A stretch of 42,777 nucleotides of DNA from Ignavibacteriota bacterium (lineage in GTDB: Bacteria > Bacteroidota > Ignavibacteria > UBA10030 > SZUA-254). Below, piece by piece: positions 1-42,777 of the stretch. The notes below the pieces were generated by a model. It saw only the letters and a program-made list of their open reading frames with translations, was not told the DNA's origin and made no database searches. Each line of letters starts with the position of its first letter. The stretch's first letter is position 1. The stretch is taken from assembly GCA_016212665.1 (NCBI GenBank), contig JACREZ010000029.1:1-42777 (forward strand), read 5' to 3'. The translations under genes and the position numbers were made by a program.

Positions 1-434
1 ATAATGCTGTTCTGTCCTTCACCGAGAATGTATTGTGTAAACGTGAAGTCGTGGCTTGTCGTGTCTAACGTTGTCACATGAAGTATTGTGCCGCGCCCCG
101 CTTTATATGTGTAAGTATGTTTCGGCAACAATTCTTCATCAAAAATTACTGTAACAATTGGAGGGTGGAGAGTGGTAAGTAAACTATCATCCCGGTGTAC
201 CGTAAAATCATCGCTGCCGTTACTCATTGTAACACGGAGCCATAGTTCTGTTACACCGTTCTCCTCTAAGGTAAGTTGCGGTATGGGGATTATCTCTACT
301 CCAGTTTCGTTGCACGAGCAACCAAACATTACAAGACAGAGAAAAAGAAAAAGGATAGCAAGTCGAAATATTATTTCGACTGAATCAAGTCGCCTGATGT
401 TCTCAAATCCCTTGGTGTATAAGTTAGTAAACAT
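1..434 (-). CDS. Putative lipoprotein, N-terminal part only (runs off the left edge)
   Basis: An open frame reads from an ATG at 434 to the window edge with no stop, giving 144 codons. A hydrophobic stretch at about residues 21-37 is followed by Met-Phe-Gly-Cys at 36-39, an imperfect lipobox, so Cys39 could be lipidated and the protein anchored facing the periplasm or outside. The rest is Thr- and Asp-rich and beta-like, with a segment containing LLPKHTYTYKAGRGT and then TTLDTTSHDF. I associate that pattern with secreted Ignavibacteria-type proteins whose N-terminal domain precedes a beta-propeller, but the propeller would lie outside the window. An AAGGTG lies 4 bases before the ATG. It is on the same strand as the two LVIVD proteins but is separated from them by a strong terminator and about 600 bases. 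No function is assigned. Confidence 0.55.
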   Translation of the reverse strand, partial: MFTNLYTKGFENIRRLDSVEIIFRLAILFLFLCLVMFGCSCNETGVEIIPIPQLTLEENGVTELWLRVTMSNGSDDFTVHRDDSLLTTLHPPIVTVIFDEELLPKHTYTYKAGRGTILHVTTLDTTSHDFTFTQYILGEGQNSI

Positions 435-581
435 TATTCACCTTATTGGTTATGGATTCTCCTGTAAACATACGGAGAGCAAACGTAATATTCAATCTTC
501 CTTTCACGATACCTTGTATTGTAATTGTACTGCCGCAACGTTAAAAAAATCTCTGTCCGTGTAAAACCTCAAACTAAACCA

Positions 582-671
582 CCCCGGCATCTCCCAAAAT
601 TACCGGGGCGATAAAGAAAGGTGAGCCGGCTTTTCCTAACCAGCTTTGAGATAGGAATGGCTCACCTTTTT
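582..671. other. Two hairpins in the leader region upstream of the 434 gene
   Basis: The 643-base gap 435-1077 has no convincing gene. It holds a 6-bp stem (582-587 with 603-608) and a larger one in which 617-627 pairs with 659-669 over 11 bp, with an inner 6-bp stem (633-638 with 652-657). On the plus strand the larger hairpin ends in five Ts, so it can act as a terminator. On the minus strand it would lie in the leader of the gene starting at 434. I do not recognise it as a known riboswitch. Confidence 0.4.
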
Positions 672-810
672 GGTTGTTAAAACCCCCTGTCCGGGCTCGC
701 GTTAGTATTGAAGTTTAATCCACGAAAACTTCGGATGATGATGGTCTGAAGAGCAATACGTTGGATTAGTGTAAAGGAACGGAAATTGTGCTTGATTATC
801 AATACGTAAT

Positions 811-865
811 CTACCCTATTTTTGGGTAGTAAATTACCCTCGCGTCGTAAAACTACGATACGAGG
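811..865. other. Cluster of short inverted repeats with alternative pairings
   Basis: CTACCC at 811-816 can pair with GGGTAG at 824-829. The same GGGTA at 824-828 can instead pair with TACCC at 835-839, so the two hairpins exclude each other. Next to them a nested hairpin joins CCTCG (838-842) to CGAGG (861-865), with TCGTA (845-849) and TACGA (854-858) inside. The function is unknown. It lies in the same gene-free gap as the 582-671 hairpins. Confidence 0.3.
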
Positions 866-1011
866 ATAAAAGAGGGGGAAAAGAGGAAAAAACGAGAAAT
901 GCCACTCCTGTACGAGCGTCGTTACAATATGATGTGGCCTTTTTTGCTTGCGTATTTTGTGAGAAGCGCTGGAACGAGATGGCTATGGTGTATTTCAGTT
1001 TTAGACATTAC

Positions 1012-1049
1012 AAAAAAACCGTTCTGTTAGAACACAGAACGGTTTTTTT
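1012..1049 (-). terminator. Rho-independent terminator, bidirectional, after the LVIVD operon
   Basis: A perfect 15-bp stem (1012-1026 with 1035-1049) encloses an 8-base loop. The arms start with seven As and end with seven Ts, with a CCGTTCTG core, so it can stop transcription from either side. It lies 29 bases past the stop of the minus-strand gene ending at 1078, which fits the end of the two-gene LVIVD operon. Confidence 0.9.
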
Positions 1050-1077
1050 AAAAGTCAATCCATCATTTCACATGGAT

Positions 1078-4000
1078 CTATTTTACATAAATTATTTTCT
1101 TAACTTCAGAAAATTCTCCTGCAACCATCCGCACCTGATAAATTCCGCTTGACATTCCGTTCGCATTCCATTCAACAAACCTGTACCCTGCAACCTGCAA
1201 CCCGTCAACCAACGTTGCTACTTCCTCACCGAGTGTGTTATATACTTTAATCGTAACAAAACCTTGTACCGGAAGTTGATAACTGATAACAGTACTCGGG
1301 TTAAACGGATTCGGGTAGTTCTGATGTAATGCAAAGGAGGTCGGGAGCGATACTGCATTACTACCGGCATAACGAAGCGTAAGTTTGTTCGACTGTAGAG
1401 AAGAGAAACCGACGTTTGTCATTTCCTTCTGTCCGTCTTCCGATTCGAGCATCCATTTTCCTTTTTGCATTGGCTGAATATTCCATTCAATTGTCAAGGG
1501 ATATTCGGGAGACTGAATCGAGATGGGGAGTGATTTGTTTTCTTCTTGTACAGTTTCAACAAATTGTTGTGATGTAAACCGAACATCGAACGCGCCAACC
1601 GGCGGAACAGGGGGGAGTTCGAAATATTCTATTGGCACAAGCGATAGTTCTTTGTTCCCAAAATATAAAACTTGTTTATGATTGAAGTTATCCTTGAGCG
1701 TCAATGTGTTCAGTTGGGATATTGTTTTCTGAACAACTTCTTCTGAGTTTGAAGACTTGGCGAATGCGGATAAAACTAATTTTCCACTGTTCGATGTTTT
1801 CACCCAATATCCTTTTCCGGGTTGAAGAGTCGTTGCCGCCTGATAACTTCCGTCAAATCCATAGTACGAGGAAGAGACAATCCCTGCGGGGATGCTGGAA
1901 ATCTTCGAGGTCGCAATTGCTTCGCCTGATGCGCCGATGATGTTCCACTTGCTGTTTACATAGATAGTATCTTTCAGTGTCATTGTTCCAGTTACCTGAA
2001 CAGAATCAGTTTGGTCGAACTTCAACCAATAGCCGGTTCCGTGTTCAAGTGAATCTGCCGACACATAGCCGCCCTCGTAGGCAAACGCTTGTGAAGTTGC
2101 GGAAGGAAATAGTGTACTCACACTTTTGTCTTCCACGGAAAGAGGGAGCGAAAGTAAATTCCAACTTGCATTGAATGAGATGTTGCTCGTCGTTTCATAC
2201 ATCGTCGGTCCGATATAAATATCATCTACATACCAACCATCGGCATTGTTCGAAGAGTTAGCAACAAGACGAAAACGAACAATCACAGTGTCGTTCGTAT
2301 AGGCAGAAAGGTCGAAGCGTTCTGTAAACCAATCGTTTGCATCTGCTGAATAATCAGTCCATTCAGGATGCAAGTTCATGTTATAGACTCGTAACGAGGT
2401 CCAACTTTGTCTTTGGTTCTTACTGATTTCAAGAAATCCAAAATCGGCAAAAGCAATAATTGCTATCGTTTTGAATTGAAGCATGCCCGTGCTACCGAGA
2501 ATAACCGGGGGCATTTCAACATATGAAGTGGTTGAATGTGGATACAACCCACCCGGACTATCAGTTAAAGAATGTGTGCCGCTTGCAGATGCATCCATGG
2601 TTGAATCCCAAGTTCCTGTTTTATTGAGATACGGAAGGGATGATTCAAAATCTTCCGAGAGCAGTGTGAGAATTCCGCCATAGGCAGTTACCGATGATGT
2701 TGCCGCGCTGTAATGGACTGGCGTTTCATTATCTCGTGCTTTGATATAGTAGGAATGAAATCCCTGGACACTATCAATGTGTGAACGTGTTTGACCGGAA
2801 TCGGGAGAAGTTTGTGCAACACTATCAACAAGGACTCCATCCCGGTAAATTAAAATATATGCAAGGTCGTTGAGCGGTGTTCCGTCAACCTGACGAGAGG
2901 GGTTTTTCCACGTAAGTAATGCGCCGCCCGTTGCATCGAGCGCATTGAAATTAGATGGAACGTTCGGAGTAGCATGTCCTCCGGCATACGCACCGGCAAT
3001 CGCTCCGGTACTCGAATCGGCTGCCGTTACAGCACGAAGGGTGTAATTGTAATACTGATGCAACGTTAACGAATTATCTGTGTAGTGTTCGATTCCCGAA
3101 TCAACGACTGCGATGAGAGTGGTATTTCTGTACAAGTGCATCTCATAGTTTGTCAGAGGGTCGCCGGAATTCGTTTCCGTCGGGTCGTTCCATGTCAACT
3201 GAACACTGTTCGGGGTTTGGTAATCGCTGTATGCAGTGAATGACTCAGGCGTTTTCGGTCCGTTCAAATTTACATCAACAACATATAATCCTGATGACAT
3301 ATCGCCGACGATAATTTTTCCGGAAGGAAAATACGGATAGGTTGACCACGCACCATCGTAGTTTGCATTGTCATTACTTGGATATGTATCGTATCCTCCT
3401 ACTTCCACAGGAGAAGCCGGGTTCGTTATATCAACTACTTTTACTCCGGCAGTATAGTACGACATGATTGCAAGATTATCTTTCACAAACACATTATGCA
3501 CAATTGCAGTTGGGCTCCCGACATACTCAGCAACTTTTGTAAACGTTGGAGGATTTTGCATGTCCCAGATTTTGAGTGTCTTTGCTGTTCTTCCAATTTC
3601 ATCTGTTGATAAAACGTATCTCCCATCAGAAGTTGTTGTTGTATTATGAGTGCCTGCATCGTCATAAGAAATAGTGTGAAGTAATTGCGGACTCGTCTTA
3701 TTCGTTGCATTAATAATTTGAACACCTACTCCGTAAATTGCCGCACCGTAAATTGTATCGTTGCGAACAAAGCAATCATGAATGTAGTTGCCTGCAAACT
3801 CGCCTTGATACGCTGGGTTGAGCGGGTCAGCAAGACTAAAGATGAGAATTCCGCCCGGAGACCAGTTTGCACATCCATTGAGATACATGTATCCATCTTT
3901 GATATGGAGTGTATGCCCGCGTGTGATATTTTTTGAGCCTTGGGAGTAATAAAAACTCTTGACGAGATGAACGGAATCGGGTAAATATGAAAGGTCCATT

Positions 4001-4341
4001 ATCTGAACACCGCCGCCACCTTCACTGACATTATAGGCATAATTGCCGTGAACCTGTAACTCCCGCCAACTCGAACAAACACCGGGTACAAAATCCCGTT
4101 CAACCATATTGTTTACGTCGGTAATTTCAACAAAGGAAGTCCCGCAATAACTGCCAAGGATTGCATATTCCCGACCGCTTCCATCAGTCCATCCCCAAGC
4201 GCCGGAAACGTATGAACCACCCTGAGGGGGAATAAAATGCCCCAGATAACGGACTGCGCCTGTTGCTTGAGCGAATGTTTGTACTTGCGTACATAAAAGA
4301 ATTGTTAAAATGATTTTCAAATAGAACATTGATGATTTCAT
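1078..4341 (-). CDS. Secreted LVIVD-repeat (choice-of-anchor B type) protein with T9SS sorting domain, 1087 aa
   Basis: An N-terminal signal peptide (Lys-rich start, then a hydrophobic stretch ending in TFAQA near residue 26) sends it out of the cytoplasm. The first third is built of LVIVD-type beta-propeller repeats such as GVQIMDLSYLPD and VKVVDITNPASPVEVGGYDT. Fibronectin III-like segments follow (about 370-560), then a jelly-roll domain ending in DGWYVDDIYIG, then two copies of a domain with a WN..L/I core ending in GYWLK and GYWVK. The last 80 or so residues are a type IX secretion sorting domain (QNYPNPFNPSTVISYQLP to the C-terminus), which in this phylum directs export across the outer membrane and surface attachment. 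GGGGA lies 5 bases before the ATG. It is only 34 bases after its paralogue (6820-4376), so the two form an operon. The ligand or substrate is unknown; no catalytic motif was seen. Confidence 0.88.
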   Translation of the reverse strand: MKSSMFYLKIILTILLCTQVQTFAQATGAVRYLGHFIPPQGGSYVSGAWGWTDGSGREYAILGSYCGTSFVEITDVNNMVERDFVPGVCSSWRELQVHGNYAYNVSEGGGGVQIMDLSYLPDSVHLVKSFYYSQGSKNITRGHTLHIKDGYMYLNGCANWSPGGILIFSLADPLNPAYQGEFAGNYIHDCFVRNDTIYGAAIYGVGVQIINATNKTSPQLLHTISYDDAGTHNTTTTSDGRYVLSTDEIGRTAKTLKIWDMQNPPTFTKVAEYVGSPTAIVHNVFVKDNLAIMSYYTAGVKVVDITNPASPVEVGGYDTYPSNDNANYDGAWSTYPYFPSGKIIVGDMSSGLYVVDVNLNGPKTPESFTAYSDYQTPNSVQLTWNDPTETNSGDPLTNYEMHLYRNTTLIAVVDSGIEHYTDNSLTLHQYYNYTLRAVTAADSSTGAIAGAYAGGHATPNVPSNFNALDATGGALLTWKNPSRQVDGTPLNDLAYILIYRDGVLVDSVAQTSPDSGQTRSHIDSVQGFHSYYIKARDNETPVHYSAATSSVTAYGGILTLLSEDFESSLPYLNKTGTWDSTMDASASGTHSLTDSPGGLYPHSTTSYVEMPPVILGSTGMLQFKTIAIIAFADFGFLEISKNQRQSWTSLRVYNMNLHPEWTDYSADANDWFTERFDLSAYTNDTVIVRFRLVANSSNNADGWYVDDIYIGPTMYETTSNISFNASWNLLSLPLSVEDKSVSTLFPSATSQAFAYEGGYVSADSLEHGTGYWLKFDQTDSVQVTGTMTLKDTIYVNSKWNIIGASGEAIATSKISSIPAGIVSSSYYGFDGSYQAATTLQPGKGYWVKTSNSGKLVLSAFAKSSNSEEVVQKTISQLNTLTLKDNFNHKQVLYFGNKELSLVPIEYFELPPVPPVGAFDVRFTSQQFVETVQEENKSLPISIQSPEYPLTIEWNIQPMQKGKWMLESEDGQKEMTNVGFSSLQSNKLTLRYAGSNAVSLPTSFALHQNYPNPFNPSTVISYQLPVQGFVTIKVYNTLGEEVATLVDGLQVAGYRFVEWNANGMSSGIYQVRMVAGEFSEVKKIIYVK

Positions 4342-4375
4342 TATATCCCCGATGAATATTTATTTATGAATTACG

Positions 4376-6820
4376 TTATCGTAAAATAATCAATTTCTTC
4401 CTCTGAACCGCATGTGTTCCATCACGTTCATTCACTTCTAATTGATAGAAGTACACGCCGCTTGGAACACCTTGCGCATCCCATTGAACAGAATATTTTC
4501 CTGGCGACTTTTCCTCATTCAGTAATACCACTGCTTCTCGACCCAGCACATCGAATACCTTCAACGTCACAAATCCGAAATCCGAAATCCGAAATCCGAA
4601 ATTCGTTGTCGGATTGAACGGGTTCGGAAAGTTTTGTTCAAGCGATATTCCGGCAGGAGTATTTATTGACTCTTCTTCCACGCCGACTGTCGAAGCGACT
4701 GTAATATCATCAATGTACCAGCCATCCATTTGCCTGCTTGCATCAGTGACAAGTAAGAACCGGAGATACACTGTATCACCTGCGTAACGGGATAAACTTA
4801 CTGTTTGAGGAAACCAATCACCACTATCGGCAGAACTGTCTTTCCACTCTGCATGATATGATGAGTGAGCGACATAGAGCCGGGTGAATGTTTTGTTATC
4901 GGTCGAACCTTCAACAAAACCAAAATCTCCCAGACCAATCGTTCCAATTTGTTTGAATGAGAGAACATGATTTGCCGTCGCCCTGAGCGGCGGAAGTAAA
5001 AAGTACGTGCTTGAATTCGTCGGATAAAATCCTTCAGGACTATCGGTTATTGATGCGTTACCTGAAACTGAAATAGCGTGGGTTGTATCCCAATCACCCG
5101 TGTGAAAGACTGAGGATAATCCCGAATCGAAATTTTCTGAATAAGAAGAAGAGACCGAACCTGCGTAATCAAAAATTGGCTCAGTCAGGGAACTGGTATT
5201 GTTCGGAGTTTCATTATCGCGCGAGAGGATAGTATATGTATGATATCCGGATGTTGAATCAATGTATTCGCCATACGATGCAGTGTCATCCGTATTCACA
5301 TTCACTGTTCCAATCAAAGCGTTGTTTCTGTAAATATCAATAAATGCTAAATCGTTCAGCGGGGTTCCGTCTAATTGTTGAGATGGAGTTATCCATGAAA
5401 TTTTTGCACCAGCATCAATACTGGTAACATCGAATGAAGTAGGAGGTTTGGGTTGCGCATGTCCACCCGCATACACGGTGAATCCTGTTGCTGAACTTGA
5501 ATCAGTTGCAGACACAGCACGAACCGAGTAACGATACGCTTGGTGAAGTACCAATCCTGAATCGGTATATTGCTGAACGCCTGAATCAACCTCCGCAATA
5601 AAAATACCATCACGATAAATATGAATTGAAAAATCAGTTAAAGGAGTTCCCGAAACAATTTCAGTCGGGTCAACCCATGACATTGTTGCAGAAGATGGAG
5701 TTTGAAAATCACTGTAGGCTCTGAAGAACGTTGGAGTCCGTGGGGCGTTGGGATTTATATCAACAATGTACAACCCGGTTTCCATATCCCCGATGATGAT
5801 TTTGCCAGAAGGAAAGAATGGATAGGTTGACCATGCGCCCGTGTATGCTGCAATGTCAGAATTCGGATATGTATCGAATCCACCTACTTCGACGGGATGA
5901 GTGGGGTCAGCAATATTCAGAATTTTTAATCCCGCAGTGTAGTATGACATGTACGCTAAAGTATCTTTAACAAAGACATTGTGTACAATCGCTGTAGGAT
6001 TGCCTTGATATTCTGCAACCTTCGTTACTGTTGGCAAGTGTTGGATGTCCCAGATTTTTAGAGTCTTCGCAGTAGTCCCGATTTCATCTGTGGTGAGAAG
6101 ATATCGTCCATCGGATGTAGTTGCACAATTATGTGTGCCTGCACCCGTATAATTGAATCTAGTGATGAATATTGGATTCGATTTATTAGAAACATCAACA
6201 ATGTCAATTCCTCCATCATAAATTGCTGCGCCGAACAAGGTATCGTTTCTTGCAAAACTATCATGGTAGTACCGTTCGCTATATTCTCCCTCGAATGTTG
6301 GATTTTCCGGGTCGGCAAGGTTGAAAATAACTGCGCCACCGCGAGGCCAGTTACTGCATCCATTCAAATACAAATATCCGTCCTTGATGTGGTTGGTATG
6401 AGAGGAAGAAATATTTTTTCCACCTTGAGAGTAATTAAAACTTTGAACAAGATGTACCGAATCGGGTAAATACGAAAGGTCAATAATTTGAACACCGCCA
6501 CCTCCTTCAGTGACGACATAAGCATAGTGTGAATGAGTTTGAAGTTCTCTCCAAGTTGATGAGGGTCCCGGCACGAAATCCCTTTCAACAGGATTATCGG
6601 CGTCGGTTATCTCGACAATGGATGTTCCCGAATAACTTCCCAACAATGCGTACTCTTTTCCCGAAACGGTATCTGTCCATCCCCAGCATCCGGCGACGTA
6701 GGAACCTCCTTCCGGCGGAACATAATGACTTAGAAGCCGCACTCCCCCTGATTCCTGAGCAGGAGATATGTGTAACAAAACAAATACTGTGATAACACCT
6801 ATAAATAAAGTACGAACCAT
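4376..6820 (-). CDS. Secreted LVIVD-repeat protein with T9SS sorting domain, 814 aa, paralogue of the next gene
   Basis: The frame is open from 6916, but the ATG at 6820 is chosen because it begins a clean signal peptide (MVRTLFIGVITVFVLLHI, cleavage near SPAQE) and a promoter-like sequence overlaps the longer version. The domain order matches the gene at 1078-4341: LVIVD propeller, fibronectin III-like segments, a jelly-roll ending in DGWYIDDITVA, and a C-terminal type IX sorting domain (EQNFPNPFNPTTN onward). It lacks the duplicated GYW domain of its neighbour, which explains most of the 270-residue difference. The strand before the sorting core is encoded by a 7-bp tandem DNA repeat and reads NFGFRISDFGF. 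It is first gene of the two-gene minus-strand operon. Function beyond surface display is not known. Confidence 0.88.
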   Translation of the reverse strand: MVRTLFIGVITVFVLLHISPAQESGGVRLLSHYVPPEGGSYVAGCWGWTDTVSGKEYALLGSYSGTSIVEITDADNPVERDFVPGPSSTWRELQTHSHYAYVVTEGGGGVQIIDLSYLPDSVHLVQSFNYSQGGKNISSSHTNHIKDGYLYLNGCSNWPRGGAVIFNLADPENPTFEGEYSERYYHDSFARNDTLFGAAIYDGGIDIVDVSNKSNPIFITRFNYTGAGTHNCATTSDGRYLLTTDEIGTTAKTLKIWDIQHLPTVTKVAEYQGNPTAIVHNVFVKDTLAYMSYYTAGLKILNIADPTHPVEVGGFDTYPNSDIAAYTGAWSTYPFFPSGKIIIGDMETGLYIVDINPNAPRTPTFFRAYSDFQTPSSATMSWVDPTEIVSGTPLTDFSIHIYRDGIFIAEVDSGVQQYTDSGLVLHQAYRYSVRAVSATDSSSATGFTVYAGGHAQPKPPTSFDVTSIDAGAKISWITPSQQLDGTPLNDLAFIDIYRNNALIGTVNVNTDDTASYGEYIDSTSGYHTYTILSRDNETPNNTSSLTEPIFDYAGSVSSSYSENFDSGLSSVFHTGDWDTTHAISVSGNASITDSPEGFYPTNSSTYFLLPPLRATANHVLSFKQIGTIGLGDFGFVEGSTDNKTFTRLYVAHSSYHAEWKDSSADSGDWFPQTVSLSRYAGDTVYLRFLLVTDASRQMDGWYIDDITVASTVGVEEESINTPAGISLEQNFPNPFNPTTNFGFRISDFGFVTLKVFDVLGREAVVLLNEEKSPGKYSVQWDAQGVPSGVYFYQLEVNERDGTHAVQRKKLIILR
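4572..4606. repeat. 7-bp tandem repeat inside a coding sequence (about 5 units)
   Basis: Four perfect copies of AATCCGA run from 4572 to 4599, followed by a degenerate AATTCGT (4600-4606). Because 7 is not a multiple of 3, three units give 21 bases and a repeating 7-residue pattern in the protein. Confidence 0.9.
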
Positions 6821-6875
6821 TTGTTTTCTTTCTCTGAACGGATTAAATAATGGATAAAGATAAAAAATGTGAACT

Positions 6876-6904
6876 AAAGTACAGAAATCAAATAATTCAC
6901 ACAA
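6876..6904 (-). promoter_or_regulatory. Candidate promoter of the LVIVD operon
   Basis: Read on the minus strand, TTGTGT (6904-6899) and TACTTT (6881-6876) are separated by 17 bases. That places transcription start about 50 bases before the ATG at 6820. It is a moderate match to the sigma-70 consensus and is divergent from the plus-strand promoter at 6922-6950. Confidence 0.4.
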
Positions 6905-6921
6905 CAACTTGAGCATTTTGC

Positions 6922-6950
6922 TTGACTATCTCAATTCCTTTTCGTATTCT
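6922..6950 (+). promoter_or_regulatory. Sigma-70-type promoter of the EVE-domain gene
   Basis: TTGACT (6922-6927) and TATTCT (6945-6950) are exactly 17 bases apart. The predicted start of transcription is near 6957, only about 6 bases before the ATG at 6963, so the message would be almost leaderless. This also argues against the upstream in-frame ATG at 6909. Confidence 0.65.
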
Positions 6951-6962
6951 TATCCAACAACT

Positions 6963-7373
6963 ATGACGTACTGGCTGTTGAAAACTGAACCAACATCGTT
7001 TTCTTTCGCTGACTTACTTCGTGAGAAGAAAGCAACTTGGGACGGTGTGTCAAATAATCTCGCCCTTAAGCATCTCCGCTCAATCAAAAAGGGAGACATT
7101 GTCTTTATCTATCATACCGGAGACGAGAAATCGGTTGTCGGATTGGCGGAAGTTGTCTCAAATCCATATCCCGACCCAAAGCAAAGCGATGAAAAACTTG
7201 TTGTCATTGACATAAAACCTAAACGAACTTTCTCCCGAAAAGTTTCTCTTTCTGAAATAAAATCAAGAAAAGATTTTGCACAGTTTGATTTAGTCAGGAA
7301 TTCCCGACTTTCCGTTATGCCAGTGAGTGAAACCCACGCAATATCACTCTTGAAATTATCTGAATCTGAATAA
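6963..7373 (+). CDS. EVE domain-containing protein, 136 aa
   Basis: The whole protein is one EVE domain, a PUA-like fold found in bacteria and in eukaryotic thymocyte nuclear protein 1 and thought to bind modified nucleobases in DNA or RNA. Recognisable features are the start MTYWLLKTEPTSFSFADL, the WDGVSNN segment, KKGDIVFIYHTG, VVGLAEVV, the NPYPDP turn, and the C-terminal LVRNSRLSVMPV. The length is normal for a stand-alone EVE protein. The start was chosen because family members begin at this Met and a promoter sits just upstream. There is no recognisable Shine-Dalgarno sequence. It lies 4 bases before a dienelactone hydrolase-like gene, so the two are probably co-transcribed. No restriction or other defence gene is adjacent. 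Confidence 0.88.
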   Translation: MTYWLLKTEPTSFSFADLLREKKATWDGVSNNLALKHLRSIKKGDIVFIYHTGDEKSVVGLAEVVSNPYPDPKQSDEKLVVIDIKPKRTFSRKVSLSEIKSRKDFAQFDLVRNSRLSVMPVSETHAISLLKLSESE

Positions 7374-7377
7374 TCCC

Positions 7378-8133
7378 ATGAAAAGTACAACCTTCGTTCT
7401 CTTCTATATTATTTTCTCTGCTTGTTTGATTTCACAGACGAGGAATATCACTTCAACGATGGTACATTACACAAGCGGAGAAGATACAGTCCATGCATAC
7501 CTAAGTATTCCTGAAGGAAAAGATACTGTTCCGGCTATCATTCTGATTCATGAATGGTGGGGTCTGACAGATTGGATGAAACAAAACGCTCGCTCTTTTG
7601 CGAGAAATGGGTATGCGGCGCTTGCTCTTGATTTATATCGCGGAAAAGTTACTACGCTCCCGGATGAAGCAAGAAAAATGAAAACCGAATTACCGAAGGC
7701 GCGTGTTTCACAAGATGTCCGAGCCGCGTTTCGTTTTTTGCAGCAACAGCAAAATATATCGCCGGAAAAAATCGGCGCGATTGGTTGGTGCATGGGGGGA
7801 GAATATTCATTGAAGGCGGCGGCGGAAATCTCTGAACTTGCTTCCACTATTGTAGTGTACGGTGAATTGTTGAATGACTCTTCATCAATCAAAGCAATCA
7901 ACTGTCCTGTACTGGGAATTTTCGGGGAAGCAGATGCCTCAGTAACTCCGGCAAAAGTTAAAGTTTTTCAGGATGCGGCTTTATCATATGAAAAACAATT
8001 TGAGATGGAGATGTATCCCAACGCCCGACATGCGTTTATGAATCCGAATAATGAAGCAGGATACTCCGTGCTTGCCGCGTCGGGAGCGTGGATTCGGATT
8101 TTTACTTTTATTGAAAAAACTTTATCGCACTAA
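7378..8133 (+). CDS. Dienelactone hydrolase family protein, exported, 251 aa
   Basis: An alpha/beta hydrolase of the dienelactone hydrolase family. A short hydrophobic N-terminus (about 5-20) suggests export or membrane anchoring. The nucleophile motif GWCMGG places the catalytic residue as Cys138, and the other members of the triad are Asp186 (in FGEADASV) and His218 (in YPNARHAF), all in the family's usual order. LIHEWWGLTDWM near residue 57 is the typical oxyanion-side segment. Family members cleave cyclic lactones and small esters, but the substrate cannot be told from sequence. It follows the EVE gene by 4 bases and precedes the histidine-kinase-like gene by 18 bases. Confidence 0.88.
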   Translation: MKSTTFVLFYIIFSACLISQTRNITSTMVHYTSGEDTVHAYLSIPEGKDTVPAIILIHEWWGLTDWMKQNARSFARNGYAALALDLYRGKVTTLPDEARKMKTELPKARVSQDVRAAFRFLQQQQNISPEKIGAIGWCMGGEYSLKAAAEISELASTIVVYGELLNDSSSIKAINCPVLGIFGEADASVTPAKVKVFQDAALSYEKQFEMEMYPNARHAFMNPNNEAGYSVLAASGAWIRIFTFIEKTLSH

Positions 8134-8151
8134 CCTGATGAAAACAGAACG

Positions 8152-8703
8152 ATGATGAAAAATTTCACTTTGAAAATATGGCATTGGACGAAATCGTATG
8201 TGGAACGATATCCTATTGTTATTGCTGCTGTTGTTATCTATCTGTATTATTTCGTTACCTCACTCAATCTGTTTGAACACTCGGACCAAAAAAGAACATT
8301 CTTCGATTTTCTCGTCCAGTTCGATTCACTAATACTGCTGTGGTTGATTGCCGCGGCGTTGCTTCAGATCCAGAAGTATCGCAAAGCGAACAAAAAAGAA
8401 ATCGAACGTCGGCATGAAGTTGAGCGGATTATTGACCGCCAAAAAATTTACAAACAGATAGTCAACGATGTTACGATGTTGATGCAGGACAGTGTCAACA
8501 ATCCTCTCGCAATTATTTCGGTTACCACACAGGAACTGCGCCGCAAATTTGAAAAAGACGAAGAAATGCTTCGCTGGATAGGAAGAATCGAAACATCCGT
8601 CGCCCGTATCAATGATACGATGCGCGGCTTGCGGGGCTACGAGGCGGAAAAGATGCTCGAATCAACGACCGAGATAGTAACTCACAAAGAACCGGCAGAC
8701 TAA
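8152..8703 (+). CDS. Membrane protein with a degenerate histidine-kinase dimerisation domain, 183 aa
   Basis: Two membrane segments (about 20-38 and 55-74) are followed by a charged helix (75-100) and a region resembling the dimerisation and phospho-acceptor domain of histidine kinases: VNNPLAIISVTTQELRR, then a second helix with RIETSVARINDTMRGL. The position where the phospho-accepting His is expected carries Gln112-Asp113 instead, and there is no ATP-binding domain before the stop or in the following DNA. It therefore cannot be a normal kinase. It may be a dimerisation partner for another kinase or a decayed one. Two adjacent ATGs (8152 and 8155) are both possible starts. Confidence 0.6.
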   Translation: MMKNFTLKIWHWTKSYVERYPIVIAAVVIYLYYFVTSLNLFEHSDQKRTFFDFLVQFDSLILLWLIAAALLQIQKYRKANKKEIERRHEVERIIDRQKIYKQIVNDVTMLMQDSVNNPLAIISVTTQELRRKFEKDEEMLRWIGRIETSVARINDTMRGLRGYEAEKMLESTTEIVTHKEPAD

Positions 8704-8706
8704 TTT

Positions 8707-9735
8707 TTATCGTTGGAAAATATTTCCGCCTTCGGCGGAGGAACATTTCACATCTATCTTCATTTCTTTTCCGTCTCGACGCACTAAAAATCTAAGCGTT
8801 TTCCCAACCAATGCTGTTCGCGGATTGAATATCTTCGCAAACGACGCTATTGATTGAAATTCAATGAGAGTTTTTTCTGCGCCGGAGGTCGGGTCGAGTT
8901 CAGCATCGCCGAGCGATGAGTCTTTCACGGTGATTGCCCCGAATTTATATACGCCAAGTATCACATCGCCTGTCTTCAAAGGAGAACCGGAGATGTACGG
9001 TTCGGAAACAACGATGTTTTGCGCTCCGACTTTATACCAGATTCCAAAGAACGGCGCCCCGACAGGTGCAACCGTGACATGAAGTACCGGCGGTAATAAA
9101 TCTGAAACAACTTTTGATTCGACATATGGCATTTTCGGAGTTTCCATTGTCTGGAGGAGGTTGAAAAATTCCCGCGACTTTGTCACCATATCGCGCATAG
9201 ATTCCCATACTTTCGTCCAACCGCCATTCTTTTGAACTTCACCTGTTTGAACTTCTGTTTTTTGTTTCCATGGCGTAGTATAAAATTTCAAAATTTCGTC
9301 CACACCTTCCTGAGCATTTTGTACGGCGTGATGAAATCGCTGTGTCAATCGGTTGGTGTTATCATCGAACGCCGCTTGTGTGAGAATTTCCCGTTCGTTG
9401 TTGAGCGTTCGTAACATACTCTGACCGGTAAAAAGAGAATTATCAACATAGGGGAGTAGCGATTTCACTTTTCCCTGAGCATCGGTATTCCACTTCAAAT
9501 CCGATTTGTAATGTCCATCTTTGATTTCATCAACTGCACGGAGATATTTCCATAACATCCTGTTGTATTCGTTGATGTATTGAAACTCGCGTTGGTCATA
9601 TGCCAACCGCTGTGGAGTTTGAACCGAATCTCCTGATGCTTCCAGAAGTGAAGTCGCAGTGAACATCAAACAAACAAGTACCAGAAAATAAAAATGAAGC
9701 ACAGAAATAAATCTACTTCGTACCATTATAGACAT
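8707..9735 (-). CDS. Secreted protein with C-terminal PDZ-like domain, 342 aa
   Basis: The frame is open from 9807, but the ATG at 9735 has TGGAGA about 6 bases upstream and begins a basic, then hydrophobic signal peptide (SRFISVLHFYFLVLVCLMF), so it is preferred. A mostly helical middle region follows. The C-terminal 110 or so residues look PDZ-like: IVVSEPYISGSPLKTGDVIL is the typical ligand-groove and turn pattern, ending in a strand LRFLVRRDGKEMKIDVK. PDZ domains of this type in exported proteins bind peptide C-termini. No protease or other catalytic domain is present. It converges on the plus-strand gene ending at 8703 with only 3 bases between. No specific function can be named. Confidence 0.7.
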   Translation of the reverse strand: MSIMVRSRFISVLHFYFLVLVCLMFTATSLLEASGDSVQTPQRLAYDQREFQYINEYNRMLWKYLRAVDEIKDGHYKSDLKWNTDAQGKVKSLLPYVDNSLFTGQSMLRTLNNEREILTQAAFDDNTNRLTQRFHHAVQNAQEGVDEILKFYTTPWKQKTEVQTGEVQKNGGWTKVWESMRDMVTKSREFFNLLQTMETPKMPYVESKVVSDLLPPVLHVTVAPVGAPFFGIWYKVGAQNIVVSEPYISGSPLKTGDVILGVYKFGAITVKDSSLGDAELDPTSGAEKTLIEFQSIASFAKIFNPRTALVGKTLRFLVRRDGKEMKIDVKCSSAEGGNIFQR

Positions 9736-10174
9736 TGTAATTCTCCAAAATAGTTCTTGAAAATATTGTATTCCGAAAAGGACGCTTGCCAATACACAGG
9801 TAAGCATTCTCGTCGAGAGATATAGCCGAATCAGTGATTCGACTTACATTTCAATCTGAATATACATAAATGAATAAGAAATGCAATTGAACGAAATCAA
9901 CAAAATTGGTTCTGTTCAGAGTAAAAGAAAGAGATTCTTGTCGCGTGAAATTCAACTTCTTATGTCAGCGTTATAAAGAGTTGGAGGATGGGTAGGCGTT
10001 ACAATTGTAATCTCGTCTGTTTGAAAGCCTCATTTCTCAGCGTCATCGGATGATTCGGGAGTCAGTAATTGAATGAGTGGTTTTGTTTATGCCCATTTTT
10101 TATTATATTTCTCCGTCTTTTTTCAAAAACCAAGTGAATTTGGTGTGATTTAATCGTTCTTTGGAGGGATTACT
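9736..10174. other. Gene-free stretch with one small palindrome
   Basis: No coding frame in these 439 bases looks real. A perfect 7-bp inverted repeat with a one-base centre (CGAATCA-g-TGATTCG, 9827-9841) lies about 90 bases upstream of the minus-strand PDZ gene and could be an operator. A small ACCAA/TTGGT inverted repeat sits about 30 bases before the DUF177 start. A TATATT that could be a -10 box occurs near 10100, but no convincing -35 accompanies it. Confidence 0.4.
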
Positions 10175-10735
10175 ATGAAACATGTACAATCAGATTTAAG
10201 AATCAGAATTTCCCAACTCTCCGAAGGGATTCACAATTATCAGTTAATTTCACATCCGACCGAACTTGACTTGGCGGAGAATTTTCAGGAGTCCATCTCT
10301 ATAGATGCCTCCCTCGAAAAAACAAAACGCCAACTCTATTTGCGGGCTTCGGTTTCAACTAAAGCAAAATTTCAGTGTGACCGTTGTGCGGTTGAATTTG
10401 ATTTTCCGATTCAATCATTGTACAACATCTGCTACACATTCGACGAAAAGAACTCCGAGTCTTTTCCTGATGATGAGTTGAGGACAATTCACATCGGTAC
10501 GCCATATCTCGAACTTGTAGATGACGTTCGGGAGTGTATCATGTTGGCGGTTCCGATGAAACTCATTTGCAAGGAAGAGTGCAGGGGACTTTGTCCGCAC
10601 TGCGGCGTGAACATGAATGAGAAAGATTGTGTCTGCGCAGAAGAAAACACTGATTCACGGTGGGTGCATGAGCCCCATGGCGCATCAGCGCCATTTGACG
10701 TATTACGAACATTGATATCAAACAATAAAAATTAA
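10175..10735 (+). CDS. DUF177 (YceD family) protein, 186 aa
   Basis: Belongs to the YceD/DUF177 family, whose gene is found next to rpmF in most bacteria. E. coli YceD is linked to 23S rRNA levels, but the molecular function is not settled. Cysteines are arranged for metal binding: C68-x2-C71 in the first half and C132, C136, C140, C143, C152 and C154 in the second (around KEECRGLCPHCGVNM). TGGAGGG, a strong ribosome-binding site, precedes the ATG. It starts the lipid synthesis cluster and is followed 11 bases later by rpmF. The conserved linkage with rpmF, plsX and fabH supports the assignment. Confidence 0.9.
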   Translation: MKHVQSDLRIRISQLSEGIHNYQLISHPTELDLAENFQESISIDASLEKTKRQLYLRASVSTKAKFQCDRCAVEFDFPIQSLYNICYTFDEKNSESFPDDELRTIHIGTPYLELVDDVRECIMLAVPMKLICKEECRGLCPHCGVNMNEKDCVCAEENTDSRWVHEPHGASAPFDVLRTLISNNKN

Positions 10736-10746
10736 GGAACAAGAGA

Positions 10747-10929
10747 ATGCCAAATCCGAAACGGCGACATTCGAAATCTCGTGGCGCAAAGCGCCGTACA
10801 CATTACAAGGCAACTGCGCCGTCAACGGGCGAATGTCCCAACTGCCACGACCAGAAACTTCTTCACAGAGCCTGTCCGAATTGCGGCTACTATAATAGTC
10901 GCTCTATCATGATTCCGAAAGAATCATAA
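10747..10929 (+). CDS. rpmF: 50S ribosomal protein L32, 60 aa
   Basis: Small basic protein of the large ribosomal subunit. It has the normal L32 start MPNPKRRHSKSRGAKRRTHY and a zinc ribbon with two CxxC pairs (CPNC in ECPNCHD and CPNC in ACPNCGYYNSR). Length is standard. AAGGAACAAG precedes the ATG. The order DUF177-rpmF-plsX-fabH is among the most conserved in bacteria and couples ribosome and membrane lipid synthesis. Confidence 0.97.
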   Translation: MPNPKRRHSKSRGAKRRTHYKATAPSTGECPNCHDQKLLHRACPNCGYYNSRSIMIPKES

Positions 10930-10976
10930 CTCCATTTCTACCATTGTTCATACACCGATGAATTTTCGGTGAACTT

Positions 10977-12023
10977 GTGGACGACACACACACGATACGA
11001 ATTGCAGTGGATGCGATGGGTGGCGATTACGCTCCTCAAAATGTTGTCGCGGGCGCGCTTGATGCTCTCCGCGAATCCAACAACAGGTTCGAGGTCGTAC
11101 TCGTCGGACAGGAATCTCTTATCCGTTCGCATCTCCAACCATCTTCCGCTGAGCGATTGAATTACAAGATTGTTCACGCGGCAGATGTGATTGATATGCA
11201 CGACGGCGCAACAGCCGCGCTCCGACAGAAGAAAGATTCCTCCATCGGTATCGGAATGACTTTGCATAAAGAAGGGAAAGTTGACGCGTTCGTCAGCGCG
11301 GGACATACCGGCGCGATGGTCTCCGCTTCAACGCTTATTCTTGGTCGGCTTGATGGCGTGAGTCGCCCGACAATCGGCGCATTCTTTCCAAGCGAAAAGG
11401 GTGTTTGCCTGTTGCTCGATGCCGGAGCGAATGTGGATTGCCGTCCTCAGCACTTGTATGAGTTCGCCATCATGGGGAGTATCTACGCGAAGGAGATGTT
11501 TAATTTTTCCAATCCATCGGTCGGACTTCTCAGCGTCGGCGAAGAAGAATCGAAAGGAAATGAAGCAGTGAAAGAAGCGCACAAACTTCTCTCGCAAAGC
11601 GGGATTAACTTCATTGGCAATGTCGAAGGGCGAGATATTCTGAGTGGCAAAGCGCAGGTGGTTGTGTGCGATGGATTTGTCGGAAACATCGTCCTGAAAT
11701 TCGGTGAAAGTATTCCTTCGTTCATCAAGAACAGATTGAAAGAAGCATTCAGCAAAAATCTTTTCTTGAAATTGTTAGGCGGAATGATGAGGAATTCGCT
11801 CCGCTCTGTTTTCAAGAGTATGGATTATGAAGAGCATGGCGGAGTGCCGGTGCTTGGAGTGAAAGGCGTGGCGATTATCGGTCACGGTAAATCCACTCCG
11901 AAAGCAATCAAGAATATGATTTTGAAAGCGGAAGAGACGGTGCGCAAGAACATCAATGAACGGATACAAGAAGCGCTTTTGTCCGCTGATGGTGGACTCA
12001 AACAAATAGCAATTGAAAGGTAA
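10977..12023 (+). CDS. plsX: Phosphate acyltransferase PlsX, 348 aa
   Basis: Converts acyl-ACP to acyl-phosphate, the acyl donor for PlsY in the first step of phospholipid synthesis. It is peripheral on the inner face of the membrane. Family marks are IAVDAMGGDYAP at the N-terminus, the HTGAMVSASTLILGRL segment, and VGNIVLKFGES. Length is typical. The start is GTG at 10977, with GGTGA a few bases upstream; no in-frame ATG lies nearby. Its 3' end reaches close to or overlaps the start of fabH. Confidence 0.95.
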   Translation: MDDTHTIRIAVDAMGGDYAPQNVVAGALDALRESNNRFEVVLVGQESLIRSHLQPSSAERLNYKIVHAADVIDMHDGATAALRQKKDSSIGIGMTLHKEGKVDAFVSAGHTGAMVSASTLILGRLDGVSRPTIGAFFPSEKGVCLLLDAGANVDCRPQHLYEFAIMGSIYAKEMFNFSNPSVGLLSVGEEESKGNEAVKEAHKLLSQSGINFIGNVEGRDILSGKAQVVVCDGFVGNIVLKFGESIPSFIKNRLKEAFSKNLFLKLLGGMMRNSLRSVFKSMDYEEHGGVPVLGVKGVAIIGHGKSTPKAIKNMILKAEETVRKNINERIQEALLSADGGLKQIAIER

Positions 12024-12027
12024 AGAG

Positions 12028-13032
12028 TTGTCAGAACGAATTCGTGCGGCAATAACTGCCGTTGGTCATTACGTTCCCGAGAAAATTCTCTCGAACAAAG
12101 ATTTGGAAAAAATGGTGGAGACAACGGATGAGTGGATTCTCACACGAACGGGAATCCGTGAGCGCCGAATCCTTGAACACGGCGCAACGTCCGACCTTGC
12201 GGCGCCTGCCGCGCTTGCCTGTTTGAAAAACCGTGGCATTGAAGCGAGCGAGATTGATTTAATCATTGTTGCCACAATTTCTCCCGATATGTTTTTCCCT
12301 TCGACTTCGTGTTTAGTGCAGGAGAAAATCGGCGCGAAGAATGCGTGGTGTTTTGATGTTTCGGCGGCATGTTCAGGTTTTGTGTTTGCACTTGTCACCG
12401 GTTGTCAGTTCATTGAAGCGGGAACGCACAAAAAAGTGTTGGTAATCGGCTCGGATAAGATGAGCGCAATTACGGATTACACAGACAGAAATACATGCGT
12501 GTTATTCGGTGATGCCGGCGCGGCTGTTTTGCTCGAACCAAGCGATGACCCGAACTTGGGAATTATTGACCATCGCCTGTATTCTGATGGCGCTGGAAAA
12601 GATGCGTTGTATCAAAAAGGGGGTGGAAGTCTTAACCCGCCAACCTACGAAACGATTGATAACAAAATGCACTACATCTATCAGGATGGAAAGTCGGTGT
12701 TTAAAGTTGCCGTGCTCGGAATGGCTGATGTCTCCGCCGAAATCATGAAACGGAATAATCTTACCGGAGCCGATGTAGATTGGCTTGTACCGCATCAGGC
12801 GAACTTGCGTATCATTGACGCGTGCAGGGAACGGATGGGACTTGACCCATCGAAAGTCATGATTAACATTGACAAATACGGAAACACAACCGCCGCAACA
12901 ATTCCGCTTTGTCTTTCAGAATGGTGGCAAGCGGGAAAATTGAAACGTGGGCAAACAGTTGTGCTTGCAAGTTTTGGTGCGGGCTATACTTGGGGAGCGG
13001 TGTTGGTGAAGTGGAGTGTGGATAAGCGGTGA
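12028..13032 (+). CDS. fabH: 3-oxoacyl-ACP synthase III (FabH), 334 aa
   Basis: Starts fatty acid synthesis by condensing an acyl-CoA with malonyl-ACP. The catalytic triad is visible: Cys115 in SAACSGF (numbered from this start), His in VPHQANLR, and Asn in NIDKYGNTTAATIP. There is no suitable ATG. A TTG at 12028 has AAAGG 7 bases upstream, while a TTG at 12013 (339 aa, overlapping plsX by 11 bases) has no such site, so 12028 is preferred. Either gives a normal length. It is followed by a 108-base repeat-rich gap before fabD. Confidence 0.93.
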   Translation: MSERIRAAITAVGHYVPEKILSNKDLEKMVETTDEWILTRTGIRERRILEHGATSDLAAPAALACLKNRGIEASEIDLIIVATISPDMFFPSTSCLVQEKIGAKNAWCFDVSAACSGFVFALVTGCQFIEAGTHKKVLVIGSDKMSAITDYTDRNTCVLFGDAGAAVLLEPSDDPNLGIIDHRLYSDGAGKDALYQKGGGSLNPPTYETIDNKMHYIYQDGKSVFKVAVLGMADVSAEIMKRNNLTGADVDWLVPHQANLRIIDACRERMGLDPSKVMINIDKYGNTTAATIPLCLSEWWQAGKLKRGQTVVLASFGAGYTWGAVLVKWSVDKR

Positions 13033-13047
13033 GCCGTAGCGTTATTG

Positions 13048-13138
13048 TGCGATACGAGATGTGTGATATGGTATGTGTTGAATTTGTTGACGACTAAGAA
13101 CATAAAAGCAAGACTAAAAACAAGAAACGAAAAACTGT
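13048..13138. repeat. Degenerate 7-bp tandem repeats between fabH and fabD
   Basis: Two blocks are seen. At 13048-13082 five heptads run in phase: TGCGATA, CGAGATG, TGTGATA, TGGTATG, TGTTGAA. At 13118-13138 three heptads share AAAC: AAACAAG, AAACGAA, AAACTGT. The second block ends directly before the fabD ATG, leaving that gene without an obvious ribosome-binding site. Confidence 0.55.
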
Positions 13139-13140
13139 AA

Positions 13141-14046
13141 ATGCAACAAGGTGCATACATATTTCCCGGTCAAGGTTCCCAATACGTTGGAATGGGAAAA
13201 GATTTGTTTGAGCAAAACGAGACTGCTCGTGAGATGTTCAAGCAGGCAGATGAATTGCTTGGAGTTTCACTCAGCAAGATTTGCTTTGAAGGACCGGAAG
13301 AAGAACTCAAGCAAACGAAGAATACACAACCTGCGATTTTCTTGCACAGCGTTATTCTTTCGAAATTGCTCGGGCAACAGGATGTTTCTATGGTTGCCGG
13401 ACATTCGCTTGGAGAATATTCAGCGTTGGTGTATGCAGGTGTTTTATCGTTTGAAGATGGTTTGAAGATTGTTCGCTTGCGAGGTGAACTTATGCAACGA
13501 GCAGGAGAACTTCAACCCGGAACGATGGCGGCAATTGTCGGACTTGAATCGAATATTCTTGAATCTGTTTGTGCAGAAGCAAGCACAGAAGGAATTGTTC
13601 AGTGTGCAAACTTTAATTCTCCCGGGCAGATTGTTATTAGCGGCTCAGTTTCCGGAGTGAAGAAAGCAATGGAACTTGCCAAAGCACGTGGCGCAAAGTT
13701 AGTGAAAGAATTGGTTGTCAGCGGTGCGTTCCATTCTCCGTTGATGGAATATGCTGTTGAAGGATTATCGAAAGCGCTGGATGCAATCACGATTAATGAT
13801 GCAACGATTCCCGTGTATGCAAACGTGACAGCAAAGCCCGTAACCAAAGCGCCGGAAATCCGTCAACTCCTGAAAGACCAATTGACGAAACCGGTTCGAT
13901 GGGAAGAATCAATAAAGAATATGGTTGCAGATGGAGCGAAGAGGTTTGTCGAAGTCGGACCCGGAAAAGTTCTTCAGGGTCTTGTAAAAAGAATTGATGC
14001 AAGTGTAGAAGTAATTGGCATTGACAAGTTTTCAGATATAAAATAA
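13141..14046 (+). CDS. fabD: Malonyl-CoA:ACP malonyltransferase (FabD), 301 aa
   Basis: Moves the malonyl group from CoA to ACP to supply the elongation steps. The nucleophile elbow GHSLGE places the catalytic Ser at 89, and QGSQYVGMG near the N-terminus forms the oxyanion hole. A His in GAFHSPLM is the second catalytic residue. Length is normal. The ATG at 13141 gives the family's usual N-terminus, but no Shine-Dalgarno sequence is evident. Confidence 0.95.
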   Translation: MQQGAYIFPGQGSQYVGMGKDLFEQNETAREMFKQADELLGVSLSKICFEGPEEELKQTKNTQPAIFLHSVILSKLLGQQDVSMVAGHSLGEYSALVYAGVLSFEDGLKIVRLRGELMQRAGELQPGTMAAIVGLESNILESVCAEASTEGIVQCANFNSPGQIVISGSVSGVKKAMELAKARGAKLVKELVVSGAFHSPLMEYAVEGLSKALDAITINDATIPVYANVTAKPVTKAPEIRQLLKDQLTKPVRWEESIKNMVADGAKRFVEVGPGKVLQGLVKRIDASVEVIGIDKFSDIK

Positions 14047-14135
14047 TGCAAAATGCAAAACGCAAAAATGAAAAAAGATGCCCGGTAGTTGATTCCCGAA
14101 TGACCAATGACGAATGACAAATAACTAATTACAAA
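14047..14135. repeat. Degenerate 7-bp tandem repeats between fabD and fabG
   Basis: Directly after the fabD stop, four heptads run from 14047 (TGCAAAA, TGCAAAA, CGCAAAA, ATGAAAA). A second block from 14097 has five in phase: CGAATGA, CCAATGA, CGAATGA, CAAATAA, CTAATTA. The 16-base word AATGACGAATGACAAA in this block occurs again before ftsZ. A small hairpin (CCGCC-aaa-GGCGG) follows near 14142-14154. Confidence 0.75.
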
Positions 14136-14178
14136 GTATTCAGCCGCCAAAGGCGGGCAAGAAGAATTAAGTACAAAT

Positions 14179-14931
14179 ATGAAACTGAATTTAGAAAATA
14201 AAATTGCCTTAGTAACCGGCGGTTCGCGGGGAATCGGACGGGCGATTGCTTTGTCGCTTGCTTTAGCCGGAGCGAAGGTAGCAATCGTCTATCGGAGCGC
14301 GGCAAGTGAAGCGGAAGAAGTTGTTCAGGCAATCAAAGCGAACGGTGGCGATGCCGTTGCATTTCAAGCAGATGTTGCATCGTTCAATCAAGCGGTGGAG
14401 ATTGTTACAAAGGTTGTTGCTCAGTTCGGACGACTTGATATATTGGTCAACAACGCAGGCATTACGAAAGACGGTTTACTTCTTCGCATGAGCGAGGAGG
14501 ATTGGGATGCGGTTATCAACACGAATTTGAAAAGTGTGTTCAATTTTACAAAAGCATCAGCCAAACAAATGATGGGGCAAAGGGCTGGCAAGATTATCAA
14601 TATCACGTCGGTTGTGGGAATTACCGGGAACGCAGGTCAGGCGAACTATGTTGCTTCAAAAGCCGGAGTCATCGGATTTACCAAATCAATGGCAAAAGAG
14701 TTATCTTCACGCAACATTCACGTGAACGCTGTCGCTCCCGGATTCGTGGAAACAGACATGACAGGGAAATTAACTGAAGAACAGCAAAAAGCGATAGCGG
14801 AGAAAATTCCGTTGAAGCGAACGGCAAAGCCGGATGAAATTGCAAGCGTGGTAACATTCCTCGCTTCGTCAGCTTCGGATTACATCACAGGTCAAACGAT
14901 TTGTGTTGATGGCGGGCTGACATTATTATAA
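14179..14931 (+). CDS. fabG: 3-oxoacyl-ACP reductase (FabG), 250 aa
   Basis: NADPH-dependent reduction of 3-oxoacyl-ACP in fatty acid elongation. Short-chain dehydrogenase fold: cofactor motif TGGSRGIG at 13-20, NNAG at 91-94, and the catalytic Ser144, Tyr157 and Lys161 (YVASK). The C-terminus [14 protein letters not shown] is typical of FabG. Length is normal. It is separated from fabD by 132 repeat-rich bases and precedes acpP by 51 bases. Confidence 0.96.
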
Positions 14932-14982
14932 TAGAGTATATAAATCATAATTCATTAACAATATTACATAAAGGATCCAATC

Positions 14983-15216
14983 ATGGATATCGAAGCAAAA
15001 GTTAAAGACATAATCATGAACAAGTTAGGTGTAGAAGCATCGCAGATTACACCTGCCGCATCATTTACCAATGACCTTGGTGCAGATTCGCTTGACACAG
15101 TCGAGTTGGTCATGGAATTTGAAAAAGAATTCAACGTTCAGATTCCCGATGAAGATGCGGAAAAAATCACCACTGTCGGTGATGCAATCAGTTATTTAAC
15201 AGGTAAAGCAAAGTAG
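14983..15216 (+). CDS. acpP: Acyl carrier protein, 77 aa
   Basis: Carries growing acyl chains on 4'-phosphopantetheine attached to Ser36 in the motif [12 protein letters not shown]. It is small, acidic and four-helical, with normal length. AAAGGA lies upstream of the ATG. Its place between fabG and fabF is the standard arrangement. Confidence 0.97.
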
Positions 15217-15267
15217 TTCATTTGGTCGAAAGACTGAATCATTTTCTAACACGAACAGGAATTGGCT

Positions 15268-16521
15268 ATGAATAACCACCGTCGTAGAGTTGTTGTGACC
15301 GGAATGGGAGCGGTCACGCCCATCGGCATCGGCATCGAAGAGTATTGGAAGAACGCAGTCGCAGGTGTGAGCGGCGGTGGACCCATTACATGTTTTGATA
15401 CCGCTCAGTACGATACGAAAATTGCATGTGAAGTGAAGAACTTCAATCCGCTGAACTTCATGGACCGCAAAGCATCGAACAGAATGGATTTGTTCACACA
15501 ATATGCAATGGTGGCGGCGGAGATGGCATTCAAACATTCCGGTTTGAGTTTGGAAAAAGAAAACGGTGAGCGCATCGGGGTGATTTTCGGATCGGGAATC
15601 GGCGGCATGTGGACTTGGCACAAGCAAATGCAGGAATACATGAACGGCGGTCCCGGAAGAATCAGTCCGTTTTTCGTACCGATGATGATTGCCGATATCG
15701 CTGCGGGACAAATTTCGATGCGATATGGTTTCAAAGGACCGAACTACGCAACAACGTCTGCTTGTGCAACTTCATCTCATGCTATTGCCGATGCGTTTAT
15801 GTTGATACAACGCGGCGATGCAGAAGTGATGTTCTGCGGCGGCTCGGAAGCGGCGATAACACCGATGGGAGTCGGCGGTTTCAATGCGATGAAAGCAATG
15901 TCAACACGAAACGATGCGCCACTCACGGCAAGTCGTCCGTTCGATGCTCAACGCGACGGATTTGTGATGGGCGAAGGCGGAGGCGTATTGGTGCTTGAAG
16001 AACTGACTCACGCTCTTGATAGAGGTGCGACGATTTATGCAGAAGTCGGCGGTGTTGGGTTAACGGCGGATGCTCATCATATCACAGCGCCGGCGCCGGG
16101 AGGAGAAGGCGCGGTTCGTTCGATGCGGATTTGTATTCAGGATGCAGGATTGAAACCGGAAGATGTTGATTACATCAATGCTCACGGAACATCAACTCCA
16201 TATAATGACAAGTCAGAATCGGAAGCAATCAGAACATTGTTTGGCGAGCATGCGTACAAGTTACACGTCACATCAACAAAATCAATGATTGGACATTTGC
16301 TCGGTGCAGCGGGAGCGGTTGAAGCGATTATCACCTCGCTCTCGATTCAGAATGATTTGCTCACGCCAACCATCAACTACGAAAATCCCGACCCGGAATG
16401 TGACTTGAACTATGTACCGAATCAGGCGATGAAGAAAACCGTGAATGTAGCTATCAGCAACACGTTTGGTTTTGGCGGACATAACGCTTCGATTCTCCTC
16501 AAGAAATATCCTTTGAATTAA
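15268..16521 (+). CDS. fabF: 3-oxoacyl-ACP synthase II (FabF), 417 aa
   Basis: Condenses acyl-ACP with malonyl-ACP during elongation. The active-site Cys166 lies in TSACATSSH, with the two catalytic histidines in NAHGTSTPYND and MIGHLLGAAG. The C-terminus NTFGFGGHNASILLKKY is typical. The ATG at 15268 is chosen over the in-frame TTG at 15262 because AGGA sits 7 bases before it. Seven bases separate it from rnc. Confidence 0.96.
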   Translation: MNNHRRRVVVTGMGAVTPIGIGIEEYWKNAVAGVSGGGPITCFDTAQYDTKIACEVKNFNPLNFMDRKASNRMDLFTQYAMVAAEMAFKHSGLSLEKENGERIGVIFGSGIGGMWTWHKQMQEYMNGGPGRISPFFVPMMIADIAAGQISMRYGFKGPNYATTSACATSSHAIADAFMLIQRGDAEVMFCGGSEAAITPMGVGGFNAMKAMSTRNDAPLTASRPFDAQRDGFVMGEGGGVLVLEELTHALDRGATIYAEVGGVGLTADAHHITAPAPGGEGAVRSMRICIQDAGLKPEDVDYINAHGTSTPYNDKSESEAIRTLFGEHAYKLHVTSTKSMIGHLLGAAGAVEAIITSLSIQNDLLTPTINYENPDPECDLNYVPNQAMKKTVNVAISNTFGFGGHNASILLKKYPLN

Positions 16522-16528
16522 TTGTTCT

Positions 16529-17296
16529 ATGAATGATTTCATTCGTCGCATACTTGCATGGCTTCGGGAGGAGCAGACGAGTGATTCTTCATCAATTACG
16601 GCTGAGATAAATTTTGAACGGCTTCAGCGCGTCATAAAGCATCGAATAAAAAACAAATCGCTTTTTTCTGAAGCGCTTTCCCATCGTTCATACATTAACA
16701 AGCCGGAAAACGGAACGTTGGTTTCCAATGAACGATTAGAATTTCTTGGAGATTCTGTTTTGAACATGGTTGTGGGAGAATATCTCTTCCATCGTCACGC
16801 ATCTTTGCCGGAAGGCGACCTTACAAAAATGCGCTCTCGGCTTGTGAACAGAAAGGCGCTTTCCGCCTATGCCGGTTTGATTGACTTACAGGAATTTATC
16901 CTGATTGGAGCGAGTATTCCTCGTTCTGTAGAGCGCGGGTTGGAAAAAATTCTTGCCGACGCATACGAAGCGCTCGTCGCCGCTATCTATCTCGATGGTG
17001 GGTTTCGGGCGGCAGAACAATTTGTGCAACGACAAATGGTAGCGGCAGTCGAACAACGATTGGTTGTTACTGAAGATGCTAATTTCAAGAGCCAGTTGCT
17101 TGAATATTCACAGGCAGAAAGTCTTTCTATTCCCCGCTATGTTACCATCAAAGAGGATGGACCCGACCACGACAGAGTATTCACAGTTGAAGTCTATCTC
17201 GGCGATGAACCGTATGGTGTCGGGATGGGAAAAAACAAAAAAGATGCAGAACAAGCTGCGGCAGAAAAAGCGTTACAAAAATTTCAACTCGTTTAG
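16529..17296 (+). CDS. rnc: Ribonuclease III, 255 aa
   Basis: Cleaves double-stranded RNA, processing rRNA precursors and structured messages. In type II CRISPR systems it also trims the tracrRNA:crRNA duplex, which gives it possible relevance to the locus at 40-42 kb. The signature NERLEFLGDSVLNM holds the acidic catalytic residues, and a later DAYEALVAAIYLD provides the others. A double-stranded RNA binding domain fills the last 70 or so residues, ending in KDAEQAAAEKALQKF. Co-location with fabF is common in bacteria. Confidence 0.95.
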   Translation: MNDFIRRILAWLREEQTSDSSSITAEINFERLQRVIKHRIKNKSLFSEALSHRSYINKPENGTLVSNERLEFLGDSVLNMVVGEYLFHRHASLPEGDLTKMRSRLVNRKALSAYAGLIDLQEFILIGASIPRSVERGLEKILADAYEALVAAIYLDGGFRAAEQFVQRQMVAAVEQRLVVTEDANFKSQLLEYSQAESLSIPRYVTIKEDGPDHDRVFTVEVYLGDEPYGVGMGKNKKDAEQAAAEKALQKFQLV

Positions 17297-17327
17297 TCTT
17301 CATCTCATCATCAAAGAATAACAATTG

Positions 17328-18653
17328 ATGAGAACTCTTCTTTTCATATTTTTATTTTTCTTTTTTGTTGAATTTATTTCGGCGCAAATTGATGTTGCTG
17401 AGGATTCAACCACATACACGTTTCCGGATTCTTCATTCCGACTTGGTGAAGTGAGCGTATTCGGAAATGAAGATACCAAATCGTTTGTCATACTCCGCGA
17501 AATGACAATAAAGCAAGATTCACTTATCACACACGAAGGTGTTGAATATGACCGGAACAGAATTTACAGTTTGGGATTATTCAATAAAGTGGAAATGGAA
17601 GTCGAACCGGTTTCCGCCGTAAAAGCGAATCTCAACATTACTGTTCATGAGCGATGGTTTATTTATCCGTATCCGATTTTCGGGTTGAGGGACCGTGATT
17701 GGAGTAAGATTTATTACGGTGCGGGATTAGCCCATACTAATTTTCGAGGACGAAACGAAAAAGTATTTGGTTCGTTCGCACTCGGTTATGACCCTTGGGT
17801 TGCGTTATCATATCGAAATCCGTTTTTAGAAGAAAGCGGAACACACTTTTTGGAAGGTAGACTTGTCTATAATAAAGTGAGAAACAAAAGCGTCCAGTTG
17901 CAACAGCAACATGGTGATTTCGATGAACAACATTTTTTATTTTCGGCAACAGTAGGAAAAAGATTGGGTACTATGCACACGGTTTGGGTGAATCTCGGCT
18001 ATCGAATAGTTGATATCCCGGAAAATTTGTTTTCCGGAAATCAATCAGGGAAAAACAGGTTTTTACAGGGAAGCGTTGGATATACTTATGATACAAGAGA
18101 TTTGCATGAATATCCCGGTTTCGGAACATACACCGGAATAAGCATAACGAAGTTCGGCGTGCCTTCCACGACGATAGATTTTACACATTTCAATGCAGAT
18201 TATCGCCGGTACATTCCGTTGAGTTCTGAGTTTGTTTTAACAGCGCGTGCATTCGGTGTTCTCACGGCAGGCGATGAGAAGCCCGTTTACGAACATGTTT
18301 ACTTCGGTTATGGTGAACGGCTCCGGGGACATTTCAGAGAAGTAATAGAAGGGGAAAACCTGTTCGGCGTTTCCACGGAATTGCATTACACAGTATTGGA
18401 ACCCACGTATATCAAAGCAGAATTTCTTCCAAAAGAATTTTCATTGTGGCGATTCGGAATCACTGCCGCCGCGTTTGCCGATGCAGGAACTGTATGGTTT
18501 CGCGAACAACCAGCTGTGCCAACACCGTTGCCGAGCGGGTATGGAGCCGGGTTGCATTTTCTCTTGCCATACAGTTTTGTTGTACGAACAGAAATTGCGT
18601 GGAATGAATTCGGGAAGAGTGAATTCATTATTGATTTAGGAGCGTCGTTCTGA
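17328..18653 (+). CDS. Omp85/BamA-like outer membrane protein, 441 aa
   Basis: A signal peptide (MRTLLFIFLFFFFVEFISAQ) leads into one POTRA-like domain (about 35-115, with a GVEYDRNRIYSLGLFNKVEM segment typical of POTRA) and then a C-terminal beta-barrel rich in alternating aromatic residues. The protein ends in phenylalanine (IDLGASF), as outer membrane barrels recognised by the Bam complex do. At 441 residues with one POTRA it is shorter than BamA (usually five POTRA domains, about 800 aa), so it is more likely an accessory Omp85-type surface antigen or lipid- or protein-inserting pore. The ATG at 17328 is used instead of the in-frame TTG one codon earlier. It ends at the base before the rsmE start codon. 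Confidence 0.78.
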   Translation: MRTLLFIFLFFFFVEFISAQIDVAEDSTTYTFPDSSFRLGEVSVFGNEDTKSFVILREMTIKQDSLITHEGVEYDRNRIYSLGLFNKVEMEVEPVSAVKANLNITVHERWFIYPYPIFGLRDRDWSKIYYGAGLAHTNFRGRNEKVFGSFALGYDPWVALSYRNPFLEESGTHFLEGRLVYNKVRNKSVQLQQQHGDFDEQHFLFSATVGKRLGTMHTVWVNLGYRIVDIPENLFSGNQSGKNRFLQGSVGYTYDTRDLHEYPGFGTYTGISITKFGVPSTTIDFTHFNADYRRYIPLSSEFVLTARAFGVLTAGDEKPVYEHVYFGYGERLRGHFREVIEGENLFGVSTELHYTVLEPTYIKAEFLPKEFSLWRFGITAAAFADAGTVWFREQPAVPTPLPSGYGAGLHFLLPYSFVVRTEIAWNEFGKSEFIIDLGASF

Positions 18654-19373
18654 ATGTCGTTAGATTATTTTTATTCACCAAAAAAAAATATCTCAGGCGA
18701 TACTGTACATATTGAGGGAGATGAATTTTTACATCTCGCTCATGTTATGCGAAAAAGGGAAGGAGAAAGAGTGCGTGTTGTGGATGGAGAAGGAACTGCT
18801 TATGATGTTGAACTTACAAATCTGACAAAGAAAGTTGCAGAAGGAAGGATTCTTGAAACGTTCCAAAATCATAATGAGTCTGAATGTTCCATAACGCTCG
18901 CTGTTAGTATTTTGAAAAACCCTTCGCGTTTTGATTTTCTTATAGAGAAAGTAACGGAGCTTGGGGTGAAGGATATTATTCCACTTCACACCGAACGAAC
19001 AATACCTTCACATGCAAAGGTTGAGCGTTGGCAGAAACTTGCACTTGCAGCAATGAAGCAATCATGTCGCTCTTATCTTCCTAAGGTACGCAGCTTGGCA
19101 ACTTTGGACGCACTTGCTGTTACCGATGTACATTATGAACAGAAAATTTTCTGTCATGAAAAATCGGATGAGAGATTTTTTAATATCGAACATGGAGGAA
19201 AACAAAATACATCCGTTCTTCTATTAATCGGACCGGAAGGTGGTTTCAGCGAGGAAGAAGTCACGAAGCTTTTGGAGAGAAGATTCAGAGTTGTAAGTCT
19301 CGGGGAAAGAAGGTTGCGAACGGAGACTGCCGCTATCGTTGCAGTTTCATTATTTACCGTTCCCAACAAATAA
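18654..19373 (+). CDS. rsmE: 16S rRNA (uracil1498-N3)-methyltransferase RsmE, 239 aa
   Basis: Methylates U1498 in the decoding region of 16S rRNA. It has an N-terminal PUA-like domain (HIEGDEFLHLAHVMRKREG) and a C-terminal SPOUT knot with LLIGPEGGFSEEE and LGERRLRTETAA, the S-adenosylmethionine site. Length is normal. It starts directly after the stop of the Omp85-like gene, so the two are translationally close, and it is the last gene before the dcw promoter. Confidence 0.94.
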   Translation: MSLDYFYSPKKNISGDTVHIEGDEFLHLAHVMRKREGERVRVVDGEGTAYDVELTNLTKKVAEGRILETFQNHNESECSITLAVSILKNPSRFDFLIEKVTELGVKDIIPLHTERTIPSHAKVERWQKLALAAMKQSCRSYLPKVRSLATLDALAVTDVHYEQKIFCHEKSDERFFNIEHGGKQNTSVLLLIGPEGGFSEEEVTKLLERRFRVVSLGERRLRTETAAIVAVSLFTVPNK

Positions 19374-19469
19374 ATTTGAAAATATTTTTTCTTTTTACAG
19401 ACTCACAAAAAAAATATTTTTAATATTCTCTCTTATAGTTTGAGTGTAATTTATCGGGACGGTTTTATC

Positions 19470-19515
19470 CCTTGAATTTGTTGGAGTTGCGGATGGCGAA
19501 TTCAAGGTTTTTCTT
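19470..19515 (+). terminator. Probable terminator upstream of the dcw cluster
   Basis: CCTTGAATT (19470-19478) pairs perfectly with AATTCAAGG (19499-19507) around a 20-base loop and is followed by TTTTTCTT. It would close the fab-rnc-rsmE transcription unit. The loop is long, so efficiency is uncertain. Confidence 0.5.
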
Positions 19516-19559
19516 ATCTGACATAATCAAAAATATATTTTAAGTTACATCTGAAATTC

Positions 19560-19587
19560 TTGACAAATTCAAGAATTAGTCTATATT
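19560..19587 (+). promoter_or_regulatory. Sigma-70-type promoter of the mraZ/dcw cluster
   Basis: TTGACA (19560-19565, a perfect -35 box) and TATATT (19582-19587) are 16 bases apart. Start of transcription is expected near 19594, about 67 bases before the mraZ ATG. No other promoter of comparable quality was found within the cluster, so it probably drives mraZ and many downstream genes. Confidence 0.75.
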
Positions 19588-19600
19588 TACAAGAACTTTG

Positions 19601-19625
19601 TGGGTAAATATGGGAATTTATGTCA
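19601..19625 (+). promoter_or_regulatory. MraZ operator (TGGGN direct repeats)
   Basis: TGGGT (19601-19605) and TGGGA (19611-19615) are direct repeats with a 5-base spacer, and a degenerate third copy, TGTCA, follows in the same phase at 19621-19625. MraZ proteins bind TGGGN repeats with 5-base spacers in front of their own gene. Here they lie just downstream of the predicted transcription start, where a bound MraZ would block the promoter. Confidence 0.7.
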
Positions 19626-19660
19626 ATAAATGTTATTATTCCACAGGGTTTTGGTAAATT

Positions 19661-20110
19661 ATGTCATCATTCAAAGGAACATATCAATATTCTGTTGACG
19701 CAAAAGGTCGAATCAGTCTTCCAATGAAATTGAAGAAGAATGTTTCACCTCAAGCGGATAACTCGTTTGTGATTACTCGCGGGAAAAAGCAATGTCTCTT
19801 TCTTTATCCACAGGATGAATGGGACAAGATCGAAACCGAGTATCGTAAACTGAACAGTTATGTTGATGATGATGATAATTTTCTGCACTTGCTGTATGAG
19901 TGTGCAGAAGATGTATCGCTTGATTCACAATCTCGAATAATGATTCCGCCATCGCTCCGCGAATTTGCTAACATTCAATCCGATGTTCACGTTATCGGAC
20001 TGTTATCAAAAATCGAGATATGGAACCCGCAACTGTATGTGGAATATAAGAAAAGTATTCCGGAATCGTATGAACAGATTGCGACAAAAGTTATGACTTC
20101 AAAGGGATAA
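19661..20110 (+). CDS. mraZ: Transcriptional regulator MraZ, 149 aa
   Basis: DNA-binding repressor of the dcw cluster. Two tandem AbrB-like half-domains are seen, the first in FKGTYQYSVDAKGRISLPMKL and the second in ECAEDVSLDSQSRIMIPPSLR. MraZ forms a ring-shaped oligomer that contacts TGGGN repeats, which are present upstream. Length is normal. It is the first gene of the cluster, as in most bacteria. Confidence 0.95.
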   Translation: MSSFKGTYQYSVDAKGRISLPMKLKKNVSPQADNSFVITRGKKQCLFLYPQDEWDKIETEYRKLNSYVDDDDNFLHLLYECAEDVSLDSQSRIMIPPSLREFANIQSDVHVIGLLSKIEIWNPQLYVEYKKSIPESYEQIATKVMTSKG

Positions 20111-20151
20111 GGTTTGCCGTAGTTAGGTTGGACGGCAGAGTTGTTCTTTAC

Positions 20152-21081
20152 ATGATAGAAGGTTATCACAAGCCCGTACTTGTCGATGAAGTTGTTCGAT
20201 TATTATGTGCAGGGCTTGATGGAGTATATGTTGATTGTACTTTAGGGGGCGGCGGTCACGCCGCAAACATTTTGCAACATGTAACGCCTCAAAGCACGCT
20301 CATCGGAATTGATAGGGATACCGATGCGCTGGACGAAGCAAGAAAAAATTTAATTGAATTTACCGGGCGTGTCCTGTTTGTTCAAGACAATTTTGCAAAC
20401 GTTCGTATTCGTGTTGAGGAATTGATTGATGGAAACATCGTCGGCATGTTGTTGGATCTGGGTGTGTCGTCTCATCAAATAGATGCTGCTCATCGGGGGT
20501 TTAGCTTTCAATCAGAAAGCAGGCTTGATATGAGAATGAGCCGGAATCAGCAGTTGGATGCGTGGACTGTGGTGAATACGTATGACGAGCCACAGATATC
20601 TAATGTGTTCTGGAAATACGGTGAAGAGCGGTTTTCAAGAAAAATCGCACGAAGAATCACCGAACGACGCCGGAACAAAACACTTGATACCACGCGTGAA
20701 CTTGCTGAAGTTGTGGAGTCTGTCGTAGGGCAAAGGATGTTGACAAAGTCGCTGGCGAGAATTTTTCAAGCGTTACGGATTGAAGTGAATAACGAACTTG
20801 AAAATCTTCAACAAGGGCTTTGTGATGCAGTTGAGATGTTGCATCCCGGCGGGCGATTAGTGGTAATTTCTTATCACTCGCTCGAAGATAGAATTGTGAA
20901 AACATTCTTCCGGGAACAATCGCAACCTGAAACTACCGGAGCGGAAAGTTTGCTTCGGAGAATAGACATGAATGCAAAAATACGTGTGTTAACGAAAAAA
21001 CCAATTGTTCCGACAGAAACAGAAATCAATAGAAATCCACGCGCCCGAAGCGCAAAATTAAGAGCAGTAGAAAGATTATAA
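20152..21081 (+). CDS. rsmH: 16S rRNA (cytosine1402-N4)-methyltransferase RsmH, 309 aa
   Basis: Methylates C1402 in the 16S rRNA P-site. The S-adenosylmethionine motif VDCTLGGGGHAANIL lies near residue 30, followed by LLDLGVSSHQID and RGFSFQ, all typical. The ATG at 20152 gives the family's usual start (YHKPVLVDEVV). A TTG at 20128 in frame would add 8 residues. No clear Shine-Dalgarno sequence precedes either. It is followed 3 bases later by the FtsL-like gene. Confidence 0.94.
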   Translation: MIEGYHKPVLVDEVVRLLCAGLDGVYVDCTLGGGGHAANILQHVTPQSTLIGIDRDTDALDEARKNLIEFTGRVLFVQDNFANVRIRVEELIDGNIVGMLLDLGVSSHQIDAAHRGFSFQSESRLDMRMSRNQQLDAWTVVNTYDEPQISNVFWKYGEERFSRKIARRITERRRNKTLDTTRELAEVVESVVGQRMLTKSLARIFQALRIEVNNELENLQQGLCDAVEMLHPGGRLVVISYHSLEDRIVKTFFREQSQPETTGAESLLRRIDMNAKIRVLTKKPIVPTETEINRNPRARSAKLRAVERL

Positions 21082-21084
21082 CTC

Positions 21085-21501
21085 ATGGCAAATTCTTTAA
21101 CAATTTTCCCCGGTAACTCCCTCGGTTCCGATACATCGAAACGTCGTCTCATTTTCAATGGTGGCTCGTCAAGCAAAGATGCGCGTTCACAACAAGCAAA
21201 TACTGTGAAGGCACATACGCGGTTCAATCCGATGTTTATGATTTTCGTTGTGCTTGCTGTTGCTTTTATTGCTGTGTTTTTTATTTGGAATAAAATAACC
21301 GTGAGTTACCTGTTGAGCGACATTAACAGAATGCAAATTGAATACAAAAATATCCTGGCCAAAAATGCCCGGCTGTTGCAAGAGGTGAACGAAAAATCAG
21401 CGCCGGACACAATAAAAAAATATGCTGAGACAAAACTCGGCCTGACGTACAGGAAAGAACGACCTGTAGAATTTGTCATGGATAATCAGACCGTCCGTTA
21501 G
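21085..21501 (+). CDS. ftsL: FtsL/DivIC-like division protein, 138 aa
   Basis: A small bitopic protein: a charged cytoplasmic N-terminus of about 48 residues, one membrane segment (49-68), a coiled coil (about 72-106) and a short periplasmic tail with the KKYAETKLGLTY pattern of FtsL/DivIC proteins. These bind FtsQ/DivIB and activate FtsW-FtsI. Primary sequence is poorly conserved in this family, so the call rests on topology, size and the position between rsmH and ftsI. Confidence 0.75.
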   Translation: MANSLTIFPGNSLGSDTSKRRLIFNGGSSSKDARSQQANTVKAHTRFNPMFMIFVVLAVAFIAVFFIWNKITVSYLLSDINRMQIEYKNILAKNARLLQEVNEKSAPDTIKKYAETKLGLTYRKERPVEFVMDNQTVR

Positions 21502-21537
21502 GTGAACTTACAATAGTATTCAAAAAGTGAGCATGCC

Positions 21538-23610
21538 ATGGTGTATAATGAATCTGTGCAGGAACAGTTATCTTTTGAAAAAAACGAGAGAAACAAAAAA
21601 CGCCGGTTAGTCGTTTTATTTATTTTTTTTATAGCGCTCTTCATTGGTGTCGTCGTTCGGTTGACAACGCTTCAGGTGCTTGATGCAGAAAAGTTACGTG
21701 CAGAAGCAAAAGACCAATACGAAAAAAAAATAACGTTGCAAGCCAAGCGCGGTTCTATTCTTGATAGAAATGGTGAGGTGCTTGCATCCAATACGACGTT
21801 ATATTCCTATGAGGTTGATAAAAAGGGAGCGGGCGATTCCCTTCCCCGATTAATTGAAATATTTTCGAAAACGTTCGGAAAACCGAAATCGTTCTTCGAG
21901 TCAAAATTAAAAAGAAAGCAGAATTATATTCCCCTTGTTCGACAGGTTGATGCTGAGACATTGCGAAATAAAATTCCCGAATCCTTCAAAGGATTAACAG
22001 TCTATAAGGAACCGAAGCGGCTATATCATCATAAAACAGCGGCAGGGCAATTATTGGGTTCGACCGATATTGATAACAAGGGAATCATGGGGCTTGAACT
22101 TTCTCTGAATGAACAACTTCGCGGTGAGAAAGGATATGTTACGTTGTTGAAGGATGGCTTAGGGGGAGCGAGACCGGAAATCGAATATCCGCGTGTTAAT
22201 CCGACGAACGGCAGTACGTTTTTTCTAACTATTGACCTCGCCCTGCAATTTATTGCAGAGGAAGAACTTCGTATCGGCGCTGAAAAAAATAAAGCAGAAA
22301 GCGGACTTGCTCTCATGATGGATCCCAAGACCGGTGAATTATTAGCCGTCGCTCAATATCCTTCGATGGATCCGATGAATCCATCATCATGCAATCAGAA
22401 AGACCAAAAATTAAAAATGATTACAGACAGAGTAGAGCCGGGCTCTGTCTATAAAATCGTAACCGTAGCATCTGCATTGGAAGATAAGTTGGTAACACCG
22501 GAACAATTGTTTGATGCAGAGGATGGAACATGGGTTGTCCCGATTGGCAAAGGACGAATACGAAAAATTGTTGATGACCATCCACACAAAATTATTTCCG
22601 TACAACGAGCGATGGAGGTTTCCAGCAATATTGTAATGGCGAAGATAAGTAACGTCGTGGGCGCTGAACGATTTTTTAAAATGAGTCGAGCGTTTGGGTT
22701 TGGAAGTCCGACGGGAATTGAACTGCCCGGAGAAAACAGGGGTGTATTGAAAAAGCCAAGTAGTTGGTCACGAACTACTTTAAATACGATGGCGTTCGGG
22801 TACGAAGTTGGTGTAACGCCCTTGCAATTACTTTGCGCGTATTCAGTTATTGCAAATGGCGGATATTTGGTCAGACCACATATCATTAAAAAGGAAGTTG
22901 ACGCGAACGGTAATATTCTTCATGAACTACAAACTGAAATTATTCGGAAAGTATTATCGTCTTCGACAGTTGATATCATGAAAGAGATGTTTGAAGGCGT
23001 CGTTGATACGGGAACTGCAACATCTGTTCGGATTCCCGGCGTACGAATTGCCGGAAAAACCGGAACGGCGAAAAGAAATATTAATGGAAGATATGAACCG
23101 GGAAAGTACACGGCAACATTTGTAGGATTTTACCCGGTTGAAGATCCGAAAATAGTTTGTCTTGTTATGCTTGATAATCCTAAGGGCGGCTCGTACTATG
23201 GTGGTATGACGAGCGGTCCGGTATTCAGAGCAATTGCTGAACGCATAATAACTACGACTGACAGGTTAGGTAACGTATCAATTGAACAACCTGTGATGGT
23301 ACAACAACAACTTCCTGAACAACAACAATATTCTCAGCCAATCCCTGAGACTCGAGTTGAAGATTCTATGATGATTCAGCCGATGCAGGGATATTCGCCC
23401 GAAGAACGTGTAGTTCCCAATTTACTTGGACAGAGTGTTCGGAAAGCAGTCGGAATACTTTCCAGCGGACGACTTGATCCGGTAGTAGAAGGCTTCGGTG
23501 TTGTTATCAGTCAGGAACCGACAGCAGGGAAAGTTGTATCTCTTGGAACGAAAGTTATTCTCAAGTGTGAACCGAAATCGGTAACGCTTCAACCACATGG
23601 ATTGAATTGA
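21538..23610 (+). CDS. ftsI: Division transpeptidase FtsI (PBP3 class) with PASTA domain, 690 aa
   Basis: Cross-links septal peptidoglycan in the periplasm. One membrane anchor (about 24-42), a dimerisation domain with RGSILDRNGEVLAS, then the penicillin-binding transpeptidase with its three motifs: Ser303-V-Y-Lys306 (catalytic Ser303), Ser362-S-Asn364 and Lys507-T-G-T510. A C-terminal PASTA domain (about 625-678, starting VVPNLLGQSV) is reached through a Gln-rich linker (QQQLPEQQQ). PASTA on a division PBP is common in Gram-positives (PBP2x, SpoVD) and also found in Bacteroidota. It sits in the standard dcw position but is followed by an unexpected gene. Confidence 0.94.
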   Translation: MVYNESVQEQLSFEKNERNKKRRLVVLFIFFIALFIGVVVRLTTLQVLDAEKLRAEAKDQYEKKITLQAKRGSILDRNGEVLASNTTLYSYEVDKKGAGDSLPRLIEIFSKTFGKPKSFFESKLKRKQNYIPLVRQVDAETLRNKIPESFKGLTVYKEPKRLYHHKTAAGQLLGSTDIDNKGIMGLELSLNEQLRGEKGYVTLLKDGLGGARPEIEYPRVNPTNGSTFFLTIDLALQFIAEEELRIGAEKNKAESGLALMMDPKTGELLAVAQYPSMDPMNPSSCNQKDQKLKMITDRVEPGSVYKIVTVASALEDKLVTPEQLFDAEDGTWVVPIGKGRIRKIVDDHPHKIISVQRAMEVSSNIVMAKISNVVGAERFFKMSRAFGFGSPTGIELPGENRGVLKKPSSWSRTTLNTMAFGYEVGVTPLQLLCAYSVIANGGYLVRPHIIKKEVDANGNILHELQTEIIRKVLSSSTVDIMKEMFEGVVDTGTATSVRIPGVRIAGKTGTAKRNINGRYEPGKYTATFVGFYPVEDPKIVCLVMLDNPKGGSYYGGMTSGPVFRAIAERIITTTDRLGNVSIEQPVMVQQQLPEQQQYSQPIPETRVEDSMMIQPMQGYSPEERVVPNLLGQSVRKAVGILSSGRLDPVVEGFGVVISQEPTAGKVVSLGTKVILKCEPKSVTLQPHGLN

Positions 23611-23619
23611 TTGAATACG

Positions 23620-24357
23620 ATGGTAGTATCTGGTAAAAATATTGTTCTTGTTTGTTGTTTGATTTTCTGCATCGGCATATGTAATGTCAGAAGTCAGGAA
23701 GGAAAGAAAATTAAACGTCAGATAGAAACCGGTTATATCCCGGCACAAGATGGGAATCTTGTGCCCGACCAATCCGAAATCATCAAGTCATTCGATGAGA
23801 GAGGAAATCTGATTGAAAAGAAAAACACAAGAAATATACCGGCGGAAAACAGAACCATGAAATACCGGTTGAATCATTATTATAACAGTGAGAACAGGTT
23901 TGACTCAAGTCTGGTTTTTAATGATGATAAATTCGGGCTCAAGTTAGAGTATAGGTATAATTCTTCTGGACTGGTTGACGAAATTCAGGAATACAATTCA
24001 TTACGGGAACCAAATTTCCTAACAAAACAATTCCACGATTCGTCCGGTAATAAAATCAGAGAAGAACTCTACACCAAAGATAAAAAGTTATACAATTTTA
24101 AACTGTACTCGTACGACTCGAACAACAACCTGATAGACGAATCCGGGTCAGAACAGGGCCAGAAACGTTTTCACTGGATCTATAAATACAATAAGAAAAA
24201 TCAATTGATAGAACGGAAGGATTTTTCCGGACAAGAAGTTTTGTTGCGCAAACATACATACGAATATGATAAGGAAGGACGACTCGTCCGTGAAAATATT
24301 TACAACGAAAGTGAAACTCTTGAACGAATCGTTAAGGTACGGTACGAATTTTACTGA
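23620..24357 (+). CDS. Exported protein with YD/RHS-like repeats, 245 aa
   Basis: A hydrophobic signal peptide (about 7-24) is followed by repeated segments with a Y-x-Y-N/D-x-x-G/N-x-L pattern spaced about 25-30 residues apart, for example YRYNSSGLVDEI, YSYDSNNNLIDES, YKYNKKNQLIERK and YEYDKEGRLVREN. This resembles the YD repeats of RHS-type and wall-associated proteins, which form beta-strand coils, but no toxin or core domain is present. It begins 9 bases after ftsI and ends 11 bases before murE, so it must be transcribed with them. An ATG at 23620 is preferred to the TTG at 23611. A periplasmic or envelope role is inferred from the signal peptide and context; I do not know a named family. 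Confidence 0.7.
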   Translation: MVVSGKNIVLVCCLIFCIGICNVRSQEGKKIKRQIETGYIPAQDGNLVPDQSEIIKSFDERGNLIEKKNTRNIPAENRTMKYRLNHYYNSENRFDSSLVFNDDKFGLKLEYRYNSSGLVDEIQEYNSLREPNFLTKQFHDSSGNKIREELYTKDKKLYNFKLYSYDSNNNLIDESGSEQGQKRFHWIYKYNKKNQLIERKDFSGQEVLLRKHTYEYDKEGRLVRENIYNESETLERIVKVRYEFY

Positions 24358-24368
24358 GTGAACGAAGA

Positions 24369-25874
24369 ATGAATCTCTCAAAATTATTAGTCGGTGTACC
24401 GGTAACCAAGATGTTTCAGACGTTGTATGGCAAAATGGTCGTCACGCATGAAACAGAAGTGAACAATGTTCGTTCAGATTCGCGCAAGGTCGAGCGGAAT
24501 GATTTGTTTGTGGCAATTCGTGGAAGTGACAGAGATGGAAATCAATACATCACGCAGGCAATTTCGAACGGTGCGAAAGTTATTGTAACTGATAGCGACA
24601 GCGCCATTCCTGACTCCTATTTTATGCACGCGGGAGTTGTGAAAGTGGTTGTTGCCGATGCTCGAATTGCATTTGCACAGATCACTTCTAATTATTTCGG
24701 AAATCCTTCGTCATTACTCGAAAAAATAGGAATTACCGGAACCAACGGGAAAACAACATGTTCGTTTCTTTCAAACTTTATAATGGAATTGAAAGGAAAG
24801 TCGGGATTAATCGGAACGATTGAGTATAGAATCGGAAACAAGCGATTACCTGCTACTCACACAACCCCGGATTCATTCGAACTTCAACAATTGTTTGCAA
24901 GCATGGTGAATGATGGTTGCACATCTTGCGTGATGGAAGTTTCTTCGCACGCATTGCATCAGCATCGCGTGCATGGTATTGACTATCAGGTTGGAGTCTT
25001 CACGAACCTGACGCAGGACCATCTCGATTACCATCGGACGATGGATGAATATTTCCTTGCGAAGAAAATGTTGTTCGATTCGCTCCCGAAGAGTTCAACA
25101 GCGGTGATTAACATTGATGATGAATGGGGAAGAAAACTGTATCAAACGGTTTCATGTAAGAAGTTGTCCTACGGGAACGGTTCTGATGCAGAACTCAGGG
25201 CGAGCAACATCACGCTTTCGGTTTCAGGAACGAGTTTCCAACTTGAGTTCGGAACTTCTTCGATGACGATTCAAACACCGCTTGTCGGGAGATTTAATGT
25301 TTATAATGCTCTTGCATCAATCGGTGTCGGATATACGATGGGAATTTCATTTGATGAAATTCAAAAACGATTCTTGACGATGCAACCCGTGCCGGGAAGA
25401 TTTGAACAGATTCAATCTCCCAAAGGATGGACAGCAATTGTAGATTATGCACATACGCCGGATGCATTGGAGAAGGCGTTGAAAGCAATTCATGATGTTT
25501 CCGGTCAGAATCGAAAAGGAAAAATCATTACCGTGTTCGGTTGCGGCGGAAACAGAGATGCAACAAAACGCCCGAAGATGGCGCGCGTCGCTTCCGAGTT
25601 AAGCGATGTCGTGATTGTTACATCAGATAATCCGCGCTTTGAAGAACCGGAAATGATCATTGACCAGACAATGGAAGGAATTCTTCCACAGAAAAACACT
25701 ATTCGTGAAGCAGATAGAGCCGGCGCGATTTCGCTCGCATTACATCTTGCAAAAGAGCATGACATTATTCTCATCGCCGGTAAAGGACATGAAGATTATC
25801 AAATCATCGGTGATAAAAAATATCCGTTCAGCGATAGGCAACAGGTGTTGGAATATATGGAAAGAGAACAGTGA
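24369..25874 (+). CDS. murE: UDP-MurNAc-tripeptide synthetase MurE, 501 aa
   Basis: Adds the third amino acid to the peptidoglycan stem in the cytoplasm. ATP site GTNGKTT at 124-130. The motif D420-N-P-R423 (DNPRFEEP) is the diagnostic of enzymes that add meso-diaminopimelate, so the cell wall is predicted to be of the mDAP type. VDYAHTPDALEKAL and VFGCGGNRDATKRP are also typical. It overlaps murF by one base (TGATG). Confidence 0.96.
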   Translation: MNLSKLLVGVPVTKMFQTLYGKMVVTHETEVNNVRSDSRKVERNDLFVAIRGSDRDGNQYITQAISNGAKVIVTDSDSAIPDSYFMHAGVVKVVVADARIAFAQITSNYFGNPSSLLEKIGITGTNGKTTCSFLSNFIMELKGKSGLIGTIEYRIGNKRLPATHTTPDSFELQQLFASMVNDGCTSCVMEVSSHALHQHRVHGIDYQVGVFTNLTQDHLDYHRTMDEYFLAKKMLFDSLPKSSTAVINIDDEWGRKLYQTVSCKKLSYGNGSDAELRASNITLSVSGTSFQLEFGTSSMTIQTPLVGRFNVYNALASIGVGYTMGISFDEIQKRFLTMQPVPGRFEQIQSPKGWTAIVDYAHTPDALEKALKAIHDVSGQNRKGKIITVFGCGGNRDATKRPKMARVASELSDVVIVTSDNPRFEEPEMIIDQTMEGILPQKNTIREADRAGAISLALHLAKEHDIILIAGKGHEDYQIIGDKKYPFSDRQQVLEYMEREQ

Positions 25875-27298
25875 TGTTCACCGTAGATGAACTTCTTTCC
25901 ATCAACCATGTTGCCGCGGAAAATTTTCCGGGCAAAATAATTTCCATCAAAGGTGTAGCAATAGACTCTCGGATCATCCGGAGAGGTGAATTGTTTGTTG
26001 CAATCAAAGGTGAACGATTTGACGGACATAATTTCCTTTCCGACGCTGTGAAAAAAGGCGCGGCGTGTGTTGTCATCAATGAACAATATCGGAATTCGAA
26101 ATTCAAGTTTCCCTATATCGTTGTGACTGATACGACGAAAGCGCTTGGCGAGTTAGCACGATTACACAGGAGGAAATTTAATATCCCGATTGTTGCTATT
26201 ACCGGAAGCAGTGGGAAAACCACTAACAAAGATATGACGTACTCGGTATTGAAACCAAAGTATAATGTATTGTGTACACAGGGAAATTTGAACAACCATA
26301 TCGGTGTTCCGCAGACATTGTTCAGGTTGAACAAGAAGCATGAAATTGCAGTCATTGAAATGGGAATGAATCACGCAGGTGAAATACAATACCTGTGTGA
26401 AATTGCTGAGCCGACGCATGGACTCATCACGAACATTGGAAAAGCGCATATAGAATTTTTCAGAACTGTGAATAAAATCGCAGAAGCAAAAGGCGAACTT
26501 TTCAATTGGTTGAGTAAAGAAAGAACTCGGGTCGGTTTTGTAAATGTTGACGATGTCCGGGTGCAGACACAAGCACGCGTGTTGACAAAGAAAGTAACGT
26601 ACAGCGAGTACACGCATCTTGCCGATGTACAAAGTACGTTGCAACATGTTAATGATGATGGTTCGTCTCGCTTTATTGTTCGGGCAAAAGGGTGGAAGGA
26701 ACTGCTTGAAATTACACTGAAGGTTCCGGGTGTACACAATGTATCCAACGCTCTCGCCGCCATTGCTGTCGGAAAACACTTTGATGTACCGCCTGAAAAT
26801 ATTCGATCGGCTTTACAGAAGTTCAAAGCAATTGATGGACGAATGAACATCGAAATAGTTACCGGCGTAATGATTATTGATGATGCATACAACGCCAATC
26901 CTGATTCGATGATGTCGGCGTTGAAAACTCTTGCAACGATTGATTGCCAAGGAAGACGAATTTGTGTCCTTGGCGACATGCTTGAATTGGGAAAGTTCTC
27001 CGTCAGTGAACATCGAAAAATCGGTGCGGCGCTTCCAAAACATCGTTGCGATGTACTCCTGACTTTCGGTACGTATGCGAAGTGTATCCACGAAGCGACG
27101 AATGTCAATCAAAAAAAGAATTTTACAGACAAAACGAAATTACTGAATGAACTACTCAAAGTCGTTCAACCCGGTGATGTAGTTCTTTTCAAAGGTTCGC
27201 ATGGAATGAAACTGAAAGAAGTGATTGATGCGCTGAAGCAATCACTGGAGAATCTCCCCCAGAAATCAATCAGACAAGGAAAGCAGGGAGTGAACTAA
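25874..27298 (+). CDS. murF: UDP-MurNAc-tripeptide D-Ala-D-Ala ligase MurF, 474 aa
   Basis: Adds D-alanyl-D-alanine to the stem peptide. ATP-binding ITGSSGKTTNKDM, MGMNHAGEIQYL and DDAYNANPDSM are MurF hallmarks. The ATG at 25874 overlaps the murE stop, and its own TAA overlaps the mraY ATG at 27298. Both overlaps point to coupled translation. Length is normal. Confidence 0.96.
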   Translation: MFTVDELLSINHVAAENFPGKIISIKGVAIDSRIIRRGELFVAIKGERFDGHNFLSDAVKKGAACVVINEQYRNSKFKFPYIVVTDTTKALGELARLHRRKFNIPIVAITGSSGKTTNKDMTYSVLKPKYNVLCTQGNLNNHIGVPQTLFRLNKKHEIAVIEMGMNHAGEIQYLCEIAEPTHGLITNIGKAHIEFFRTVNKIAEAKGELFNWLSKERTRVGFVNVDDVRVQTQARVLTKKVTYSEYTHLADVQSTLQHVNDDGSSRFIVRAKGWKELLEITLKVPGVHNVSNALAAIAVGKHFDVPPENIRSALQKFKAIDGRMNIEIVTGVMIIDDAYNANPDSMMSALKTLATIDCQGRRICVLGDMLELGKFSVSEHRKIGAALPKHRCDVLLTFGTYAKCIHEATNVNQKKNFTDKTKLLNELLKVVQPGDVVLFKGSHGMKLKEVIDALKQSLENLPQKSIRQGKQGVN

Positions 27299-28422
27299 TG
27301 TTTTATTATTTGTTTGAATTTCTCCGTCAGGAATTTGGTATTCCCGGTTCAGGATTATTTCGTTACATCACGTTTCGTGCAGGCGGAGCGGCAGTCACGG
27401 CTTTAATCATAGCGTTCTGGATTGGACCGAAAATCATCCGCATGTTGAAGCAACGGCAAATCGGTGAAGCCGCAAAGTTGGAAGCGCCCGAAACACATCG
27501 CAAGAAAGCGGGAACGCCGACGATGGGCGGTTTGATAATTCTTGCCGCAACGTTAGTGCCTGCCTTGCTTTGGACAGATTTAAAAAACGCATACATCGTT
27601 CTCATTTTGTTTGCAACTGCGGCGCTCGGCATGGTCGGGTTCTTAGATGATTATCTGAAAGTAGTGAAGAAGAAACCAAAAGGATTGATTGGAAAATATA
27701 AAATTGTCGGTCAAGTGTTTGTCGGATTGGTTGTCGGTGGAACGATATATTTTCTCCCATATTTGTTTGATGAGACATTGATACCATACGCATCGAAATC
27801 AACAATGCCGTTTGTGAAAAACTTGGAATTTGATTTAGGGTATCTCTACATCCCGATGGTGATTTTTGTTATCACGGCGACGAGCAACGCGGTCAACCTT
27901 ACTGACGGTCTCGACGGATTGGCGGCGGGGACGGTGAGTATTGTTGCAATGACGCTTGCGGTTATCAGTTACATTTCCGGTCACGCGCAATTGAGCGAGT
28001 ACCTGACGATTCCATTTCTTCGCGGCAATGGTGAGTTGAGCATTTTTTGTGCGGCAATGGCTGGTGCGTGTCTTGGTTTTCTTTGGTTCAATTCGTTCCC
28101 GGCACAGGTGTTCATGGGTGATACCGGTTCACTCGCACTTGGCGGCGCGATTGGAGTTTTGTGTGTGTTAATCAAAAAAGAATTTCTCCTGCCAACGCTC
28201 GGCGGAGTGTTTCTTATGGAAACTGCTTCGGTGATTATTCAAAAAGTCTGGTTCAAATACACAAAGAAACGCTATGGTGAAGGGCGAAGGGTTTTTCGTA
28301 TGGCTCCGATTCATCATCATTTTGAAATGGCTGGATGGGATGAACCGAAAATTGTTACGCGGTTTTACATCATCGCGATTCTCATGATGATTTTAAGTTT
28401 GGCAACGTTCAAAGTACGATGA
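27298..28422 (+). CDS. mraY: Phospho-MurNAc-pentapeptide transferase MraY, 374 aa
   Basis: Integral membrane enzyme that forms lipid I on undecaprenyl phosphate. Family motifs are HRKKAGTPTMGG, GFLDDYLKVVKKK, NAVNLTDGLDGLAAG and APIHHHFEMAGWDE. About ten hydrophobic segments are present and the length is normal. The stop overlaps the murD start (ATGA). Confidence 0.97.
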   Translation: MFYYLFEFLRQEFGIPGSGLFRYITFRAGGAAVTALIIAFWIGPKIIRMLKQRQIGEAAKLEAPETHRKKAGTPTMGGLIILAATLVPALLWTDLKNAYIVLILFATAALGMVGFLDDYLKVVKKKPKGLIGKYKIVGQVFVGLVVGGTIYFLPYLFDETLIPYASKSTMPFVKNLEFDLGYLYIPMVIFVITATSNAVNLTDGLDGLAAGTVSIVAMTLAVISYISGHAQLSEYLTIPFLRGNGELSIFCAAMAGACLGFLWFNSFPAQVFMGDTGSLALGGAIGVLCVLIKKEFLLPTLGGVFLMETASVIIQKVWFKYTKKRYGEGRRVFRMAPIHHHFEMAGWDEPKIVTRFYIIAILMMILSLATFKVR

Positions 28423-29789
28423 AAACCGAGTTCAAATATAAAAACGTCAGCATCATTGGCGCGGCGAGAAGCGGAGTTGCGGTTGCGCAACTTCTCAGAT
28501 CGCAAGGCGCGAATGTGTTCGTCAGTGATAAGGATTTGAGCGAAAAAGTTACTTCTCTGATTCCGCATTTCAAATCGCTTGGTGTTGCGTATGAATTCGG
28601 TCAGCATACATCACGAGTGTTTGAAACTGATGTACTCGTTCTCAGCCCGGGTGTTCCATCGAACGCACAGGTTGTGCTTGATGCGCTCAGCAAAGGAATC
28701 AAAGTTGTAAGTGAAATCGAAGTTGCAGGTTGGTTTTGTCTGGCTCAGATTATTGCAATCACGGGAAGTAATGGCAAAACAACGACGACAACTCTCACGG
28801 GAAGAATGTTCTCGGATGCGGGAAAGAGACATGCAGTTGCGGGAAATATCGGAAATGCGTTTTCGTCTGTCGTTAGTCAATTGGATTCAACTTCAACTGC
28901 TGTACTGGAAGTGAGCAGTTTTCAACTTGACCATATTGATACGTTTCACCCGAATGTTTCTGTCATCTTAAATATTACACCCGACCATCTTGACCGTTAC
29001 AGTGGTTCGTTTGATGCGTACAAAGGAGCAAAAGGCAAAATATTTCTGAATCAAACAAAAGCAGATTATTTGATTTATTGCTATGACGACCAGCAGACGA
29101 AAGACCTTGTGTTCTCGAAAGCGATTTCGTTTGTTCGTGCACTTCCGTTCGGTGTGAAACGCGAGTTTGAATCGGGCGCGTATGTACGCGATGGTAAAAT
29201 GTTTACATGCATCGAAGGAAAAGAACAGGAAATTATCAACGCGAAAGAAATCAGCATCAAGGGTGTCCATAATTTATATAACGCTATGGCGGCAACACTC
29301 GCGTCTCAGGTGATGGGAGTGAGCGTTGCATCTATTCGCTCAACATTAAAAAATTTCAAGGGTGTTGAACACAGGTTGGAGTTTGTGCGAGAAGTGAACG
29401 GAGTTCGGTACATCAATGACTCCAAGGCGACAAACATTGATTCGGTTTCGTATGCTTTGAAGGCGTATGAACATCCCATTGTGCTTCTGCTTGGCGGCAG
29501 AGACAAGGGGAACGATTACTCTGCGCTCTATGAAGAAGTGAAGAAGCACGTCAAAACAATCATTGCTATTGGCGAATCTGCTGACAAGGTTGTGAAATCG
29601 TTTGAGGCACAGACAAAGATTGAACGGGCAGATTCAATGAAGGAAGCGATTGAAATTGCACAACGAGTTTCTGTTGCCGGTGATATTGTTCTGCTTTCTC
29701 CCGCGTGCGCTTCATTTGATTGGTTTGAAAATTATGAGCATCGCGGTCGCGTGTTCAAAGAATTTGTTCATCAACTTGAGGAGAAATAA
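28419..29789 (+). CDS. murD: UDP-MurNAc-alanine D-glutamate ligase MurD, 456 aa
   Basis: Adds D-glutamate to UDP-MurNAc-L-alanine. ATP site ITGSNGKTTTT, then LEVSSFQLD and GVEHRLEFV, and a C-terminal LLLGGRDKGNDYSAL and LLSPACASFDWF, all characteristic of MurD. It overlaps mraY by 4 bases and is followed 2 bases later by ftsW. Confidence 0.96.
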   Translation: MKTEFKYKNVSIIGAARSGVAVAQLLRSQGANVFVSDKDLSEKVTSLIPHFKSLGVAYEFGQHTSRVFETDVLVLSPGVPSNAQVVLDALSKGIKVVSEIEVAGWFCLAQIIAITGSNGKTTTTTLTGRMFSDAGKRHAVAGNIGNAFSSVVSQLDSTSTAVLEVSSFQLDHIDTFHPNVSVILNITPDHLDRYSGSFDAYKGAKGKIFLNQTKADYLIYCYDDQQTKDLVFSKAISFVRALPFGVKREFESGAYVRDGKMFTCIEGKEQEIINAKEISIKGVHNLYNAMAATLASQVMGVSVASIRSTLKNFKGVEHRLEFVREVNGVRYINDSKATNIDSVSYALKAYEHPIVLLLGGRDKGNDYSALYEEVKKHVKTIIAIGESADKVVKSFEAQTKIERADSMKEAIEIAQRVSVAGDIVLLSPACASFDWFENYEHRGRVFKEFVHQLEEK

Positions 29790-29791
29790 TC

Positions 29792-30940
29792 ATGTTTCGT
29801 CGTAACCATGTTGATTTGACATTACTCATATCCGTCTTGACACTGATGTTTATGGGAATCGCGATTGTCTATAGCGCTTCCGCGGCATGGGCTGTGAGAA
29901 GTTATGGCGGTTCGGAAGATATGCTCATCAAACATGCAGGCAAAGTAGCAATCGGATTAATAATGCTCATGCTTGGAATGACGATTGACTATAAAAGGTG
30001 GAAGAATATTGCAAAATTTGCAATGATAGTTATTATCATTCTTCTTGGGGCTACCCTGATTGCCGGCGCTCTGTACAAAGGTGCGCTTCGTTGGTTCCTT
30101 GGATTTCAGCCTTCAGAACTTGCAAAATTTGCCTTGATATTTCATCTCGCAGCCCTTGCTTCTACTTATAAGGAAGATATCAGGGTATTCAAAGAAGGTT
30201 TTCTCAAAATGCTGGCATGGATTCTCACTGTTACGATGTTAGTTATACTGCAACCGAATTTTAGCATGGGCGCGCTTATTTTCGGGTTGGGAATTCTTAT
30301 GTTGTTTTTAGCACGTGCAAAGGTAATGCATCTCCTTTCCGTGTTTCTCTTGTTACTTCCTGCATTAGGTTGGTACATGTGGAGCGCGGAATACAGGAAG
30401 AAAAGAATTCTGGATTTCTTTAGCGGCGCGAGTACCGGGCAATCGAGTTATCAACTCACGCAAAGTAAAATCGCTTTCGGCGTCGGTGGAATTCTTGGAG
30501 TCGGACCCGGCGATAGTCATCAGCGCGATTATTTTCTCCCCGAATCGTACGGAGATTTTGTCTATGCAATTATTGGTGAAGAATACGGAATGGTCGGAAG
30601 TGTTGCCGTTCTTGTTCTCTTCATCATTATCATGTACCGGGGGATGAAAATTGCTCAGGCGGCGGAAGATATGTTCGGAAGATATTTGGCGCTCGGAATT
30701 ACAAGTGTCATCACGCTTTTTGCAATCGTGAATGCCGGGGTTTCAGTCGGATTGTTCCCAACTACAGGGTTGCCAATGCCGTTTGTTAGTTATGGCGGTT
30801 CCTCAATGATAGTTTCCGCGTTTGCTGTTGGTGTGTTATTGAATATTTCATCACAAACAAACATGTTTCCCCGTGTTCGGGAAAAAGTTGTTGTGGCTCC
30901 GGAGAAGGCAAACGGAACTGCGGTGGGAAAGGTGTATTGA
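29792..30940 (+). CDS. ftsW: Septal peptidoglycan polymerase FtsW, 382 aa
   Basis: SEDS-family glycosyltransferase that polymerises lipid II at the septum with FtsI. Multi-pass membrane protein with SEDS signatures: FLGFQPSELAKFA, GPGDSHQRDYFLPESYGDFVYAIIGEE and a C-terminal FVSYGGSSMI. The cognate partner ftsI is in the same operon, which favours FtsW over RodA. It ends one base before the murG start codon. Confidence 0.95.
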   Translation: MFRRNHVDLTLLISVLTLMFMGIAIVYSASAAWAVRSYGGSEDMLIKHAGKVAIGLIMLMLGMTIDYKRWKNIAKFAMIVIIILLGATLIAGALYKGALRWFLGFQPSELAKFALIFHLAALASTYKEDIRVFKEGFLKMLAWILTVTMLVILQPNFSMGALIFGLGILMLFLARAKVMHLLSVFLLLLPALGWYMWSAEYRKKRILDFFSGASTGQSSYQLTQSKIAFGVGGILGVGPGDSHQRDYFLPESYGDFVYAIIGEEYGMVGSVAVLVLFIIIMYRGMKIAQAAEDMFGRYLALGITSVITLFAIVNAGVSVGLFPTTGLPMPFVSYGGSSMIVSAFAVGVLLNISSQTNMFPRVREKVVVAPEKANGTAVGKVY

Positions 30941-30941
30941 T

Positions 30942-32051
30942 GTGGCAGAAATTCGAGTCATCTTTGCGGGCGGCGGAACAGGTGGACACCTGTTTCCGGC
31001 AATCGCTATCGCGGATGAACTCAAACGACTTGTTCCTGATGCAGAGTTGTTGTTTATCGGAACAAAAAATAAAATCGAAGCGAGAGTGGTTCCACAAAAA
31101 GAATTCGCGTTCCGAACAATCTGGATTAGCGGTTTTCATCGCCGACTTCGGCTCAGTAATTTTTTATTTCCGTTGAAGGTCGTTGTGTCGCTCGTGCAAT
31201 CATATTCAATTATAAAGCAATTCAAACCGGATGTCGTCATCGGAACGGGCGGCTATGTTTCCGGTCCGATTGTGTACGCGGCATCCGTGATGAAGATACC
31301 GACGCTGATTCATGAGCAGAACAGTTATCCCGGCGTGACGACAAGAATGTTGGGAAATCGTGTCAAGCAGGTTTGCATTACATTCGAGCAGGCAAAAAAA
31401 TATTTGAAGCGAGTAGATAATGTCGTTCTGACCGGAAACCCGACACGGGGCTCGTTAGAAAAGGTTCATCAGTCTGAAGCGTTCAACTATTTTGGTTTTG
31501 ATTCATCGGGCAAACAAAAGACTCTTCTTGTGTTTGGAGGAAGTTTGGGCGCGACAACAATCAACAATGCTGTAGTTCAACAACTTGAAAAATACATCGG
31601 ACAAGGATTCAGAATCATCTGGCAGACCGGCAAAGAAGATATTGAACGGGTGAAAACATCAAGCAACAAAATCGCCAAAGAACATTTGTGGGTGAATGCT
31701 TTTATTGACAGGATGGATTATGCGTACGCAATCAGTGACATAGTAATTTGCAGAGCAGGCGCGACGACCATTGCTGAACTGACACGACTCGGCAAACCGG
31801 CAATCCTGATTCCGTATCCGTTCGCCGCGGCAGACCATCAAACAGAAAATGCAAAAGCGATGACCGAATCCGGCGCGGCGTTGATGGTGAGAGATTCCGA
31901 AGCGAAAGAACGATTGTTTGATGTTGTACAATCGCTATTGAACGATACTGAAAAATTGCAGGCAATGTCAATCGCGAGTAAGCAACTTGGAAAACCAAAT
32001 GCGGCTGAAGAAATTGCACGACGCATCATCGAGTTAGGTCGGAGAAAGTAG
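30942..32051 (+). CDS. murG: Lipid II synthase MurG, 369 aa
   Basis: Adds GlcNAc to lipid I at the inner face of the membrane. The N-terminal FAGGGTGGHLFPAIA is the lipid-substrate loop, VIGTGGYVSGP and LIHEQNSYPG follow, and CRAGATTIAEL with PFAAADHQTENA form the UDP-GlcNAc site. The frame is open from 30873, but the GTG at 30942 begins right before the conserved IRVIFAGGG and has AAAGGTG about 7 bases upstream. Confidence 0.95.
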   Translation: MAEIRVIFAGGGTGGHLFPAIAIADELKRLVPDAELLFIGTKNKIEARVVPQKEFAFRTIWISGFHRRLRLSNFLFPLKVVVSLVQSYSIIKQFKPDVVIGTGGYVSGPIVYAASVMKIPTLIHEQNSYPGVTTRMLGNRVKQVCITFEQAKKYLKRVDNVVLTGNPTRGSLEKVHQSEAFNYFGFDSSGKQKTLLVFGGSLGATTINNAVVQQLEKYIGQGFRIIWQTGKEDIERVKTSSNKIAKEHLWVNAFIDRMDYAYAISDIVICRAGATTIAELTRLGKPAILIPYPFAAADHQTENAKAMTESGAALMVRDSEAKERLFDVVQSLLNDTEKLQAMSIASKQLGKPNAAEEIARRIIELGRRK

Positions 32052-32055
32052 AAGT

Positions 32056-32589
32056 ATGTTAACCACACTTCCTCCTGATGCAAAAGTGTTCAAGTACAAA
32101 TTGGACTTTTACTATGTCCAAACAATTTTCTATCTCGTTGCGCTTGTACTGTGGGCAGGATTTCGCGGAACATTTTCACTTCCGAAACTACCACCGATGC
32201 AGGCAGACCCGATTTTGTACATCATACTCACGTTTGTTGTCGTATCGTTGCTCACTGTTCTGTTGAACAAATTGCGTGAACGGCGGCTCATCGTACTACA
32301 GGATAGAATGGTGTTTCACCGGAAGTCGCACGAGCGGGAAGTGCTGTTCTCGGATATCGAATGGATGTACATCGGTCGTGAGCGGCGTGTGCAAACTGCC
32401 GGAAGATTTCAGGTGGTGTTGTTTAAGTTGAAAGACCGTCTTCGTCTGATTCGCATTCGCATCGGGCGATATGAACATGAAGACGAATTGTTGATTGAAA
32501 TGGAACGGATAGCTGAAATTGTCCCGAAGATGAAACGTCCGATGCAGATGTTACGTGCGCCGAGAATTGCTCAACAACTTTTTAGTTAG
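32056..32589 (+). CDS. Membrane protein with PH-like cytoplasmic domain, 177 aa, function unknown
   Basis: Two membrane segments (about 22-38 and 51-71) are followed by a basic region of about 80 residues with the strand pattern of bacterial PH-like domains (RRLIVLQDRMVFHRK, then FSDIEWMYIG, then RFQVVLFKLKDRLRLIRIR). It starts 4 bases after murG and ends 9 bases before the TauE-like gene, so it belongs to the dcw transcript. It is not a standard member of the cluster. An envelope role is only suggested by position. Confidence 0.6.
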   Translation: MLTTLPPDAKVFKYKLDFYYVQTIFYLVALVLWAGFRGTFSLPKLPPMQADPILYIILTFVVVSLLTVLLNKLRERRLIVLQDRMVFHRKSHEREVLFSDIEWMYIGRERRVQTAGRFQVVLFKLKDRLRLIRIRIGRYEHEDELLIEMERIAEIVPKMKRPMQMLRAPRIAQQLFS

Positions 32590-32598
32590 GAATTGAAT

Positions 32599-32967
32599 AT
32601 GAACGTGACTGAAGTTTTTCAATTTGTTGTGTTGGGATTTGCCGTCGGAATTTTAAGCGGCATGATTGGCGTTGGCGGCGGAGTTGTGCTGGTTCCTGCA
32701 CTCGTCTTGTTGTTCGGTTGGCAACAACACGTCGCTCAGGGAACGACACTCGCGATGCTGACGTTGCCCGTGCTTTTTCTCGGTGCGATGGAATATTACA
32801 AGGCGGGAAATGTGAATATGAAAGTGGCTCTGCTCATGGGCTTCGGATTGCTAATCGGAAGTTACCTTGGCGGAACGTTTGCAAATAAAATCTCAGGTGA
32901 TATTCTGAAAAGAATTTTTGGTGTTGCGTTGTTATTAATCTCTTTGAAAATGATTATCGGAAAGTGA
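32599..32967 (+). CDS. Half-length TauE/SafE family membrane protein, 122 aa
   Basis: A single TauE/SafE repeat: GILSGMIGVGGGVVLVP is the conserved glycine motif, followed by QGTTLAMLTLPVLFLGA and about four hydrophobic segments. Full TauE/SafE permeases have two such repeats (about 250 aa) and export sulfite, sulfonates or other organic anions. A protein this size would have to dimerise. Short single-repeat members are known in several phyla, so this need not be a truncation; no second half is seen in the next 70 bases. The ATG at 32599 is preferred to the TTG at 32593. It sits between murG and murC for no obvious reason. Confidence 0.8.
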   Translation: MNVTEVFQFVVLGFAVGILSGMIGVGGGVVLVPALVLLFGWQQHVAQGTTLAMLTLPVLFLGAMEYYKAGNVNMKVALLMGFGLLIGSYLGGTFANKISGDILKRIFGVALLLISLKMIIGK

Positions 32968-33037
32968 ATTGTCGGGGATGATTGGCGTTAGTGGATTAGT
33001 TGTGTTGTGAAGCCAATCATCCCGGCAGTTAAAATTT

Positions 33038-34423
33038 ATGTTTAGTTCAATTAAAAAAATACATTTTGTGGGAATCGGTGGAATCGGCATGAGCGGCATT
33101 GCCGAGATTCTGCTTGACCAGAATTTCAAAGTCAGTGGCTCGGATAAATCGCTCAGCGAGATTACCGAACGGTTGCAATCGCTCGGCGCGGAAGTGTTTG
33201 AAGGACACAAAGCAGAAAATCTGAAAGAGGATGTTGATGCGCTTGTGTATTCATCTGCCGTCTCGCTCGATAATGAAGAAGTCCTTGAAGCGCAGAGAAG
33301 AAAAATTCCCATCATCCGCCGTGCGGAAATGCTCGCGGAAGTTATGCGTCTCAAATACGGAATCGGAATTGCCGGTACGCACGGGAAAACCACGACGACA
33401 TCCATGGTCGGACTTGTTCTGCTCGAAGGCGGTTTCGACCCGACAGTTATTGTCGGTGGAAGATTGAATGGACTTGGCGGAACAAACGCACGGCTCGGTC
33501 AGGGTGATTTCATTGTTGTCGAAGCGGACGAGTTTGACCGCTCGTTTCTTTCGCTCACGCCAACCATTGCCGTGTTGACGACGCTCGAAGTTGACCATCT
33601 CGATTGCTACCGCGATTTGGAAGACCTCAAATCTGCATTCGTTCAGTTCGCGTTGAAGGTTCCGTTCTACGGTTTCAATGTTTTATGTCTTGATGAACCG
33701 GCGTTGCAGGATATTTTGCCGCTCCTCAGCAAGAAGAAAGTCATCACCTATGGTTTGAACCCACAGGCAGATTTGCAGGCGTATGATATCCGACATCGTG
33801 AGAACACAAGCACGTTCATGGTGGTGAAGAATTACGCGGATTTGGGTGAGATTACGATTCAAATTCCCGGCAAGCACAACGTGCAGAACGCGCTTGCCGC
33901 AATTGCCATCGGCCTTGAACTCGGAATCCCGTTCGAGAAAGTGAAAGCCGGAATCGAAAAGTTCTCCGGTGTGATTCGTCGCTGGGAAAAGAAGGGGGAA
34001 GTTGCAGGTATTTCGCTGTACGATGATTATGCACATCATCCGACAGAATGTAAGGCGACATTGCTTGGCGCAAAGTCCGGTTGGAGAAAGCGAGTCGTCT
34101 GTGTGTTTCAGCCGCACTTGTATTCGCGCACGAGAGATTTTTATGAAGAGTTCGGCAAAGCATTTTTGCTTTCCGATGTGCTGATTGTTACCGATGTCTA
34201 TCCTGCGCGTGAAGAGCCGATTCAGGGAATCACCGGCGAGTTGATTACTAACGCGGCAATGCAGTACGGGCACAAAGGCGTGCATTATGTTGCCGATAAA
34301 AAACAAGTGCCGCAGTATCTCATGGGGATTGTCAAGTCGGGCGATCTCGTCATAACGATGGGTGCGGGCGACATCTACAAATATGGAAATGAATTTTTGA
34401 ATTTGTTGAAGAAGAAAAACTAA
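33038..34423 (+). CDS. murC: UDP-MurNAc-L-alanine ligase MurC, 461 aa
   Basis: Adds L-alanine to UDP-MurNAc, the first stem residue. N-terminal HFVGIGGIGMSGIAEIL, ATP site GIAGTHGKTTTTSMVG, EADEFDRSFL, DDYAHHPTE and QPHLYSRTRDF are all MurC hallmarks. Length is normal. It is separated from the TauE-like gene by 70 bases and immediately followed by murB. Confidence 0.96.
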   Translation: MFSSIKKIHFVGIGGIGMSGIAEILLDQNFKVSGSDKSLSEITERLQSLGAEVFEGHKAENLKEDVDALVYSSAVSLDNEEVLEAQRRKIPIIRRAEMLAEVMRLKYGIGIAGTHGKTTTTSMVGLVLLEGGFDPTVIVGGRLNGLGGTNARLGQGDFIVVEADEFDRSFLSLTPTIAVLTTLEVDHLDCYRDLEDLKSAFVQFALKVPFYGFNVLCLDEPALQDILPLLSKKKVITYGLNPQADLQAYDIRHRENTSTFMVVKNYADLGEITIQIPGKHNVQNALAAIAIGLELGIPFEKVKAGIEKFSGVIRRWEKKGEVAGISLYDDYAHHPTECKATLLGAKSGWRKRVVCVFQPHLYSRTRDFYEEFGKAFLLSDVLIVTDVYPAREEPIQGITGELITNAAMQYGHKGVHYVADKKQVPQYLMGIVKSGDLVITMGAGDIYKYGNEFLNLLKKKN

Positions 34424-35344
34424 GTGTTCGTCATTGAAGACATACAACAATTTTATCGCGGTCGCATCGCATTGAATGAGCCGTTGAGCAAATACACTTC
34501 GTATCGCATTGGCGGTCCGGCAGATTTTTATTTCGAGCCGGCTGATAAGAACGACGTGATTGCTCTCGTTCAGTATTTGCATGAGCGTGCGATAAAATTC
34601 TTCGTCATAGGGAACGGAAGCAATTTGCTTGTTTCGGATAGCGGAGTGCGGGGTGTTGTTCTCAATCTCGAACAAGGTTTGAATCAATTAACAACCGATG
34701 GTGAACTTGTCTATGCAGAAGCGGGCGCACGATTGACAAAGTTTGTTGATTTCTGTATCCAACTTGGATTGCAAGGAGTAGAAATGCTTGCCGGAATTCC
34801 CGGAACAGTTGGCGGCGGCGTGATAATGAACGCAGGCGCGTACGGCGGAGAGATTTCCGATTATCTCATGGAAGTGGAAACAATTCGTGATGGGAAAGTT
34901 CTGAGCATCAACAAAGAAGCGGCGCAGTTCGCGTACCGTCGTTCAGGTTTGGTGCGTGATGTTGTATTGAGTGCGTCGTTCAAACTTCAGCCGGGAGACA
35001 AAGCAGAGATGATGAAACGCCGCCGCGAGTTACTCATCAAACGAAATGAATCGCAACCGCTCAACTTCCCGAACTCGGGAAGCATCTTCAAAAACCCGGC
35101 AGGAAATTATGCGGCAAAGTTAATCGAACAAGCCGGGCTGAAAGGCACGATTCAAGGTCATGCTCAGATTTCAGAAAAGCATGGAAATTTTATTGTGAAC
35201 ACCGGCGGCGCGTTTGCTCAGGATGTCATCGGACTGATGCGACTTGCACGAACGACCGTATTGGAAAAATTTGGAATAGCATTGGAACCCGAAGTGAAAC
35301 TGATAGGATTTACCGAAGATATTGTAAAGGAATTTTGTAACTGA
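34424..35344 (+). CDS. murB: UDP-N-acetylenolpyruvoylglucosamine reductase MurB, 306 aa
   Basis: FAD enzyme that reduces the enolpyruvyl group to make UDP-MurNAc. FAD-binding YTSYRIGGPADF and VIGNGSNLLVSDSGVRG, then GIPGTVGGGVIMNAGAYGGE, and the catalytic Ser in NSGSIFKNP. The sequence after that motif lacks the long insert of E. coli MurB, so it is a type II enzyme. Translation starts at a GTG placed directly after the murC stop, and its end overlaps ftsQ by one base (TGATG). Confidence 0.95.
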   Translation: MFVIEDIQQFYRGRIALNEPLSKYTSYRIGGPADFYFEPADKNDVIALVQYLHERAIKFFVIGNGSNLLVSDSGVRGVVLNLEQGLNQLTTDGELVYAEAGARLTKFVDFCIQLGLQGVEMLAGIPGTVGGGVIMNAGAYGGEISDYLMEVETIRDGKVLSINKEAAQFAYRRSGLVRDVVLSASFKLQPGDKAEMMKRRRELLIKRNESQPLNFPNSGSIFKNPAGNYAAKLIEQAGLKGTIQGHAQISEKHGNFIVNTGGAFAQDVIGLMRLARTTVLEKFGIALEPEVKLIGFTEDIVKEFCN

Positions 35345-36141
35345 TGGAAAAAGAACCGAAAAATACATCGAAGAGAAATCAAAAAAGAAAATCATCCGGC
35401 TACATTTGGTGGCTCATCCCGATTATTGTTGTCTTCGCAACGCTTGCAGTGTATGGATTGCAATGGAAGTCGCAGTTGAAAGTTGAGCGCGTTCTTGTTG
35501 ATGGCGCAAAATATTTGCAAGCGAAAGAAGTGGTTTCGCTTTCAACCATTCAGCAGAGCATGTTTCTTGATGATATCGAAGCGAGCGTGGTCGAAGAAAA
35601 ATTACTTCAACATCCGCTCATCAAGTCTGCGAAAGTTGAAAGTCAATTGCCTGACGCGATGAGAATTACTATTACGGAGCGCGAACCGTTTGCCGTTGTC
35701 AATGGAAACCCGGTTCTCTATGTTGACTCGGAAGCGGTTTTGTTGCCTCAACTTCCCACCGTGCAGTTTGATTTACCGATCATTAACGGCATAACCGGAA
35801 TTTCCTCAGTCGAATTAGGAAAACAAATTCCGAACCCATCGGTGTTTTTGGCTATTGAAGTTCTCAAACAAGCAAAGTCAGTCCATTGGTATGATGCAAT
35901 TTCTGAAATCAAAGTCGGGACAAACGGAGAAGTGATGTTTAACGCGATTGAACATGCTGTTCCGATTTTTATCGGCAAGGAGGATTTCGCCCAACGACTT
36001 CAGAAACTCGAGACATTCTGGAGTAATTTTGTGAAGAACGGAGCCGCCGCGCAATTACAATATCTCGACCTCCGCTTTGATGGATATGTGGTCGTGAGGT
36101 GGGATAAACCCAACGAACGAACGACAAGAATACCGTTGTAA
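35344..36141 (+). CDS. ftsQ: Division protein FtsQ, 265 aa
   Basis: Bitopic divisome protein. A basic cytoplasmic tail of about 19 residues, one membrane segment (20-38), a POTRA domain directly after it (KVERVLVDGAKYLQAKEVV, then HPLIKSAKVESQLPDAM), and a beta domain ending in LQYLDLRFDGYVVVRW, which is the typical FtsQ end. Position between murB and ftsA is standard. Confidence 0.92.
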   Translation: MEKEPKNTSKRNQKRKSSGYIWWLIPIIVVFATLAVYGLQWKSQLKVERVLVDGAKYLQAKEVVSLSTIQQSMFLDDIEASVVEEKLLQHPLIKSAKVESQLPDAMRITITEREPFAVVNGNPVLYVDSEAVLLPQLPTVQFDLPIINGITGISSVELGKQIPNPSVFLAIEVLKQAKSVHWYDAISEIKVGTNGEVMFNAIEHAVPIFIGKEDFAQRLQKLETFWSNFVKNGAAAQLQYLDLRFDGYVVVRWDKPNERTTRIPL

Positions 36142-36153
36142 GGAAATGATGTA

Positions 36154-37401
36154 ATGGACAGAACAGAACAGGAAATTATTGTTGGATTAGATATTGGCAC
36201 GACGAAAGTCTGCGTCGTTGTTGCCGCGATTGATGAGATTGGCGGTTACAATATCCTCGGCATCGGGAAAAGCCCGAGCGAAGGATTGACCCGCGGCGTT
36301 GTGACAAACATTGATAAGACGGTTCGCTCGATTCAAAGCGCCGTCGCTGAAGCAGAAGCCCGTTCGGGTATTCAGATTCAATCGGTGGTTGTCGGAATTG
36401 CCGGAGACCATATTCAAAGTTTTCAGAGCCGCGGTGTTGTGGCAATCAGCGCGGCAGAGAAAGAAATTACACAGGCAGATGTCAATCGTTTGATTGAAGA
36501 TACGAAGCGCGTTGCTCTTCCGTCCGACAGGAAAATCATTCATGTTATTCCACAAGAATTTATTATTGACGGACAAGACGGAGTGAACGACCCGGTCGGA
36601 ATGTCCGGTGTGCGTCTCGAAGCGAATGTTCACATCATCACGGGCTTGGTGACAGCGGCACAAAATATTGTGAAGTGTGTCCAGCGCGCCGGGTTGCATA
36701 TCCGCGACATGGTCCTTGAACCGCTTGCTTCAAGCTACGCAGTGCTTGATGAACAGGAAAAAGAAGTCGGTGTTGCCCTGCTTGATATTGGCGGCGGTAC
36801 AACCGATGTCGCTGTGTTTGAAGACAGAACAATTCGTCACACAGCCGTTGTCCCGATTGCCGGAACTCAGGTGACGAATGATATTCGGAAAGGATGTCTC
36901 GTTCTGACGGAACAGGCAGAGCGGTTGAAATGTCAGTACGGGTTTGCCTACATGCCAAGTGTTATGGATGATGAACCGATAACAATTCCGGGCATCGGCG
37001 GCAGACCGCCGTTGGAAATTGACAAGAAACTTCTTGCGCGTATTATCCAACCGCGCATGGAAGAGATATTTGAAATCGCCGCGATGGAAATCAAACGTTC
37101 CGGCTATTCCCGGCATCTCGGCGCGGGAGTTGTTCTTACCGGCGGCGGTTCACTTATCAAAGGTGTCTCGGAACTTGCGCAGGAAGTTCTCGGCTTACCG
37201 GTGAAAATAGGAATCCCGTCCGGGTTCAAATCCGGTTTGGTGCGTGAAATTGAAAACCCGATTTACTCGACTTCGGTCGGGCTTGTTCTCTATGCACTAC
37301 AAAATAAAGATTCTGTTCCGCTTACGATGAACAACGGGAAAGGAAGTTTTTCTCTCAAGACAACTTTTTCAAAGATGAAGAGTTGGTTTGAAGAGTTATG
37401 A
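36154..37401 (+). CDS. ftsA: Division protein FtsA, 415 aa
   Basis: Actin-like protein that tethers FtsZ to the membrane. Phosphate-binding segments GLDIGTTKVCVV and LLDIGGGTTDVAVF, and adenosine motif LTGGGSLIKGV. The C-terminus is an amphipathic helix (TTFSKMKSWFEEL), the membrane-targeting sequence. It is followed by a 203-base repeat-rich gap before ftsZ. Confidence 0.96.
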   Translation: MDRTEQEIIVGLDIGTTKVCVVVAAIDEIGGYNILGIGKSPSEGLTRGVVTNIDKTVRSIQSAVAEAEARSGIQIQSVVVGIAGDHIQSFQSRGVVAISAAEKEITQADVNRLIEDTKRVALPSDRKIIHVIPQEFIIDGQDGVNDPVGMSGVRLEANVHIITGLVTAAQNIVKCVQRAGLHIRDMVLEPLASSYAVLDEQEKEVGVALLDIGGGTTDVAVFEDRTIRHTAVVPIAGTQVTNDIRKGCLVLTEQAERLKCQYGFAYMPSVMDDEPITIPGIGGRPPLEIDKKLLARIIQPRMEEIFEIAAMEIKRSGYSRHLGAGVVLTGGGSLIKGVSELAQEVLGLPVKIGIPSGFKSGLVREIENPIYSTSVGLVLYALQNKDSVPLTMNNGKGSFSLKTTFSKMKSWFEEL

Positions 37402-37590
37402 GATTGCGATGTGAGATTTGAGATTTGAGATACGAAGAACGCATGGGTGTAGAGTGCAGGGTGATAAGGTTGTGAGCGTTGAACAGGAACGAATCATACA
37501 TCCAAATGACGAATGACAAAAAAGTTTATAAAATCAATCAAAAATAAATAACCAATTAACTAATTAACCAATAAACATATTAACTAACTA
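37399..37590. repeat. Degenerate 7-8-bp tandem repeats between ftsA and ftsZ
   Basis: Three blocks fill most of the gap. TGAGATT, then after a 6-base unit TGAGATT, TGAGATT and TGAGATA (37399-37432); the ftsA stop codon itself is part of the first unit. CAAATGA and CGAATGA at 37503-37516, which contain the same 16-base word AATGACGAATGACAAA found before fabG. Then a long AT-rich run of AATTAAC-like units of 7-9 bases up to about 37590. The block ends just before AAAGGG, the ftsZ ribosome-binding site. Confidence 0.75.
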
Positions 37591-37604
37591 AAAGGGTAAC
37601 AACA

Positions 37605-38774
37605 GTGATAGATTTAGATTTCAATTATGACAACGGTGCGAAATTACGCATCGTCGGTGTTGGCGGTGGTGGCGGAAATGCCATCAACAGCATGATTAAT
37701 CGCGGGATGCAGGGATGTGATTTCTTTGCCGTCAACTGCGATATGCAAGCGCTGAACCGGAACCTTGCCGCGAACAAAATTCAAATCGGCAAGAACCTGA
37801 GCCGCGGACTTGGCGCAGGCGCTGACCCGACAATCGGTCAGCGGGCAGTGGAAGAAAACCGCGAAGAAATTAGCCGCGCATTGCAGGGAAGTGACATGGT
37901 CTTCGTCACTGCCGGGATGGGCGGTGGAACCGGAACAGGCGGCGCGCCCGTCGTTGCAAACATTGCGAAAAGTCTCGGCGCGCTTGTTGTCGGGATTGTC
38001 ACCAAGCCGTTCACGTGCGAAGGAAAGAAACGCATGGCGCTCGCGGAAGCAGGGCTCGACGAGTTGAAGAAACAAGTTGATACGCTCATCGTTATTCCTA
38101 ATCAGAAATTGCTTTCGATAGTGGAACGCAACACGCCGCTTGTTGATGCATTCGATAAAGCAAATGAGGTACTCCACAATGCGACCCGTGGTATCTCCGA
38201 ACTCATTACCGTTCCCGGTCTCATCAATGTTGATTTCGCAGACGTGAAAACAATCATGCGGGAGATGGGGGATGCGTTGATGGGTTCAGGTATTGCAACA
38301 GGCGAGAACCGCGCAACCGAAGCGGCGCATGCGGCAATTTCCAGTCCGTTGCTCGAAGGTGTTTCCATTCAGGGCGCGCAAGGTGTGCTTGTCAACGTGA
38401 CAGGCGGACCGAGCATGTCGTTGGTGGAAGTGAATGAAGCAGTCAGTGTTATTCAGGAAGCCGCAGGCGATGACGCGAACGTCATTATGGGCGCGGTGAT
38501 TGATGATACAATCGGTGATAAGTTAATGGTGACGGTGATTGCAACCGGCTTTAACAGGAAAGCATCTGCCGGAGTTCGTGTCGCAAAGCCATTGCCGAAA
38601 GTAGAGCGCATCCCGACCGGTTTGCATGAACTTCAATCGTTCGATACGCCGGCGTATGTTCGTCGCGGGATTGATATTACTCCGCACCCGTATCAGCACG
38701 AAGAGAGAGAAGATGCGAAGATGGAACTTGCGGAAATTGAAAAGCCCGCGTTCCTCCGAAAAATTATGGACTAA
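37605..38774 (+). CDS. ftsZ: Cell division GTPase FtsZ, 389 aa
   Basis: Tubulin-like protein that forms the division ring. GTP-binding VGVGGGGGNAINSM at the start, the signature GGGTGTG at 106-112, and the synergy-loop NVDFADVKTIMR. The C-terminal peptide KPAFLRKIMD matches the conserved tail that binds FtsA. The start is a GTG at 37605 with AAAGGG 8 bases before it. It is the last gene of the dcw cluster here. Confidence 0.97.
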   Translation: MIDLDFNYDNGAKLRIVGVGGGGGNAINSMINRGMQGCDFFAVNCDMQALNRNLAANKIQIGKNLSRGLGAGADPTIGQRAVEENREEISRALQGSDMVFVTAGMGGGTGTGGAPVVANIAKSLGALVVGIVTKPFTCEGKKRMALAEAGLDELKKQVDTLIVIPNQKLLSIVERNTPLVDAFDKANEVLHNATRGISELITVPGLINVDFADVKTIMREMGDALMGSGIATGENRATEAAHAAISSPLLEGVSIQGAQGVLVNVTGGPSMSLVEVNEAVSVIQEAAGDDANVIMGAVIDDTIGDKLMVTVIATGFNRKASAGVRVAKPLPKVERIPTGLHELQSFDTPAYVRRGIDITPHPYQHEEREDAKMELAEIEKPAFLRKIMD

Positions 38775-38797
38775 CTTAAAGACTGTCTTGTCGAATT

Positions 38798-38869
38798 CCT
38801 GCCTGTCACAGGCAGGGTATTTCGGCATCTACATACAGCTTGAAATAGACCCTGAAACAAGTTCAGGGT
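38798..38869. other. Two perfect hairpins after ftsZ (REP-like)
   Basis: CCTGCCTG (38798-38805) pairs with CAGGCAGG (38809-38816) across a 3-base loop, and ACCCTGAA (38849-38856) with TTCAGGGT (38862-38869) across a 5-base loop. Neither has a T tract. The second closely resembles dispersed palindromes seen in many bacterial genomes. They may protect the 3' end of the ftsZ message. Confidence 0.6.
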
Positions 38870-38904
38870 GACAAACTATCATTATGTTACCTCACTGTTC
38901 CAAA

Positions 38905-38949
38905 TCGCGAAGGAGTAAATCCCGTTATGGTTAGCGGGAGCCTTCGCGA
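38905..38949 (-). terminator. Hairpin at the 3' end of thyX, terminator-like
   Basis: TCGCGAAGG (38905-38913) pairs with CCTTCGCGA (38941-38949), with a further CCCG/CGGG pair inside (38921-38924 with 38935-38938). It lies 8 bases past the thyX stop on the minus strand. Only a weak T run follows, so it may be a transcript-end stabiliser rather than a strong terminator. Confidence 0.45.
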
Positions 38950-38957
38950 GATGGAAA

Positions 38958-39812
38958 TTATTTGAGGCGTTGGAGTTTCTCGATAAACTCCTCGGCTTCG
39001 CGTCCCTTCAATCCTTTACTCTCAAGAAATTCTTTTGAGAGGGGTTGAGCAGGTAACAGTTCTTTGAGTGCGTTCAATTCAAGACGGGTAAACCGTTCTG
39101 ACTTCAACATGTAATCTTCAAACGCTTCCCATGCGAGCGGGACAACTGCCTTCGTTATCTCTGCCATCGCTTCGGCATAAACGCGGATTTCGTACTGCGC
39201 GTGCGGGTCAATCCGCAAACGGAGGAAGTGAAACAGGTTGTGCAAATCAATCTTCCAGTACCACTCGGTATAAAGAGAAAGGGGAAGATTGATGCGGGCA
39301 AGTTCGCGGGCAATATCCGACTCAAGCAATTGCTCATACTCAGTAAACAACTCTCGTTGTGTTTCGGTCAGAATGTTGATAACATTTTGCCGTAGGTCTG
39401 CCGGGACTTCCTCTTCCCGTCGTCCCTGTTTATTCATCAGACTTTGAAAATGAATTGCTTCATGTTCCGGCACATAGAATTCATCCTTCATCACCGAATA
39501 TCTGCCTGAATATTCATTAACGTTCGCTGTCCGGTGACGAATCCATTGCCGGGCAACAAAGATAGGAAGTTTCACATGGAATTTCAGTTCGACCATTTCA
39601 AACGGAGTGGTATGAAGATGTCTCATTAAATACCGGATAAGTCCCCGGTCTTCGTTCACCGATTTTGTTCCTTTACCATACGAGACCCTCGCCGCCTGAA
39701 CGATGGATTCATCTCCTCCCATAAAATCCACAAGCCGGACGAATCCGGCATTCAAACATTTGAATTCTTTATCGAGTACTGCTTCTGCTGATTGATTGAC
39801 TACGTGTGCCAT
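38958..39812 (-). CDS. thyX: FAD-dependent thymidylate synthase ThyX, 284 aa
   Basis: Makes dTMP from dUMP using FAD and methylene-tetrahydrofolate, independently of ThyA. The ThyX signature RHRTANVNEYS (R92 to S102, the RHR-x7-S motif) binds flavin and substrate, followed by GRYSVMKDEFYVPE. Downstream LYTEWYWKIDLHNLFHFLRLR is also typical. Length is slightly above average. A promoter is seen at 39836-39863. The gene lies between the dcw cluster and the CRISPR locus with no functional link to either. Confidence 0.95.
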   Translation of the reverse strand: MAHVVNQSAEAVLDKEFKCLNAGFVRLVDFMGGDESIVQAARVSYGKGTKSVNEDRGLIRYLMRHLHTTPFEMVELKFHVKLPIFVARQWIRHRTANVNEYSGRYSVMKDEFYVPEHEAIHFQSLMNKQGRREEEVPADLRQNVINILTETQRELFTEYEQLLESDIARELARINLPLSLYTEWYWKIDLHNLFHFLRLRIDPHAQYEIRVYAEAMAEITKAVVPLAWEAFEDYMLKSERFTRLELNALKELLPAQPLSKEFLESKGLKGREAEEFIEKLQRLK

Positions 39813-39835
39813 TGCTTTCTTTTATTTTGCGTGCA

Positions 39836-39863
39836 AATATACTGGAACTGAGTCAATATTCAA
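39836..39863 (-). promoter_or_regulatory. Sigma-70-type promoter of thyX
   Basis: On the minus strand TTGAAT (39863-39858) and TATATT (39841-39836) are 16 bases apart, placing the start of transcription about 20 bases before the thyX ATG. It lies within the 63 bases between thyX and the first CRISPR repeat, so any array leader must share this space. Confidence 0.6.
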
Positions 39864-39875
39864 ACAGGTGGGGTA

Positions 39876-41062
39876 GTTGTAGTTTGCTTTCAAATTTTGT
39901 TCTACATAGATTTGCACCAGTTAAGTTTTTCGCTTCCTGCGCCGTAGTAACGTTGTAGTTTGCTTTCAAATTTTGTTCTACATAGATTTGCACCAGTTCG
40001 ATAAGAGATAACACGTCAGACATAGCAGTTGTAGTTTGCTTTCAAATTTTGTTCTACATAGATTTGCACCAGTGCAAGGCAATCAATAAGCCCCATCTCC
40101 ATTGTTGTAGTTTGCTTTCAAATTTTGTTCTACATAGATTTGCACCAGTTTCCTCGACCAACTCCAAATGGCTATTGTAGTTGTAGTTTGCTTTCAAATT
40201 TTGTTCTACATAGATTTGCACCAGTTTATTTTATTCTCTTTCCCTAATTTTACATGTTGTAGTTTGCTTTCAAATTTTGTTCTACATAGATTTGCACCAG
40301 TTCCGAGCGCGTTGTTTGGGTACGTCGCATCGTTGTAGTTTGCTTTCAAATTTTGTTCTACATAGATTTGCACCAGTTGCCATGCCAAAGGAGAAGCTTA
40401 ACACATAGTTGTAGTTTGCTTTCAAATTTTGTTCTACATAGATTTGCACCAGTGCGATGCCGTCCCACCGCTCTCCAACATACGTTGTAGTTTGCTTTCA
40501 AATTTTGTTCTACATAGATTTGCACCAGTCACCTTGCCGATCGTTTCCGTTTATTGTTAGTTGTAGTTTGCTTTCAAATTTTGTTCTACATAGATTTGCA
40601 CCAGTCTAAAGAAGTAATATAAGAGGCAAGGTAAGGGTTGTAGTTTGCTTTCAAATTTTGTTCTACATAGATTTGCACCAGTTGTTCCACTCTTTAGGTT
40701 TGTCACCTTCTAGTTGTAGTTTGCTTTCAAATTTTGTTCTACATAGATTTGCACCAGTACAGATGCTTGACCTGATTGAGACGGCGCTGTTGTAGTTTGC
40801 TTTCAAATTTTGTTCTACATAGATTTGCACCAGTCGAAGGACACAGACATGACGACCACACAGAGTTGTAGTTTGCTTTCAAATTTTGTTCTACATAGAT
40901 TTGCACCAGTCTACAGTGGGGAATGGGACGAGGGCTCATAGTTGTAGTTTGCTTTCAAATTTTGTTCTACATAGATTTGCACCAGTTTGCAATTTGCGCT
41001 CCACACCGTAAACAAAGTTGTAGTTTGCTTTCAAATTTTGTTCTACATAGATTTGCACCAGT
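39876..41062 (+). CRISPR. CRISPR array, 16 repeats of 46 bp and 15 spacers
   Basis: Repeats start at 39876, 39952, 40028, 40104, 40180, 40256, 40332, 40408, 40484, 40560, 40637, 40713, 40789, 40865, 40941 and 41017. All 16 appear identical: they begin GTTGTAGTTTGCTTTCAAAT and end GATTTGCACCAGT. Fourteen spacers are 30 bases and the tenth (40606-40636) is 31. Long 46-47-bp repeats beginning GTTGT with the TTTGCTTTCAAAT core are typical of type II-C systems in Bacteroidota, matching the neighbouring cas1 and cas2. By that comparison the crRNA sense is the plus strand, which makes the array convergent with the cas genes. There is no degenerate end repeat to show which end is oldest. No spacer obviously matches the rest of the window by eye. 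Confidence 0.98.
39884..39912 (+). promoter_or_regulatory. Promoter-like sequence embedded in each CRISPR repeat (first repeat shown)
   Basis: Within every repeat, TTGCTT (repeat positions 9-14) and TAGATT (32-37) are exactly 17 bases apart. The same bases also fit the Bacteroidota promoter form TTTG then TAnnTTTG (TAGATTTG at 32-39). Transcription would begin about at the last bases of the repeat, so each spacer could be transcribed from its own promoter. Known precedent is the Neisseria type II-C array, whose repeats carry promoters. The match is moderate and unproven. Confidence 0.45.
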
Positions 41063-41071
41063 ATAGGTTCT

Positions 41072-41100
41072 GCTAATCCCATATACTATATGGGATTAGC
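41072..41100. other. Perfect 13-bp inverted repeat next to the last CRISPR repeat
   Basis: GCTAATCCCATAT (41072-41084) and ATATGGGATTAGC (41088-41100) form a perfect 13-bp stem with a 3-base loop, 10 bases past the array. It has no T tract, so it is not a terminator by itself. Confidence 0.7.
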
Positions 41101-41117
41101 GGATATTCAGAACAACA

Positions 41118-41164
41118 AAAAAAAAGAAATCCCGACCATGTATCAGCCGGGATTTCTTTTTTTT
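41118..41164. terminator. Bidirectional terminator between the array and cas2
   Basis: A 17-bp stem (41118-41134 with 41148-41164) starts with eight As and ends with eight Ts around the core GAAATCCCG/CGGGATTTC, with a 13-base loop. It can stop the plus-strand array transcript and the minus-strand cas operon, whose cas2 stop is 12 bases away. This supports the view that the two converge. Confidence 0.9.
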
Positions 41165-41175
41165 CCGATAGGTTG

Positions 41176-41505
41176 TCAGAACATCTCTAATTGTTGTGGG
41201 GGAGGTTTGGCATCTACGGGGTCTTTTCCTTCAAATATTTCCATCATCCCGAACTGTTTATCGGTAATCCGGAGTATCCCGATTTTCCCTTTGGAGGGAA
41301 GAAACGACTTTACACGCTTGATATGGAGGTCTGCCTGGTCGTGGCTCATGCAATGCCGGACATAGATGGAAAACTGAAACATATCGAAACCGTCTTTCAT
41401 CAATTTCTTTCTGAATTGGGTATACACTTTCCTGTCTGTTTCGCTTACAACCGGCAAATCAAAAAAGACAAGCACCCACATAATTCTATACTCATTCAGG
41501 CGCAT
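41176..41505 (-). CDS. cas2: CRISPR-associated endonuclease Cas2, 109 aa
   Basis: With Cas1 forms the spacer integration complex. The start MRLNEYRIMWVLVFFDLP is typical of type II Cas2; Asp16 in FFDLP is the conserved residue of the ferredoxin-like fold. RVKSFLPSKGKIGILRITDKQF and a C-terminus QLEMF also fit type II-C. It overlaps cas1 by 14 bases, so translation is probably coupled. Confidence 0.95.
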   Translation of the reverse strand: MRLNEYRIMWVLVFFDLPVVSETDRKVYTQFRKKLMKDGFDMFQFSIYVRHCMSHDQADLHIKRVKSFLPSKGKIGILRITDKQFGMMEIFEGKDPVDAKPPPQQLEMF

Positions 41506-42412
41506 CGTCGGAGGAGTTCCGCTTGGGGAATTCGGGATACAGCATCTTTGTCGCCTCTTTTTTGAAACATTTTACCAAGGAAGCGCATGTCCGGGTAATG
41601 CCAAGTTGCAACGGTTTCCGTTCCTCTTCCATCACTATATCGCCGCCAAGAAAGGAGAGGAGGTTCCGTTTTGTTTCGGGAACAAGGTCTATTACCTCAC
41701 TGCTTTCTTCAATCATTTTCCTTACGATTTCATCCACAAACGGACGGTACGGCTCCATCAAATCATCGGCAAGGCTGAAGGAGTTGTACTTGTTTTTATG
41801 ATGGATACCGAGCGCAGGATGCATTCCTGAACTGACAATTCCCCGCGCAACACTTGCCCGAAGCACGGCATATCCGTAATTCAACAAATGGTTGGGAGAG
41901 AGACCTTCCGGGTCTCTCGTAAATTCGGGAAGTGTTGGGAAGACCCGTTTCCAATAAAACGCTGCGGCTCGTCCTTCATAATTATCAGGGTCGCCGGAGC
42001 GGACTTTGGAAGCATAATGTTTCATCGGCTCAATATCAACCTTGATGTGTTCCAGCACCGCCGCCTGATTGAGAATTTTTTGCTTGATAGTTTGTTGCCA
42101 GAGTTGTTTCCGTAATGGGAGCGATGATTCCATTTGCGCCCGAAGGATTTCTGCATGAACCGAGTTTGCTGAAATAGGCAACATTACGCCGCTCGGATGG
42201 TGCGTCTTATCGCATGTGATGATGATACCCTCGTTGGCAAGAATTGCATTCAACACAGAATCGGTTACGGTAATTTGCCAGTGGTCGAGCATCAACACAC
42301 CGATGTCCTCAATCGGCACAGAGGATTCTTCTTCATCCCGCTTGATAACAAGTTGGTCGTCTTGTTTTTTCAAGAAAGCGGAATTGTTGATAAGAATCGT
42401 TTTTTTAATCAT
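41492..42412 (-). CDS. cas1: CRISPR-associated integrase Cas1 (type II-C), 306 aa
   Basis: Metal-dependent integrase that inserts new spacers. Predicted metal ligands Glu147 (in YEGRAAAFYWKRVFP), His204 or His205 (in LGIHHKNKYN) and Glu220 (in DDLMEPYRP) are all present, so it looks intact. VLMLDHWQITVT and ITCDKTHHPSGVMLP near the N-terminus are typical of type II Cas1. Its ATG overlaps the stop codon of the upstream cas9 fragment (ATGA), showing they were made as one operon. With cas9 interrupted, its promoter is uncertain. Confidence 0.95.
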   Translation of the reverse strand: MIKKTILINNSAFLKKQDDQLVIKRDEEESSVPIEDIGVLMLDHWQITVTDSVLNAILANEGIIITCDKTHHPSGVMLPISANSVHAEILRAQMESSLPLRKQLWQQTIKQKILNQAAVLEHIKVDIEPMKHYASKVRSGDPDNYEGRAAAFYWKRVFPTLPEFTRDPEGLSPNHLLNYGYAVLRASVARGIVSSGMHPALGIHHKNKYNSFSLADDLMEPYRPFVDEIVRKMIEESSEVIDLVPETKRNLLSFLGGDIVMEEERKPLQLGITRTCASLVKCFKKEATKMLYPEFPKRNSSDDAPE

Positions 42413-42639
42413 CCAATAATTTCTTTTTTAATAATATTGCCAAGAATATCAATTTCTGCTCTAACACAACATATAGTGTTAGGTACTTTCTGAATAACTA
42501 AAGGTGGTTCTGTTTTCCTATCATGCTTCATGTCCAACTTAGAAGCATACAAGTAGCCAAAAACAATAATGCCATTTACATCAAATTTAATAACCCTAAA
42601 TAAATTATTAACTAAATACTCTTTGTCGTTCCAATCGAG
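42409..42639 (-). pseudogene. cas9: C-terminal 76 codons of cas9, cut off by an insertion sequence
   Basis: Directly upstream of cas1 and overlapping its ATG by 3 bases, an open frame of 76 codons ends in TGA at 42409. It begins just after two in-frame stops (42640-42642 and 42646-42648), so no start codon is available. The sequence includes LVNNLFRVIKFDVNGIIVFG and ends VRAEIDILGNIIKKEIIG. The pattern of a LFRV-KF strand and a final V-R-x-x-I-x-x-x-G-x-I segment matches the end of the PAM-interacting domain of Bacteroidota-type II-C Cas9. The operon position (cas9-cas1-cas2) is exactly where cas9 is expected. The remaining roughly 1000 or more residues may lie beyond the insertion sequence or be lost. 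Confidence 0.75.
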
Positions 42640-42683
42640 TTATATTCAAAAGGTGTGTAAATATTTAGGGTAGAAAAACCAGA

Positions 42684-42712
42684 TTGAAAAAAAAGCGGCG
42701 TATCTGTATCTT
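42684..42712 (+). promoter_or_regulatory. Promoter of the putative transposase
   Basis: TTGAAA (42684-42689) and TATCTT (42707-42712) are exactly 17 bases apart. Transcription would start near 42719, just after the left arm of the hairpin at 42697-42757, so native transcripts would not contain that arm. Confidence 0.6.
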
Positions 42713-42757
42713 AGGAAAATAAATTCACTACAACTTAATAACCTAAGGAGATACGCC
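42697..42757 (+). promoter_or_regulatory. Hairpin that hides the transposase ribosome-binding site in read-through RNA
   Basis: 42697-42705 pairs with 42749-42757 (9 bp), then after a 3-base bulge 42709-42715 pairs with 42742-42748 (7 bp including one G-U). The loop is 26 bases. The right arm contains the whole AAGGAG ribosome-binding site (42745-42750) and ends one base before the ATG. Insertion sequences such as IS10 and IS50 use the same principle to avoid being switched on by outside transcription. Confidence 0.7.
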
Positions 42758-42758
42758 A

Positions 42759-42777
42759 ATGAAAAAATATAAAAAAC
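42759..42777 (+). CDS. Start of a putative transposase (first 6 codons only)
   Basis: An ATG 8 bases after a perfect AAGGAG begins the frame MKKYKK, then the window ends. It is called a transposase only from its context inside an insertion-sequence-like end. The family cannot be determined from six residues. Confidence 0.4.

Follow-up and report, generated by a model that had tools for sequence, protein, structure and literature searches.

The window, i.e., the whole stretch of DNA that was analysed (42,777 bases), is an entire contig, C29, of a draft genome with 45 contigs, 3.91 Mb and 99.65% completeness. Toward its right end, it carries a CRISPR array, the adaptation genes cas1 and cas2, the 3' end of cas9 and one end of an insertion sequence (IS). 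The features were assigned as follows.

39876-41062, plus strand: CRISPR array, 16 repeats of 46 bp and 15 spacers of 30-31 bp, with 16 of 16 repeats identical
41063-41175, no strand: gap of 113 bases between cas2 and the array, with a terminator-like hairpin (terminator scan), probable leader side, partly alike in this genome, G006, G001, and G030
41176-41505, minus strand: cas2 (109 aa), TIGR01573, E 4.8e-20
41492-42412, minus strand: cas1 (306 aa), TIGR03639, E 1e-87
42409-42636, minus strand: 3' end of cas9, cut from its 5' part, 75 codons and a stop, by C-terminal alignment to intact Cas9 relatives and in-frame rejoining with contig C6
42629-42636, minus strand: target-site duplication GATTGGAA, by flank comparison; on C6, the second copy runs up to L006:6004
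42637-42777, no strand: left end of the IS, by recurrence in this genome as the terminal bases of C27, C3, and C37; the terminal inverted repeat starts at 42637
42687-42757, minus strand: hairpin followed by T8, terminator-like toward cas1, -26.5 kcal/mol, z -5.1, none of 200 shuffles as good
42759-42777, plus strand: probable start of the IS transposase, directed away from cas1, suggested by AAGGAG and a following ATG at the contig end

The Cas1 protein was aligned with the solved Cas1 5xvn across 234 residues and showed 53-73% identity to the Cas1 of four relatives. The frames of cas9 and cas1 overlap, as do those of cas1 and cas2, and the cas9 stop and the cas1 start share ATGA. The order is type II cas1, then cas2, and no third adaptation gene (csn2, cas4) was found between cas9 and the array. 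Type II-C systems are without a third adaptation gene such as csn2 or cas4. A tracrRNA was predicted from its anti-repeat on contig C6, on the strand opposite cas9. By its sequence, with Cas9 domains, cas1/cas2 and a tracrRNA anti-repeat each present, the locus is assigned to type II-C. The genome has one cas1. Of two further markers searched, Cas3 gave three matches, all weak and below the cut-off, and Csm1 gave none. Cas1 and Cas2 had been predicted to be intact and the array repeats to be all identical, and the full frames, the two profile matches and the 16 repeats agree with this.

Every repeat (16/16) contains, on the crRNA strand and immediately 5' of the spacer, a Bacteroidota-type promoter pattern, i.e., TTTG, 20 bases, TAGATTTG. 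The pattern had 19 matches in the window versus a shuffle mean of 2.0, and 16 of the 19 were the repeats. A Bacteroidota-type promoter match (39834-39864, minus strand) was also placed immediately upstream of the frame adjoining the array (38958-39812, minus strand), which, by a sequence motif, resembles flavin-dependent thymidylate synthase. Repeat-encoded promoters were proposed earlier for the II-C loci of Flavobacterium columnare and F. psychrophilum (PMC8092290, PMC10309648). A leader at the 39876 end of the array was considered and rejected; the comparison of relatives and the report on F. columnare favour the cas2 side (PMC8092290). In that report, array transcription runs toward the variable end.

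The split cas9 gene and the insertion sequence

The frame upstream of cas1 reads DWNDKEYL...KKEIIG*, and its nearest in-frame stop upstream lies within the IS end. The original prediction described it as the C-terminus of a type II-C Cas9, 76 codons at 42409-42660, and proposed a Cas9 profile search of this fragment as the check. The fragment alone matched no Pfam or NCBIfam model, and alignment with relatives served instead. It could be aligned with the C-terminal ends of intact Cas9 relatives, with 50% identity to the first of these. The identity of the frame was thus upheld by this alignment and by its rejoining with C6, whereas its extent was corrected: 24 bases belong to the IS, and the cas9 frame ends at 42636 with 75 codons.

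In a DNA search of the genome, 42637-42777 was also found at 99-100% identity on contigs C27, C3, and C37, where the copies sit at the very contig end. Because all copies of these last 141 bases are terminal on the other contigs, C29 ends inside a repeated element. A profile scan of the genome with RuvC_III gave one match, on C6, 758 bases short of the end of that contig. This single match is the interrupted gene itself; a second, complete cas9, which would have spoken for another identity of the frame, was not found by the scan. The C6 frame has 1037 aa and matches the Cas9 profile TIGR01865 at E 1.7e-178. The RuvC_III, HNH_4, and Cas9_a domains exceed the cut-off in this part, all upstream of the cut. 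C6 carries 1019 cas9 codons and two bases, then the IS end from L006:6005, and 18 IS-derived residues close the frame. Two cas9 genes overlapping by about 16 residues, one on C6 and one in the window, were ruled out, since the C6 frame runs out in IS sequence.

The sequence GATTGGAA stands directly outside the IS ends on C6 and C29 alike. When the C29 flank was compared with the five right ends, C6 agreed at 8/8 positions and the four others at no more than 3/8. Among the other flanks, agreement at 8/8 was seen for C37 with C28 and for C3 with C30, and C27 and C40 are without a clear partner. The C6 and C29 flanks, minus one copy of the duplication, form a single open frame of 1092 codons, and the insertion point falls between the second and third bases of codon 1020. 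Join offsets that shift the frame run into a stop within about 10 residues. Since offsets by multiples of three leave the frame open too, it is the duplication, and not the frame alone, that fixes the join. Across the junction, the joined gene reads HPDEIDW-NDKEYLVNNLFRVIKFD, where G030 has HPDEIDWNNIEYIRNNIFRVRKFD and G001 has HPDEINWNDIEYIRNNLYRVRKFD; the intact relatives (61-73% identity) continue through it in like manner. The rejoining of two cas9 parts in frame after removal of the IS and one target duplication had been predicted, and it was confirmed with C6 as the other part. The gene had also been described as reduced to a stump by the IS. The interruption was found, but not the reduction: the gene is split, with 1019 of its codons preserved on C6.

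The C6 tracrRNA has an anti-repeat that forms a duplex of -19.2 kcal/mol with the array repeat of the window, and the tracrRNA stretch is alike in five genomes when compared by eye. This pairing assigns C6 to the locus independently of the IS. The link between C6 and C29 is drawn from assembled contigs, by duplication, frame and homology. An assembly artefact or chimera would mean an unbroken cas9 in the organism and two contigs that end in unrelated copies of the repeat. It would suit the breaking off of both contigs in a collapsed repeat, a link drawn from assembled contigs and the partnerless ends of C27 and C40. It is nevertheless extremely improbable, because the 8-bp duplication matches C29 to C6 alone among the five right ends, frame and homology carry across the join, and the RuvC_III scan gave no other cas9 in a nearly complete genome. 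Furthermore, a true assembly break, seen in genome G361, looks otherwise: 12 bases are shared, and foreign sequence is absent.

The IS ends on C29 and C6 are imperfect inverted repeats with TGTGTAAA in common. The end that starts at L006:6005 is also found on C45, C40, and C28, and a 35-base remnant of it on C30, so that the genome has four left and four right ends and the remnant. The C30 remnant (L052:6152-6186) is followed by other sequence, and its flank is the one that pairs with C3; the copy at C3/C30 is probably damaged. A transposase-like end on C6 is oriented to match the start at 42759. Its 35-aa tail matched no family over the cut-off and was found in none of the 293 other relatives (294 searched including this genome). 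PF00872, the IS256-family transposase model, had no match in this genome, and the interior of the IS is absent from the assembly. Elements of the IS256 family make target duplications of 8-9 bp and have inverted ends with TGTGTAAA. The target duplication of 8 bp and the ends with TGTGTAAA are those of this family, and the inserted element is probably IS256-like by its ends and duplication.

The rest of the 1092 codons has no stop or frameshift and the array repeats are identical, so the insertion is probably recent, in agreement with the original prediction. The exact duplication and the undamaged cas9 also mean that precise excision would restore the whole frame, and phase variation through IS256 excision is known in other bacteria. 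A minor or reversible insertion, with whole cas9 in some cells and immunity restored by excision, would fit these points. It is very unlikely, however, as a DNA search of the assembly with 42000-42777 gave a single copy of the cas9 stump, and this copy has the IS attached.

The lost Cas9 C-terminus and the retained adaptation genes

The residues cut off are 1020-1092 (73 residues). A C-terminal profile placed the end of the protein near residues 995-1057 of 9ar4, a solved Cas9 of 1082 residues, in a weak match (E 0.00011). Neisseria Cas9 reads the PAM with residues 1024-1033 (PMC9701194). An AlphaFold2 model, built for an intact relative with five aligned sequences (mean pLDDT 41.1, pTM 0.25), was too poor for domain placement. 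The severed 73 residues are probably part of the PAM-interacting region, and interference is very probably lost. As they likely include PAM-reading positions, target recognition would likely be lost with them. The cell would yield at most a Cas9 of 1037 aa, in which residues 1020-1092 are missing. Lacking this part of the PAM-interacting region, the protein would neither find nor cut targets, and the array would be a memory that is stored and not used.

The adaptation genes have whole frames, and they would be severed from the cas9 promoter and placed behind the terminator-like hairpin. The opposite strand of this hairpin folds nearly equally (-22.3 kcal/mol), and a simple terminator scan with a loop limit of 8 did not list it. 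The pattern TTTG-N17-23-TAnnTTTG had no match on the minus strand of 42409-42777. Five sigma-70-like sites were found in 41000-42777 versus a shuffle mean of 3.9, which is near chance. The putative transposase is directed away from cas1 and antisense to cas9. Expression of cas1-cas2 from the mobile element, as originally predicted, is doubtful. Because of the transposase orientation and the hairpin with T8 facing cas1, it is more likely that the IS isolates cas1-cas2 rather than driving them. Fresh acquisition would then be possible but unsupported, since the genes are cut from the cas9 promoter and stand behind the hairpin.

The 15 spacers showed no convincing match to the genome outside the array (best other E 1.16). 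Eight of them (1, 2, 3, 4, 8, 13, 14, and 15, counted from the 39876 end) were searched as exact 22-mers in viral_contigs, with no match for each. For II-C data of F. columnare, the authors' reading is selection against self-targeting (PMC8092290), and a report on Mycoplasma gallisepticum describes six new spacers after Cas9 loss (PMC11893278). Acquisition free of Cas9 selection would be expected to give self spacers; as none are among the 15, there is no sign of acquisition after the insertion, in a set that is small. The original prediction had the locus holding or even acquiring spacers without interference. Holding agrees with the intact array, cas1 and cas2, whereas acquiring has no sign in its favour.

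A partly functional Cas9 of 1037 aa, with a role in tracrRNA/crRNA binding, regulation or spacer acquisition, would leave the locus altered and not dead. The RuvC_III, HNH, and alpha-lobe domains upstream of the cut and the intact tracrRNA and array repeats are compatible with such a role. It is still unlikely, because the lost part probably holds the PAM-reading positions, the terminator-like hairpin of the IS precedes cas1, and no self spacers were found. The reading with high probability is that an IS with an 8-bp duplication split a type II-C cas9 at codon 1020, and that interference is gone while the adaptation genes and the array were spared.

Broken cas9 genes in relatives

Cas9 matches with E up to 1e-20 were found in 12 of 120 relatives, this genome included. 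The closest Cas9 proteins besides its own were those of G030, G006, G001, and G047, with 65-73% identity, and that at L060, with 61%. The gene is whole in G030 (1094 aa), in G047 (1086 aa) and at L060 (frame of 1096 codons). In G001, a contig of 4.4 kb holds an intact C-terminal part of 713 residues.

G006 is of another genus in the same family, and its cas9 is also broken. Its contigs C52 and C7 each terminate in one end of another kind of IS (L038:6008-6104 and L051:4771-4866; the public record JAGVIE010000059.1 covers the L038 side). This IS has inverted repeats starting with TGATCTT and a 3-bp duplication, TAC. Without the IS and one duplication, the frame has 1084 codons, and of the four duplication lengths tried, only 3 works. 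By alignment, the insertion lies 11 codons upstream of the one studied here. The two insertions are independent. The array remnant in G006, read by eye, has a single spacer, with one repeat and part of a second, and there is one repeat core in a stretch of 4.9 kb. In G030, where cas9 is whole, the array meets an IS end (L037:8478-8602) and then the contig stops. This IS end shows 86% identity over 85 bases to one of the G006 IS ends, which makes G030 a third genome, with the G006 type of IS in its array.

At the level of the phylum, 395 genomes were surveyed, and type II cas1 (E up to 1e-40) was found in 58 genomes at 59 places, this genome included. All 58 other places were examined with up to 4.8 kb upstream. 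Cas9 was not found upstream of cas1 at 9 of the 58. At 46 of the remaining 49, an open frame of 1029 codons or more matched a Cas9 profile at E 6e-88 or better; six of these frames exceed the fetched stretch, and their starts were unseen. Broken Cas9 was found at three of the 49, in G202, G361, and G291. G202 has 649 C-terminal cas9 codons after non-cas9 sequence at the contig start (L140:1-105), and the N-terminal half was not found in its genome. G361 was set aside as a plain assembly break, with its shared bases and a frame slip at an A-run. G291 was set aside as well; its frame breaks in a one-contig genome, and sequencing error is possible. Cas9 cut by foreign DNA is uncommon, with G202 and the present genome as the cases in the survey.

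In this uncultured Bacteroidota group, Cas9 loss through IS insertion close to the C-terminus, sparing cas1-cas2, might be recurrent and favoured or reversible, with immunity off and the memory and recording genes kept. Such a reading would draw on the two genera hit by different IS at sites 11 aligned codons apart and on the array IS of G030. It has little probability, and two cases, G006 and this genome, do not establish a hot spot or selection.

Comparison with known systems

The locus is a clean natural example of Cas9 lost with adaptation genes and memory kept. Together with G006, in which one spacer is left, it is suggestive of stages through which a type II-C locus decays. In draft genomes, intact cas1-cas2 and a clean array do not equal working immunity, and contig ends within cas9 deserve a check for IS. 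Biologically, the event is ordinary, as this type of damage is known in print.

In F. psychrophilum CN46, a type II-C locus has taken insertions of IS982 and IS256 (PMC10309648). The likeness includes a Bacteroidota II-C locus, 46-bp repeats, the order cas9-cas1-cas2, and IS with target duplications; the same report gives truncated Cas9 in some strains of the species and proposes the repeat-encoded promoters mentioned above (PMC10309648). In CN46, however, the IS occupy the tracrRNA-cas9 interval and the array itself, and Cas9 is reported as active, whereas here cas9 is split (PMC10309648). The F. columnare locus is likewise II-C with a proposed repeat-encoded promoter motif, but that report has Cas9 intact and spacers gained in the laboratory, in contrast to the split gene of this genome (PMC8092290). 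In M. gallisepticum, two of four truncated Cas9 forms are without the last 79 or 120 residues and are inactive per the authors (PMC11893278). Those losses, followed in dated isolates of a single species, came from point mutations and a frameshift, whereas here an IS was responsible, in one genome and with no sign of new spacers (PMC11893278).

A search with narrow phrases, in which subscription journals were poorly covered, found no publication on cas9 split by an IS. The present locus is a well-supported new case, and IS damage to CRISPR loci and Cas9 loss are already published (PMC10309648, PMC11893278). Beside these known systems, the independent insertion in the sister genus is the most interesting addition.
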